From positions 1 through 40,407 of the forward strand of contig WFSJ01000043.1 in assembly GCA_015486055.1 (NCBI GenBank): a DNA stretch of 40,407 nucleotides, written 5' to 3'. Of this stretch, positions 1 to 40,407 are shown piece after piece. Position 1 is the first letter of the stretch. Each line of letters opens with the position of its first letter. The DNA is from Acidobacteriota bacterium. GTDB lineage: Bacteria > Acidobacteriota > Aminicenantia > S016-38. The translations under genes and the position numbers were made by a program. Under the pieces are notes generated by a model that was given only the letters and a program-made list of their open reading frames with translations, had not been told where the DNA came from and ran no database searches.

Positions 1-621
1 ACCTAAGAGGATTTAAGACACTAGAAACTCATTCCAAGACCCTATCCGTCCCGCCGCGTTTCCAGCCTACCTAAGAGGATTTAAGACGCTTTGCGGAGTA
101 AGGAGTGCCGCATCGAGTCTACGAGTTTCCAGCCTACCTAAGAGGATTTAAGACGCCTTCTTGGTCTCTGAAGAACTTGAAGTGAAGTTTCAGTTTCCAG
201 CCTACCTAAGAGGATTTAAGACGTGCATCCATATAGATGCCCTGAAAACACCCTAGAAAGGTTTCCAGCCTACCTAAGAGGATTTAAGACTTTGTGTGCC
301 GTGATTCTGAGTATAGAGACGCTTTAGTTTCCAGCCTACCTAAGAGGATTTAAGACCACTTTCGGAGACGCTTCACGTCTCTCTTTTTGAAATGTTTCCA
401 GCCTACCTAAGAGGATTTAAGACTTGTCGATGCAGGGGACTGAGTAGTCCACCCACATTGTTTCCAGCCTACCTAAGAGGATTTAAGACATGAGGGAACT
501 GGACGGTCGCACCGTCCAACCCCGTTTCCAGCCTACCTAAGAGGATTTAAGACTCTGAACTCGTTTTCTATCCCCTCGATTTTCTCTCTGTGTTTCCAGC
601 CTACCTAAGAGGATTTAAGAC
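1..621 (+). CRISPR. CRISPR array, trailing part (9 full repeats, 1 partial, 9 spacers)
   Basis: The 30-base repeat begins GTTTCCAGCC and ends GGATTTAAGAC. Full copies start at 58, 125, 193, 261, 327, 394, 460, 524 and 592; a 19-base remnant sits at 1-19, so the array continues off the left edge. All full copies I read are identical, including the last. Spacers are 34-38 bases. The GTTT...TACCTA.GAGGA.T...AC pattern resembles unstructured repeats of type I-B and III systems. By analogy with repeats ending ATTGAAAC, the TTTAAGAC end would be the crRNA 5' handle, giving plus-strand transcription and a leader to the left. No cas gene is in the window, so the subtype is not established. Five of nine spacers contain inverted repeats. 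Confidence 0.97.
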
Positions 622-629
622 AGACTTTG

Positions 630-686
630 AAAGGGGATGTGGAAAACTTTATGACCACAAATCGGTATCCTGAATTTTCCTCTTGT
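630..686 (-). repeat. 57-base intergenic repeat, copy A
   Basis: Read on the minus strand, these 57 bases match 28161-28217 on the plus strand without gaps, at 46 of 57 positions. Ten of the eleven differences are transitions. Both copies keep the inverted repeat TGTGG...CCACA with a 12-base loop. This copy lies between the last CRISPR repeat and the addA promoter, and its right end touches the possible -35 region. It has no open frame of its own. Its nature (structured RNA, mini-transposon remnant or protein-binding element) is unknown. Confidence 0.8.
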
Positions 687-715
687 TTCTTACCTCGCAG
701 CGTTTGGGATATAAT
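687..715 (+). promoter_or_regulatory. addA promoter, predicted leaderless
   Basis: A perfect TATAAT box lies at 710-715. A weak TTCTTA at 687-692 is 17 bases upstream. Six bases (716-721) separate the -10 box from the ATG at 722, which puts the predicted +1 on the A of the start codon. There is no Shine-Dalgarno sequence before 722. Confidence 0.6.
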
Positions 716-721
716 GAAGAA

Positions 722-3700
722 ATGGGAAAGAAAGCAAGGATAATTAAGGTAGAAGCCTCTGCTGGTGCAGGTAAAACTTATAACCTTGCGGAGAGATATA
801 CCACTCTCCTTCTTTCGGATGATTTTCAAAACTCAGATTTGAATAATATCCTTGCCATAACCTTTACAAACAAGGCTGCTAATGAGATGAAGGAAAGGAT
901 ACTCCGCTGGCTCAAGGAGGCTGCGCTGGATAGGAAAATTAACGGAAAGGGAAGGAGGGAAGAGCTCAGCAGAAAGGCAGGACTTTCCCCTGAGGTTATC
1001 GGGAAAAAGGCTATGGAGGAGGTGGAAAGAATAATCCTGAACTATACGGATTTTAATGTAAGGACTATAGACAGCTTCATAAGGAAGATTATCCTTGCAT
1101 CATCAATAGAAATGGGCCTTCCTCCGAGGTTTGATATAATGACAGACTCTAAGGCTTATGTTGAATACATCGTGGATGAGATGCTGGATGAATTTGAAGA
1201 GACTGATAGAGGAAACAATAAGCTGTTGAAATTTATAGAGACTTATATAAGAATTCTCGGGAGAACGAGCTGGTCAGCTAAAAAGATTCTTTCAGAGGAG
1301 CTCGGGAAACTTCTGGAAAAAGAGAACGGGAAGGGGAAAATCTTTGGGGAAAGCAGGGAAGATTTTTTGAAGATAAAAAGAGAGGAATACAAGGAGAATT
1401 TAAAAAAATCCAAGGAGCTTATTAGAGAACTTCTAAGAGGGATAGAGACTTTTGAAATCAATATTAACCAAAATGCTAAAAAGGCGCTCTCTCGCTTTTT
1501 GAATGAAGGGATTAATTATCTGAGAGATTTAAAACCAAAGAGCAATGGGAAAACCTGGTTTCAGGAAGAAAGCCTGGATAATTTTGCTAACAAAAAAAGT
1601 AAAGGAAAAGTCCCGGTAGAACTGGAGAATTTATGGGGAGATTTCAGAAATACTTTATCTAAAGCTGCGATTTCATATTCAGTTTTGAACTTTGCACCAT
1701 ACATAAATCTCTTCTCTGATTTTAAGGGGAGACTTGAGGATTACAAAAGGAAGAAAAGGTTTGTTTTTATAGATGAGCTGAACAGCCAGGTTCATAGCAA
1801 GCTTGAGGAGCTTGATGTGCCTCAGATTTACATAAATCTCGGGACAAGGTTGTTCCATTTTCTTATTGATGAATTTCAGGACACAAACAGGCTTCAGTGG
1901 GAGAACATATGGATGCTAATTGAGAATGCATTCTCAGAGGGCAGGGGAACCCTCTTTCTTGTCGGGGACAGAAAGCAGGCAATTTACAGATTCAGGGGTG
2001 GAGACCCTGAGCTTTTCGGCAGGGTTGAAAAATACCTTGAAGCAGTAACAGGAGAAGAAATCCTTCAGAAAAAAACTGACAAAAACTACAGGAGCAGGGA
2101 AGAAATTTTGAATTTCGTGGCAAAAGCATTTTCAAAGGAGAGTTTAAATGAGCTTATGAGAATTTACAAGGTGGGATATTTAAATGAGGAAATTATAGAA
2201 TCATATTCCAATGTTAAACAAAGCCCCGGGGATTCAGAGAAAAAAAGGGGTGGCTATGTTTATTTAAAGAAATTAAACATACCCAAGGAGCAAGGGGATG
2301 AGAAAATAAAGGAAAATTTCGTGGAATTGATAGAGAGCTTGAGAACCCGCTACAGGGATGGGGAAATAGCTGTCCTTGTCAGGAAAAAAGAGCAGGCAGC
2401 CTCTGTTACAAATTGGCTCACAGGAGAAGGGATAAAGGTAATTTCGGAAAAGACTCTAAGCATAAGGGAAAATCGTATAGTGAGGGAAATGGTATCCTTT
2501 CTCAGGTTCCTTGACACCCCGTTGAATGACCTTGCCTTTGCTGAGTTTATAACAGGCGAGATATTCAGCAAGAAAACAAAAATCTCTCAAAGGGAAATTC
2601 TTGGTTTTCTTGAGGAAGTTTCAGATAAAAGGGGAAAGCCCCTTTATATAAAATTCCGTTCAGAGTTTTCTGAAATATGGGAAAGCTTATTTTCTGAGCT
2701 TTTCAGAAGCGTGGGCTTTCTTCCCCCATACGATCTTGCAGTAAAAATAATGGAAATCTGGGATGTCCAGGAGAATTTTCAGGACTCTCAGGCTTTCATT
2801 ATACATTTCCTTGAAATTTTAAAGGAAAGGGAAGCTCAGGGGGAAAACAACCTCAAAAATTTCCTTGAGTTCTGGGATGAAGCACCTGATGAAGTCTTTA
2901 CAATAAACATGCCGGAGGAAAGGGATGCTGTTAATGTCCTTACAATACACAAAGCAAAGGGTCTTGAATTTCCTGTTGTAATTGTCCCGTTTGCAGGAAT
3001 CTCAATATCTTTTCCAAAACTTCTGGAAAGGGATAAGGATGGGACGATAGAATTTCTTTCCCCGAAAAAGGAGCTGAGAGGAGTATCTACGGAACTTGAA
3101 AAGCTTTTTGAAGAGGAAATGGCAAGGCAGTTCTGGGACGAATTAAACACCCTGTATGTTGCTTTCACAAGAGTAGAGGATGAGCTCTATGTTATTGTGC
3201 CTGCAACCATAGATAAGAGGAATAATCCAAAAGACCCTTTATTTAGTTTCAGTTTCGGGATGAAGGAAAAATGGGTAGGAGATGAACTGAAGCTCGGCGA
3301 GACAATTCAGAGGGAAAAAGGTGAAATTGTAAAGGAGCCAGAATTTGAAATCCGAACAGGAACCGCCTGGGCTGAAAGGCTTGTTGGCAGGGAGCTGAAA
3401 AAAGTTCTACCTGATAAGAGAGAAAGAAAAGCAATGGAAAGGGGTGAACTAATTCACGCTGTTTTAGAGAAGATAAAAAATGGAGTCTCCTCAAAGGAGG
3501 AGCTGAGAAAATTGATAGACCAGGAGATAAGAGCAAGACTTATTGAAGAAAATTCACAGGAGATTTTGGCAAAGCTCAATAAAGTTATTTCGTCAAACGA
3601 TGAAGTCTTTAATCTTTCCCCAACAGACAGGGTTTTTACAGAAAAGGAGATAATAAACCAGAAGGGGGAGAGGTTCAAAATTGATAGATTAATAGTAAAA

Positions 3701-3877
3701 TCAGATGAAGTCTTAGTGGTGGATTACAAGACAGGGGAAGAATATAAGGAGGAGCATGAGGAACAAATCAAAAACTACATGGCACTGGTTTCAAGGATAT
3801 ATCCGCACAAAAGGACAAAGGGAATCCTTATCTATGTTGACAAAGAGGAGAAAAGAGAGGTCCAATGGGGAAGATAA
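722..3877 (+). CDS. addA: AddA-type helicase-nuclease (UvrD/RecB family)
   Basis: This is the ATP-dependent 3'-5' helicase and nuclease subunit of an AddAB (RecBCD-like) double-strand-break resection complex. In the 1051-residue product: Walker A ASAGAGKT at 12-19; motif Ia ITFTNKAANEMKER near 46-59; DEFQDT at 383-388; VGDRKQAIYRFRGGD near 413-427; NYRSREEI near 455; LTIHKAKGLEFP near 740; LYVAFTR near 810. A C-terminal RecB-type nuclease follows, with GELIHAVLEK near 907, an Asp near 980, DYK at 1001-1003 and QIKNY near 1014. AddA is usually about 1200 residues, so this is a short version. I chose the ATG at 722; an in-frame TTG at 683 lies upstream of the TATAAT box and has no ribosome site. 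It overlaps addB by 13 bases, implying translational coupling. Confidence 0.93.
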   Translation: MGKKARIIKVEASAGAGKTYNLAERYTTLLLSDDFQNSDLNNILAITFTNKAANEMKERILRWLKEAALDRKINGKGRREELSRKAGLSPEVIGKKAMEEVERIILNYTDFNVRTIDSFIRKIILASSIEMGLPPRFDIMTDSKAYVEYIVDEMLDEFEETDRGNNKLLKFIETYIRILGRTSWSAKKILSEELGKLLEKENGKGKIFGESREDFLKIKREEYKENLKKSKELIRELLRGIETFEININQNAKKALSRFLNEGINYLRDLKPKSNGKTWFQEESLDNFANKKSKGKVPVELENLWGDFRNTLSKAAISYSVLNFAPYINLFSDFKGRLEDYKRKKRFVFIDELNSQVHSKLEELDVPQIYINLGTRLFHFLIDEFQDTNRLQWENIWMLIENAFSEGRGTLFLVGDRKQAIYRFRGGDPELFGRVEKYLEAVTGEEILQKKTDKNYRSREEILNFVAKAFSKESLNELMRIYKVGYLNEEIIESYSNVKQSPGDSEKKRGGYVYLKKLNIPKEQGDEKIKENFVELIESLRTRYRDGEIAVLVRKKEQAASVTNWLTGEGIKVISEKTLSIRENRIVREMVSFLRFLDTPLNDLAFAEFITGEIFSKKTKISQREILGFLEEVSDKRGKPLYIKFRSEFSEIWESLFSELFRSVGFLPPYDLAVKIMEIWDVQENFQDSQAFIIHFLEILKEREAQGENNLKNFLEFWDEAPDEVFTINMPEERDAVNVLTIHKAKGLEFPVVIVPFAGISISFPKLLERDKDGTIEFLSPKKELRGVSTELEKLFEEEMARQFWDELNTLYVAFTRVEDELYVIVPATIDKRNNPKDPLFSFSFGMKEKWVGDELKLGETIQREKGEIVKEPEFEIRTGTAWAERLVGRELKKVLPDKRERKAMERGELIHAVLEKIKNGVSSKEELRKLIDQEIRARLIEENSQEILAKLNKVISSNDEVFNLSPTDRVFTEKEIINQKGERFKIDRLIVKSDEVLVVDYKTGEEYKEEHEEQIKNYMALVSRIYPHKRTKGILIYVDKEEKREVQWGR

Positions 3878-6702
3878 TTGAACTCCCTTTTTCAGCCGAT
3901 TTGGTGAAATATCTCGGCGATAGGCTCCTTATAAGTAAGGGAAAAGACCTTTCAAATATTACGGTTGTATTTCCAGGGAAAAGGCCAGAATACTACTTAA
4001 GGAAGTTTTTATCAGAGAAGCTCAGCTCACCCTATTTTCCACCCCGTATATTTTCAATTGACAGTTTTATAACTGAGCTCCACAGGGAATTTTTCGGAGA
4101 TTTCAGGATGATTAACCCGGCAGATGGTGCATGGATAATTTACCAGATTACAAAAGAAGAGGGGCCCTTCAAAAGGGATGAGTTTCAGAGCTTTGATTCG
4201 TTTTTCTTCTGGGGAATTAAAATATACGAAGCCTTTGATGAGCTTGACAAGAATCTTATAGAAAGCAGTGAGCTCAAAGGGCTTCTTGAACAACCCCAGT
4301 TTATAAATGAGGAATTTGGAATAAATGAGTATCCTGAGGGGATAAGAAATCTTCTGAATTCAATAACAGAGGCAAGGGAGAAATTTCAAGGGAGGGTAGA
4401 GGAACTTGAAGCAAAAACAAAGGGGATGATTTACAGGGAGGTTGCAGAGGAAATTCCCAAGAGAGGGCTTCCCTGGGAGGCTGAAAAGATTTATTTTTCA
4501 GGTCTTTCTGCCCTTACAAGAAGCGAGGGGGAAATTTTAGGCTGGCTTCTTAAAAATCAGGATGGAGAATTCATTTATCAGGCAGAGGGAAAAGAATGGA
4601 CGCTTTTTGATTACATAAAGGAATGGAAAGGCTCGGAAATCATAGTGGAAGAATTCCCTGTAGTTGAACCAAAGATAACCTTGCATAAAGGCTTTGATAC
4701 ACACAGCCAGGTTACCTCAGCAGGGCTTATCCTCAAAGGAAAAAATCCCTTCTTGGAGGAAACGGCAATTGTGCTTCCCGATTCGCGGACTCTAATTCCC
4801 CTCCTTTCCAATGTCCTTTCATTTCTTCCCTGCGAATACAATATTTCTATGGGATACCCACTTCAGAGGACCCCCGTGTATGCCCTCCTTGACCTTGTAA
4901 TGAAGCTCCAGGAAAACAGGAAGAATGGGCTTTACTACACTAAGGATTATCTTAATCTTATTATGCATCCGTATGCTAAGAATCTCTACCTCGGAAAGGA
5001 CCCTATGCCAACAAGAATTCTCATTCATCATATAGAAGAATTACTGATTAAGTTAAATAAACCCTTTATTTCTTTAGAAGAAGTGGAAAACTTGAAAGAC
5101 AATAGGGGGAAGGAAATTTATGAACTTGCTTTGGTTTTGATAGAAAAAGAAGGAATAGGGAAAGACGAGCTTAGAGGCCAATTGAAATGGATGCATAACC
5201 TTTTAATAAGAGGATTGGAAAATTTAACTTCCTTAAAAGAAGTTTCCTTGGCGTTTTCAAACATCCTTGAGGAGCTTCTTAAAAATAGCCCTGCAAGGCT
5301 TTACCCCTTCTCAGGAGTTTTCTTCTCAAGGTTTATAAATTTCTTTGAAAATCTTGGGAAATCTCTTTTTGCAAAGGAGAATATTGAGGATAAGGATCGC
5401 ATATTTTCTTTGATAAGATATTCCCTTCTTCAGGAAAGGGTCCCCTTTGAAGGAATACCGTTAAAGGGCCTTCAGGTCATCGGTCTTCTTGAAACAAGGG
5501 CCCTCCGTTTCAGAAATGTTATAGTTCTTGATGTGAATGAAGATATTCTCCCTGCAACAGAGCCCGTTGACCCGATTCTCCCAACCCCTGTAAGGAAACA
5601 TCTTGGTCTTCCAACATACAGAGAAAGGGAAAACATCTTCAGATATTATCTTATGAGGCTTATAAAGGGTGCGGAGAATGTCCATCTCATTTATTCAGAA
5701 TCAGAGGAGAGGTCAAAAAGCCGATTCATAGAGGAAATTGTCTGGGATATGGAGAAGAAGAGAGGAGAGGGCCCGGAGGAAAAGACAATTTCATTTGGAG
5801 TCTTCCTTACCCCGCAAAAGGAACTTGAAGTTGAAAAGAGCCAGAAAACAATGAAGAAACTCCTTAACATGGAATTCAGTCCAACAAAAATTGACACATA
5901 CCTGAAATGTCCATTGAAATTCTATTATCAATACATTCTTGGACTTGAGGAAAGGGAAGAAATTGAGACAGATGTTGAAAGCAGAAGGGTTGGAAGCTTC
6001 GTTCACAAAGTTCTGCAAAGATTCTACGAACCTTTTATAAGTAAAGACTTGTCCCCCTTATCTCTTGCAGAGGAGAGGATGAACAATGTAATAGAGGAAG
6101 TTTTTAAAGATTATTTCAAATATCAGGGCGGTGAATTCCTCCTTCTGAAAGAGGTGGTAAAAGTAAGGCTCGGAAAATTTATGGAAGGAGAGAAAGCAAA
6201 GAAGGGATTGAAGATAATAGCGCTTGAGAAGGACTACAATACTCCAATCGAAGTAAATGGCAGGGAAATTACCCTGAAAGGCCGGGTTGACAGGATACAC
6301 TTATGGGATGGCGAATACACGGTGGTGGATTACAAAACAGGGAGTTCAGCCTCAGTTCCTGCAAAAAACATTGAGGAACCTTTGCATTCAAGGGAGGAAA
6401 TGAAAAAGCATATTCGTTCCTTCCAGCTTCCGATTTATCTATATCTTTTTAAAAATCAGTATGGTTTTGATGATTATTCAAACATCAATGCTGTCCTTTA
6501 TCTTATAGGGAATGTCTTCGGCTCATATGAAAAAATGCTTTTTGGGAAGAACTTTAAAGGGGATAGAGGCGAATTGATAGAAGAAATTTTTCTCCCCTCC
6601 CTGCGAAACCTTGTATCAGAAATCTTAAACCAAGAGATTCCTTTCACATCTGACCACTCGGATGAACGCCTATGCGAGAACTGTCCATTCCGGACAATGT
6701 GA
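3865..6702 (+). CDS. addB: AddB-type nuclease subunit; fourth Fe-S cysteine position is TGA
   Basis: Partner of AddA: a helicase-like scaffold without a functional Walker A motif, followed by a PD-(D/E)XK nuclease. Seen in the 945-residue frame: a motif V-like segment GLLETRALRFRNVIVLDVNE near 540-560; SPTKIDTYLKCPLKFYY with Cys682; GSFVHKVLQRFY near 712; GRVDRIHLWDGEYTVVDYKTG with D822 and K824. In the family a 4Fe-4S cluster is held by one Cys in the YLKCP motif and three near the end spaced C-x2-C-x5-C. Here C937-x2-C940-x5 is followed immediately by TGA at codon 946. Reading through would add only nine more sense codons before TGA at 6730-6732. The stop may be a true truncation, a sequence error (TGT/TGC to TGA) or a recoded codon. 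Confidence 0.88.
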   Translation: MGKIIELPFSADLVKYLGDRLLISKGKDLSNITVVFPGKRPEYYLRKFLSEKLSSPYFPPRIFSIDSFITELHREFFGDFRMINPADGAWIIYQITKEEGPFKRDEFQSFDSFFFWGIKIYEAFDELDKNLIESSELKGLLEQPQFINEEFGINEYPEGIRNLLNSITEAREKFQGRVEELEAKTKGMIYREVAEEIPKRGLPWEAEKIYFSGLSALTRSEGEILGWLLKNQDGEFIYQAEGKEWTLFDYIKEWKGSEIIVEEFPVVEPKITLHKGFDTHSQVTSAGLILKGKNPFLEETAIVLPDSRTLIPLLSNVLSFLPCEYNISMGYPLQRTPVYALLDLVMKLQENRKNGLYYTKDYLNLIMHPYAKNLYLGKDPMPTRILIHHIEELLIKLNKPFISLEEVENLKDNRGKEIYELALVLIEKEGIGKDELRGQLKWMHNLLIRGLENLTSLKEVSLAFSNILEELLKNSPARLYPFSGVFFSRFINFFENLGKSLFAKENIEDKDRIFSLIRYSLLQERVPFEGIPLKGLQVIGLLETRALRFRNVIVLDVNEDILPATEPVDPILPTPVRKHLGLPTYRERENIFRYYLMRLIKGAENVHLIYSESEERSKSRFIEEIVWDMEKKRGEGPEEKTISFGVFLTPQKELEVEKSQKTMKKLLNMEFSPTKIDTYLKCPLKFYYQYILGLEEREEIETDVESRRVGSFVHKVLQRFYEPFISKDLSPLSLAEERMNNVIEEVFKDYFKYQGGEFLLLKEVVKVRLGKFMEGEKAKKGLKIIALEKDYNTPIEVNGREITLKGRVDRIHLWDGEYTVVDYKTGSSASVPAKNIEEPLHSREEMKKHIRSFQLPIYLYLFKNQYGFDDYSNINAVLYLIGNVFGSYEKMLFGKNFKGDRGELIEEIFLPSLRNLVSEILNQEIPFTSDHSDERLCENCPFRTM

Positions 6703-6738
6703 GGAGGCCCATTCGTTTTCCTACCTCTGTGAGGCAAG

Positions 6739-7299
6739 TTAATTTTTTCCTGTGTCAAACTTTTCTTTCAGTTTTCCCTCAAGCTCTTCTATGGATGAGT
6801 AACCTATTTTTTGAAAAAGATATACATAGCTTTCCTCTGCAAGGTTTTTTCCTTCCCCCTTTGCCTTTGAAACATCTTTGAAATAAAGTTCTAATGTTCT
6901 GTCCGAGAATGTTTCAAGTTCACAAGAAAGATAGCTTTTAAAACTTTCAGGTTTTGAGCTAAAGATGCGAGGATATTTTACGGAAAGTTTTTCAATCCAT
7001 TTCCCTTCAATCTCAACGATTTTTTCTATTAGAGGATTTGAGTTCATAGGAGGGATGAGATTGTCCATTCTTGCATATTTTTCCATAAGAAGATTCCTTC
7101 CCTCTTTTTTGGCCTGCTGAAGATCACCAAGATAAGAAGAGAGGGTTTCAGCTGAGAGGGGATAGAATCTCGCTTCCCTGGTTATTTTGAAGGTTTCAGG
7201 GCGGTCTTTACATTTCTGATTGTTAGTTATCACCTGCTGAAACATTTCGTATTCAAGCTCTATGATTTGTTTCAAAAGCTTTTTCTTAAAAGTTTGCAT
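6739..7299 (-). CDS. DUF4125 family protein with internal duplication
   Basis: A 186-residue soluble protein that I recognise as DUF4125 from its opening (ELEYEMFQQV) and the motif RPETFKITREA...YLGDLQQAKKEGRNLL...KYARM. No biochemical function is known to me. The motif appears twice: about residues 33-77 and again at 118-165 (KPESFKSY...YFKDVSKAKGEGKNL), suggesting two similar helical halves. There is no signal peptide or membrane segment. It is the last gene of the minus-strand operon, starting 11 bases after the peptidase stop. No good Shine-Dalgarno stands at the usual distance; AGAGG is about 20 bases upstream, so translation may depend on coupling. It ends 36 bases from the convergent addB stop. 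Confidence 0.8.
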   Translation of the reverse strand: MQTFKKKLLKQIIELEYEMFQQVITNNQKCKDRPETFKITREARFYPLSAETLSSYLGDLQQAKKEGRNLLMEKYARMDNLIPPMNSNPLIEKIVEIEGKWIEKLSVKYPRIFSSKPESFKSYLSCELETFSDRTLELYFKDVSKAKGEGKNLAEESYVYLFQKIGYSSIEELEGKLKEKFDTGKN

Positions 7300-7310
7300 A
7301 AATGTAGCTT

Positions 7311-8702
7311 TTATCTACCTCTTACTGCCTCCACATCCTCAATTTTCTTGGGCACATATTTACCAAGCACCCTGTGACCGTCTTCTGTTACCAGAACATC
7401 GTCCTCTATCCTTATTCCTCCAAATTCTCTGTATCCCTCTACTTTGTCGTAGTTTATGAACTGCTCCAATTTCTTATCCTTCTTCCACTGGTCTATTAGC
7501 TCTGGAATAAAGTAAATCCCTGGCTCCACTGTAAAGACAAATCCTGGCTTGAGAGCCTTTGCAAGTCTTAAATACGCAAGACCAAACTGATCGCTTCTGC
7601 TTACTGTCTCGTCATAACCAACATAATCTTCACCAAGGTTTTCCATATCGTGGACATCAAGGCCCATCATATGACCAAGGCCGTGAGGGAAGAAAAGAGC
7701 ATGAGCACCATGGGCAACTGCTTCATCAACATCACCCTTCATAAGTCCTAAATCCTTCAACCCTTTGGTAACAGTCTTTGCTGCGAGCATGTGGACTTCC
7801 TTATACATTATACCCGGCTTTACGGCAGAAATGGCATTGAGCTGTGTTTCAAGGACAATGCTGTATATTTCCTTCTGCTTTGTGGTGAATTTCTTTCCCA
7901 CAGGGAATGTTCTTGTCATATCTCCTGCATAGTGCATGGAGCTTTCTCCTCCTGCATCATTGATCACTATCTGACCTTCTTTCAGAATATTTCCATAACA
8001 ATGGTTGTGGAGGGTTTCCCCATGGACTGTAAAGATTATAGGAAAAGAGAGGTAGCCTCCCATTGATATGGCTATTCCTTTCTCCAATCCTACAATTTCC
8101 CTCTCGAACATTCCCGGCTTTGCGGCTTCCATTGCTTTAAGGTGCATAGAATCTGTTATTTCCATTGCTTTTTCTATCTCCTCTATTTCTTCAGGATTCT
8201 TTACAGACCTTAAAGCCACAACTCCTTTTACAAGCTCTTCTGATACGCCTTTTTTTACCTTAGAAGGGGGAACCCCGATTAGGGTTTCTATTTTGACTAT
8301 ATGTTCCCCTCTGTAGGGTGGGAGATAGTGAATTTTCCTGCCCTTTGCTTTTGCTTCATCCAGGAACTCCGCAAGTTTTGAAAAGGGCGCAGTTTCTCTT
8401 ATACCAACTTTCTCTGCCAGTTCTTTAATTGTAGGTTGAGGTCCCATCCAGACTATGTCCTCAATATCAATGTCATTTCCAAAGATGAATTCTTTTCCTG
8501 TGGCAAAATCCATCACTGCAGCAAGTCCTGGCTGGTCCAGTCCGAAGAAGTAAAGGAATGTGCTGTCCTGTCTAAAGTAAGGATAGGTATTAGCAGGGTA
8601 ATTCATTGCTACCTCATCGTTACCGAGGAAGAGAGCTAACCCTGATTTTACAAGTTCCCTTAACCTTTTTCTCCTTTCCACATAAATCTCAGTTTTAAAC
8701 AT
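7311..8702 (-). CDS. M24B metallopeptidase (Xaa-Pro aminopeptidase / prolidase type)
   Basis: A 463-residue cytoplasmic enzyme that would cleave Xaa-Pro bonds in peptides or dipeptides. Residues 1-165 form the creatinase-type N domain and 170-460 the pita-bread catalytic domain. All five dinuclear metal ligands are visible: Asp249 (INDAGGE), Asp261 (AGDMTRTFP), His344 (HGLGHMMGLDVHD), Glu393 (TVEPGIYF) and Glu433 (GGIRIEDD). Length and layout fit PepP/PepQ-like enzymes; I cannot tell aminopeptidase from prolidase. A strong AAGGAGG precedes the ATG. It starts 14 bases after the glycyl radical enzyme gene, in the same operon. A peptidase releasing proline-type residues beside a HypD-like enzyme hints at one pathway for imino-acid peptides, which is inference. 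Confidence 0.92.
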   Translation of the reverse strand: MFKTEIYVERRKRLRELVKSGLALFLGNDEVAMNYPANTYPYFRQDSTFLYFFGLDQPGLAAVMDFATGKEFIFGNDIDIEDIVWMGPQPTIKELAEKVGIRETAPFSKLAEFLDEAKAKGRKIHYLPPYRGEHIVKIETLIGVPPSKVKKGVSEELVKGVVALRSVKNPEEIEEIEKAMEITDSMHLKAMEAAKPGMFEREIVGLEKGIAISMGGYLSFPIIFTVHGETLHNHCYGNILKEGQIVINDAGGESSMHYAGDMTRTFPVGKKFTTKQKEIYSIVLETQLNAISAVKPGIMYKEVHMLAAKTVTKGLKDLGLMKGDVDEAVAHGAHALFFPHGLGHMMGLDVHDMENLGEDYVGYDETVSRSDQFGLAYLRLAKALKPGFVFTVEPGIYFIPELIDQWKKDKKLEQFINYDKVEGYREFGGIRIEDDVLVTEDGHRVLGKYVPKKIEDVEAVRGR

Positions 8703-8716
8703 TTATTCCTCCTTTT

Positions 8717-11080
8717 TTAAAAATTTTCGTGCTCTGTTCTTGCGATTATTTCATTCTGAAGGTCACTGCCGAGATTAACGAAATAATCGCTGTAACCCGC
8801 AACCCTTACTATAAGGTTTTTGTATTTCTCAGGATGTTTCTGGGCTTCCCTGAGGGTTTCTGCGCTGATAACATTGAATTGAATATGATGCCCGTCATAC
8901 CTGAAGTAGGTTCTCACTAAATAGGCAAGTTTGTCAATACCCTCATCGCCTTCAAGGAGCTTTGGCATGAATTTTTGGTTGAGGAGGGTTCCTCCTGTTC
9001 TTATATGGTCAAATTTTGCGACAGATTTCACTGCTGCTGTTGGGCCATATTTATCAGCACCCTGAGTTGGAGAAACACCATCGGATAAAGGTTCGCCCGC
9101 TTTCCTTCCATTGGGTGTTGCACCTGTAACTTTGCCGAAGTATATGTGGACGGTTGTTGGAAGGAGATTTACCCTGTATTTTCCACCTTTTGTGTTGGGT
9201 CTTTCATCAAGCACATTGAAATAGGCCTCAAATATCTCCTTTGCAATCTTGTCTGCATAATCATCGTCATTCCCGTATTTTGGAGCCTCGTTTAACAACA
9301 TTTGCCTGAGTTTTTCGTGCCCTTCGAAATTCCTCCTTAAAGCTTCCAGAAGTTCTTTCATTTCAAGATTCGCCTTATCATACACATGATATTTTATAGC
9401 GGATAAGGAGTCTGTAATAGTTCCCATTCCGACTCCCTGGATGTATGTTGTATTGTATCTGGGTCCTCCATCGTGATAGTCTCTTCCCTTTTTTATGCAA
9501 TCGTCCATAAGAAGGGACATGAAAGGAGCTGGCATATATTGGGCATAGAGCCTTTCTATTATGCTGTTTCCCTTGATCTTTATATCCACGAAGTATTTTA
9601 GTTGTTTTCTGTAAGCTTCCATAAGGTCCTCAAAGCTCTTGAAGCTTTCTGGGTCCCCAGTCTTTATTCCCACTTTTTTCCCTGTAATTGGGTCTATACC
9701 ATTGTTCAGTGTGATTTCCAGTATCTTGGGCCAGTTCATATATCCTGTAAGGGTGCAGCTTTCCTTTCCAAAGGCACTTATTGTTACGCATCCGCTTGGG
9801 CCTCCAAGTCTTGCATCCTCAATATTTTTTCCCTGCCTTAGAAATTCCATGATTATGGCGTCTGTGTTGAAGAAGGATGGCTGGCCGAAGCCTTTCTTTA
9901 CGACCTTAATTGCCCTTTTAAGAAAAGCGTCGGGATTTTTCTTGCTGAGCTGGACACATACGCTCGGCATCATCATTTCCATTTCCTCAAGGACGTCAAG
10001 CACAAGATATGAAAGCTCATTTACGGCATTTGAACCGTCCTTTTTGAGTCCGCCAACATTTATAAGAGAAAAATCCTGATAGGTTGCACTTTGCTCCTCT
10101 GTTACCCCCACTTTAGGAGGAGCTGGCTGGTTGTTGAATTTTATCCAGAAGCACTCAAGGAGTTCCTTTGCAAAGTCCTCTGAGAGTTTTCCCTCACCGA
10201 TGTCCTTTTTGAAAAAGGGATAAAGGTTAAGGTCAATGCGGCCTGGATTAAACGAGTCCCATACATTCAGCTCTGTTGTAACCCCAAGGTGTATGAACCA
10301 ATACATCTGGAGAGCTTCCCAGAAGTCCCTCGGTGCATGGGCAGGAACATGGGAACAAACATCGGCAATTTTTTCAAGTTCATTTTTCCTTTGAGGATTT
10401 TTCTCCTTCTTTTCAAGCTCCTTTGCAAGCTTTGAGTATCTGCCCGCAAGGATTATAATAGCGTCTGCTGCGATTTTCATCGCCTTAAGTTCCTGTTCCT
10501 TCCTGTATGCGTCAGGGTCATTGAAATAATCCAGTCGCCCTATCCTTTCATCTATTTCTCTCTTGAAATCTTCCATGCCCCTATGGTAAATCTTATCATC
10601 CAATATTGCATGGCCAGGGGCTCGCTGTTCCATAAACTCTGTAAAAACCCCTGCTTCAAAGGCATTATGCCACTCCTCGGTCATTTCAGCAAAGACTCTT
10701 TCCCTCATAGTTTTTCCTTCCCAGAACGGAATTATTTTCTCTCTGTAAATCTTCTTTACCTCATCTGAAACCTGAAACCTTGTCTTGTCTCTGCTGTTCA
10801 TCACCTCAAAGTCCTTTAGAGTATGAGTGCAGAGTTCGGGATATGTCGGAGTTGACCTTGGAGCAGGTCCCCTCTCTCCAACTATCAGCTCCCCTTCATC
10901 TATGGAAATCTTCTTGTGCTCCATTATGTATTTAAGAGCTAAGGCACGGGCAATTTGGGTTGATACTCTTTCTGGAATTCCCGATTTATAAAATTCTGTT
11001 AAAAGCTCAGCCCTTTCCGATGAAACGTAAGGTTCTGTCCCTACGCTTTTTTGCCTTAATTTTTTTACCCTTCTAGTCAT
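8717..11080 (-). CDS. HypD-like glycyl radical enzyme with Glu-to-Thr active-site change
   Basis: A 787-residue glycyl radical enzyme of the pyruvate formate-lyase superfamily. Radical site: Gly762 in VRVAGYSDYF. Thiyl Cys431 in GGPSGCVT. Throughout it follows trans-4-hydroxy-L-proline dehydratase (HypD) as I remember that sequence, for example ELIVGERG, EFMEQRAPGH, GVTTELNVWD, FNNQPAPPKVGVT and GHHIQFN. Residues matching the HypD pocket are kept: H157, D275, S331, F337 and T642. The HypD general base, two residues after the Cys (GCVE), is Thr433 here (codon ACA at 9784-9782). Dehydratases and decarboxylases of this superfamily carry Glu there; PFL has Ser. The reaction is therefore open: dehydration by another route, or a different lyase reaction. 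TAGGAGG lies just before the ATG. The activase gene is directly upstream. Confidence 0.9.
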   Translation of the reverse strand: MTRRVKKLRQKSVGTEPYVSSERAELLTEFYKSGIPERVSTQIARALALKYIMEHKKISIDEGELIVGERGPAPRSTPTYPELCTHTLKDFEVMNSRDKTRFQVSDEVKKIYREKIIPFWEGKTMRERVFAEMTEEWHNAFEAGVFTEFMEQRAPGHAILDDKIYHRGMEDFKREIDERIGRLDYFNDPDAYRKEQELKAMKIAADAIIILAGRYSKLAKELEKKEKNPQRKNELEKIADVCSHVPAHAPRDFWEALQMYWFIHLGVTTELNVWDSFNPGRIDLNLYPFFKKDIGEGKLSEDFAKELLECFWIKFNNQPAPPKVGVTEEQSATYQDFSLINVGGLKKDGSNAVNELSYLVLDVLEEMEMMMPSVCVQLSKKNPDAFLKRAIKVVKKGFGQPSFFNTDAIIMEFLRQGKNIEDARLGGPSGCVTISAFGKESCTLTGYMNWPKILEITLNNGIDPITGKKVGIKTGDPESFKSFEDLMEAYRKQLKYFVDIKIKGNSIIERLYAQYMPAPFMSLLMDDCIKKGRDYHDGGPRYNTTYIQGVGMGTITDSLSAIKYHVYDKANLEMKELLEALRRNFEGHEKLRQMLLNEAPKYGNDDDYADKIAKEIFEAYFNVLDERPNTKGGKYRVNLLPTTVHIYFGKVTGATPNGRKAGEPLSDGVSPTQGADKYGPTAAVKSVAKFDHIRTGGTLLNQKFMPKLLEGDEGIDKLAYLVRTYFRYDGHHIQFNVISAETLREAQKHPEKYKNLIVRVAGYSDYFVNLGSDLQNEIIARTEHENF

Positions 11081-11081
11081 T

Positions 11082-11996
11082 TTATCCTCCTATTTTTATC
11101 TCTAATCCGTATTTCTCAAGCTTTGACTTTACTTCCTCCACCTTTTCCCTGGATGGAGGAGAAATTATATATGGCTTCCATTCCCTTGAAAGTCTCTTAA
11201 ATTTATTCACCCAGGTATTGTGGTAAGGAAGAAGATTTACACCTTTTAGATTAGGAAGGGATGCAAGGAACTCTCCTGTTTTCTCTATGTTTTTCCTATC
11301 GTCGTTTAATTCTGGAATAAGGGGAAGGCGAACATTTACTCTTTTTCCCCTTTTCAGAAGCTCCCTCAAATTTTCAAGAATCAATTCGTTTGGGACTCCT
11401 GTATATTTATTGTGCTTTTTGCTGTCCATTATCTTCAGGTCGTAGAGGAAAAGGTCAACATACTCGCTTAGCCCTAAGAGAATTTCCTTGCTGACATAGC
11501 CAGAGGTATCAACTGCCGTATTTATATATCTTTTTTTACATTCTTTTAGAAGGGCCTCAAGGAATTTCGGCTGGAAGAAGGGCTCTCCTCCTGAAAAAGT
11601 TACCCCTCCTCCTGATTCTTCATAGAAAATTATGTCTTTTTCTATTTCCCCCATTACCTCTTCAGAAGTGACTTCTCTTCCAACAATTTCTATTGCCTTT
11701 GGATGGCATACTTTTATGCATTCCCCGCAGAGATCGCATTTTCCCCAGTCAATGGAAATCTCCCTGTCTATGGAAATTGCACTGTGTGGGCAGACAGGCA
11801 CGCAGTCACCACATTTTGTGCACCTATCCTGCCACAACATAATTTCTTGCTCTTTTTTTATCCCTTCAGGGTTGTGGCACCATGGACAGTGCAATGGGCA
11901 TCCTTTGAAGAAGATTGTGGTTCTTATTCCAGGCCCATCATGGATGGCATATCTTTTTATGTCAAAGATCATACCTTTAATCAATGGCTTTTTCAC
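11082..11996 (-). CDS. glycyl radical enzyme activase (radical SAM, two extra 4Fe-4S clusters)
   Basis: It uses S-adenosylmethionine to place the glycyl radical on the neighbouring enzyme. Seen in the 304-residue product: HDGPGIRTTIFFKGC, the radical-SAM CPLHCPWC (C-x3-C-x2-C), two ferredoxin-type sets (CTKCGDCVPVC and CDLCGECIKVC) inserted after it, GGGVTFSGGEP, and a DTSGY strand. The dicluster insert is usual for activases of HypD/CutC/HPAD-type enzymes and absent from PflA. For the start I chose GTG at 11996, which begins one base after the regulator stop and has GGAG at good distance; TTG at 12011 or ATG at 11972 are alternatives with poorer sites. The gene ends two bases before the radical enzyme start. 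Confidence 0.92.
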   Translation of the reverse strand: MKKPLIKGMIFDIKRYAIHDGPGIRTTIFFKGCPLHCPWCHNPEGIKKEQEIMLWQDRCTKCGDCVPVCPHSAISIDREISIDWGKCDLCGECIKVCHPKAIEIVGREVTSEEVMGEIEKDIIFYEESGGGVTFSGGEPFFQPKFLEALLKECKKRYINTAVDTSGYVSKEILLGLSEYVDLFLYDLKIMDSKKHNKYTGVPNELILENLRELLKRGKRVNVRLPLIPELNDDRKNIEKTGEFLASLPNLKGVNLLPYHNTWVNKFKRLSREWKPYIISPPSREKVEEVKSKLEKYGLEIKIGG

Positions 11997-11997
11997 T

Positions 11998-12711
11998 TTA
12001 TCTTTCTCCAAGAATTGTTGCGAGGGCTTTCTGATATTCTTCCAAAGGATAATATTTAACTATGTAATTCTTCTGTACTTCAAAGGACCAGTGGATATCC
12101 CTGATGTAGTCTGCCGCAAGCTTTATATTCCCTTTAGAAAGGAGCTTTAAGAACAGTTCATGCTCTTTGATTGAAGCCTCTTCCCATTCTTTTAGATATC
12201 CTTTCTGCCGCGGGAAATCGTAAAGTCTTTTTTTAAGATTGTCCACTATTTTCTTGAGATGTGTGTTTTTACAGAGGTTCAGATAAACATTGTGGAACTG
12301 AAGATTCCTTTCATAATAGATATCAAAATTATTCTTATCAATAGCTTCTTTCATCTTTCTGTTGAGCTTTTCCATCTCTTTTATTTTTGACCTTTCAATT
12401 TTTGAGAATGCGGAAAGAACAGCTGCCCTTTCAAGAGAACCTATAATTTGGTAGAAATCCTTTATGTCACTTAGAGTTAAGACATTCACGACCACTCCTT
12501 TTCTCGGGAGAATTCTGACGAATCCTTCCATTTCGAGCTGGATAAGAGCTTCTCTCAGGGGAGTCTTGCTTATTCCGAGTTGCTTTGCAGTCTTATTAAG
12601 ATTTATGACTGAACCCGGAAGAATATTTCCCTTACCCATTTGTTTCCTTAAATATTCGTAAACCTGCTGTTTGAGCGACTTAAAATTCAAAAGTCCATTT
12701 TCATTTTCCAT
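11998..12711 (-). CDS. GntR-family (FadR-like) transcriptional regulator
   Basis: A 237-residue regulator. The N-terminal winged helix-turn-helix (about 8-75) has LKQQVYEYLRKQM, AKQLGISKTPLREALIQLEMEGFV and RKGVVV, typical of GntR. The rest is an all-helical FCD-type ligand domain with NLQFH, KEHELFLKLL and ending near WSF. FCD regulators bind small organic acids, and many hold a metal. The start is ATG 12711 with GAGG just upstream. It is first in the operon with the activase, radical enzyme, peptidase and DUF4125 genes, so it probably controls them and itself through the palindrome at 12725-12743. The ligand is unknown; the substrate of the radical enzyme is the natural guess. Confidence 0.9.
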   Translation of the reverse strand: MENENGLLNFKSLKQQVYEYLRKQMGKGNILPGSVINLNKTAKQLGISKTPLREALIQLEMEGFVRILPRKGVVVNVLTLSDIKDFYQIIGSLERAAVLSAFSKIERSKIKEMEKLNRKMKEAIDKNNFDIYYERNLQFHNVYLNLCKNTHLKKIVDNLKKRLYDFPRQKGYLKEWEEASIKEHELFLKLLSKGNIKLAADYIRDIHWSFEVQKNYIVKYYPLEEYQKALATILGER

Positions 12712-12724
12712 TATTACCTCATCA

Positions 12725-12743
12725 CTAATATATAATATATCAG
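12725..12743. promoter_or_regulatory. imperfect palindrome over the -10 box: candidate GntR operator
   Basis: Read on the minus strand it is CTGATATAT-T-ATATATTAG, a 19-base inverted repeat with eight of nine arm positions paired. It covers the -10 hexamer of the operon promoter and lies 13 bases before the regulator ATG. Position and symmetry suit an autoregulatory operator, but AT-rich DNA gives such palindromes easily. Confidence 0.5.
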
Positions 12744-12760
12744 ATACCACAAAAAGTCAA
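12732..12760 (-). promoter_or_regulatory. promoter of the GntR-glycyl radical enzyme operon
   Basis: On the minus strand TTGACT (12760-12755) and TATTAT (12737-12732) are separated by 17 bases. Predicted transcription starts near 12725, leaving a short leader with GAGG before the ATG at 12711. Confidence 0.65.
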
Positions 12761-12913
12761 GTGCTTGCGAGAAAATTTACCACTTTCCTGCTATGAATAA
12801 ATACATAAGTTACAAAGTCCTTGTTATGATAGTAAAACTTACTTGACGATGGATTGTGAACAAAGTCAATAATCGCAAGAGAAATGAAGATAGTGAATGT
12901 TAAGTTGAACTAA

Positions 12914-12942
12914 TTCTTTGTATTCTCGTATTATTATATAAT
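12914..12942 (+). promoter_or_regulatory. promoter of the Tricorn-type protease gene
   Basis: TATAAT lies at 12937-12942 with a weak TTCTTT at 12914-12919, 17 bases upstream. An AAAGGAGG ribosome site follows at about 12950-12957, before the ATG at 12962. The 12761-12913 stretch between the divergent promoters holds no gene that I can see. Confidence 0.5.
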
Positions 12943-12961
12943 GTGCAAGAAAGGAGGAATT

Positions 12962-15900
12962 ATGAAGAAAAAATTATTGGCATTGATTGTTTTCCTGGCA
13001 TTTATCGGTTTTAGTTTTGCCATAAGGGATGCTCGGCTACTGAGATTTCCTGATATCAATGGCAACCAAATTGTTTTCGTTTATGCCGGGGATATCTGGA
13101 CAGTATCGGCTAATGGTGGAGAGGCAAAGAGATTAACCTCAGATATCGGATTGGAACTTTTCCCAAAAATATCCCCTGATGGAAAATGGATTGCCTTTTC
13201 GGCAGAGTATTCAGGCTCCAGACAGGTCTATATTATGCCTGCAAAAGGAGGAATTCCAAGGCAGTTGACATATTACAATGATGTTGGAATTATGCCTCCA
13301 AGAGGGGGATGGGATTATGCTGTGCTTGATTGGACGCCTGACAGCAAAAATATTCTTATCAGGGCTAATAGAACGCCTTATGGAAGGAGAATGGGGAAAT
13401 ATTACTTGGTAAACATAGAGGGCGGGCTGGAGACCCCTCTTGAGATTCCAGAGGCTGGGTTTGGAAAATTCTCACCTGATGGCACTAAAATTGTTTATAC
13501 TCCTATTTCAAGAGAGTTCAGAACCTGGAAAAGATATAAAGGGGGAAGAGCTCAGGATGTGTGGATTTATGACCTCGTTCATCATACCTCAAAGCAAATT
13601 ACAAAGTTTGTTGGAACGGATGAGCAGCCAATCTGGTATAAGGACAAAATATACTTCGTGTCGGATAGAAAAACTGCAAAGCTTAATTTCTGGTCCTACG
13701 ACTTAAAAACAGGGCAGTTCAAACAGATAACGAACCATAAAGATTATGATGTTCTCTGGCCTTCTGGAAGAGGAGGACTCGTAGTTTATGAGAATGGCGG
13801 TTACATCTATAAGCTCAATCTTGACACAGGAAAGACGCAGAAGTTAACAGTAAATATTGATTTTGATGACCCGAATGTGCTTCCCCATTTTGAGAATGTC
13901 TCAAAGTTCACCTCCCGATTTGGTTATGCTATATCCCCCACAGGCAAGAGGGCAGTATTCGATGCAAGAGGGGATATATTCACCGTGCCAGCAAAGGAGG
14001 GTATAACCTATGACCTTACGAACTCTCAGGGCATAAAGGAGACATACCCGAGGTGGTCTCCTGATGGAAGATGGATAGCGATATATTCTGACAGGACAGG
14101 GGAGTATGAAATATATCTTATAGACCCCAAAGGTAAGAAGAAGCCCGTGCAGTTAACTAAAAATACCCATACATGGCGTTATCCTGTAGTATGGTCACCG
14201 AACAGTAAAAAACTTTTATTCTACGATAAAACAGAGCAAAAACTCAAGATACTTGATGTGGAGACAAGGAAGATAACAAATATTGACAGCGGAGTTTACT
14301 CAGACATTACAGATTACGACTGGTCTCCACAGTCTGACTGGGTAATCTATACGAACCAGGGAAAAAATGGACTTAATGCTGTCTGGGTATATTCCCTGAA
14401 AGAAAGCAAAAAATATCAGCTTACAGACAATAGATTCAATGAATTTTCGCCGGTATTTTCAAAAGATGGAAAGTATATCTTCTTCCTGTCAATGAGAGAT
14501 TTTAATATGGCATTTTCAAGCTATGAATTTGATTTCGTTTACAACAAAGCCACAAGAATATACGCTGTAGCTCTTACAAAAGATGCCCCGAGACTCTTTA
14601 AGGAGAAAAATGATGTAGAGACCGTCAAAGCAGAAAAGGGCAAAGCAAAGAAAGCAGAGGAAAATGGTAAGAAACCTTCTTCTAAAGCTAAAGGGATAAA
14701 GATAGATTTTCAGGGAATTAATGACAGGATTGTTTCCTTCCCGTTAAAACCCGATAACTATCTTGGCATTGCAGCTTTAAAGGATGGAATTTTATACTTT
14801 AAAGACGGTGCTATTTATAAGTTCAATATTGATAAGAAAAAATCCTCTCTAATCATTAAGGGAATAAAGGGTTGGGACATTGCAGCCGATGGAAAACACT
14901 TGCTCTATAAGGCAGGCAATAAGTACGGGATAATAGAGATAAAGCCCGACCAGAAAGTTGGCGCCGGGCAGTTGAGTTTGAAAGATGTCACCATGAAAAT
15001 CAATCCTAAGAAAGAGTGGGAAGAAATGTACAGAGATGGCTGGAGAATTTACAGAGATTGGTTCTATGTAAAAAATATGCACGGTGTTAATTGGGAAGCG
15101 ATGTATAAAAAATACAGGCCTCTTGTTAAATATGTAAGCCATAGAGCAGATCTTGATTATATCTTCGGAGAGCTTGTTTCGGAACTGAATGTAGGGCATT
15201 GTTATGTGCACTGGGGAGATTTCAAGAGACCGAAGAGAATTGACACCGGTCTTCTTGGAGCAGAGTTAAAGGCTGATAAAAGAGCAGGAAGATACAGGAT
15301 AGTCAAGATTTACAAGGGGGAAAACTGGAGCAAAGAGTTGAGATCACCTCTTACAGAGCAGGGGATAAATATAAAAGAGGGTGATTACATAATTAAGCTT
15401 AACAACCACGAAGTAACAATAAAAGATAACCCATATAAATTCCTGGAAAATACAGTTGGTAAAAGGATTCCTATAACTGTCAACTCAAAACCTGTGGAGA
15501 AAGGGGCAAAGACATACATTATAAGACCTATAAAAAGCGAACTGGCTCTTTTCCATTACGACTGGGTTAATTCAAGAAAGAAACTTGTTGATAGATTATC
15601 TGGCGGAAGAATCGGATATATTTATGTCCCTGATACAGCCGTTAAGGGAAATGCTGAACTCTTCAAGGGCTTCTATGCTCTTAGAGACAAGGATGCACTT
15701 ATTATAGATGACAGGTACAATGGAGGTGGATGGAGCCCTGGCAAAATGATAGATCTTCTCTCCCGTAAAATTGTGAGCTACTGGCATACAAGAGGGCACA
15801 AACTGATTCCCGAACCGTTTTTTGCTGTTGATGGACCGAAAGTGATGTTGATAAACCATTATGCATCTTCAGGAGGGGATAATTTCCCATACTGGTTCAG

Positions 15901-16234
15901 GAAAGCAAAATTGGGAATTATCATTGGAACAAGGAGCTGGGGAGGACTTGTAGGGTATGGATGGAGTCCTTCCCTTGTGGATGGGGCAGATTTTGCAGTT
16001 CCAAGTTTTGGGATTGTCGGCACAACAGGAAAATGGGTAGTAGAGGGTGTTGGAATATATCCAGACATAACAGTTGAAGATAGGCCTGAGGAAGTGGCTA
16101 AGGGCCACGACCCAAGCCTTGAGACAGCAGTTAAATACCTTTTAGACCAGCTTAAGAAACATCCGCCGAAAAGAGTCAAGAAGAGCCCAAAAGAACCTAA
16201 CAGATCAAAATGGTATGAAGGAAAGATAAAGTAA
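12962..16234 (+). CDS. secreted Tricorn-type protease with PDZ and S41 core
   Basis: A 1090-residue exported protease homologous to archaeal Tricorn, probably degrading peptides in the periplasm. Signal peptide: MKKKLLALIVFLAFIGFSFA. Residues 25-330 and 330-560 hold WD40/TolB-like propeller repeats (FPKISPDGKWIAFSAE, YPRWSPDGRWIAIYSD). A Lys-rich linker lies near 560-590. Tricorn C1 and PDZ regions follow, then the S41 core (about 880-1060). Catalytic candidates are His746 (LNVGHCYVHWGD) and Ser969/Ser970 (HYASSGGDNFPYWF); the former matches the number I recall for the archaeal His. The start is ATG 12962, because AAAGGAGG sits just before it; an in-frame ATG at 12941 overlaps the -10 box. 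It ends four bases from the convergent TPR gene. Confidence 0.93.
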   Translation: MKKKLLALIVFLAFIGFSFAIRDARLLRFPDINGNQIVFVYAGDIWTVSANGGEAKRLTSDIGLELFPKISPDGKWIAFSAEYSGSRQVYIMPAKGGIPRQLTYYNDVGIMPPRGGWDYAVLDWTPDSKNILIRANRTPYGRRMGKYYLVNIEGGLETPLEIPEAGFGKFSPDGTKIVYTPISREFRTWKRYKGGRAQDVWIYDLVHHTSKQITKFVGTDEQPIWYKDKIYFVSDRKTAKLNFWSYDLKTGQFKQITNHKDYDVLWPSGRGGLVVYENGGYIYKLNLDTGKTQKLTVNIDFDDPNVLPHFENVSKFTSRFGYAISPTGKRAVFDARGDIFTVPAKEGITYDLTNSQGIKETYPRWSPDGRWIAIYSDRTGEYEIYLIDPKGKKKPVQLTKNTHTWRYPVVWSPNSKKLLFYDKTEQKLKILDVETRKITNIDSGVYSDITDYDWSPQSDWVIYTNQGKNGLNAVWVYSLKESKKYQLTDNRFNEFSPVFSKDGKYIFFLSMRDFNMAFSSYEFDFVYNKATRIYAVALTKDAPRLFKEKNDVETVKAEKGKAKKAEENGKKPSSKAKGIKIDFQGINDRIVSFPLKPDNYLGIAALKDGILYFKDGAIYKFNIDKKKSSLIIKGIKGWDIAADGKHLLYKAGNKYGIIEIKPDQKVGAGQLSLKDVTMKINPKKEWEEMYRDGWRIYRDWFYVKNMHGVNWEAMYKKYRPLVKYVSHRADLDYIFGELVSELNVGHCYVHWGDFKRPKRIDTGLLGAELKADKRAGRYRIVKIYKGENWSKELRSPLTEQGINIKEGDYIIKLNNHEVTIKDNPYKFLENTVGKRIPITVNSKPVEKGAKTYIIRPIKSELALFHYDWVNSRKKLVDRLSGGRIGYIYVPDTAVKGNAELFKGFYALRDKDALIIDDRYNGGGWSPGKMIDLLSRKIVSYWHTRGHKLIPEPFFAVDGPKVMLINHYASSGGDNFPYWFRKAKLGIIIGTRSWGGLVGYGWSPSLVDGADFAVPSFGIVGTTGKWVVEGVGIYPDITVEDRPEEVAKGHDPSLETAVKYLLDQLKKHPPKRVKKSPKEPNRSKWYEGKIK

Positions 16235-16238
16235 GGAT

Positions 16239-17063
16239 TTATTCGCTGTATTTTTTCAGGCAGTTCTTGACAAAATCAATTGCCCCGTCTGTCTTTTTCC
16301 AGAATTTTCCGAATCTTTTCCAGTAATCATAAGCTTCATCAGGACCACCAACTGTTATGTAGCCTTCCATCATATTTTTTGGCTTTCTATGCCTTGTTTT
16401 TACAAGTTCCTCAGCAATTAGCGGTAGATATTTGATTGCATCCTTCATTGCCTTTTCTGCCTCAGCCTTCCTACTCAACTGAAGCAAGGCTAATGAACGA
16501 CCATACAATATACCAGAACCTGCATCTTCAGGATATTTATCGCAAACTTTCAGAACTTCCTCAGGCCGATTCAGAGCAAAATTGCATTCTACTGATAGAT
16601 AGCGGGCACCCTGATTGTCATTGGGATTTAAAGCTATTAAATTGTAAAAAATTGAGAGGGCTTTTTGGATTTGCCCATTTTCAAGGTAAGTCAATGCTAA
16701 TGCATGATACGCTCTGAGAAAAGCTCTATTTTCAAGCCAGCCCCATTCAAGGTGGTCCCTTCCAATAGAAAAGTTCTCAGGAAAAGCCTTCATTCCAATA
16801 TCAACTGCTTTTTCCCAGAGTTTAAGAGCTTCATCATCTTTCCCCTGATAGCTCAAAAGCAGTGCTAAATTATGATAAGCATCAATATGCTCCGGGGACT
16901 TCTTTATAAGGGAACGGAAAATCCTTTCAGCTTCCCTGAATCTACCTTCATCCATCAAATCTACGCCCTCATAAAGCTTTCTTGGATAAACTTTTGAACT
17001 TGGATACTTAAACCCCCATTCATTTGCGCCCATCTGTTCAAGCTTTAAACCTGCTTTTTTCAC
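16239..17063 (-). CDS. TPR-repeat protein
   Basis: A 274-residue protein made mostly of tetratricopeptide repeats (AERIFRSLIKKSPEHIDAYH, ALTYLENGQIQKALSIFYNL, LNPNDNQGARYLSVEC). I see no signal peptide or catalytic domain, so it is likely a cytoplasmic scaffold. The start is GTG at 17063 with GGGAGG nine bases upstream. It begins five bases after the stop of the 17069-17563 gene, so the two form one unit. The C-terminal part (GGPDEAYDYWKRFGKFW) has no repeat character. Specific function not recognised. Confidence 0.75.
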   Translation of the reverse strand: MKKAGLKLEQMGANEWGFKYPSSKVYPRKLYEGVDLMDEGRFREAERIFRSLIKKSPEHIDAYHNLALLLSYQGKDDEALKLWEKAVDIGMKAFPENFSIGRDHLEWGWLENRAFLRAYHALALTYLENGQIQKALSIFYNLIALNPNDNQGARYLSVECNFALNRPEEVLKVCDKYPEDAGSGILYGRSLALLQLSRKAEAEKAMKDAIKYLPLIAEELVKTRHRKPKNMMEGYITVGGPDEAYDYWKRFGKFWKKTDGAIDFVKNCLKKYSE

Positions 17064-17068
17064 AACTG

Positions 17069-17563
17069 CTAACCTCCCTTTTTAGACTTATCAAAGAGCC
17101 TCTTTATATCATCGTGATGATATATTCTGTTGGACTCGGCTTCAGGGGAAGGCTCCGGAATAATCTTCCATCCTTCAATCTCCTTCACCTCAAAAACTGA
17201 GTCTATGTGAGGCGTTATACCCTCAATCATACTGGTAACCTTTTCCGCCTTTGCCTTGGCCCTTTCTATATTTTTGTCCACAAGGAACAGAAAATTATGG
17301 TGCTCCACAGGGTCTTCTTCAAGATAATAACCCACAAATGCACCAAAAAGTTTTTCCTCAGGGTTTCCTTTATCCCTCAATAGAATTTCCCTTCCATCCG
17401 CATAATTTATTTCCATTAAGGAATCAAAATGGAAATTTCCGCCAGCGAGTTCTTCGCTCACCTTATTCAAAGCATCAGTAGGCCCTTTCCCGCTCTTTAG
17501 AAAATATCTGTGACTTTCGCTTACCTCTCCATCAAAACCTACTCCTATAAGATAAAGCCTCAT
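17069..17563 (-). CDS. DUF1543-like small protein
   Basis: A 164-residue protein. The opening MRLYLIGVGFDG, then FHFDSLMEINYADGREILL and a second half HNFLFLVDKNIERAKAKAEK...HIDSVFEVKEIEGWKI look like the two-part DUF1543 family, which carries similar halves ending in an Asp-rich 'idsl.ei' strand. The assignment rests on pattern memory and is moderate. No signal peptide. GAGG lies seven or so bases before the ATG. It is cotranscribed with the TPR gene that follows. Function unknown. Confidence 0.6.
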   Translation of the reverse strand: MRLYLIGVGFDGEVSESHRYFLKSGKGPTDALNKVSEELAGGNFHFDSLMEINYADGREILLRDKGNPEEKLFGAFVGYYLEEDPVEHHNFLFLVDKNIERAKAKAEKVTSMIEGITPHIDSVFEVKEIEGWKIIPEPSPEAESNRIYHHDDIKRLFDKSKKGG

Positions 17564-17883
17564 CTTAATTCCTCAACTAAATTTTCTCGCAATTTGGATC
17601 GTTTTTCAAGAAAAAATTACATTGGGGAGCATGACAATATCCCTTGGCTCTATCATGTAATTGAAATAGGTGTCCAGAGTCTTGCAGGAACTCTTATCTA
17701 TGGGTAGTCATCGGATTTCCCCTTAAAGTATTCTTTCTCACCTTGTATTTTTATGTCTATATAATCGTCGTAATGGAGAGACCTATATTACTTTCCTTAA
17801 GGAAATGTTCCCTTTTACTAAAGTGATGAGGAAATTGAAAATCCGTGTTGTGGAAAAAATGTTCAGACTGATGTTTAAGCTTT
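17564..17883. other. 320-base gap with a 14-base palindrome
   Basis: No convincing gene. A perfect palindrome TTTCCTTAAGGAAA sits at 17792-17805. A short plus-strand frame at about 17623-17707 (ending VIEIGVQSLAGTLIYG) looks protein-like and may be a decayed gene end, but it lacks a start with a ribosome site. Position 17619-17631 shares 13 bases with the minus strand of the GC-rich block near the right end, which may be chance. I see no clear terminator for ptb2. Confidence 0.5.
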
Positions 17884-18783
17884 TTATCCTCCAATCAAGC
17901 ATCCCAGAGCGATAGAATTGAGTTTATCCTCTTCAGTTTCGTTTCTGGAAGGAATGAGGAGTGGCACTGCAGCGCCCATTATTATGTGACCAACCGGGAG
18001 GTTCATATAGTAGGTGAAGCTCTTTCCGAAGATGTTTCCAGCCTCTATGTTAGGAACTATAAATATGTCAGGGTCCCCTGCAATTTCGCTATTGTATTTC
18101 TTTTTCTCGGCAGCCTTCTTGCTTACAGCTATGTCAAGCGCCATCGGCCCCTCTATTATGCTCTCCGGAAATTCTCCCCTTTCCCACATTTTCCTTATTT
18201 CTCCAGCGTCCAGTGTAGCAGGCATTTTCTCGTTTACAACTTCTATAGCCGCAAGAAGTGCAATCTTGGGCTTTGAAACCCCAAGTTTGTGGAATGCTTC
18301 TATGGCGTTTTTAATAATCTGAATCTTGGCCAAAAGGTCAGGCTCAATGTTTACCCCCCCATCGCTCATTCCTATAAGCTTCTGGCGGTTGTGAAGAGGG
18401 TCCTCTGTGAAAAAGACATCGGAGAGAAGATGTCCAGTTCTAAGCCCTTTTTCCTTGTCAAGAGCAGGGTGGAGGAATTCCCCTGTTCTTAAGGCACCCT
18501 TCAGGAGGACCTTTGCTCTATTCTGCCTCGCAAGTTCTACCGCCCTTGTAGCAGCCTCTTCCTTACTATCCTCTTCTATTATCTCAGCATCCATTTCCCT
18601 TGCGTGTTCCTTTATGAGTTTTTCTATCTCTGCCCTAATTCCTATAAGTATGGGATGGGAAATTCCCAGCTTCCATGCCTTGTAAGCAGCAAGTATTGCT
18701 GTTTTGTCCATTGACCACGGAATTGCAACCTCAACTTTTCCTTTATCTGCTGCCCTTTTTCTTACTTCCTCAAAATTCAGCAT
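17884..18783 (-). CDS. ptb: phosphate butyryltransferase family, second copy
   Basis: A 299-residue acyl-CoA:phosphate acyltransferase: acyl-CoA + Pi gives acyl phosphate + CoA. Family features include VLLKGALRTGEFLHPALDKEKGLR, IGMSDGGVNIEPDL, KIALLAAIEVVN, IIEGPMALDIAVS and ending in a glycine-rich GHIIMGAAVPLLIPSRNETEEDKL. The start is ATG 18783, preceded by AAAGGAGG; a longer frame from 18804 lacks a site. It overlaps iorB by 14 bases and is last in the buk-ptb-iorAB-ptb2 operon. It differs clearly from the first copy at 21163-22062 (LRTGEFLHP here, LISTIYYMK there), so the two probably take different acyl groups. A phosphate acetyltransferase role cannot be excluded. Confidence 0.85.
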   Translation of the reverse strand: MLNFEEVRKRAADKGKVEVAIPWSMDKTAILAAYKAWKLGISHPILIGIRAEIEKLIKEHAREMDAEIIEEDSKEEAATRAVELARQNRAKVLLKGALRTGEFLHPALDKEKGLRTGHLLSDVFFTEDPLHNRQKLIGMSDGGVNIEPDLLAKIQIIKNAIEAFHKLGVSKPKIALLAAIEVVNEKMPATLDAGEIRKMWERGEFPESIIEGPMALDIAVSKKAAEKKKYNSEIAGDPDIFIVPNIEAGNIFGKSFTYYMNLPVGHIIMGAAVPLLIPSRNETEEDKLNSIALGCLIGG

Positions 18784-19357
18784 TTTCCACAACCTCCTTT
18801 CCAAGCCTGAAGGCTATTTTATTTGCCTCTATAGCCTTTTTTGGAACTCGTCTCTCTATGATCTTGAGCCATATGTCCTCAGAAATATTCAGGCTTTTGG
18901 AGAGAACGCCAAGAAGAGCAACGTTCATTGTTCTCATATTACCTGCTTTTTCTGCAAGCTTTTTTGCATCTACAGGTATTGTTTTAACCTTTTGTTTTAG
19001 ATATTCTGTTATATTTTCAGGGTATTCCATGGTTCCAGAAGCGACTGGAAGAGGGTCTATGCGATACTCGTTTACTATTATCGTGCCCCCTTTTTTGAGG
19101 AATGGAAGGTTTCTCATTGCCTCAAGTTCTTCAAAGGCGAGGATCACCTCTGCTCCTCCCAAGCCAACTATTGGGGAATAGACCTTTTCGCCGAAGCGGA
19201 CTGTGGAGGTTACATCTCCTCCTCTCTGGCTCATTCCGTGTATCTCGGATTTTTTTACATCATATCCTGCTTCCATTGCAACCTCAGAAAGTAGATTTGA
19301 GGCGAGGATTATTCCTTGTCCTCCCACTCCTGCTATTATTACTGATTTTGTTTCCAT
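18770..19357 (-). CDS. iorB: indolepyruvate ferredoxin oxidoreductase, beta subunit
   Basis: A 195-residue gamma-type subunit of 2-oxoacid:ferredoxin oxidoreductases. Seen: AGVGGQGIILASNLLSEVA at the N terminus, KKSEIHGMSQRGGDVTSTVRFG near 35-57, and GGAEVILAFEELEAMR. It pairs with IorA to oxidise aryl- or branched-chain 2-oxoacids to acyl-CoA with reduction of ferredoxin. Length is usual for IorB. GAGAGGAGG precedes the ATG. It overlaps iorA by 19 bases and ptb2 by 14, so stoichiometric coupled translation is likely. Confidence 0.92.
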   Translation of the reverse strand: METKSVIIAGVGGQGIILASNLLSEVAMEAGYDVKKSEIHGMSQRGGDVTSTVRFGEKVYSPIVGLGGAEVILAFEELEAMRNLPFLKKGGTIIVNEYRIDPLPVASGTMEYPENITEYLKQKVKTIPVDAKKLAEKAGNMRTMNVALLGVLSKSLNISEDIWLKIIERRVPKKAIEANKIAFRLGKEVVENAEF

Positions 19358-21153
19358 CCTAATACCTCCTCTCCTGCTTTTCTTGCGTTGTCTGCATTGG
19401 GGTCTCTAAGGCTTATGGCATCTACAGGGCATACATCAATACATACACCGCATCCGACGCAGAGGTCTGGATTTATCCAGGTCTTTTTCTCTTTTGTAAC
19501 CGAAATTGCAGGGCAGCCAAGCTTCCAGCAAAGGGTGCAGGAGGTGCATTTTTCCTCGTCTGCTACCGCATAGGTGTATTTCCTCTTGCGGAGCTCAGGA
19601 AGAAGGACGCATGGGCGTCTTGCAATTATAACCGAAGGCTCCTGCCTGTGTATTTCCCGGTTTATGAGTTCCTTGAGACCTTTAAGGTCGAAGCTGTCTA
19701 TGGTATACACATGCTCTATCCCGATTCCACGGACGAGGCGTTCTATATCTATAGTTCTTCCTGGCACCCCTTTAAGAGTCTTTCCTGAGCCTGGATTGTC
19801 CTGATGCCCCGTCATTGCAGTTATTCTGTTGTCAAGAATTATCACAGTGGTTATCCCATTATTGTAAAAGAGGTCCATCAGAGGGGTAACTCCTGAATGG
19901 AAGAATGTTGAATCCCCGATTACTGCAACAAGCTTCTTTTTCCTTGGGTCAAGGCCTCTCATCGACTCTGCTATTTCTATTCCAAAAGCATTTCCTATAC
20001 TTGCTCCCATCTCAACTGTTGTGTCCATTGACGAAAGAGGTGGGAGGGCTCCAAGGGTGTAGCATCCTATATCGCCTGTGACATTAGCTTTGAGCCTTTT
20101 TAATGTGTAGAAAACCCCTGTGTGAGGGCATCCCGGACAAAGGGCAGGTGGCCTATGGGGTATCTTTGGAATATCAAAATGTGAGGGGTCTTTTCCTTTT
20201 AGGGCTTTCATGACTATTGTTGGATTCAGTTCCCCTGTCATTGGTATTTTATCCTTTCCTATTATTTTTATGCCGAGGTTCATTGCTTTTAAGTGCATCT
20301 CAAGGAATGGGTCACCCTCTTCTATAATATATATCTTCTTGACTTTTCCTGCGAATTTTCTTATGAGCTTTTCGGGAAGGGGCCATGTAAGGAGGAGCTT
20401 AAGGAATGTGGCATTGGGAAAAACTTCCCTTGCATATTGGTAGGAAATTCCGTTGGCAACTATTCCAATTGATGGATCACCTTCCTCAATTCTATTCCCC
20501 CAGAAATTTTCTCCAAATTCTTTTATTTTTATTGTCCTTTCCTCAACAAGTTTATGACGAACCCTTGCATTTGAAGGGAGTAAATTTCTCTTGTGGAAAT
20601 CAGGGACATAACCCTTTATTTCCACTTCTTTCCTTTCGTCAAACTCCACTATTGAGAGTGAATGGGAGATTCTCGTAGTCGTTCTGACCATCCAAGGGGT
20701 GTCAAATTTTTCGCTGAGAACGAGAGCCTCCTTTGTAAGTTCCTTTGCTTCCTGGGAGTCTGTTGGCTCAAACATTGGCATTTTCGCATGGAGGGCATAC
20801 CAGCGGTTATCCTGCTCGTTTTGAGAACTGTGCATTCCTGGATCATCTGCGCATACGACAACAAGGCCGCCGGTTGAACCTATGTAGCTTGCCGAAAAGA
20901 AGGGGTCTGCTGCAACATTAAGACCAACAAGTTTCATCGCAACGAGTGAACGGGCTCCTGCAAAGCTTGCCCCAAGAGCGATTTCAAGTGAGGTCTTTTC
21001 ATTTACTGCCCATTGGGACCTTATCTCAGGATAATTCCCTATGTTTTCAAGGATTTCTGTTGAAGGGGTACCGGGATAGGCTGTAGCAAAATGTCCTCCC
21101 CCTTCCCAAAACCCCCTTGCTATTGCCTCATTTCCAGAAAGTATAGCTTTCAT
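19339..21153 (-). CDS. iorA: indolepyruvate ferredoxin oxidoreductase, alpha subunit
   Basis: A 604-residue catalytic subunit with thiamine diphosphate and two 4Fe-4S clusters. The N-terminal pyrimidine-binding half has GNEAIARGFWEGGGHFATAY and NEKTSLEIALGASFAGARS. LCPGCPHTGVFYTLKRL starts the C half, with the ThDP motif GDSTFFHSGVTPLMDL and ITAMTGHQDNPGSG. The C-terminal ferredoxin domain has CTSCTLCWKLGCPAI and CVGCGVCIDVCP. The family oxidises 2-oxoacids from aromatic amino acids; some act on branched-chain or other substrates, and the flanking Ptb/Buk genes suggest short acyl products. AAGGAGG precedes the ATG, nine bases after the ptb stop. Confidence 0.95.
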   Translation of the reverse strand: MKAILSGNEAIARGFWEGGGHFATAYPGTPSTEILENIGNYPEIRSQWAVNEKTSLEIALGASFAGARSLVAMKLVGLNVAADPFFSASYIGSTGGLVVVCADDPGMHSSQNEQDNRWYALHAKMPMFEPTDSQEAKELTKEALVLSEKFDTPWMVRTTTRISHSLSIVEFDERKEVEIKGYVPDFHKRNLLPSNARVRHKLVEERTIKIKEFGENFWGNRIEEGDPSIGIVANGISYQYAREVFPNATFLKLLLTWPLPEKLIRKFAGKVKKIYIIEEGDPFLEMHLKAMNLGIKIIGKDKIPMTGELNPTIVMKALKGKDPSHFDIPKIPHRPPALCPGCPHTGVFYTLKRLKANVTGDIGCYTLGALPPLSSMDTTVEMGASIGNAFGIEIAESMRGLDPRKKKLVAVIGDSTFFHSGVTPLMDLFYNNGITTVIILDNRITAMTGHQDNPGSGKTLKGVPGRTIDIERLVRGIGIEHVYTIDSFDLKGLKELINREIHRQEPSVIIARRPCVLLPELRKRKYTYAVADEEKCTSCTLCWKLGCPAISVTKEKKTWINPDLCVGCGVCIDVCPVDAISLRDPNADNARKAGEEVLGWKQNQ

Positions 21154-21162
21154 AAAACCTCC

Positions 21163-22062
21163 TTATGCCATGGCCGCAGCCATAAGGATTGAGTAAAATT
21201 TTGAATCCTCGCTGTCAGAGCGGGATGTCAGGATTGCTGGGGCAGAAGCTCCAGCTACCATTGCTGCTATAGAACCACCTCCAAGATATGTAACCGTTTT
21301 GAAGAAGACATTCCCTGTTTCTATATCGTGGAAGATAAGTATATCCGCATCCCCTGCAATAGGAGAATCAATTCCTTTTATCTCTGCCGACTCCTTTGAA
21401 AGGGCTATGTCAAGGGCTATTGGCCCATCAACTATTGCTCCCTTGATCTGATGTCTTTTTGCCATTGTTGATATTAGAGCCGCATCAACTGTGCCAGGAA
21501 TTTTTTCAGAAACTTTCTCGTTGGCTGCAATTATAGCAGCCTTTGGTTCTTGAATGCCGAGTTTATGGGCAACTTCTATGCAGTATTTAAGCATTGCAAC
21601 TTTCTGGTCAAGTGTGGGTGTAGGTATGACTGCAACATCTGAAACTATCAGAATTTTGTGGTAACGGGGAGCATCTACCAGGGTAACGTGAGAAAGAACT
21701 TTCCCCGGAGGGAGAAGTCCGTTCTGCTTGTCAAGAATTGCTTTCATATAATAAATTGTGCTTATGAGTCCTTTCATTACCATGTGGGCTTTACCTTCAT
21801 GAACGAGCTGAACCGCCGTTCTTCCACACTGAGCTTCATCCTTTTCCTCAACTATCTGAAACATGCTGTGGTCAACTCCGAACTTCTTTGCTATAGCCTC
21901 TATCTTTTCCCTTTCTCCAACGAGGATAGCATCAACAAATCCATTTCTTACTGCCTTTGCAACTGCTTCAAAAGTATTGGGGTCCTGCCCCCTTGCAACT
22001 GCAAGGACTTTTTTTTCTCTTCCTTTAACCAGTTCCTCTAAATCTTTTAATCTTTTGACCAT
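21163..22062 (-). CDS. ptb: phosphate butyryltransferase family, first copy
   Basis: A 299-residue enzyme that converts acyl-CoA and phosphate to acyl phosphate. It shows the family layout: VLAVARGQDPNTFEAVAKAV, ILVGEREKIEAIAKKFGV, AHMVMKGLISTIYYMKAILD, ILIVSDVAVIPTPTLDQKVAML, IIAANEKVSEKIPGTVDAA, IVDGPIALDIALS, and a C-terminal Gly/Ala-rich segment GGGSIAAMVAGASAPAI...SRSDSEDSK. Length matches clostridial Ptb (about 300). AAGGAGG lies before the ATG. It sits between buk and iorA, and its product is the direct substrate of the kinase. The true acyl chain could be isobutyryl, isovaleryl, phenylacetyl or butyryl. Confidence 0.9.
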   Translation of the reverse strand: MVKRLKDLEELVKGREKKVLAVARGQDPNTFEAVAKAVRNGFVDAILVGEREKIEAIAKKFGVDHSMFQIVEEKDEAQCGRTAVQLVHEGKAHMVMKGLISTIYYMKAILDKQNGLLPPGKVLSHVTLVDAPRYHKILIVSDVAVIPTPTLDQKVAMLKYCIEVAHKLGIQEPKAAIIAANEKVSEKIPGTVDAALISTMAKRHQIKGAIVDGPIALDIALSKESAEIKGIDSPIAGDADILIFHDIETGNVFFKTVTYLGGGSIAAMVAGASAPAILTSRSDSEDSKFYSILMAAAMA

Positions 22063-22078
22063 ATTAAGCCTCCTTATG

Positions 22079-23146
22079 TTAATATTCCATTGCTTTTTCC
22101 TCTCCTTTGAGAACCCTCAGGGCTCCAAAGGCTAATGCCCTCATCTCATCTTCACCTGGATATACAAGAACAGGGGCTATAAATGAAACTCTTTCTTTGA
22201 TCCACCCAACGAACATTTCGGAATGAGCAAGACCACCTGTAAGGACAATAGCATCCACTCTTCCCTTCAGGACCGTAGCATCTGCTCCTATTTCCTTTGC
22301 AGTTTGATAGGCCATTGCCTGGAATACAAGATTCGCCTTCTCGTCTCCCTGCTTTATCATTTTCCCGACTTCCTTCATATCATTTGTGCCAAGGTAGGAA
22401 ACTATGCCCCCTCCTCCTGCAAGTTTCTTCTTAAGTTGTCTTTCTGTAAATTTTCCTGAAAGGGCAAGCTTCATTGCATCCCACACAGGGAGGCCACCTG
22501 CTCGTTCAGGGGCAAAGGGACCATCGCCGTTCAGAGCATTGTTTACATCAATTACCCTTCCCTTGCTGTGAACTCCGACTGAGATTCCCCCACCAAGATG
22601 GACTACAATAAGGTTCACCTCATTATATCTTTTGCCAAGCTTTTTAGCTGCAAGACGAGCAACTGCCTTATGATTAAGGGCATGGAATATTGAGCGTCTC
22701 TGTATTTCTGGAATGCCCGAGAGCTTTGCAATTGGTTCCATTTCATCTACAACCACAGGGTCAACAATAAAAGCTGGAATCCCGTAAGGCTTCGCTATTT
22801 CGTAGGCAAGAATTCCTCCAAGATTTGATGCGTGTTCTCCCTGAAGTCCTATTCTCAAGTCGTGAATCATCGCCTCATTTACCCTGTAAGTTCCCCCTGG
22901 AATCGGTCTTAAGAGTCCTCCTCTTCCAACGACTGCTGAAATTTCCTGAAGATCAATATTTTCCTCTTTAAGCGCGTTCAGAATGACTTTTTCCCTGAAT
23001 TCATACTGGTCAACTATTTTCTCAAACCTGGAGATTTCCTCCTTTGGATGGAAAAGGTTCTTATTAAATATCTTTTCCTCATCTTCAAAAACGCCTATCT
23101 TCGTTGAAGTGCTTCCAGGATTAACAACTAATACTTTATAATTCAT
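22079..23146 (-). CDS. buk: butyrate kinase family (acyl kinase)
   Basis: A 355-residue acetokinase-family enzyme making ATP from acyl phosphate and ADP, the energy-yielding step of the operon. Seen: VLVVNPGSTSTKIGVFEDE at the N terminus; AVVGRGGLLRPIPGGTYRVN; QGEHASNLGGILAYEIA; FIVDPVVVDEMEPIAKLSG; RRSIFHALNHKAVAR; VVHLGGGISVGVHSKGRVID; and VLTGGLAHSEMFVGWIKERV. All are typical of Buk rather than AckA, and the length is usual. AAAGGAGG precedes the ATG, and a strong promoter ends just upstream. It is the first gene of the operon buk-ptb-iorA-iorB-ptb2. Confidence 0.95.
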   Translation of the reverse strand: MNYKVLVVNPGSTSTKIGVFEDEEKIFNKNLFHPKEEISRFEKIVDQYEFREKVILNALKEENIDLQEISAVVGRGGLLRPIPGGTYRVNEAMIHDLRIGLQGEHASNLGGILAYEIAKPYGIPAFIVDPVVVDEMEPIAKLSGIPEIQRRSIFHALNHKAVARLAAKKLGKRYNEVNLIVVHLGGGISVGVHSKGRVIDVNNALNGDGPFAPERAGGLPVWDAMKLALSGKFTERQLKKKLAGGGGIVSYLGTNDMKEVGKMIKQGDEKANLVFQAMAYQTAKEIGADATVLKGRVDAIVLTGGLAHSEMFVGWIKERVSFIAPVLVYPGEDEMRALAFGALRVLKGEEKAMEY

Positions 23147-23176
23147 AATTCCTCCTTTTTAAGAATCCAAAGAATT

Positions 23177-23205
23177 ATTTTATTTTAAAAATCCTTATCT
23201 GTCAA
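23177..23205 (-). promoter_or_regulatory. promoter of the buk-ptb-ior operon
   Basis: On the minus strand a perfect TTGACA (23205-23200) and TAAAAT (23182-23177) are spaced by 17 bases. The -35 lies inside the end of the metallophosphoesterase gene. Transcription would start near 23170, leaving a leader of about 24 bases with AAAGGAGG. Confidence 0.75.
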
Positions 23206-24265
23206 ATTTTCCGCTTTTTATCCTTGAGAAGACAGAGGTGAGCTTTTCACTTTCATAAATTTTCTTCTCAATTTTCCCATCGCCTTTTTCCTTGAATCCC
23301 ACGAGCCTTATCTCCCCCTTTTCTATCTCTATTGCGGTTATAACATGGTCCGGAAATATGCAACATCCTGAGTTGAAATAGACAGGAGCTTCCTCAAGGT
23401 TGGAACTTATTCCCTCTTCTTTTATTTTCTTTTCCATTTCTTTTTCAAGGGATTTAATTTCCCTCAAAGTATCCCTGTATTCTTTTGTGGTCTCTTTTAG
23501 TTTTGGGATTTTATTAATTTTTTCATTTAATCTATCTGCCAGCCTGTCGATCTTTGCCTTTGATTCAAACATTGGTCTGTGGGTATGCCCTGTAATGATA
23601 ACGACCTTCTTTTCATTTGCCCATGAATAATAGATCTGTTCAAGATGATTCCTCACTTTGTAAACTTTATAAGGAGAAGTAGAAGTGATTTTAAAGAGTA
23701 TCTGGATTGGTTTCCAGAAATACCTCACGAAGAAGCGACTTATCTTCCAGATTTTATTGCTTAAAAAGTCTGGTTGATGACCATGAATAAGGAAAAGAGT
23801 CTCTCCTTTGTATTTCAGTTTCAATCCCCAGGGATATTTTTGCGGCTTCGGAAGATATTCTATTAATTTTTCTTTCTTCTCTTTTTTTAATTTCTTTTTT
23901 ATTTTTTCAAGATGCTTTTTCTCAGAAACGAAGATGTCATGGTTTCCCACGATTCTTGTAAGTCTTCCATCTTTTTGAAATTCGGTATGCTTTTCGAATA
24001 GTTCCTTATAAGCAGATATTACCTTTTCTAAACTGCACTCCCATAACTCCTCAATATCCCCTAGGAGTATAAGAGTAAACCCGGAAGTTCTGTATTGCTC
24101 GAGAGCATTTTTATAAATCCATGCGTTTTCTTTAAAGTCATCGCTCCCCTCCTTTCCATCTCCGATGTGAGAATCACTTAGTATTGCAAGTTTCATTTCC
24201 TCACCCAGGTTAAATTCAGGGCTTTTGGTGAAAACTTTGTTAATTTCCTTAAATCCTTTTTTCAT
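23195..24265 (-). CDS. calcineurin-like metallophosphoesterase
   Basis: A 356-residue two-metal phosphoesterase. Motifs: LSDSHIGD (Asp31, His33), LGDIEELWE, VGNHDIF, IHGHQPD and GHTHRPMFESKA, covering the complete ligand set. The layout resembles UDP-2,3-diacylglucosamine hydrolase (LpxH)-like and phosphatase-like members, but a Lys/Glu-rich insert (KKLKKEKKEKLIEY) and a predicted coiled coil near 255-300 are unusual, so the substrate is open. The start is ATG 24265, which has AAAGGAG six bases upstream; a frame open to 24343 has no site. It lies upstream of the buk operon on the same strand, but that operon has its own promoter. Confidence 0.82.
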   Translation of the reverse strand: MKKGFKEINKVFTKSPEFNLGEEMKLAILSDSHIGDGKEGSDDFKENAWIYKNALEQYRTSGFTLILLGDIEELWECSLEKVISAYKELFEKHTEFQKDGRLTRIVGNHDIFVSEKKHLEKIKKKLKKEKKEKLIEYLPKPQKYPWGLKLKYKGETLFLIHGHQPDFLSNKIWKISRFFVRYFWKPIQILFKITSTSPYKVYKVRNHLEQIYYSWANEKKVVIITGHTHRPMFESKAKIDRLADRLNEKINKIPKLKETTKEYRDTLREIKSLEKEMEKKIKEEGISSNLEEAPVYFNSGCCIFPDHVITAIEIEKGEIRLVGFKEKGDGKIEKKIYESEKLTSVFSRIKSGKFDR

Positions 24266-24442
24266 ATTCATCTCCTTTTTTAATAGAAACTTATAGGATT
24301 GAACAATTTGAACTTTTCCTGAGAATTGTCTTATCAAATTCACCCTTCATCTTGTCTTCCTGATTATTATAAAACGAGGAAAGAAAAAATCAATAAATTG
24401 GCTGCAGGAAGACTTAGGAATCTTTGTTTTCATTCAAAAAAC

Positions 24443-24472
24443 TTGACAATACTTTCAGTTAATTATTAGCTT
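24443..24472 (+). promoter_or_regulatory. promoter of the Fe-S/FAD gene pair, possibly leaderless
   Basis: A perfect TTGACA at 24443-24448. The -10 is unclear: TAGCTT at 24467-24472 (18-base spacer) would put the start on the ATG at 24479, six bases later; TATTAG at 24464-24469 (15-base spacer) is the alternative. No Shine-Dalgarno precedes the ATG. Nothing else is seen in 24266-24442. Confidence 0.45.
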
Positions 24473-24478
24473 ATTAAT

Positions 24479-24724
24479 ATGAAGGAAGTAAAGATAAATG
24501 TTAATGGAAAGGATATAATTGCAAAAGAAGGAGAAATGCTGGCTGCAGCTCTTTTGAGGGCTGGATATAAAAGGTTCAGAAAGAGCGTAGGAGGGGAGGA
24601 CCGTTCTCTCTTCTGTGGGATGGGAATCTGCTTTGAGTGTTTGGTAAGGGTTGATGGAAGGACCGTCCGTTCGTGTATAACTCCTGTTAGAGAAGGAATG
24701 GAGGTGCAATTTGAAGAGAGCTGA
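24479..24724 (+). CDS. small [2Fe-2S] subunit of an HcnA-type dehydrogenase
   Basis: An 81-residue plant-type [2Fe-2S] protein. Cluster ligands are C46, C51 and C54 in LFCGMGICFECLV, and C66 in VRSCITP. This is the small (gamma, HcnA-like) subunit found with FAD subunits of amine/imino-acid dehydrogenases such as hydrogen cyanide synthase, dye-linked proline dehydrogenase and D-hydroxyproline dehydrogenase. It overlaps the FAD subunit gene by 14 bases. It has no ribosome site, and a promoter lies immediately upstream, so the mRNA may be leaderless. Confidence 0.85.
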   Translation: MKEVKINVNGKDIIAKEGEMLAAALLRAGYKRFRKSVGGEDRSLFCGMGICFECLVRVDGRTVRSCITPVREGMEVQFEES

Positions 24725-26066
24725 TGTAGAAAGGAAAGAGGTTGAGATACTTATTGTTGGAGGGGGAATAGCTGGAATTTCTGCTGCATATGTTTTTATG
24801 AAAAATCATAAGGACTTTCTTCTTGTGGATGAGTATCCTTTCATTGGCGGACAGTATCTGAGGAGGAATCCCGAATACCAACCCAAAGATACAGAGACAA
24901 GAAGGACAGGTTTTAGATTAGAAAGTTCTCTTGAAGGCGGGGAAAATATCTGGACCGAGACTCCCGTTGTAGGTTGCTACAAAGAAGGAGAAATTGCGGT
25001 TCTAAGAAAGGGGAAACCGTATATTATAAAGCCACACAAGATACTCATTGCCACAGGGGCAAGGGAAAAATTTCTTCCCTTTCCTGGATGGACATTACCT
25101 GATGTTATGAGTGCTGGTGCGGTTCAGGCTTTGATAAAGACCTCAGGCTATCTTCCTGCTAAGGATGTGATTCTTGCAGGAACAGGACCATTCCTTCTTG
25201 CTGTTGCCTATGAATTTGAAAAAGCGGGAGGAAGAGTAAAGGAAGTAGCAGAGCTTAACCCTATAGGAAAATTAATTGGTTTTTCTTCTGCTATTTTTGA
25301 TTGGGAAAAGGGTACTGAAGGAATAAAATATATAGCAAAGCTGTGGAGAAAACTTTCTTATGGTTGGAGGATTGTCGAGGCAAGGGAGAACGGAGGAAGA
25401 ATTAAGGTTACCTTTGAGAAGAAGGGTAAAAGACGGGAAGAAGAAACAGAACTCCTTGCCATAGGTCATGGGTTTGCTCCAAATATTGAATTTGCTCAGC
25501 TTTGTGGGTGTCCTGTTGCTTACAAGCACGAACTTGGAGGGTGGGTGGTAAAGACTGATGATGAGCTTAAATGCACTGATAGAATTTATGCAGCAGGGGA
25601 GGTTACCGGAATAGGAGGTGCGAGGAAAGCGTTGATAGAAGGAAAACTTGCTGCCCTCACGATTTTAGGGGTGAATGAAAAGGAAAGGGAAAGTTTGATG
25701 AAAACAAGAAGAAAAGAAGTGAAATTCGCAGAGAAATTAAATACTTTTTTTTCTCCTTCTGATAAACTCTGGCTTTCTATTCCTGATGAGACAATAATAT
25801 GCAGGTGCGAGGATGTAAAAATGAGGGATATAAGGAAGGCCACTGAGGAAGGATTTGTTTTTACAGGGGAAATAAAAGGGGCAACAAGAGTTACAATGGG
25901 AAACTGTCAGGGAAGGATATGTTTTCCAATAATTACAGAATTCCTAAGGAGCCTAAGGGGGGAGCCCCCTGAGGCTATGTCTATAAGGCCTCCGATAAAA
26001 CCAGTGGATTTGGGCGTATTCACTGAATTTGAGGAAAATCAAAGAGCTTCAAAGGCCCTGGAATAA
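24711..26066 (+). CDS. FAD/NAD-binding dehydrogenase subunit, HcnB type
   Basis: A 451-residue flavoprotein. Seen: dinucleotide motif ILIVGGGIAGISAAYVF near 14-30; GGQYLRR; ILIATGAREKFLPFPGWTLPDVMSAGAVQ; VILAGTGPFLLAVAYEFEKAG (second dinucleotide fold); AAGEVTGIGGARKALIEGKLAAL; and a C-terminal BFD-like four-Cys region with CRC near 363 and NCQGRIC near 398-403. It is the alpha (HcnB-like) subunit of complexes oxidising glycine, proline, hydroxyproline or opines. The usual third subunit, a DAO-type flavoprotein that binds the substrate, is not in the window. The start is TTG 24711 with GGAGGTG upstream. Its 3' end overlaps the convergent ClC gene by 28 bases. Confidence 0.88.
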   Translation: MKRADVERKEVEILIVGGGIAGISAAYVFMKNHKDFLLVDEYPFIGGQYLRRNPEYQPKDTETRRTGFRLESSLEGGENIWTETPVVGCYKEGEIAVLRKGKPYIIKPHKILIATGAREKFLPFPGWTLPDVMSAGAVQALIKTSGYLPAKDVILAGTGPFLLAVAYEFEKAGGRVKEVAELNPIGKLIGFSSAIFDWEKGTEGIKYIAKLWRKLSYGWRIVEARENGGRIKVTFEKKGKRREEETELLAIGHGFAPNIEFAQLCGCPVAYKHELGGWVVKTDDELKCTDRIYAAGEVTGIGGARKALIEGKLAALTILGVNEKERESLMKTRRKEVKFAEKLNTFFSPSDKLWLSIPDETIICRCEDVKMRDIRKATEEGFVFTGEIKGATRVTMGNCQGRICFPIITEFLRSLRGEPPEAMSIRPPIKPVDLGVFTEFEENQRASKALE

Positions 26067-27796
26067 GAAATAAGAAGGGCATTTCTGGTTATGACTTTCC
26101 TCACATTCCCATCGCTTTCAAGAATTGGAAGTTCATTAAGGTCAAGCTTTGTAAACCTTTGGAGAACTGATTTTAAGTTTTCATCTTCTCTTACAAGGGC
26201 TTCTTCTGTATGGGTTATAAGGTCATGAGCGAGTACCAAAGAGAAAAAAAGCTCATTGCTGTGGAGTATGACTTCTCTTACATCCTGTAGGGATATAATG
26301 CCTTTGTATTTTTCGGTTCCATTGCCTTTTACGCACACTATGTTTGCCCTGCTGCCCGAAAAAATATTGAGAATTTTTGGAAGTGGAGTTGCCTCATCCA
26401 CCCATATAGCTTTGTTGCAATATGGGACAGCGTCTTTAACAGTTAAATTTTCAAGAATGTCAACGACAAAATCGCCAATGTGTGCAGGAGATGAAAGCTT
26501 ATTCGAAACTTGTTTTTCATATATTGTGACATCCCCGCTTGAGAGAAGCCCGAAGATGATGACGGCAAGTGCTGGAACTATGAGTCCGTATCCTCCTGTC
26601 ATTTCCATTGTCATGATAAGGCCAGCGAGTGGAACCTTGGCTACCGAAGAAATGTATCCTGCCATACCAACCACCACGAAGGGTTCAACGGGAAGACTAA
26701 GGTTAGGAAAGATGGTATTCAAGGCTATTACATAGAGGGCTCCAAGAGTCCCTCCAGTTACTATCGTTGGTCCGAAGATACCGCCTGAGCCTCCCGAGCT
26801 TATGCTAAGAGAAGTTGCGAGCATCTTGGCAAACGGAAGGATGGCGAGAACACCGAGGGATAGCCCTCCAACCATGGCGAGCTGAATCCATCCGTAACCT
26901 ATCCCTAAACAATATGGGAAAAATATGGCCATTAAACCGAGAATGAAACCTCCTATTGCAGGTTTAAACATCCTCGGTATATTTATACTGTGAAATAAAT
27001 CCCTCACCCCATAAAAAAGCTTGACATAAGGAAATGCCAGAAGACCGAGGAGAATTCCCAAACCAGAATAGAGAAGAAGATGAAACGGCTGGGAAAATGC
27101 ATATCCTGTTGTTGTAAATATCGGTTTCCATCCGTGAAGAGCTCCAAATATAGAATATCCTATTATGGAACCGATGAGGGTTGGAATTAGCGATTCCATC
27201 TCTATGTCCATCTGTGTGTAGAGAACTTCAACCCCGAAGAGCGCTCCTCCAAAGGGAGCTCTGAATATGCTCCCTATCCCGGAGCCAATACCAGCGACCA
27301 CCAATATTCTTCTCATATTCGTAGGGAGCTTAAAAATGTCAGAGAGGAAGGAACCGAATCCTGCTCCTATCTGGGCTATTGGTCCCTCTCTTCCTGCCGA
27401 ACCCCCACTGCCTATGGTAATTGCAGAGGCGAGGGTCTTTATTATTGGAACCCTCCATCTTATTTTTCCCTTTTTAAAATGGAATGCCTCAATGGCGCTG
27501 TCAGTCCCGTGCCCTTCAGTCTCAGGAGCAAAGGTGTAAATGAAAAACCCGGACAGGAGTCCACCTATGCCTAATATTACAGGAATAAGGAGCTTTTTCT
27601 GGGGAAGTATAAAGAATAAAGTTCCTTCTCCTCCTGGTTTTGGAAGCACAAATCCCAGTATGTGAAGCATGAACCATTTTTCAGCCAGCACCAGCATCCA
27701 GTCAAACAACAGGGCACCAAGCCCCGAAATTATTCCAACAAGTAGGGAAAACATCAATAGCTCTGTGAACTTGGGCAAGTTTATATTAATTCGCAC
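26039..27796 (-). CDS. ClC-family chloride channel/antiporter with C-terminal CBS pair
   Basis: A 585-residue membrane protein. ClC signatures: GHGTDSAIEAFH; GSGGSAGREGPIAQIGAGFG with gating Glu137; GSGIGSIFRAPFGGALFGVE; SGGSGGIFGPTIVTGG; and MAGYISSVAKVPLAG. Roughly ten hydrophobic helices fill residues 15-440. Two CBS domains follow (about 450-585; LPKILNIFSGSRANIVCVKG, LPILESDGNVRKVITRNAL). The start is GTG 27796. There is no Shine-Dalgarno, but TATAAT is exactly six bases upstream, so the mRNA is predicted leaderless. Whether it is a channel or a Cl-/H+ exchanger is not decided here. The 3' end overlaps the FAD subunit gene tail to tail. Confidence 0.93.
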   Translation of the reverse strand: MRININLPKFTELLMFSLLVGIISGLGALLFDWMLVLAEKWFMLHILGFVLPKPGGEGTLFFILPQKKLLIPVILGIGGLLSGFFIYTFAPETEGHGTDSAIEAFHFKKGKIRWRVPIIKTLASAITIGSGGSAGREGPIAQIGAGFGSFLSDIFKLPTNMRRILVVAGIGSGIGSIFRAPFGGALFGVEVLYTQMDIEMESLIPTLIGSIIGYSIFGALHGWKPIFTTTGYAFSQPFHLLLYSGLGILLGLLAFPYVKLFYGVRDLFHSINIPRMFKPAIGGFILGLMAIFFPYCLGIGYGWIQLAMVGGLSLGVLAILPFAKMLATSLSISSGGSGGIFGPTIVTGGTLGALYVIALNTIFPNLSLPVEPFVVVGMAGYISSVAKVPLAGLIMTMEMTGGYGLIVPALAVIIFGLLSSGDVTIYEKQVSNKLSSPAHIGDFVVDILENLTVKDAVPYCNKAIWVDEATPLPKILNIFSGSRANIVCVKGNGTEKYKGIISLQDVREVILHSNELFFSLVLAHDLITHTEEALVREDENLKSVLQRFTKLDLNELPILESDGNVRKVITRNALLISYSRAFEAL

Positions 27797-27802
27797 AAAA
27801 AG

Positions 27803-27831
27803 ATTATATAAACTTATTGAGAATTTCTTAA
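27803..27831 (-). promoter_or_regulatory. ClC gene promoter, predicted leaderless
   Basis: Minus-strand TATAAT at 27808-27803, with TTAAGA (27831-27826) 17 bases upstream. Six bases (CTTTTT) separate the -10 from the GTG start, so +1 falls on the start codon. Confidence 0.6.
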
Positions 27832-27934
27832 AAAAAATTCTCGGAATAATGAAATGCGGAAGGCATGTAAAACTTCCCTGCCTTCTCCTTCTGGTTATGT
27901 AACAACAAAAGTGACAAATTTAGTGTGAGGAATT

Positions 27935-28156
27935 GTGGGATTAGCATGTTTAGAGGCAGTAGAAAAAGAAGTAAACTATATAATAAAGAGATTTTCCTTT
28001 GGAAAATTAGCGAAAGTGAAATTTGAGTCTCTTTTAAATAGGGTAAATATTTATAAAGGTTTTAATGAATTTTTGGAGCAAAATTTAGGGGGAGCTTTCT
28101 ATTTAAAAACAGAGATAGAGGAAATTAAAAATCCACATTGTAAAAAGATAGGTTAG
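27935..28156 (+). CDS. small hypothetical protein (73 aa)
   Basis: Unrecognised. GTG start at 27935 with GTGAGG four bases upstream. The sequence has the look of a helical soluble protein (CLEAVEKEVNYIIKRF, FNEFLEQNLGGAFYLKTEI), without signal peptide or metal motif. It is more AT-rich than its neighbours and stands alone between the ClC and MscS genes. It could be a real small gene or the end of a decayed one. Copy B of the intergenic repeat begins five bases after its stop. Confidence 0.35.
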   Translation: MGLACLEAVEKEVNYIIKRFSFGKLAKVKFESLLNRVNIYKGFNEFLEQNLGGAFYLKTEIEEIKNPHCKKIG

Positions 28157-28160
28157 CCGT

Positions 28161-28231
28161 ATAAAAGGAGAATTCAGGGTATTAATTTGTGGCCATAAAG
28201 TTTTCCACATGTCTTTTTCCCCGATCTCTGT
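28161..28231 (+). repeat. intergenic repeat, copy B
   Basis: Bases 28161-28217 match copy A (630-686, minus strand) at 46/57 without gaps. Bases 28202-28231 match 40188-40217 at 24/30. The TGTGG...CCACA inverted repeat lies at 28189-28210 and is followed by TGTCTTTTTCC, so here it could also act as a weak terminator for the small ORF or for convergent transcripts. No coding capacity. Confidence 0.75.
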
Positions 28232-28243
28232 AAAAAAATGAGT

Positions 28244-29050
28244 TTAGGAAAGCAATCCCTCCCCCAAAAGAACTTTCTTTGTCCTTCTTATCACATTACT
28301 TCTGAGAATTAAAGAGTCTTTAGTTTCAAAGGCATTAATCCAAAAATAGACTTTTAGTCTCATTCCAGCAGGGGTTAGTTCATCTATCGCAACAAGTGTG
28401 GGAGGCTCTGGAAGGACTCCTTCTATTTTCCTCAATTCAGATAGTATGAGCTGTGTTATTTTCTCCTCGTCCTTATCCAGGGCGATAGTCAATCCGAACT
28501 CGTATCTTATCAACCCATCCTTTGTGAAATTTATGAGAGGATTCTTAAATATCTGTGAATTCGGTATAAAGACATCTTTACCATCAAAAGTTCTCAGATG
28601 TGCGCTGCGAAGATCAATTGCTTCAATCTTACCGATATAACTTCCTGTCTGAATCGTATCTCCAACATTGAAAGGCCTTTTAAAAGCAAGAACTACACCT
28701 GCAATAAAATTCTCACCTATATCCCTGAGAGCGAATCCGAGAACAACTGCTGTAACTCCTGCACTTGCCAGAATCCCTCCAGCGAGTCCTCCAAATCCCA
28801 TTGTGTCTGCTGCCAGTGCTATTCCAAGCACTATAAATCCCCACTTGGAGAGCCTTCCCAGAAAACGGGGGAGGAGCTTATCCTTCATGTGTTTTTCAAG
28901 ACTTCTCATTACCGCTTTGCCGATGCGGATGCCTATGAAAATAGTAATAAGAAGAACAATTAATCCGGCAATAAATTTCGGCAGGAAGAGAAGAAGAGAT
29001 TCCCAATGACTCTCTATAACCTTCAAAAATGATTCCTTAAAATTAACCAT
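28244..29050 (-). CDS. MscS-type small mechanosensitive channel
   Basis: A 268-residue channel that releases solutes under osmotic downshock. Three hydrophobic helices (about 20-45, 68-90, 92-120). The pore helix is Gly/Ala-rich: GGLAGGILASAGVTAVVLGFALRDIGENFIAG. The beta domain has VGDTIQTGSYIGKIEAIDLRSAHLRTFDGKDVFIPNSQIF, then an alpha/beta C domain. Length is close to E. coli MscS (286). The start is ATG 29050 with GAGGTG upstream; a longer frame from 29062 has no site. Confidence 0.92.
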   Translation of the reverse strand: MVNFKESFLKVIESHWESLLLFLPKFIAGLIVLLITIFIGIRIGKAVMRSLEKHMKDKLLPRFLGRLSKWGFIVLGIALAADTMGFGGLAGGILASAGVTAVVLGFALRDIGENFIAGVVLAFKRPFNVGDTIQTGSYIGKIEAIDLRSAHLRTFDGKDVFIPNSQIFKNPLINFTKDGLIRYEFGLTIALDKDEEKITQLILSELRKIEGVLPEPPTLVAIDELTPAGMRLKVYFWINAFETKDSLILRSNVIRRTKKVLLGEGLLS

Positions 29051-29173
29051 AAAACACCTCAATATTTTTTCTTAGCCCAAGTTTACCATTTTTCCTGAAA
29101 TTTTTCCCTTTTGTCCTTCTAATTCTTCCTTTCTTCGGAATCATGGTGATTCTCTTAAAAAGAAGGGTTAGGA

Positions 29174-29179
29174 TATAAT
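29174..29179 (+). promoter_or_regulatory. -10 box of the Lol-like envelope operon
   Basis: A perfect TATAAT. I see no good -35 (29151-29156 is TCTCTT). The leader to ATG 29207 holds GGGAGG. It is the only promoter-like element found ahead of the overlapping gene chain 29207-35170. Confidence 0.45.
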
Positions 29180-29206
29180 TGAAACTCATTTGTATGGGAG
29201 GCTGTG

Positions 29207-29881
29207 ATGATTGAAGCTAAGGATTTGAAGAAAACTTACAAAATGGGAAAGACCAGGGTTAAGGCACTGAGGGGAGTTAATTTTTCAATGAAGGAAGGGG
29301 AATTCACTGTAATTGCAGGCCCTTCTGGCTCTGGAAAGACAACCCTCCTTAATATAATAGGACTGATTGATTCTCCTGATGATGGGGAAGTGATTTTCAA
29401 TGGAGAGAATATATCCTCCCTTTCAGAAAAGAAAAAAAGCTGGATAAGAAGGGAAAAGATAGGCTTCATCTTTCAGAATTTCAATCTTATTCCCGTGCTT
29501 TCGGCCTACGAAAATGTTGATTTTGCGCTCATAATAGCAGAATTTTCCGCCAGGAAGAGGAAAGCTCTCGTTGAGAAATATCTTAAAAGGGTTGGGCTCT
29601 GGGACAGGAAAAAACACAAGCCAGGAGAGCTCTCTGGCGGAGAAAAACAGAGGGTTGCGATAGCAAGAGCTCTTGTAAAGGGACCCTCTCTTGTTGTAGC
29701 AGACGAGCCAACTGCAAACCTTGATTCAGAAACAACTGATGAAGTTGTCTCCTTGATGAGGGATATAAACCATGAGGAGGGAACAACATTTCTCATTGCT
29801 TCCCATGATCCAATTGTAATCGCAGAGGGGGAGAAAATTCTTAAGATAAGAGATGGGAAAGTTGATGGAGGTGAGACATGA
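29207..29881 (+). CDS. ABC transporter ATPase, LolD/MacB type
   Basis: A 224-residue ATPase. Walker A GPSGSGKTTLL near 38-48; Q-loop FIFQNFNLIPVLSAYENV; signature LSGGEKQRVAIARAL near 142; Walker B LVVADEPTANLD near 162; switch His in IASHDP. FNLIPVLSAYENV is typical of the MacB/LolD/FtsE group, which powers mechanotransmission rather than ordinary import. With the adjacent permease and LolA-like gene, a role in moving lipoproteins or other envelope material is likely. GGGAGG precedes ATG 29207. It overlaps the permease gene by four bases (ATGA). Confidence 0.92.
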   Translation: MIEAKDLKKTYKMGKTRVKALRGVNFSMKEGEFTVIAGPSGSGKTTLLNIIGLIDSPDDGEVIFNGENISSLSEKKKSWIRREKIGFIFQNFNLIPVLSAYENVDFALIIAEFSARKRKALVEKYLKRVGLWDRKKHKPGELSGGEKQRVAIARALVKGPSLVVADEPTANLDSETTDEVVSLMRDINHEEGTTFLIASHDPIVIAEGEKILKIRDGKVDGGET

Positions 29882-31086
29882 AGCTTTTGAGACTTTCTTT
29901 AAGAAATGTTTTTAGGAACAAGAGAAGGACAGTTATAACAACTGCTGTTATAGGTATCGGGGTCTCAATGCTTCTGCTTTCCCTGGCCTATGTTGGATAT
30001 ATAAAATGGGGATATGGTGAAAGCATAATTCACTCAACAACTGGCCATTTCCAAATATTCAATAAGGAATTTCACAGGAAGGGAGAAAGGAAAATCTTAG
30101 AGTTCGGTATTAAGGACTGGAAGGAGATATGCGGGAAGTTGAAGTCTTTTGATGAGGTTGAAGTATGCCTTCCGAGGGTGAGTTTCATGGGTCTTGCATC
30201 CACAGGAGAAAAATCGGTGGCAGTTATTGTGAATGCAATTCAACCTCAGAAGGAGGTGGAACTCGGCGGTGGATTCATAAATTCAAAACCCCTTGAAGCT
30301 CTTTCAAAGGAGCGATACTCCATAGCACTTGGTAAGGCCCTTGCCAAAAGCCTTGGGGTCAAGAAAGGGGATTATGTGACTCTCTTTACCACCACCTCGG
30401 AGGGTGCATTAAATGCAATGGATTTCAAGGTTGCCTCAGTCTTCCCTGCTTTTTCAGAAGAGCTTGAGAAAAGGCTTGCAAGGATAAACCTTGAGGATGC
30501 ATTTGAACTTCTCGGGACCAAAAAGGTTAGAAACATAGCGGTTGGGCTTTATAATACAGAAGACCTTCCAGTAATTATGCGAAAGCTCCCATCGGTTCTT
30601 CCCCCCTCTGTATCTGCGAAAGTTTGGAAGGAAATTGCGAAGGATTATCTGAAGGTGATGAATTTCTTCTTTGGCTTTATTGGTTTTCTCACCCTTGTTA
30701 TTATGATTATTGTCTGGTTTTCTGCGATGAATACGGTTATGATGTCTGTTTTTGAGAGGACTTCTGAATTTGCCGCAATAAAGGCAATGGGAGGGAAGAA
30801 CTCCTTACTTATGCGGATGCTAACCTTTGAGGGGATTTGGCTTGGAATAATTGGAGCTACAGCGGGCTTCGTCCTTGAACTCATATTTTCATGGCTCATA
30901 AACCATACAAGTATAATGCTTCCTCCACCGCCCAACTCTACTCACGGTTATCTTTTAAGGGTCAAAAACTCCCCTGACATCTTCATCTGGGTTGGAATTG
31001 CAACAGTTCTTATCGTTGCTCTCTCTTCCTTTCTCCCTTCAATTAGAATATTGAGACTGAAGATAGCGGAGGGACTTAGAAAATGA
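29878..31086 (+). CDS. ABC permease, LolC/E (FtsX-MacB) type
   Basis: A 402-residue inner-membrane protein with one N-terminal helix (about 16-42, LRNVFRNKRRTVITTAVIGIG before it), a large extracytoplasmic domain (45-255) and three C-terminal helices (about 262-290, 318-342, 366-388). SVFERTSEFAAIKAMGG is the FtsX-family coupling segment. This is the layout of LolE/MacB-type transporters. A single permease gene suggests a homodimer. It overlaps the ATPase gene before it and the LolA-like gene after it by four bases each. Confidence 0.9.
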   Translation: MKLLRLSLRNVFRNKRRTVITTAVIGIGVSMLLLSLAYVGYIKWGYGESIIHSTTGHFQIFNKEFHRKGERKILEFGIKDWKEICGKLKSFDEVEVCLPRVSFMGLASTGEKSVAVIVNAIQPQKEVELGGGFINSKPLEALSKERYSIALGKALAKSLGVKKGDYVTLFTTTSEGALNAMDFKVASVFPAFSEELEKRLARINLEDAFELLGTKKVRNIAVGLYNTEDLPVIMRKLPSVLPPSVSAKVWKEIAKDYLKVMNFFFGFIGFLTLVIMIIVWFSAMNTVMMSVFERTSEFAAIKAMGGKNSLLMRMLTFEGIWLGIIGATAGFVLELIFSWLINHTSIMLPPPPNSTHGYLLRVKNSPDIFIWVGIATVLIVALSSFLPSIRILRLKIAEGLRK

Positions 31087-31790
31087 GAAAAATCATTGGA
31101 GTTCTACTTGCATCAGTTTCGCTGCTTGCCTCCGCAGAGACAATTCTAAACAGAGTTGATGGATACAGGGAATTTTCTGATTCATTCTACATGGAGATGA
31201 CCATAACAATCTTGAGAGATGGTAAGATAAGGGAAAATGCCGGTTTCAGAGGATTCTTCAAGGGAAAGGAGAAAAGCCTTCTTTACTGCGCAAAGGGAAA
31301 AAACAGGGGGATGAAGGTTTTAATGAAAGGGGATAATATGTGGCTCTCGCTGCCCGGTTCAAGGAGGTCAATAAGGATAACCCCGATGCAGCGTCTTATG
31401 GGGGAAGCATCAAATGGGGATGTTGCAAAAATAACCTTTAGCCAGGACTATGAAGGTGAAGTTCTGGAACAAAAGCAGGAGTTCTATAAGCTTCTCCTTA
31501 AAGCAAAGAGGAGGGGGGCGACATACCAGAGGGCGATACTATATGTTAGAAAAAAGGATTATGCGCCCATAAAAGGAGAGTTCTTTCTCCTCTCAGGAAA
31601 ACACTTCAAAACTGCCTATTACGAGAAATTCGCAATGGTTGAGGGTAAGAGAGTGGCTGTTAGAATAAGAATTAAGGATGAGATAAAGAAAGGATGGGAA
31701 ACAATTATGGAATTCAAGAATTTCAGAAAGAAGAGCTTCCCTTCAAAATATTTTAACCCGATCTACCTTCCGAGACTTGAGGTGAAATGA
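31083..31790 (+). CDS. LolA-like outer-membrane lipoprotein-sorting protein
   Basis: A 235-residue exported protein. Signal peptide MRKIIGVLLASVSLLASA. The mature part matches the LolA-like family annotated as outer membrane lipoprotein-sorting protein: FYMEMTITILRDGK, CAKGKNRGMKVLMKGDNMWLSLPGSRRSIRI, RLMGEASNGDVAKI, and YFNPIYL near the end. It probably carries a hydrophobic load from the LolDE-like ABC transporter across the periplasm. Start ATG 31083 overlaps the permease stop (ATGA), and the gene overlaps the next one by four bases. The substrate could be a lipoprotein or another lipid. Confidence 0.85.
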   Translation: MRKIIGVLLASVSLLASAETILNRVDGYREFSDSFYMEMTITILRDGKIRENAGFRGFFKGKEKSLLYCAKGKNRGMKVLMKGDNMWLSLPGSRRSIRITPMQRLMGEASNGDVAKITFSQDYEGEVLEQKQEFYKLLLKAKRRGATYQRAILYVRKKDYAPIKGEFFLLSGKHFKTAYYEKFAMVEGKRVAVRIRIKDEIKKGWETIMEFKNFRKKSFPSKYFNPIYLPRLEVK

Positions 31791-32944
31791 GAAGGCTCGT
31801 TTTTCTCATCCCGTTTCTTCTCCTTGCGGAGTCCCATCTATATTTGACATTTGACAACTCGGTTACATTTCCCAATAAAACTTCCTTCTGGAACCCGGAA
31901 AGCCTATTTCATATTTACAGCGACACTGAGTCTCTCTGGAGTTCAAATCTTGATTTTTCTGCAAGCAAATGGAACTTCCGGGTTTCCCTATCCCCAACAG
32001 TAAAAGCAGCGGGTGATGAATTGAAATTCCTCTGGAGGGAAGCATATATAGGCTTTGATAAGGGAAACTTTGAGCTGACGGCAGGGAAGAGAATTATTAA
32101 ATGGGGAACAGGTTATATTTTAAACCCTGTCGGGGTTATAACTCCAAGAAAGGCAATTTCTGACCCGGAGGACATGGGGAGGATGCTTGAGGGACTATGG
32201 ATGGGAAAGGTTGATTTTTACGGGGAAAGCTATATGCTTTCAGGGGTTTTGTATAGAAGGGAGGACCTGTGGAACGGGGCATTAATGTTTTATAAAAGCA
32301 TAAAAGGAACGGATATATACGGAGTTCTTAATTTCCCGAAGGATTCAAAATTTGAGTTCGGGGCTGCATTTTCAAAAGTTTTCGGCACCTCCCTTGAAAT
32401 TCACGGTGAAGGAACGCTTAAGAGGAAGCCAGGTGCCTTATATCACAGGGTTTTCTTTGAAAACCCCTATCAGAGTTTTTATAGTTTCCCGATTTACGGA
32501 CCTAAGGGAAAATTCTTTGAGGGACTCTTTGGGATAAACTATACATGGAGAGGGATGAATATTATTGCAGAATATTACCACAAGGATTGGGGGTTTAAAA
32601 GAAGCTGGTGGAGAAATCTCAAGGAGAATTTCCAGTATAATCTGGCTCTGGGTAATTTAAGCAACTGCTATTGGGATGCGGATGTGTTAAGCAGGAGCGG
32701 AAGCTTCAGGGACTATCTTTTCCTCAGGTTCTGGAGAAAGATTTCTCTCCTGGATATTTCCTATGTGGGCTTTGTGAATCTTCAGGATGGAAGCGGAATA
32801 GGGGTGCTTGAATTTCTTTTTAGCCCGGGGGAAGGGCTCTCTATTTTTCTCAGGCCAGTGCTGTTCTACGGGAAGAAGGGAAGCGAGTTCGGAGAAGGAT
32901 TTTATAAAGCTTCCCTCAGCTTGGGGTTTTACGGGAGTTTATGA
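31787..32944 (+). CDS. predicted outer-membrane beta-barrel protein
   Basis: A 385-residue exported protein. Signal peptide MRRLVFLIPFLLLAES. The mature part is rich in aromatic residues and alternating polar/hydrophobic strands (FELTAGKRIIKWGTGYILNP, MNIIAEYYHKDWGFKRSWW), as in outer-membrane barrels. GKRIIKWGTG resembles barrels that accompany LolA-like genes (DUF1302-like), but I do not assign a family firmly. It lies between the LolA-like and kinase genes with four-base overlaps on both sides. It may be the outer-membrane end of the ABC-LolA route. Confidence 0.7.
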   Translation: MRRLVFLIPFLLLAESHLYLTFDNSVTFPNKTSFWNPESLFHIYSDTESLWSSNLDFSASKWNFRVSLSPTVKAAGDELKFLWREAYIGFDKGNFELTAGKRIIKWGTGYILNPVGVITPRKAISDPEDMGRMLEGLWMGKVDFYGESYMLSGVLYRREDLWNGALMFYKSIKGTDIYGVLNFPKDSKFEFGAAFSKVFGTSLEIHGEGTLKRKPGALYHRVFFENPYQSFYSFPIYGPKGKFFEGLFGINYTWRGMNIIAEYYHKDWGFKRSWWRNLKENFQYNLALGNLSNCYWDADVLSRSGSFRDYLFLRFWRKISLLDISYVGFVNLQDGSGIGVLEFLFSPGEGLSIFLRPVLFYGKKGSEFGEGFYKASLSLGFYGSL

Positions 32945-33978
32945 TGAGAAGATGGAAAGTGCTGCTGGCACTCATCGCGGTTGACCAATTAGTTGCCCTT
33001 GTTGTGGCAATATTGATAAATCTGCTTCTCCCCTTTAAGTATTTCCCCAGAATATTTCTTATCTCCCTCATCTTTTCAAACTTCATAGGTTTTACAATAT
33101 TTGGGCTTCATAGATTATTTCTTGATAGGATGGAAGTTAGCTTAGCCTCCGGGGCTTCAGTCAAAATAGCAAGATTTTTCCTCTCATTTTTTGGCATTAT
33201 TTTTGGAACGGAACTTGCTGTGCTGTTCATGAACTTCACCTTCTCTCAACCTCCGATTAAATTTAAAAGCACATCTCATCTCTGGCTTCTTGCTGCTAAT
33301 TTTGGAATAGGAACCCTTGTTTCCCTCTCGTTTATTTCTTATTATCTCCTGAGAGAGAAGCTTGAAAAGCAGAAAGTGGAGAACGAGAGACTGAAGCGGC
33401 TTCAGGCAGAAGCGGCTCTTAAAGCCCTACAGGCAAGAATAAATCCTCATTTCCTTTTCAATGCTTTTAATTCTATTCTTTCCCTTGTCCATTCCAGCCC
33501 GCAACTTGCAGAGAAGGCAGTTCTATCCCTATCTGAAATCTTCAGGACCGCAATTGACCTTCCAGAAAAGATATCCTTAGAGCAGGAATTTAAGATCCTT
33601 AGTAATTATTTAGAGATAGAAAAGATTCGCCTTGCAGATAGGTTGTCCTATGAAATTGAGTTGGAAGAGGGAATTAAAGATTTCAAGCTCCCACCGTTTA
33701 CCCTTCAGCCAATTGCAGAAAACAGCATTATTTACTGTATAAGCAGAACGAGAGAGGGTGGAAAGTTAAAGGTAAGGGCATGGAGAGATGGGGAAAAAAT
33801 AAAAATCTCAGTGTGGGACAGCGGATGTGGAAGGGAAATAAAATCAGGATTTGGACTTAAAAGCGTTGAGGAAAGGTTAAAACTAATTCATGAGGATGCG
33901 AAGCTTTCATTTAAAATTGATGATGGAACAGAGGTGATTCTCGAGATAAATCCCAAAGGAGATATAAATGAAAAATAG
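32941..33978 (+). CDS. LytS-type sensor histidine kinase
   Basis: A 345-residue membrane kinase. Four hydrophobic helices fill about 1-135, with no large extracytoplasmic sensor domain. A coiled coil (EKLEKQKVENERLKRLQAEA) leads to the His_kinase motif ARINPHFLFNAFNSI with phospho-acceptor His170. The ATPase domain shows LQPIAENSI (N box) and SVWDSGCG...FGLKSVEERL (G boxes). It belongs to the LytS/AlgZ family, which partners LytTR regulators; one is encoded at 35796-36515. It is embedded in the envelope operon with a four-base overlap before and an 11-base overlap after, which suggests sensing of membrane state or transport activity. Confidence 0.9.
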   Translation: MMRRWKVLLALIAVDQLVALVVAILINLLLPFKYFPRIFLISLIFSNFIGFTIFGLHRLFLDRMEVSLASGASVKIARFFLSFFGIIFGTELAVLFMNFTFSQPPIKFKSTSHLWLLAANFGIGTLVSLSFISYYLLREKLEKQKVENERLKRLQAEAALKALQARINPHFLFNAFNSILSLVHSSPQLAEKAVLSLSEIFRTAIDLPEKISLEQEFKILSNYLEIEKIRLADRLSYEIELEEGIKDFKLPPFTLQPIAENSIIYCISRTREGGKLKVRAWRDGEKIKISVWDSGCGREIKSGFGLKSVEERLKLIHEDAKLSFKIDDGTEVILEINPKGDINEK

Positions 33979-35170
33979 AGCGTTTAAAATACTCCTTTTT
34001 GTTCTCATTTCAGTATTTTTCCTTCACGCGAGCCCGGAAAAACTCCGCATAAGGAAGATAAAAATATTTGGAAATTCTTATACAAAGAGGGAAATAATAC
34101 TCAATTATCTTTTAGTAAAGCAAGGAGAGATGCTCAATGAAGAGGGGCTTAAAAGAAGATTGAAGAGAAGTAAAGAAATACTTGAAAGCACATTTTATTT
34201 CTATCGTGTTTCAACAGGATATATTTACTCAAGAAAGGAGAAGAATGCGGTTAATATTATAGTAAATATTGAGGAAGGAGAGCTCTGGAGGCTCTGGGCA
34301 GGAGCGATCTATATAGGGATAGGAAAGGAAAATATAGGAGGTCGGGACCTTTCAATTGGTGGTGAAGCAGGAATAAGGCATTTCGGCTTGAGGTTCAGGA
34401 AAAACTGGCTCTTTAACACTGATTTTTTCGCAGAAGGGAAAGGGCTATTTTTTGATGAAAAGAGAAATCCCTTTAAGAGCCAGAGGTATAAACTCCTCAA
34501 CAAATCATTTTCATTTTTTGTTGGAAGGAATTTAAGGCCAGATACAAGGATTGCCATTGGCTTCAGCTCTTATTCTTTGGACTACAAAGATTCTGATATC
34601 AGTGGGAATTACTCATTTGAAGATGAGAAAAGAGTTAATGGGATTTTTTACTTCGAGATGGACAGAAGAGATAACAGGCTTTATCCAGAAAGGGGATACT
34701 ATTTAAAAATTGAAGGTGAAAAGGAGATTGGGGGTAATTTCTCTAATTTATCATTTGATACAAGGGCTTATATCCCTTTAGCTAAGGGTTTATCCGTTGC
34801 TTCAATGGTGAAATATGGAGAGCTATGGGGTAATGCGAGCTTCTATGAGCTCTTTAATCTTTATGATGACGAATATTTCAGACTTTCCTGGTTCAACAAG
34901 TCCATAGGAGAGGAGATGGTTAAATTAAATCTTGAGCTCAGAAAGAAACTTTTACCAATTGGTTTTTTTAACTCGTGGATTGAAGGAATAGTATTTGGGG
35001 ACCTGGGCGGAGCATTCCAGAGAGGGAAGATGGGACTTTCGGAATTAGGCTTTGCCCCTGGGGTTGGGGTCCGACTTCATATGCCAATGCCAATTTTTAT
35101 AGACCTTTCAATAGAAGGAAGCTTCGGTAAATATGGAGGTGTATTTATATCCTTCAAACAAAACTATTAG
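33968..35170 (+). CDS. Omp85/BamA-like outer-membrane protein with one POTRA domain
   Basis: A 400-residue exported protein. The signal segment is KILLFVLISVFFLHAS. One POTRA-like domain (about 25-105: LRIRKIKIFGNSYTKREIILNYL...INIEEGELW pattern) is followed by a 16-strand-type barrel with the Omp85 signature FYFEMDRRDNRLYPERGYYLKIEGE near 218-242 and a terminal aromatic strand ending QNY. BamA has five POTRA domains; a single one suggests a specialised TamA/TpsB/surface-antigen-like role. AAAGGAG lies at good distance inside the kinase gene. Confidence 0.83.
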   Translation: MKNRAFKILLFVLISVFFLHASPEKLRIRKIKIFGNSYTKREIILNYLLVKQGEMLNEEGLKRRLKRSKEILESTFYFYRVSTGYIYSRKEKNAVNIIVNIEEGELWRLWAGAIYIGIGKENIGGRDLSIGGEAGIRHFGLRFRKNWLFNTDFFAEGKGLFFDEKRNPFKSQRYKLLNKSFSFFVGRNLRPDTRIAIGFSSYSLDYKDSDISGNYSFEDEKRVNGIFYFEMDRRDNRLYPERGYYLKIEGEKEIGGNFSNLSFDTRAYIPLAKGLSVASMVKYGELWGNASFYELFNLYDDEYFRLSWFNKSIGEEMVKLNLELRKKLLPIGFFNSWIEGIVFGDLGGAFQRGKMGLSELGFAPGVGVRLHMPMPIFIDLSIEGSFGKYGGVFISFKQNY

Positions 35171-35179
35171 GAGGTAAAA

Positions 35180-35773
35180 ATGAAAAAGACAATCATTCTA
35201 CTTCTACTTTCTTCCCTTATTTTCTCTTCGGACTTCCAGACCCTCCTTAAAGAGGGCGAGAAATACTACAGGCAAGGAATCCAGGGAGATAAGGAAGCAG
35301 TGGAAAAGGCAATTGAACTCTTAGAAAGAGCTTTAAAGCTGGAGCCAAAAAGCGCTCTTGCAACGGCTTATCTCGGTTCAACATACACATTAAAGGGAAG
35401 AGATGCTTCTCAGCCCTGGGATAAAATGAAATTCACAAAAAAAGGTATTGCCCTTCTTGATAAAGCAGTGAGGCTTGAACCAAGCAACATAAAGGTTAGA
35501 ATAGAAAGGGGAATGAATAGCCTTAACCTTCCCTCTTTCTTCGGGAGACTCCCTGTGGCAAAGGAAGACTTTGGCTTTCTCAGGGGAAAGGCAGATGGAG
35601 GAAAACTCCCAAAAGGACTTTCCCAATTTATATATTACCAGGCAGGAAGGGTTTATTTTAACCTGGGAAAATACAAGGAGGCAACCGACCTCTGGGAAAA
35701 GGCGGTTAAAATAGATGATAAAAGTGAATATGGCAAAAAAGCCAGGGATAGGCTTTCGGAGCTAAAAGATTGA
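35180..35773 (+). CDS. exported TPR protein
   Basis: A 197-residue protein. Signal peptide MKKTIILLLLSSLIFSS. TPR repeats: AIELLERALKLEPKSALATA, GIALLDKAVRLEPSNIKVRI, and YYQAGRVYFNLGKYKEATDL. AGGAGG precedes the ATG, nine bases after the Omp85-like stop, so it ends the operon. It may be a periplasmic adaptor for the Omp85-like protein, as BamD-type TPR proteins are, but it lacks a lipobox Cys. Confidence 0.78.
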   Translation: MKKTIILLLLSSLIFSSDFQTLLKEGEKYYRQGIQGDKEAVEKAIELLERALKLEPKSALATAYLGSTYTLKGRDASQPWDKMKFTKKGIALLDKAVRLEPSNIKVRIERGMNSLNLPSFFGRLPVAKEDFGFLRGKADGGKLPKGLSQFIYYQAGRVYFNLGKYKEATDLWEKAVKIDDKSEYGKKARDRLSELKD

Positions 35774-35795
35774 GGAAAGGAATAGTCAATAAATT

Positions 35796-36515
35796 TTAAA
35801 GGCCGAGCTTCTTTCGAAGGAGTGGATAATAACCTCGGCTGACTTTTATCTTCGTCCCCTCGTCATCTTTTAGCGTTATAATATGTGCTCCTGAGAACCA
35901 GGGACTTATCTTCTTTATCTTCTCAATGGCAACCATATAGCTCTTGTGAACTCTACAGAATTTCTTCGGGTCAAGCCTTCTCTCAAGCTCCTTCAGGGTA
36001 AAATCACAGAAATATTCCTTATCTTTTGTGACAAGAAAAACATATTTTTCCTCTGCCTTGAAGTAATAGACATCTTCTTCAGGGATGATGAAGATTTCAT
36101 TTCCGAGCTTTACAGGAAACATTCGCATATACTCCTTTGAGATAGCCTCCAGTCTCTCAAGAACTCTCTCGTTTACTTCTTTTGCCCTTTCAATGGCTTT
36201 TTTTAATCTTTCCTTGGAGAATGGCTTCAGTATATAGTCAACCGCGTTTTCCTCAAATGCTTTAACTGCATATTGATCATAGGCAGTAACAAATACCACC
36301 TTTGGCCTGAATTTGAGTTTGGACAAAACCTCCATTCCTGAAAGCTCAGGGAGATTTATGTCAAGGAAGACAACATCCGGCTTTAGCTTTTCAATAGCTT
36401 TCAATGCATCCTTTCCATCCCCTGCCTCACCAATAACTTCAACACCAAGCTCTGCAAGCAGATTCTTTAATCTTTCCCTTGATGGTTTCTCGTCTTCAAC
36501 GATGACAGCCCTCAT
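35796..36515 (-). CDS. LytTR-family response regulator
   Basis: A 239-residue regulator. The receiver domain (1-120) has acidic pair E7/D8, phospho-acceptor Asp52 in VVFLDINLPELSG, and Lys in ILKPFSKERL. The LytTR DNA-binding domain (about 138-239) has EDVYYFKAEEKYVFLVT, FCRVHKSYMVAIEKI and a closing SRGYYPLLRKKLG. It is the likely partner of the LytS-type kinase but lies on the opposite strand, convergent with the envelope operon. ATG 36515 has no ribosome site, so a leaderless mRNA is possible. Confidence 0.93.
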   Translation of the reverse strand: MRAVIVEDEKPSRERLKNLLAELGVEVIGEAGDGKDALKAIEKLKPDVVFLDINLPELSGMEVLSKLKFRPKVVFVTAYDQYAVKAFEENAVDYILKPFSKERLKKAIERAKEVNERVLERLEAISKEYMRMFPVKLGNEIFIIPEEDVYYFKAEEKYVFLVTKDKEYFCDFTLKELERRLDPKKFCRVHKSYMVAIEKIKKISPWFSGAHIITLKDDEGTKIKVSRGYYPLLRKKLGL

Positions 36516-36579
36516 AGTCAAAGCTTAACACAGCTTTCGCTTTTAGAAAAATTTATTCTTGGGCTGAGCACGAAATTGT

Positions 36580-36585
36580 TATAAT
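36580..36585 (+). promoter_or_regulatory. -10 box of the MFS transporter gene
   Basis: A perfect TATAAT. TTCTTG 18 bases upstream (36556-36561) is a weak -35. AAGGA precedes ATG 36604. It lies between divergent genes. Confidence 0.45.
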
Positions 36586-36603
36586 AGCTTTCAAGGATAA
36601 GAA

Positions 36604-37776
36604 ATGAATAAGAGAAAGAATATCTGGATAACAGGATTCACATCCCTTTTTACAGATATAAGTTCGGAGATGGTCTACCCCATAATCTCTCTTTATATAA
36701 AGGCGCTTGGAGGAGGGGCGGCAGTTCTTGGTCTTATTGAAGGGCTTGCGGAATCCACTGCTTCTCTCCTCAAGGTTTTTTCAGGCGCAATCGCAGATAA
36801 ATTTGGTAAGAGAAAACCCCTTGCCATAAGCGGATATTCTCTATCTGCAATTGGAAAATTTCTTTTTTATCTTGCCACATCCTGGGTTGTGGTCCTTGCA
36901 GGAAGGGTTGTTGACAGGATTGGGAAGGGAACAAGAACAGCCCCAAGGGATGCCCTCATTGCAGAGTCAATTGGTAAAACGAGGAGAGGGAGGGCATTCG
37001 GTCTTCACAGAAGTATGGATACCGCAGGAGCGGTCATTGGAATAATAGCCACATATTTTATCCTGAGGTTTTTGAACCCTTACCATGGGAATCTAAGGGA
37101 GATGATCCCTGCTTTCAAGACCATCATCCTTATAAGCCTTGCTCCTGCAATTGCGGGAATTGCAGTGCTCTTCTTCGCAGTTGAAACAGGAACAGGCGAA
37201 AGACAGAGAAAACTTCCTCTTCAGTTAAAAGCTTTCAGAACTTTAGACCCTGGACTTAAAGCAGTCCTTGCCATTGCCTTTATCTTCACCCTTGGAAATT
37301 CCTCAAACCAGTTTATCCTCCTGAGGGCGGCGGAGCCAGATCTGAGCTTCACCCCTGATAGAATCATTCTTCTTTACCTTTTCTACAATATAGTCTATAT
37401 GCTCACAGCCTATCCTGCAGGAAGACTATCTGATAAAGTGGGGAGGAAGCCAGTAATTATAGTGGGATTTCTTACCTACGGAATTACATATTTCATTATT
37501 GGCTTTGGTCCATGGCTGATATGGGCGGCCATGGCATTTTATGGATTCTATTCAGGGCTAACAGAAGGAGTTCTCAAGGCCTTTGTCTCTGAGCTTGCGC
37601 CTTCGGATAAAAGGGCAACTCTCCTTGGTCTTTATGCAACAATAGAAGGTGTGGGGCTTCTTCCTGCCTCACTTATTGCAGGCTGGCTCTGGCAGGCCTT
37701 TGGCCACTCAGTCCCATTTTATTTTGGAGGTTCAACAGGAGTCCTTGCCTCTTTGCTTCTTTTAGTGCTTATTTAG
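36604..37776 (+). CDS. major facilitator superfamily transporter
   Basis: A 390-residue inner-membrane protein with about 12 hydrophobic helices. TDISSEMVYPIISLYIKALG opens it. The first cytoplasmic loop ADKFGKRKP and its second-half mirror GRLSDKVGRKPVIIVG are the MFS loop motifs. GRVVDRIGKGTRTAPRDALI and GRAFGLHRSMDTAGAVIG recall a group of drug- or sugar-efflux-like MFS proteins common in anaerobes; the substrate is not predictable. It is monocistronic by position, divergent from the LytTR regulator. Confidence 0.9.
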   Translation: MNKRKNIWITGFTSLFTDISSEMVYPIISLYIKALGGGAAVLGLIEGLAESTASLLKVFSGAIADKFGKRKPLAISGYSLSAIGKFLFYLATSWVVVLAGRVVDRIGKGTRTAPRDALIAESIGKTRRGRAFGLHRSMDTAGAVIGIIATYFILRFLNPYHGNLREMIPAFKTIILISLAPAIAGIAVLFFAVETGTGERQRKLPLQLKAFRTLDPGLKAVLAIAFIFTLGNSSNQFILLRAAEPDLSFTPDRIILLYLFYNIVYMLTAYPAGRLSDKVGRKPVIIVGFLTYGITYFIIGFGPWLIWAAMAFYGFYSGLTEGVLKAFVSELAPSDKRATLLGLYATIEGVGLLPASLIAGWLWQAFGHSVPFYFGGSTGVLASLLLLVLI

Positions 37777-37930
37777 GATAAGTCCTTAACATCATAAAAA
37801 TATATATTGGAGTCAGAATAGAACGCAGATATGGAGGGCATAAAAGCAGTAAAATCATAGAGATTTGTATTCATGTGAGCAAAAAAATCTGCTGTAAGAA
37901 ATCCCTCAGATAGTCTATTTAAAAGGGATA

Positions 37931-37958
37931 TTGACAGATGAGGAAGGATAGTTATAAT
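37931..37958 (+). promoter_or_regulatory. promoter of the restriction-modification island, predicted leaderless
   Basis: Perfect TTGACA (37931-37936) and TATAAT (37953-37958) with a 16-base spacer. The ATG at 37965 follows after exactly six bases, so +1 would be the A of the start codon. The rest of 37777-37930 is AT-rich with no gene seen. Confidence 0.75.
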
Positions 37959-37964
37959 TATAGT

Positions 37965-38138
37965 ATGAAAAACGAAAAGGGAAAAGCAAGGGAAACGACA
38001 GGCTCAATTAGAGGGATGTATATCTGCAATACTGCGTATATACTACCAGGCCGGAAGAATATCCGCAATGCAGATATGAACGAGTTAGGCGAAATCACCC
38101 GAAGTTTCAATAAAATAGATATCAAAAATAAGTGGTAA
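37965..38138 (+). CDS. small leaderless ORF ahead of the methyltransferase (57 aa)
   Basis: Unrecognised. It begins six bases after a near-consensus promoter and ends three bases before the methyltransferase ATG. The product is basic (start MKNEKGKARETTGS, end NKIDIKNKW) with no clear helix-turn-helix. Controller proteins of restriction-modification systems are often small and leaderless and sit in this place, but the sequence does not look like the XRE-type family. It could be a leader peptide that couples translation into the methyltransferase, or no protein at all. Confidence 0.4.
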   Translation: MKNEKGKARETTGSIRGMYICNTAYILPGRKNIRNADMNELGEITRSFNKIDIKNKW

Positions 38139-38140
38139 AC

Positions 38141-39430
38141 ATGGAAAATTGGGCAAAGATAATAATTGGTGACAGCCGAAAGATGATTGAAGTTGAAGAC
38201 AACTCGGTTCAGTTAATAATTACCTCTCCACCCTATTGGTCTATAAAAAATTATGATGTAAAAGCGCAAATAGGCTATGGTCAAAGTCTTCACGAATATT
38301 TGAAAGATTTATACAGAGTATGGAAGGAGAGCTACAGGGTATTAGAGCCGGGGCGAAGATTAGTGATAAACATCGGTGATCAATTTGCAAGGTCGATAAT
38401 TTATGGAAGATATAAAATTATTCCCCTACATTCAGAAATAATAGCTCAATGTGAGGAGATTGGTTTTGACTATATGGGTTCTATTATATGGCAGAAGAAG
38501 ACAACGATGAACACTACGGGCGGAGCGAGTGTTATGGGCTCCTATCCATATCCACCCAATGGAATGGTTGAAATAGATTATGAACACATCCTTATTTTTA
38601 AGAAACCCGGTAAGAGTAAAATAATTCCAGAAGACATAAAGGAAAAATCAAGGCTTGTTAAAGAAGAATGGAAAGAGTATTTTTATGGTCATTGGCATTT
38701 TGGTGGTGCGAGACAAATAGATCATGAAGCAATGTTCCCTGAAGAATTACCTAAGAGAATAATAAAAATGTTCACATTTGTTGGGGAAACTGTTTTAGAC
38801 CCTTTTTCAGGAAGTGGCACAACATTAAAAGTTGCTTTAGATTTAAATAGGAATGCTATTGGATATGAAATAAACGAGAATTTTTTAGATGTCATAAGAA
38901 AAAAGGTCAGAGCAAAAGATCTTATACGTTTTGAAAGAAAAATAGAAATTATAAAAAGGAAAAATCCTGTTGTCGCAGAGACCATTAACTATTTGCCACG
39001 GATTAAAGACGCAAAGCCAATAATAGAGCCAGATAAATTCAATTTTAAGAAAGATAGACTTTACAAAGTTGTAGAGATATTAAATGATGGAAAAATTAAG
39101 TTAGATACGGGGCTGATTGTAAAATTTATAGGTGTAGTAATACAGGATTTGGATGCAACCAAGCAATATTTAGAGAACTATGTTCTGAAAAAAAAGATTT
39201 ATTTAAAATTTGATAAAAATTATGTTGCTAATGGAGATTTTGTGGAAGCATACATCTATTTGAAAAACAAAATATTCATTAATTCGTTTTTAGTAAAAAG
39301 TGGTTTGGCCATTGCAGACAGGGAGAATAACTACGATTTAAAGAGACAATTCCTCATTTTAGAAATGCAAAATAATCAAGAGGGCATAGGAAACACTACC
39401 AAAAAAGAGGCGATTAAAGAGACACAATAG
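38141..39430 (+). CDS. DNA N4-cytosine methyltransferase with C-terminal SNase-like region
   Basis: A 429-residue methyltransferase protecting host DNA from the adjacent nuclease. Catalytic motif TSPPYW is at 28-33, and the SAM-binding motif DPFSGSGTT near 220 comes after it (beta order). SPPYW is typical of N4-cytosine enzymes. After about 300 a separate region (YKVVEILNDGKIKLDTG, VKFIGVV, AYIYLKNKIFINSFLVKSGLA) follows the strand pattern of staphylococcal nuclease. The Arg/Glu catalytic positions are changed (the RLxGxDxPE-like segment reads VKFIGVVIQD; the YGR position reads DFV), so it is probably a binding domain. I chose ATG 38141; GTG 38132 is an alternative. The partner nuclease suggests CTAG as target. 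Confidence 0.9.
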   Translation: MENWAKIIIGDSRKMIEVEDNSVQLIITSPPYWSIKNYDVKAQIGYGQSLHEYLKDLYRVWKESYRVLEPGRRLVINIGDQFARSIIYGRYKIIPLHSEIIAQCEEIGFDYMGSIIWQKKTTMNTTGGASVMGSYPYPPNGMVEIDYEHILIFKKPGKSKIIPEDIKEKSRLVKEEWKEYFYGHWHFGGARQIDHEAMFPEELPKRIIKMFTFVGETVLDPFSGSGTTLKVALDLNRNAIGYEINENFLDVIRKKVRAKDLIRFERKIEIIKRKNPVVAETINYLPRIKDAKPIIEPDKFNFKKDRLYKVVEILNDGKIKLDTGLIVKFIGVVIQDLDATKQYLENYVLKKKIYLKFDKNYVANGDFVEAYIYLKNKIFINSFLVKSGLAIADRENNYDLKRQFLILEMQNNQEGIGNTTKKEAIKETQ

Positions 39431-39441
39431 GAGGTTGAATT

Positions 39442-40065
39442 GTGGAATTTAAAATAAAAGTTGATGAAATAAGGGCATTGATGGAGATAGAAGCCCCTTA
39501 TTTCCCAAAGTATGCGACACAGATACTGAATTTGGCAAACCAAAATGCTCAAGCTACAAGACCGAAAGTCGTTGGGCAGATGAGTGAATTAATAAAGGAA
39601 TTCACCGGGAGAACATTAGAAGAATGGGAAAAATGGTATTTAGAGAGATATCCAGATTCCATAGAAAATGCAACCAAAAAGGTTTTAGATATGATTGAAA
39701 ATTTTAAAGATGCAATGAACCAGATTGATAAAGACATAATTAGACAATGGGTTAGGGATTTGGTAATAGTAAAAACTTTTATTGGTCTTCGATTTCAAGA
39801 AGCTGTTTTAAAAAAGATAGCAAATAAATTTAATCTTGAATACAGGTTGTCTAATCCAGAGGAAGAAAGCAAAGGGATAGATGGATATGCAGGTGAATTT
39901 CCAATTAGCTTAAAACCATCTACTTACACATCAAAAAAGATGCTATCCGAGAAGTTAGAAGGATATGTAATATTTTATGAGAAGCAGAAGGATGGGTTAA
40001 AAATCATTGTTCCTGAAGAATTAGAAAATATGCTCATTAATAAAAGCAAGAGGAATTCAAAATGA
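39442..40065 (+). CDS. MjaI-like type II restriction endonuclease
   Basis: A 207-residue protein. The segment YATQILNLANQNAQATRPKVVGQMSEL near 25-51 is what I recognise as the MjaI endonuclease family, whose known member cuts C^TAG. A PD-(D/E)XK-like core is suggested by GIDGYAGEFPISLKPSTY near 149-166. The GTG start has GGAGG upstream, 11 bases after the methyltransferase stop. The m4C-type partner agrees with CTAG enzymes. Composition is AT-rich compared with the rest of the window, consistent with horizontal arrival. Confidence 0.8.
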   Translation: MEFKIKVDEIRALMEIEAPYFPKYATQILNLANQNAQATRPKVVGQMSELIKEFTGRTLEEWEKWYLERYPDSIENATKKVLDMIENFKDAMNQIDKDIIRQWVRDLVIVKTFIGLRFQEAVLKKIANKFNLEYRLSNPEEESKGIDGYAGEFPISLKPSTYTSKKMLSEKLEGYVIFYEKQKDGLKIIVPEELENMLINKSKRNSK

Positions 40066-40066
40066 A

Positions 40067-40231
40067 ACTTCGGGCAACCCTCCGCTTCGGTGCCATCGCG
40101 CTCAGACAGCAGGCGAACATGTAGCTCGCTCATGCTCCCCAAATTTGCCTTCGGCGACTTCTTTTATCCGCAATTCGTTGTCCGAAATTTCCACATAGCT
40201 CTTTCCCCAGCCTCTGTCAAAGATGAGCTTA
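40067..40231. repeat. GC-rich non-coding block containing repeat relative C
   Basis: Right after the nuclease gene the composition jumps to clearly GC-richer DNA. CTTCGG occurs three times (near 40070, 40085 and 40150). Bases 40188-40217 match copy B (28202-28231) at 24/30, from TTTCCACAT to CTCTGT. A plus-strand frame at 40090-40287 exists but has no start site or recognisable domain. The block may be a fuller version of the dispersed element or an island boundary. Confidence 0.5.
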
Positions 40232-40308
40232 AGTCAGGAGAAGATATTTTTGAAATTGTCTCAATCGCTACACATAGAGGTAGATAATATTACACGGTTG
40301 CCCCCATT

Positions 40309-40336
40309 TGGCTGTTAAACTGAACTTTAACAGCTA
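40309..40336. repeat. perfect 9-base inverted repeat
   Basis: GCTGTTAAA (40311-40319), six-base loop, TTTAACAGC (40326-40334); a G-T and a T-A pair extend the stem to 11. There is no T run after it, so it is not a standard terminator. It could be an operator for a gene beyond the edge. Nothing else is seen from 40288 to the end. Confidence 0.5.
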
Positions 40337-40407
40337 TTAGAGTGCAAATTGGCTTATAAAGCTGTAGAATTGGCATAGCTTTCCCAAACGTGGCACGACC
40401 TTTTAGA

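What the first reader, a model, noticed from the sequence alone, without database searches (positions are those of the whole stretch)
8717..11080. HypD-like glycyl radical enzyme with the catalytic Glu replaced by Thr
Seen: Cys431 and Gly762 are in place, and residues matching the hydroxyproline dehydratase pocket (H157, D275, S331, F337, T642) are kept, but the GCVE motif reads GCVT (Thr433). Known: in glycyl radical dehydratases and decarboxylases the Glu two residues after the Cys acts in proton transfer; PFL has Ser there but uses two Cys. Inference: the enzyme binds a proline-like or related substrate and runs a different reaction. The Thr codon ACA differs from Glu codons at two or more bases, so one read error does not explain it.
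Basis: partly seen in the sequence, partly recalled or inferred. Interest (0 to 1): 0.8.

Follow-up and report, generated by a model that had tools for sequence, protein, structure and literature searches.

The report
Hydroxyproline enzyme lacking its catalytic glutamate
A radical enzyme that probably helps anaerobic microbes break down hydroxyproline from collagen-like peptides has a threonine where its best-studied relative needs a glutamate to work, and across many bacteria and archaea that one position has switched between the two residues several times, giving a natural experiment on how these enzymes work.

Summary
Window 8717-11080 (-) encodes an intact 787-aa glycyl radical enzyme (GRE) of the HypD family, with Cys431, Gly762 and every tested HypD pocket residue, but GCVT for GCVE. 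It is not an error: 26 genes carry Thr, in Aminicenantes, WOR-3, Latescibacteria, Bipolaricaulota, Planctomycetota, Bathyarchaeota and Theionarchaea, with all four Thr codons. All lie in one supported 'GPSG' subclade inside HypD, with private changes beside the pocket (Gln330, Ala158, Ser435, Cys375). Within it Thr and Glu interchange at least five times (AU test rejects one Thr clade, p=0.0002), no other residue tracks the switch, and Thr and Glu versions share gene contexts. The window's GntR-activase-GRE-Xaa-Pro peptidase operon is the one around ordinary GCVE HypDs of the same class. The genome also has trans-3-hydroxyproline genes and P5C dehydrogenase.

Best reading: a hydroxyproline dehydratase in collagen-type peptide catabolism that still makes P5C, with Thr433/His157 positioning the leaving hydroxyl and Asp275 as acid, although E436Q kills C. 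difficile HypD. New variant of a known kind.

The parts
8717..11080 (-). HypD-family glycyl radical enzyme, 787 aa, GCVT variant
   Evidence: NCBIfam NF043068 1295 bits; PDB 6vxc 1074 bits; AF2 model TM 0.97 to 6vxc
9782..9784 (-). codon ACA of Thr433, in place of the CxE glutamate (Glu436 of C. difficile HypD)
9788..9790 (-). codon of Cys431, the thiyl radical residue
8795..8797 (-). codon of Gly762, the glycyl radical residue
   Evidence: Pfam Gly_radical
10091..10093 (-). codon of Gln330, subclade signature (Glu in all ordinary HypDs sampled), next to pocket Ser331
11082..12011 (-). radical-SAM glycyl radical activase
   Evidence: best NCBIfam hit is the HypD activase NF043069, 398 bits (cut-off 425); TIGR02494 over its cut-off
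11998..12750 (-). GntR/FCD-type regulator, first gene of the cluster
   Evidence: Pfam GntR + FCD; same place in L001, L085 and ordinary HypD loci L087, L090, L092, L093, L095
7311..8702 (-). M24 peptidase with aminopeptidase P N-domain (Xaa-Pro peptidase type)
   Evidence: Pfam Peptidase_M24 + AMP_N; Xaa-Pro aminopeptidase model 202 bits, under its cut-off
6739..7299 (-). DUF4125 protein, last gene of the cluster; also present in L001's cluster
   Evidence: Pfam PF13526 183 bits

Best explanation
This is a hydroxyproline dehydratase of the HypD family that has replaced the CxE glutamate with threonine and probably still turns trans-4-hydroxy-L-proline into P5C while the organism feeds on collagen- or gelatin-like peptides. 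Inferred steps: the Xaa-Pro peptidase frees hydroxyproline; the radical-SAM activase puts a radical on Gly762; Cys431 becomes a thiyl radical and takes H from C5; Asp275 takes the amine proton and gives it to the leaving C4 hydroxyl; Ser331, Tyr447 and Thr642 hold the carboxylate and Phe337 the ring. In ordinary HypD a Glu held by His160 accepts a hydrogen bond from the hydroxyl. Here Thr433, His157 and probably a water in the freed space would hold it instead. The changed second shell of this subclade (Gln330, Ala158, Ser435, Cys375, usually Trp450) would be what makes the Glu dispensable. In this genome P5C would go to glutamate by P5C dehydrogenase. Shown here: sequence, conservation, tree, gene contexts, presence of P5C dehydrogenase. 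Not shown: activity, substrate, the role of Thr.
For: Inside HypD by tree and by NCBIfam equivalog model. H157, D275, S331, D336, F337, Y447, T642, C431, G762 unchanged in every Thr gene that covers them. Same GntR-activase-GRE-M24 order as GCVE HypDs of the same class (L087, L092, L093, L095). Thr and Glu members of the subclade share contexts: M2/M3-like peptidase (L007 vs L009, L018, L028), trans-3-hydroxyproline dehydratase + reductase (L001, L190 vs L025, L193), M24 (window, L001 vs L009, L018, L028). The window's genome has trans-3-hydroxyproline dehydratase and reductase genes behind remnants of a second GRE and M24 gene and P5C dehydrogenase over cut-off. At least five Glu/Thr switches with no tracking residue. 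Published mechanism gives the acid role to Asp278 and a positioning role to Glu436 (PMC7077986).
Against: E436Q abolishes activity in C. difficile HypD (PMC7077986), so a Glu-less enzyme needs rescue that I only infer. The subclade's private residues could instead mark a changed substrate. No ProC in this genome. The activase scores below the HypD-activase cut-off (398 vs 425). Many Thr genes (archaea, WOR-3, some Planctomycetota) lack informative neighbours.
Confidence: 0.62

Rival explanations
1. Same kind of elimination, other substrate: the Thr enzymes prefer another hydroxyproline (cis-4, D, N-substituted, or a small hydroxyprolyl peptide), the Glu/Thr position tuning the orientation of the hydroxyl.
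For: Pocket kept but second shell changed in the subclade. Other GREs for hydroxyproline isomers exist: N-methyl-cis-4-hydroxy-L- and D-proline dehydratases (8id1, 8iof). Hydroxyproline-isomer genes lie nearby in several loci.
Against: Known isomer enzymes are distant (about 34% identity) and 8id1 has GCVE. Thr and Glu members share contexts. Carboxylate, amine and ring contacts are all kept. The nearby trans-3-hydroxyproline genes already serve that isomer.
Confidence: 0.2
2. Different reaction on hydroxyproline or proline, for example C-N cleavage as in HplG, made possible by removing the Glu.
For: Loss of a residue that is essential in HypD; HplG shows that a GRE can open the ring of hydroxyproline (7vua).
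Against: HplG is a distant GRE (449 bits vs 1074 for HypD). P5C dehydrogenase is present in this genome and its nearest Thr relatives. Glu and Thr versions alternate in the same operon types. A ketyl-type route would need a base to take the hydroxyl proton, which argues against losing Glu (inference).
Confidence: 0.07
3. Position 433 is simply not important in this subclade (relaxed site), and Thr has no role of its own.
For: Repeated interchange with no tracking residue is what a nearly neutral site would show.
Against: Only Thr and Glu are seen in 37 subclade members, never Ala or Lys, the one-step intermediates, although each change needs two bases; that points to selection for these two. 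The site is Glu in all 78 ordinary HypDs compared.
Confidence: 0.08

Closest known systems
HypD, trans-4-hydroxy-L-proline dehydratase of Clostridioides difficile (PDB 6vxc/6vxe; NCBIfam NF043068)
   Same: Fold (TM 0.97, 56% identity), Cys and Gly loops, all other tested pocket residues, own activase next door, family tree.
   Different: Thr433 for Glu436; Gln330 for Glu333, Ala158 for Thr161, Ser435 for Gly438; M24 peptidase operon; no ProC in the genome.
GCVE members of the same 'GPSG' subclade (L009, L018, L025, L168-170 and others)
   Same: All subclade signature residues and several shared gene contexts.
   Different: Glu at 433; none has been characterised in the papers searched.
N-methyl-cis-4-hydroxyproline dehydratases (8id1, 8iof)
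   Same: GRE dehydratases acting on a hydroxyproline-type ring.
   Different: About 34% identity; 8id1 has GCVE.
HplG, hydroxyproline C-N lyase (7vua)
   Same: GRE with a hydroxyproline substrate.
   Different: 32% identity, 449 bits only; different product (title of the PDB entry, own knowledge).
Pyruvate formate-lyase
   Same: A GRE without a Glu two residues after the Cys (own knowledge).
   Different: Uses two adjacent Cys and another reaction; only 114 bits.

Membership tests
HypD (trans-4-hydroxy-L-proline dehydratase) | Sequence over the curated equivalog cut-off and place inside the HypD tree | tested here: met
   1295 vs 1100 bits; subclade nested in the HypD branch, SH-aLRT 99
HypD (trans-4-hydroxy-L-proline dehydratase) | Radical Gly and thiyl Cys loops | tested here: met
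   Gly762 and Cys431
HypD (trans-4-hydroxy-L-proline dehydratase) | Pocket residues H160, D278, S334, D339, F340, Y450, T645 | tested here: met
   All present at the matching positions in the window gene and in every Thr gene that covers them
HypD (trans-4-hydroxy-L-proline dehydratase) | CxE glutamate (Glu436), essential in C. difficile HypD | tested here: not met
   Thr433 in the window gene and 25 relatives; E436Q inactive (PMC7077986)
HypD (trans-4-hydroxy-L-proline dehydratase) | Cognate radical-SAM activase | tested here: inconclusive
   Adjacent activase; best model is the HypD activase but at 398 bits under its cut-off of 425
HypD (trans-4-hydroxy-L-proline dehydratase) | A way to use P5C in the genome | tested here: met
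   P5C dehydrogenase 702 bits over cut-off 660; ProC not found
HypD (trans-4-hydroxy-L-proline dehydratase) | Dehydrates trans-4-hydroxy-L-proline to P5C | not testable with these tools
   Needs anaerobic enzyme assay
GRE eliminases with a CxE motif (GD, PD, CutC, IslA, HypD) | Cys-X-Glu in the Cys loop | tested here: not met
   Cys-Val-Thr
Pyruvate formate-lyase | Two adjacent Cys in the Cys loop and PFL-like sequence | tested here: not met
   Single Cys431; TIGR01255 166 bits vs cut-off 994

The most novel reading that the evidence does not exclude
The GCVT enzymes are a functionally distinct GRE: the loss of the CxE glutamate marks a new substrate (another hydroxyproline isomer or derivative) or a new radical reaction, and the Glu-Thr position is an evolutionary switch thrown at least five times between two activities within one subclade.
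Probability: 0.22. Interest if true: 0.82.

Novelty: new variant of a known kind. Interest (0 to 1): 0.6.

Why it matters
The CxE glutamate is regarded as a hallmark of GRE eliminases and is essential in the one HypD studied by mutation. A widespread subclade that swaps it for Thr and back, with the rest of the pocket fixed, tests directly whether HypD's Glu is needed for chemistry or only for positioning, a question the structural paper left partly open. Practically, NCBI's curated HypD model accepts the window gene as HypD without a warning, so the motif is a residue-level flag for annotators; and it extends likely anaerobic hydroxyproline use to Aminicenantes, WOR-3 and archaea.

Tried and rejected
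Sequencing error or pseudogene: rejected (26 genes, four Thr codons, purifying selection). A single Thr clade without switches: rejected (AU p=0.0002). A compensating acidic residue elsewhere in Thr members: looked for and not found; Glu328 is typical of the subclade but is Val or Met in some Thr members and present in most Glu members. ProC as the partner: absent. The proline racemase-family neighbour as a 4-hydroxyproline epimerase feeding the GRE: in L001, L190 and this genome it has the Cys-Thr pair of trans-3-hydroxyproline dehydratase, not Cys-Cys. Papers: searches for HypD relatives and CXE-motif variants found the HypD and IslA structural papers and nothing on GCVT enzymes.

Full report
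What is there. The window gene 8717-11080 (-) is a complete 787-aa GRE. It matches NCBI's HypD equivalog model at 1295 bits (cut-off 1100) and C. difficile HypD 6vxc at 1074 bits, far above any other solved GRE. An AF2 model from 26 relatives (mean pLDDT 86.6) superposes on 6vxc with TM 0.97. Cys431 and Gly762 are present, and so are seven other residues whose mutation abolished or cut activity in the HypD structural study (H160, D278, S334, D339, F340, Y450, T645 in C. difficile numbers); the remaining one, Glu436, is Thr433.

The Thr is a property of a clade. A genome-collection scan and whole-genome scans of the window's phylum and four others gave 122 distinct HypD-family or near rows: Glu in 95, Thr in 26, one unreadable. 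The Thr genes come from Aminicenantes, WOR-3, Latescibacteria, Bipolaricaulota, Planctomycetota, Bathyarchaeota and Theionarchaea, written ACA, ACC, ACG or ACT. All 26 have the motif GGPSGCVT. Together with 11 Glu genes they form one branch inside HypD (SH-aLRT 99). Against 78 ordinary HypDs this subclade has private or near-private residues: Gln330 (always Glu elsewhere), Ser435 (always Gly), Cys375, Ala158 (Thr), Cys442 (Tyr), Pro428 and Trp450. Three lie next to key residues in sequence (158 by His157, 330 by Ser331, 435 by 433), so a change of the second shell, not only of position 433, defines the group.

Thr and Glu have interchanged. With columns 424-451 left out, the tree of the subclade needs six changes at 433 and well-supported branches force five. 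A tree with all Thr rows together is rejected (log-likelihood 406 lower, AU p=0.0002). Each change needs two bases, yet no other residue occurs among 37 members. No other position tracks Thr against Glu. The clearest case is L167 (Thr; same gene as L007) and L009 (Glu), sisters with 99/94 support. Direction is not settled: Thr is commonest and occupies the early branches of the subclade, so one Glu-to-Thr change followed by several reversals is the simplest story.

Gene context points to hydroxyproline. The window order is GntR regulator, activase, GRE, M24 Xaa-Pro peptidase, DUF4125, all on the minus strand. Ordinary GCVE HypDs of the same taxonomic class (L087, L092, L093, L095) have the same GntR-activase-GRE-M24 order. 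The nearest relative L001 (83%) adds a proline racemase-family protein with the Cys-Thr pair and an OCD-family reductase, the two enzyme types of the trans-3-hydroxyproline pathway; L190 (Thr) and L025 and L193 (Glu) have the same two, and L014 (Thr) the first of them. The window's own genome has these two genes on contig C12 directly behind broken remnants of a second GRE and a second M24 gene, in the order of L001. The first protein is closest to 6r76 and 7qpo, the latter named trans-3-hydroxy-L-proline dehydratase, and its best NCBIfam model is trans-3-hydroxy-L-proline dehydratase, though under cut-off. L007 (Thr) and L009, L018 and L028 (Glu) are followed by an M2/M3-like peptidase, the last three also by a sodium/solute symporter and M24. 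In G512 and G524 the Thr gene follows a kinase-aminotransferase fusion closest to ethanolamine-phosphate phospho-lyase; an animal paralogue of that enzyme acts on phosphohydroxylysine (own knowledge), so a link to hydroxylysine is possible but unproven. Bathyarchaeal Thr genes lie near genes that look like glycine cleavage gcvP (identified by eye). Hydroxyproline, proline and glycine together are what collagen gives; that reading is inference.

Where the product would go. HypD's product P5C is often reduced by ProC. ProC is not detectable in the window's genome (98.9% complete) or in 12 other Thr genomes, while the same search finds it in 12 of 14 control genomes. P5C dehydrogenase scores over its curated cut-off in this genome and the four nearest Thr genomes, so P5C would be oxidised to glutamate. 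The window also has a 2-oxoacid:ferredoxin oxidoreductase with two phosphotransacylase genes and an acetate/butyrate kinase-type gene (17884-23146), in keeping with amino-acid fermentation.

Mechanism. The structural study (PMC7077986) proposes that Asp278 both deprotonates the amine and protonates the leaving hydroxyl, and that Glu436 and His160 position that hydroxyl, unlike other GRE eliminases where the Glu is the base that makes a ketyl radical. HypD is therefore the eliminase in which losing the Glu is chemically least surprising. Yet E436Q is inactive in C. difficile HypD, with about a quarter of the wild-type radical content (12.4 against 51%). I propose that in this subclade the altered second shell lets Thr433, His157 and a water do the positioning. 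This is inference; loops 153-156 and 331-335 of the model are poorly determined and I had no coordinates.

Verdict. Observation confirmed and strengthened: a clade with repeated switches, not one odd gene. Interpretation partly supported: proline-like pocket yes, different reaction not supported. By descent it belongs to HypD; because the CxE Glu, a defining feature, is not met and activity is untested, I file it as a GCVT variant of HypD that probably works like HypD. The taxonomic place of the window (Candidatus Aminicenantes) is inferred from its nearest relative L001.

Noticed in passing
L210:3984-6695 (contig C12 of the window's genome): Broken remnants of a second HypD-like GRE and a second M24 gene directly in front of intact trans-3-hydroxyproline dehydratase-type and OCD-family reductase genes, in the gene order of relative L001: a decayed duplicate of the operon.
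   Followed up: partly
L218:243-4021 (contig C10 of the window's genome): P5C dehydrogenase next to a class-III aminotransferase on the other strand, the same arrangement as in relative G308 (L219); ProC absent from this genome and 12 other Thr genomes.
   Followed up: partly
L194 and L195: A kinase-aminotransferase fusion closest to ethanolamine-phosphate phospho-lyase lies directly before a GCVT GRE; it could act on hydroxylysine, another collagen residue.
   Followed up: partly
window 38132-40065: DNA methylase (N6_N4_Mtase) followed by an MjaI-type restriction endonuclease: a type II restriction-modification pair.
   Followed up: no
window 17884-23146: 2-oxoacid:ferredoxin oxidoreductase genes between two phosphotransacylase paralogues and an acetate/butyrate kinase-like gene, pointing to ATP from amino-acid fermentation.
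   Followed up: no
window 12941-16234: Tricorn-like S41 protease with PDZ and beta-propeller domains, divergent from the GRE operon.
   Followed up: no
L074: A distant GRE (34% identity) with GCIQ, Gln in place of the CxE Glu: another non-Glu GRE outside the HypD family.
   Followed up: no
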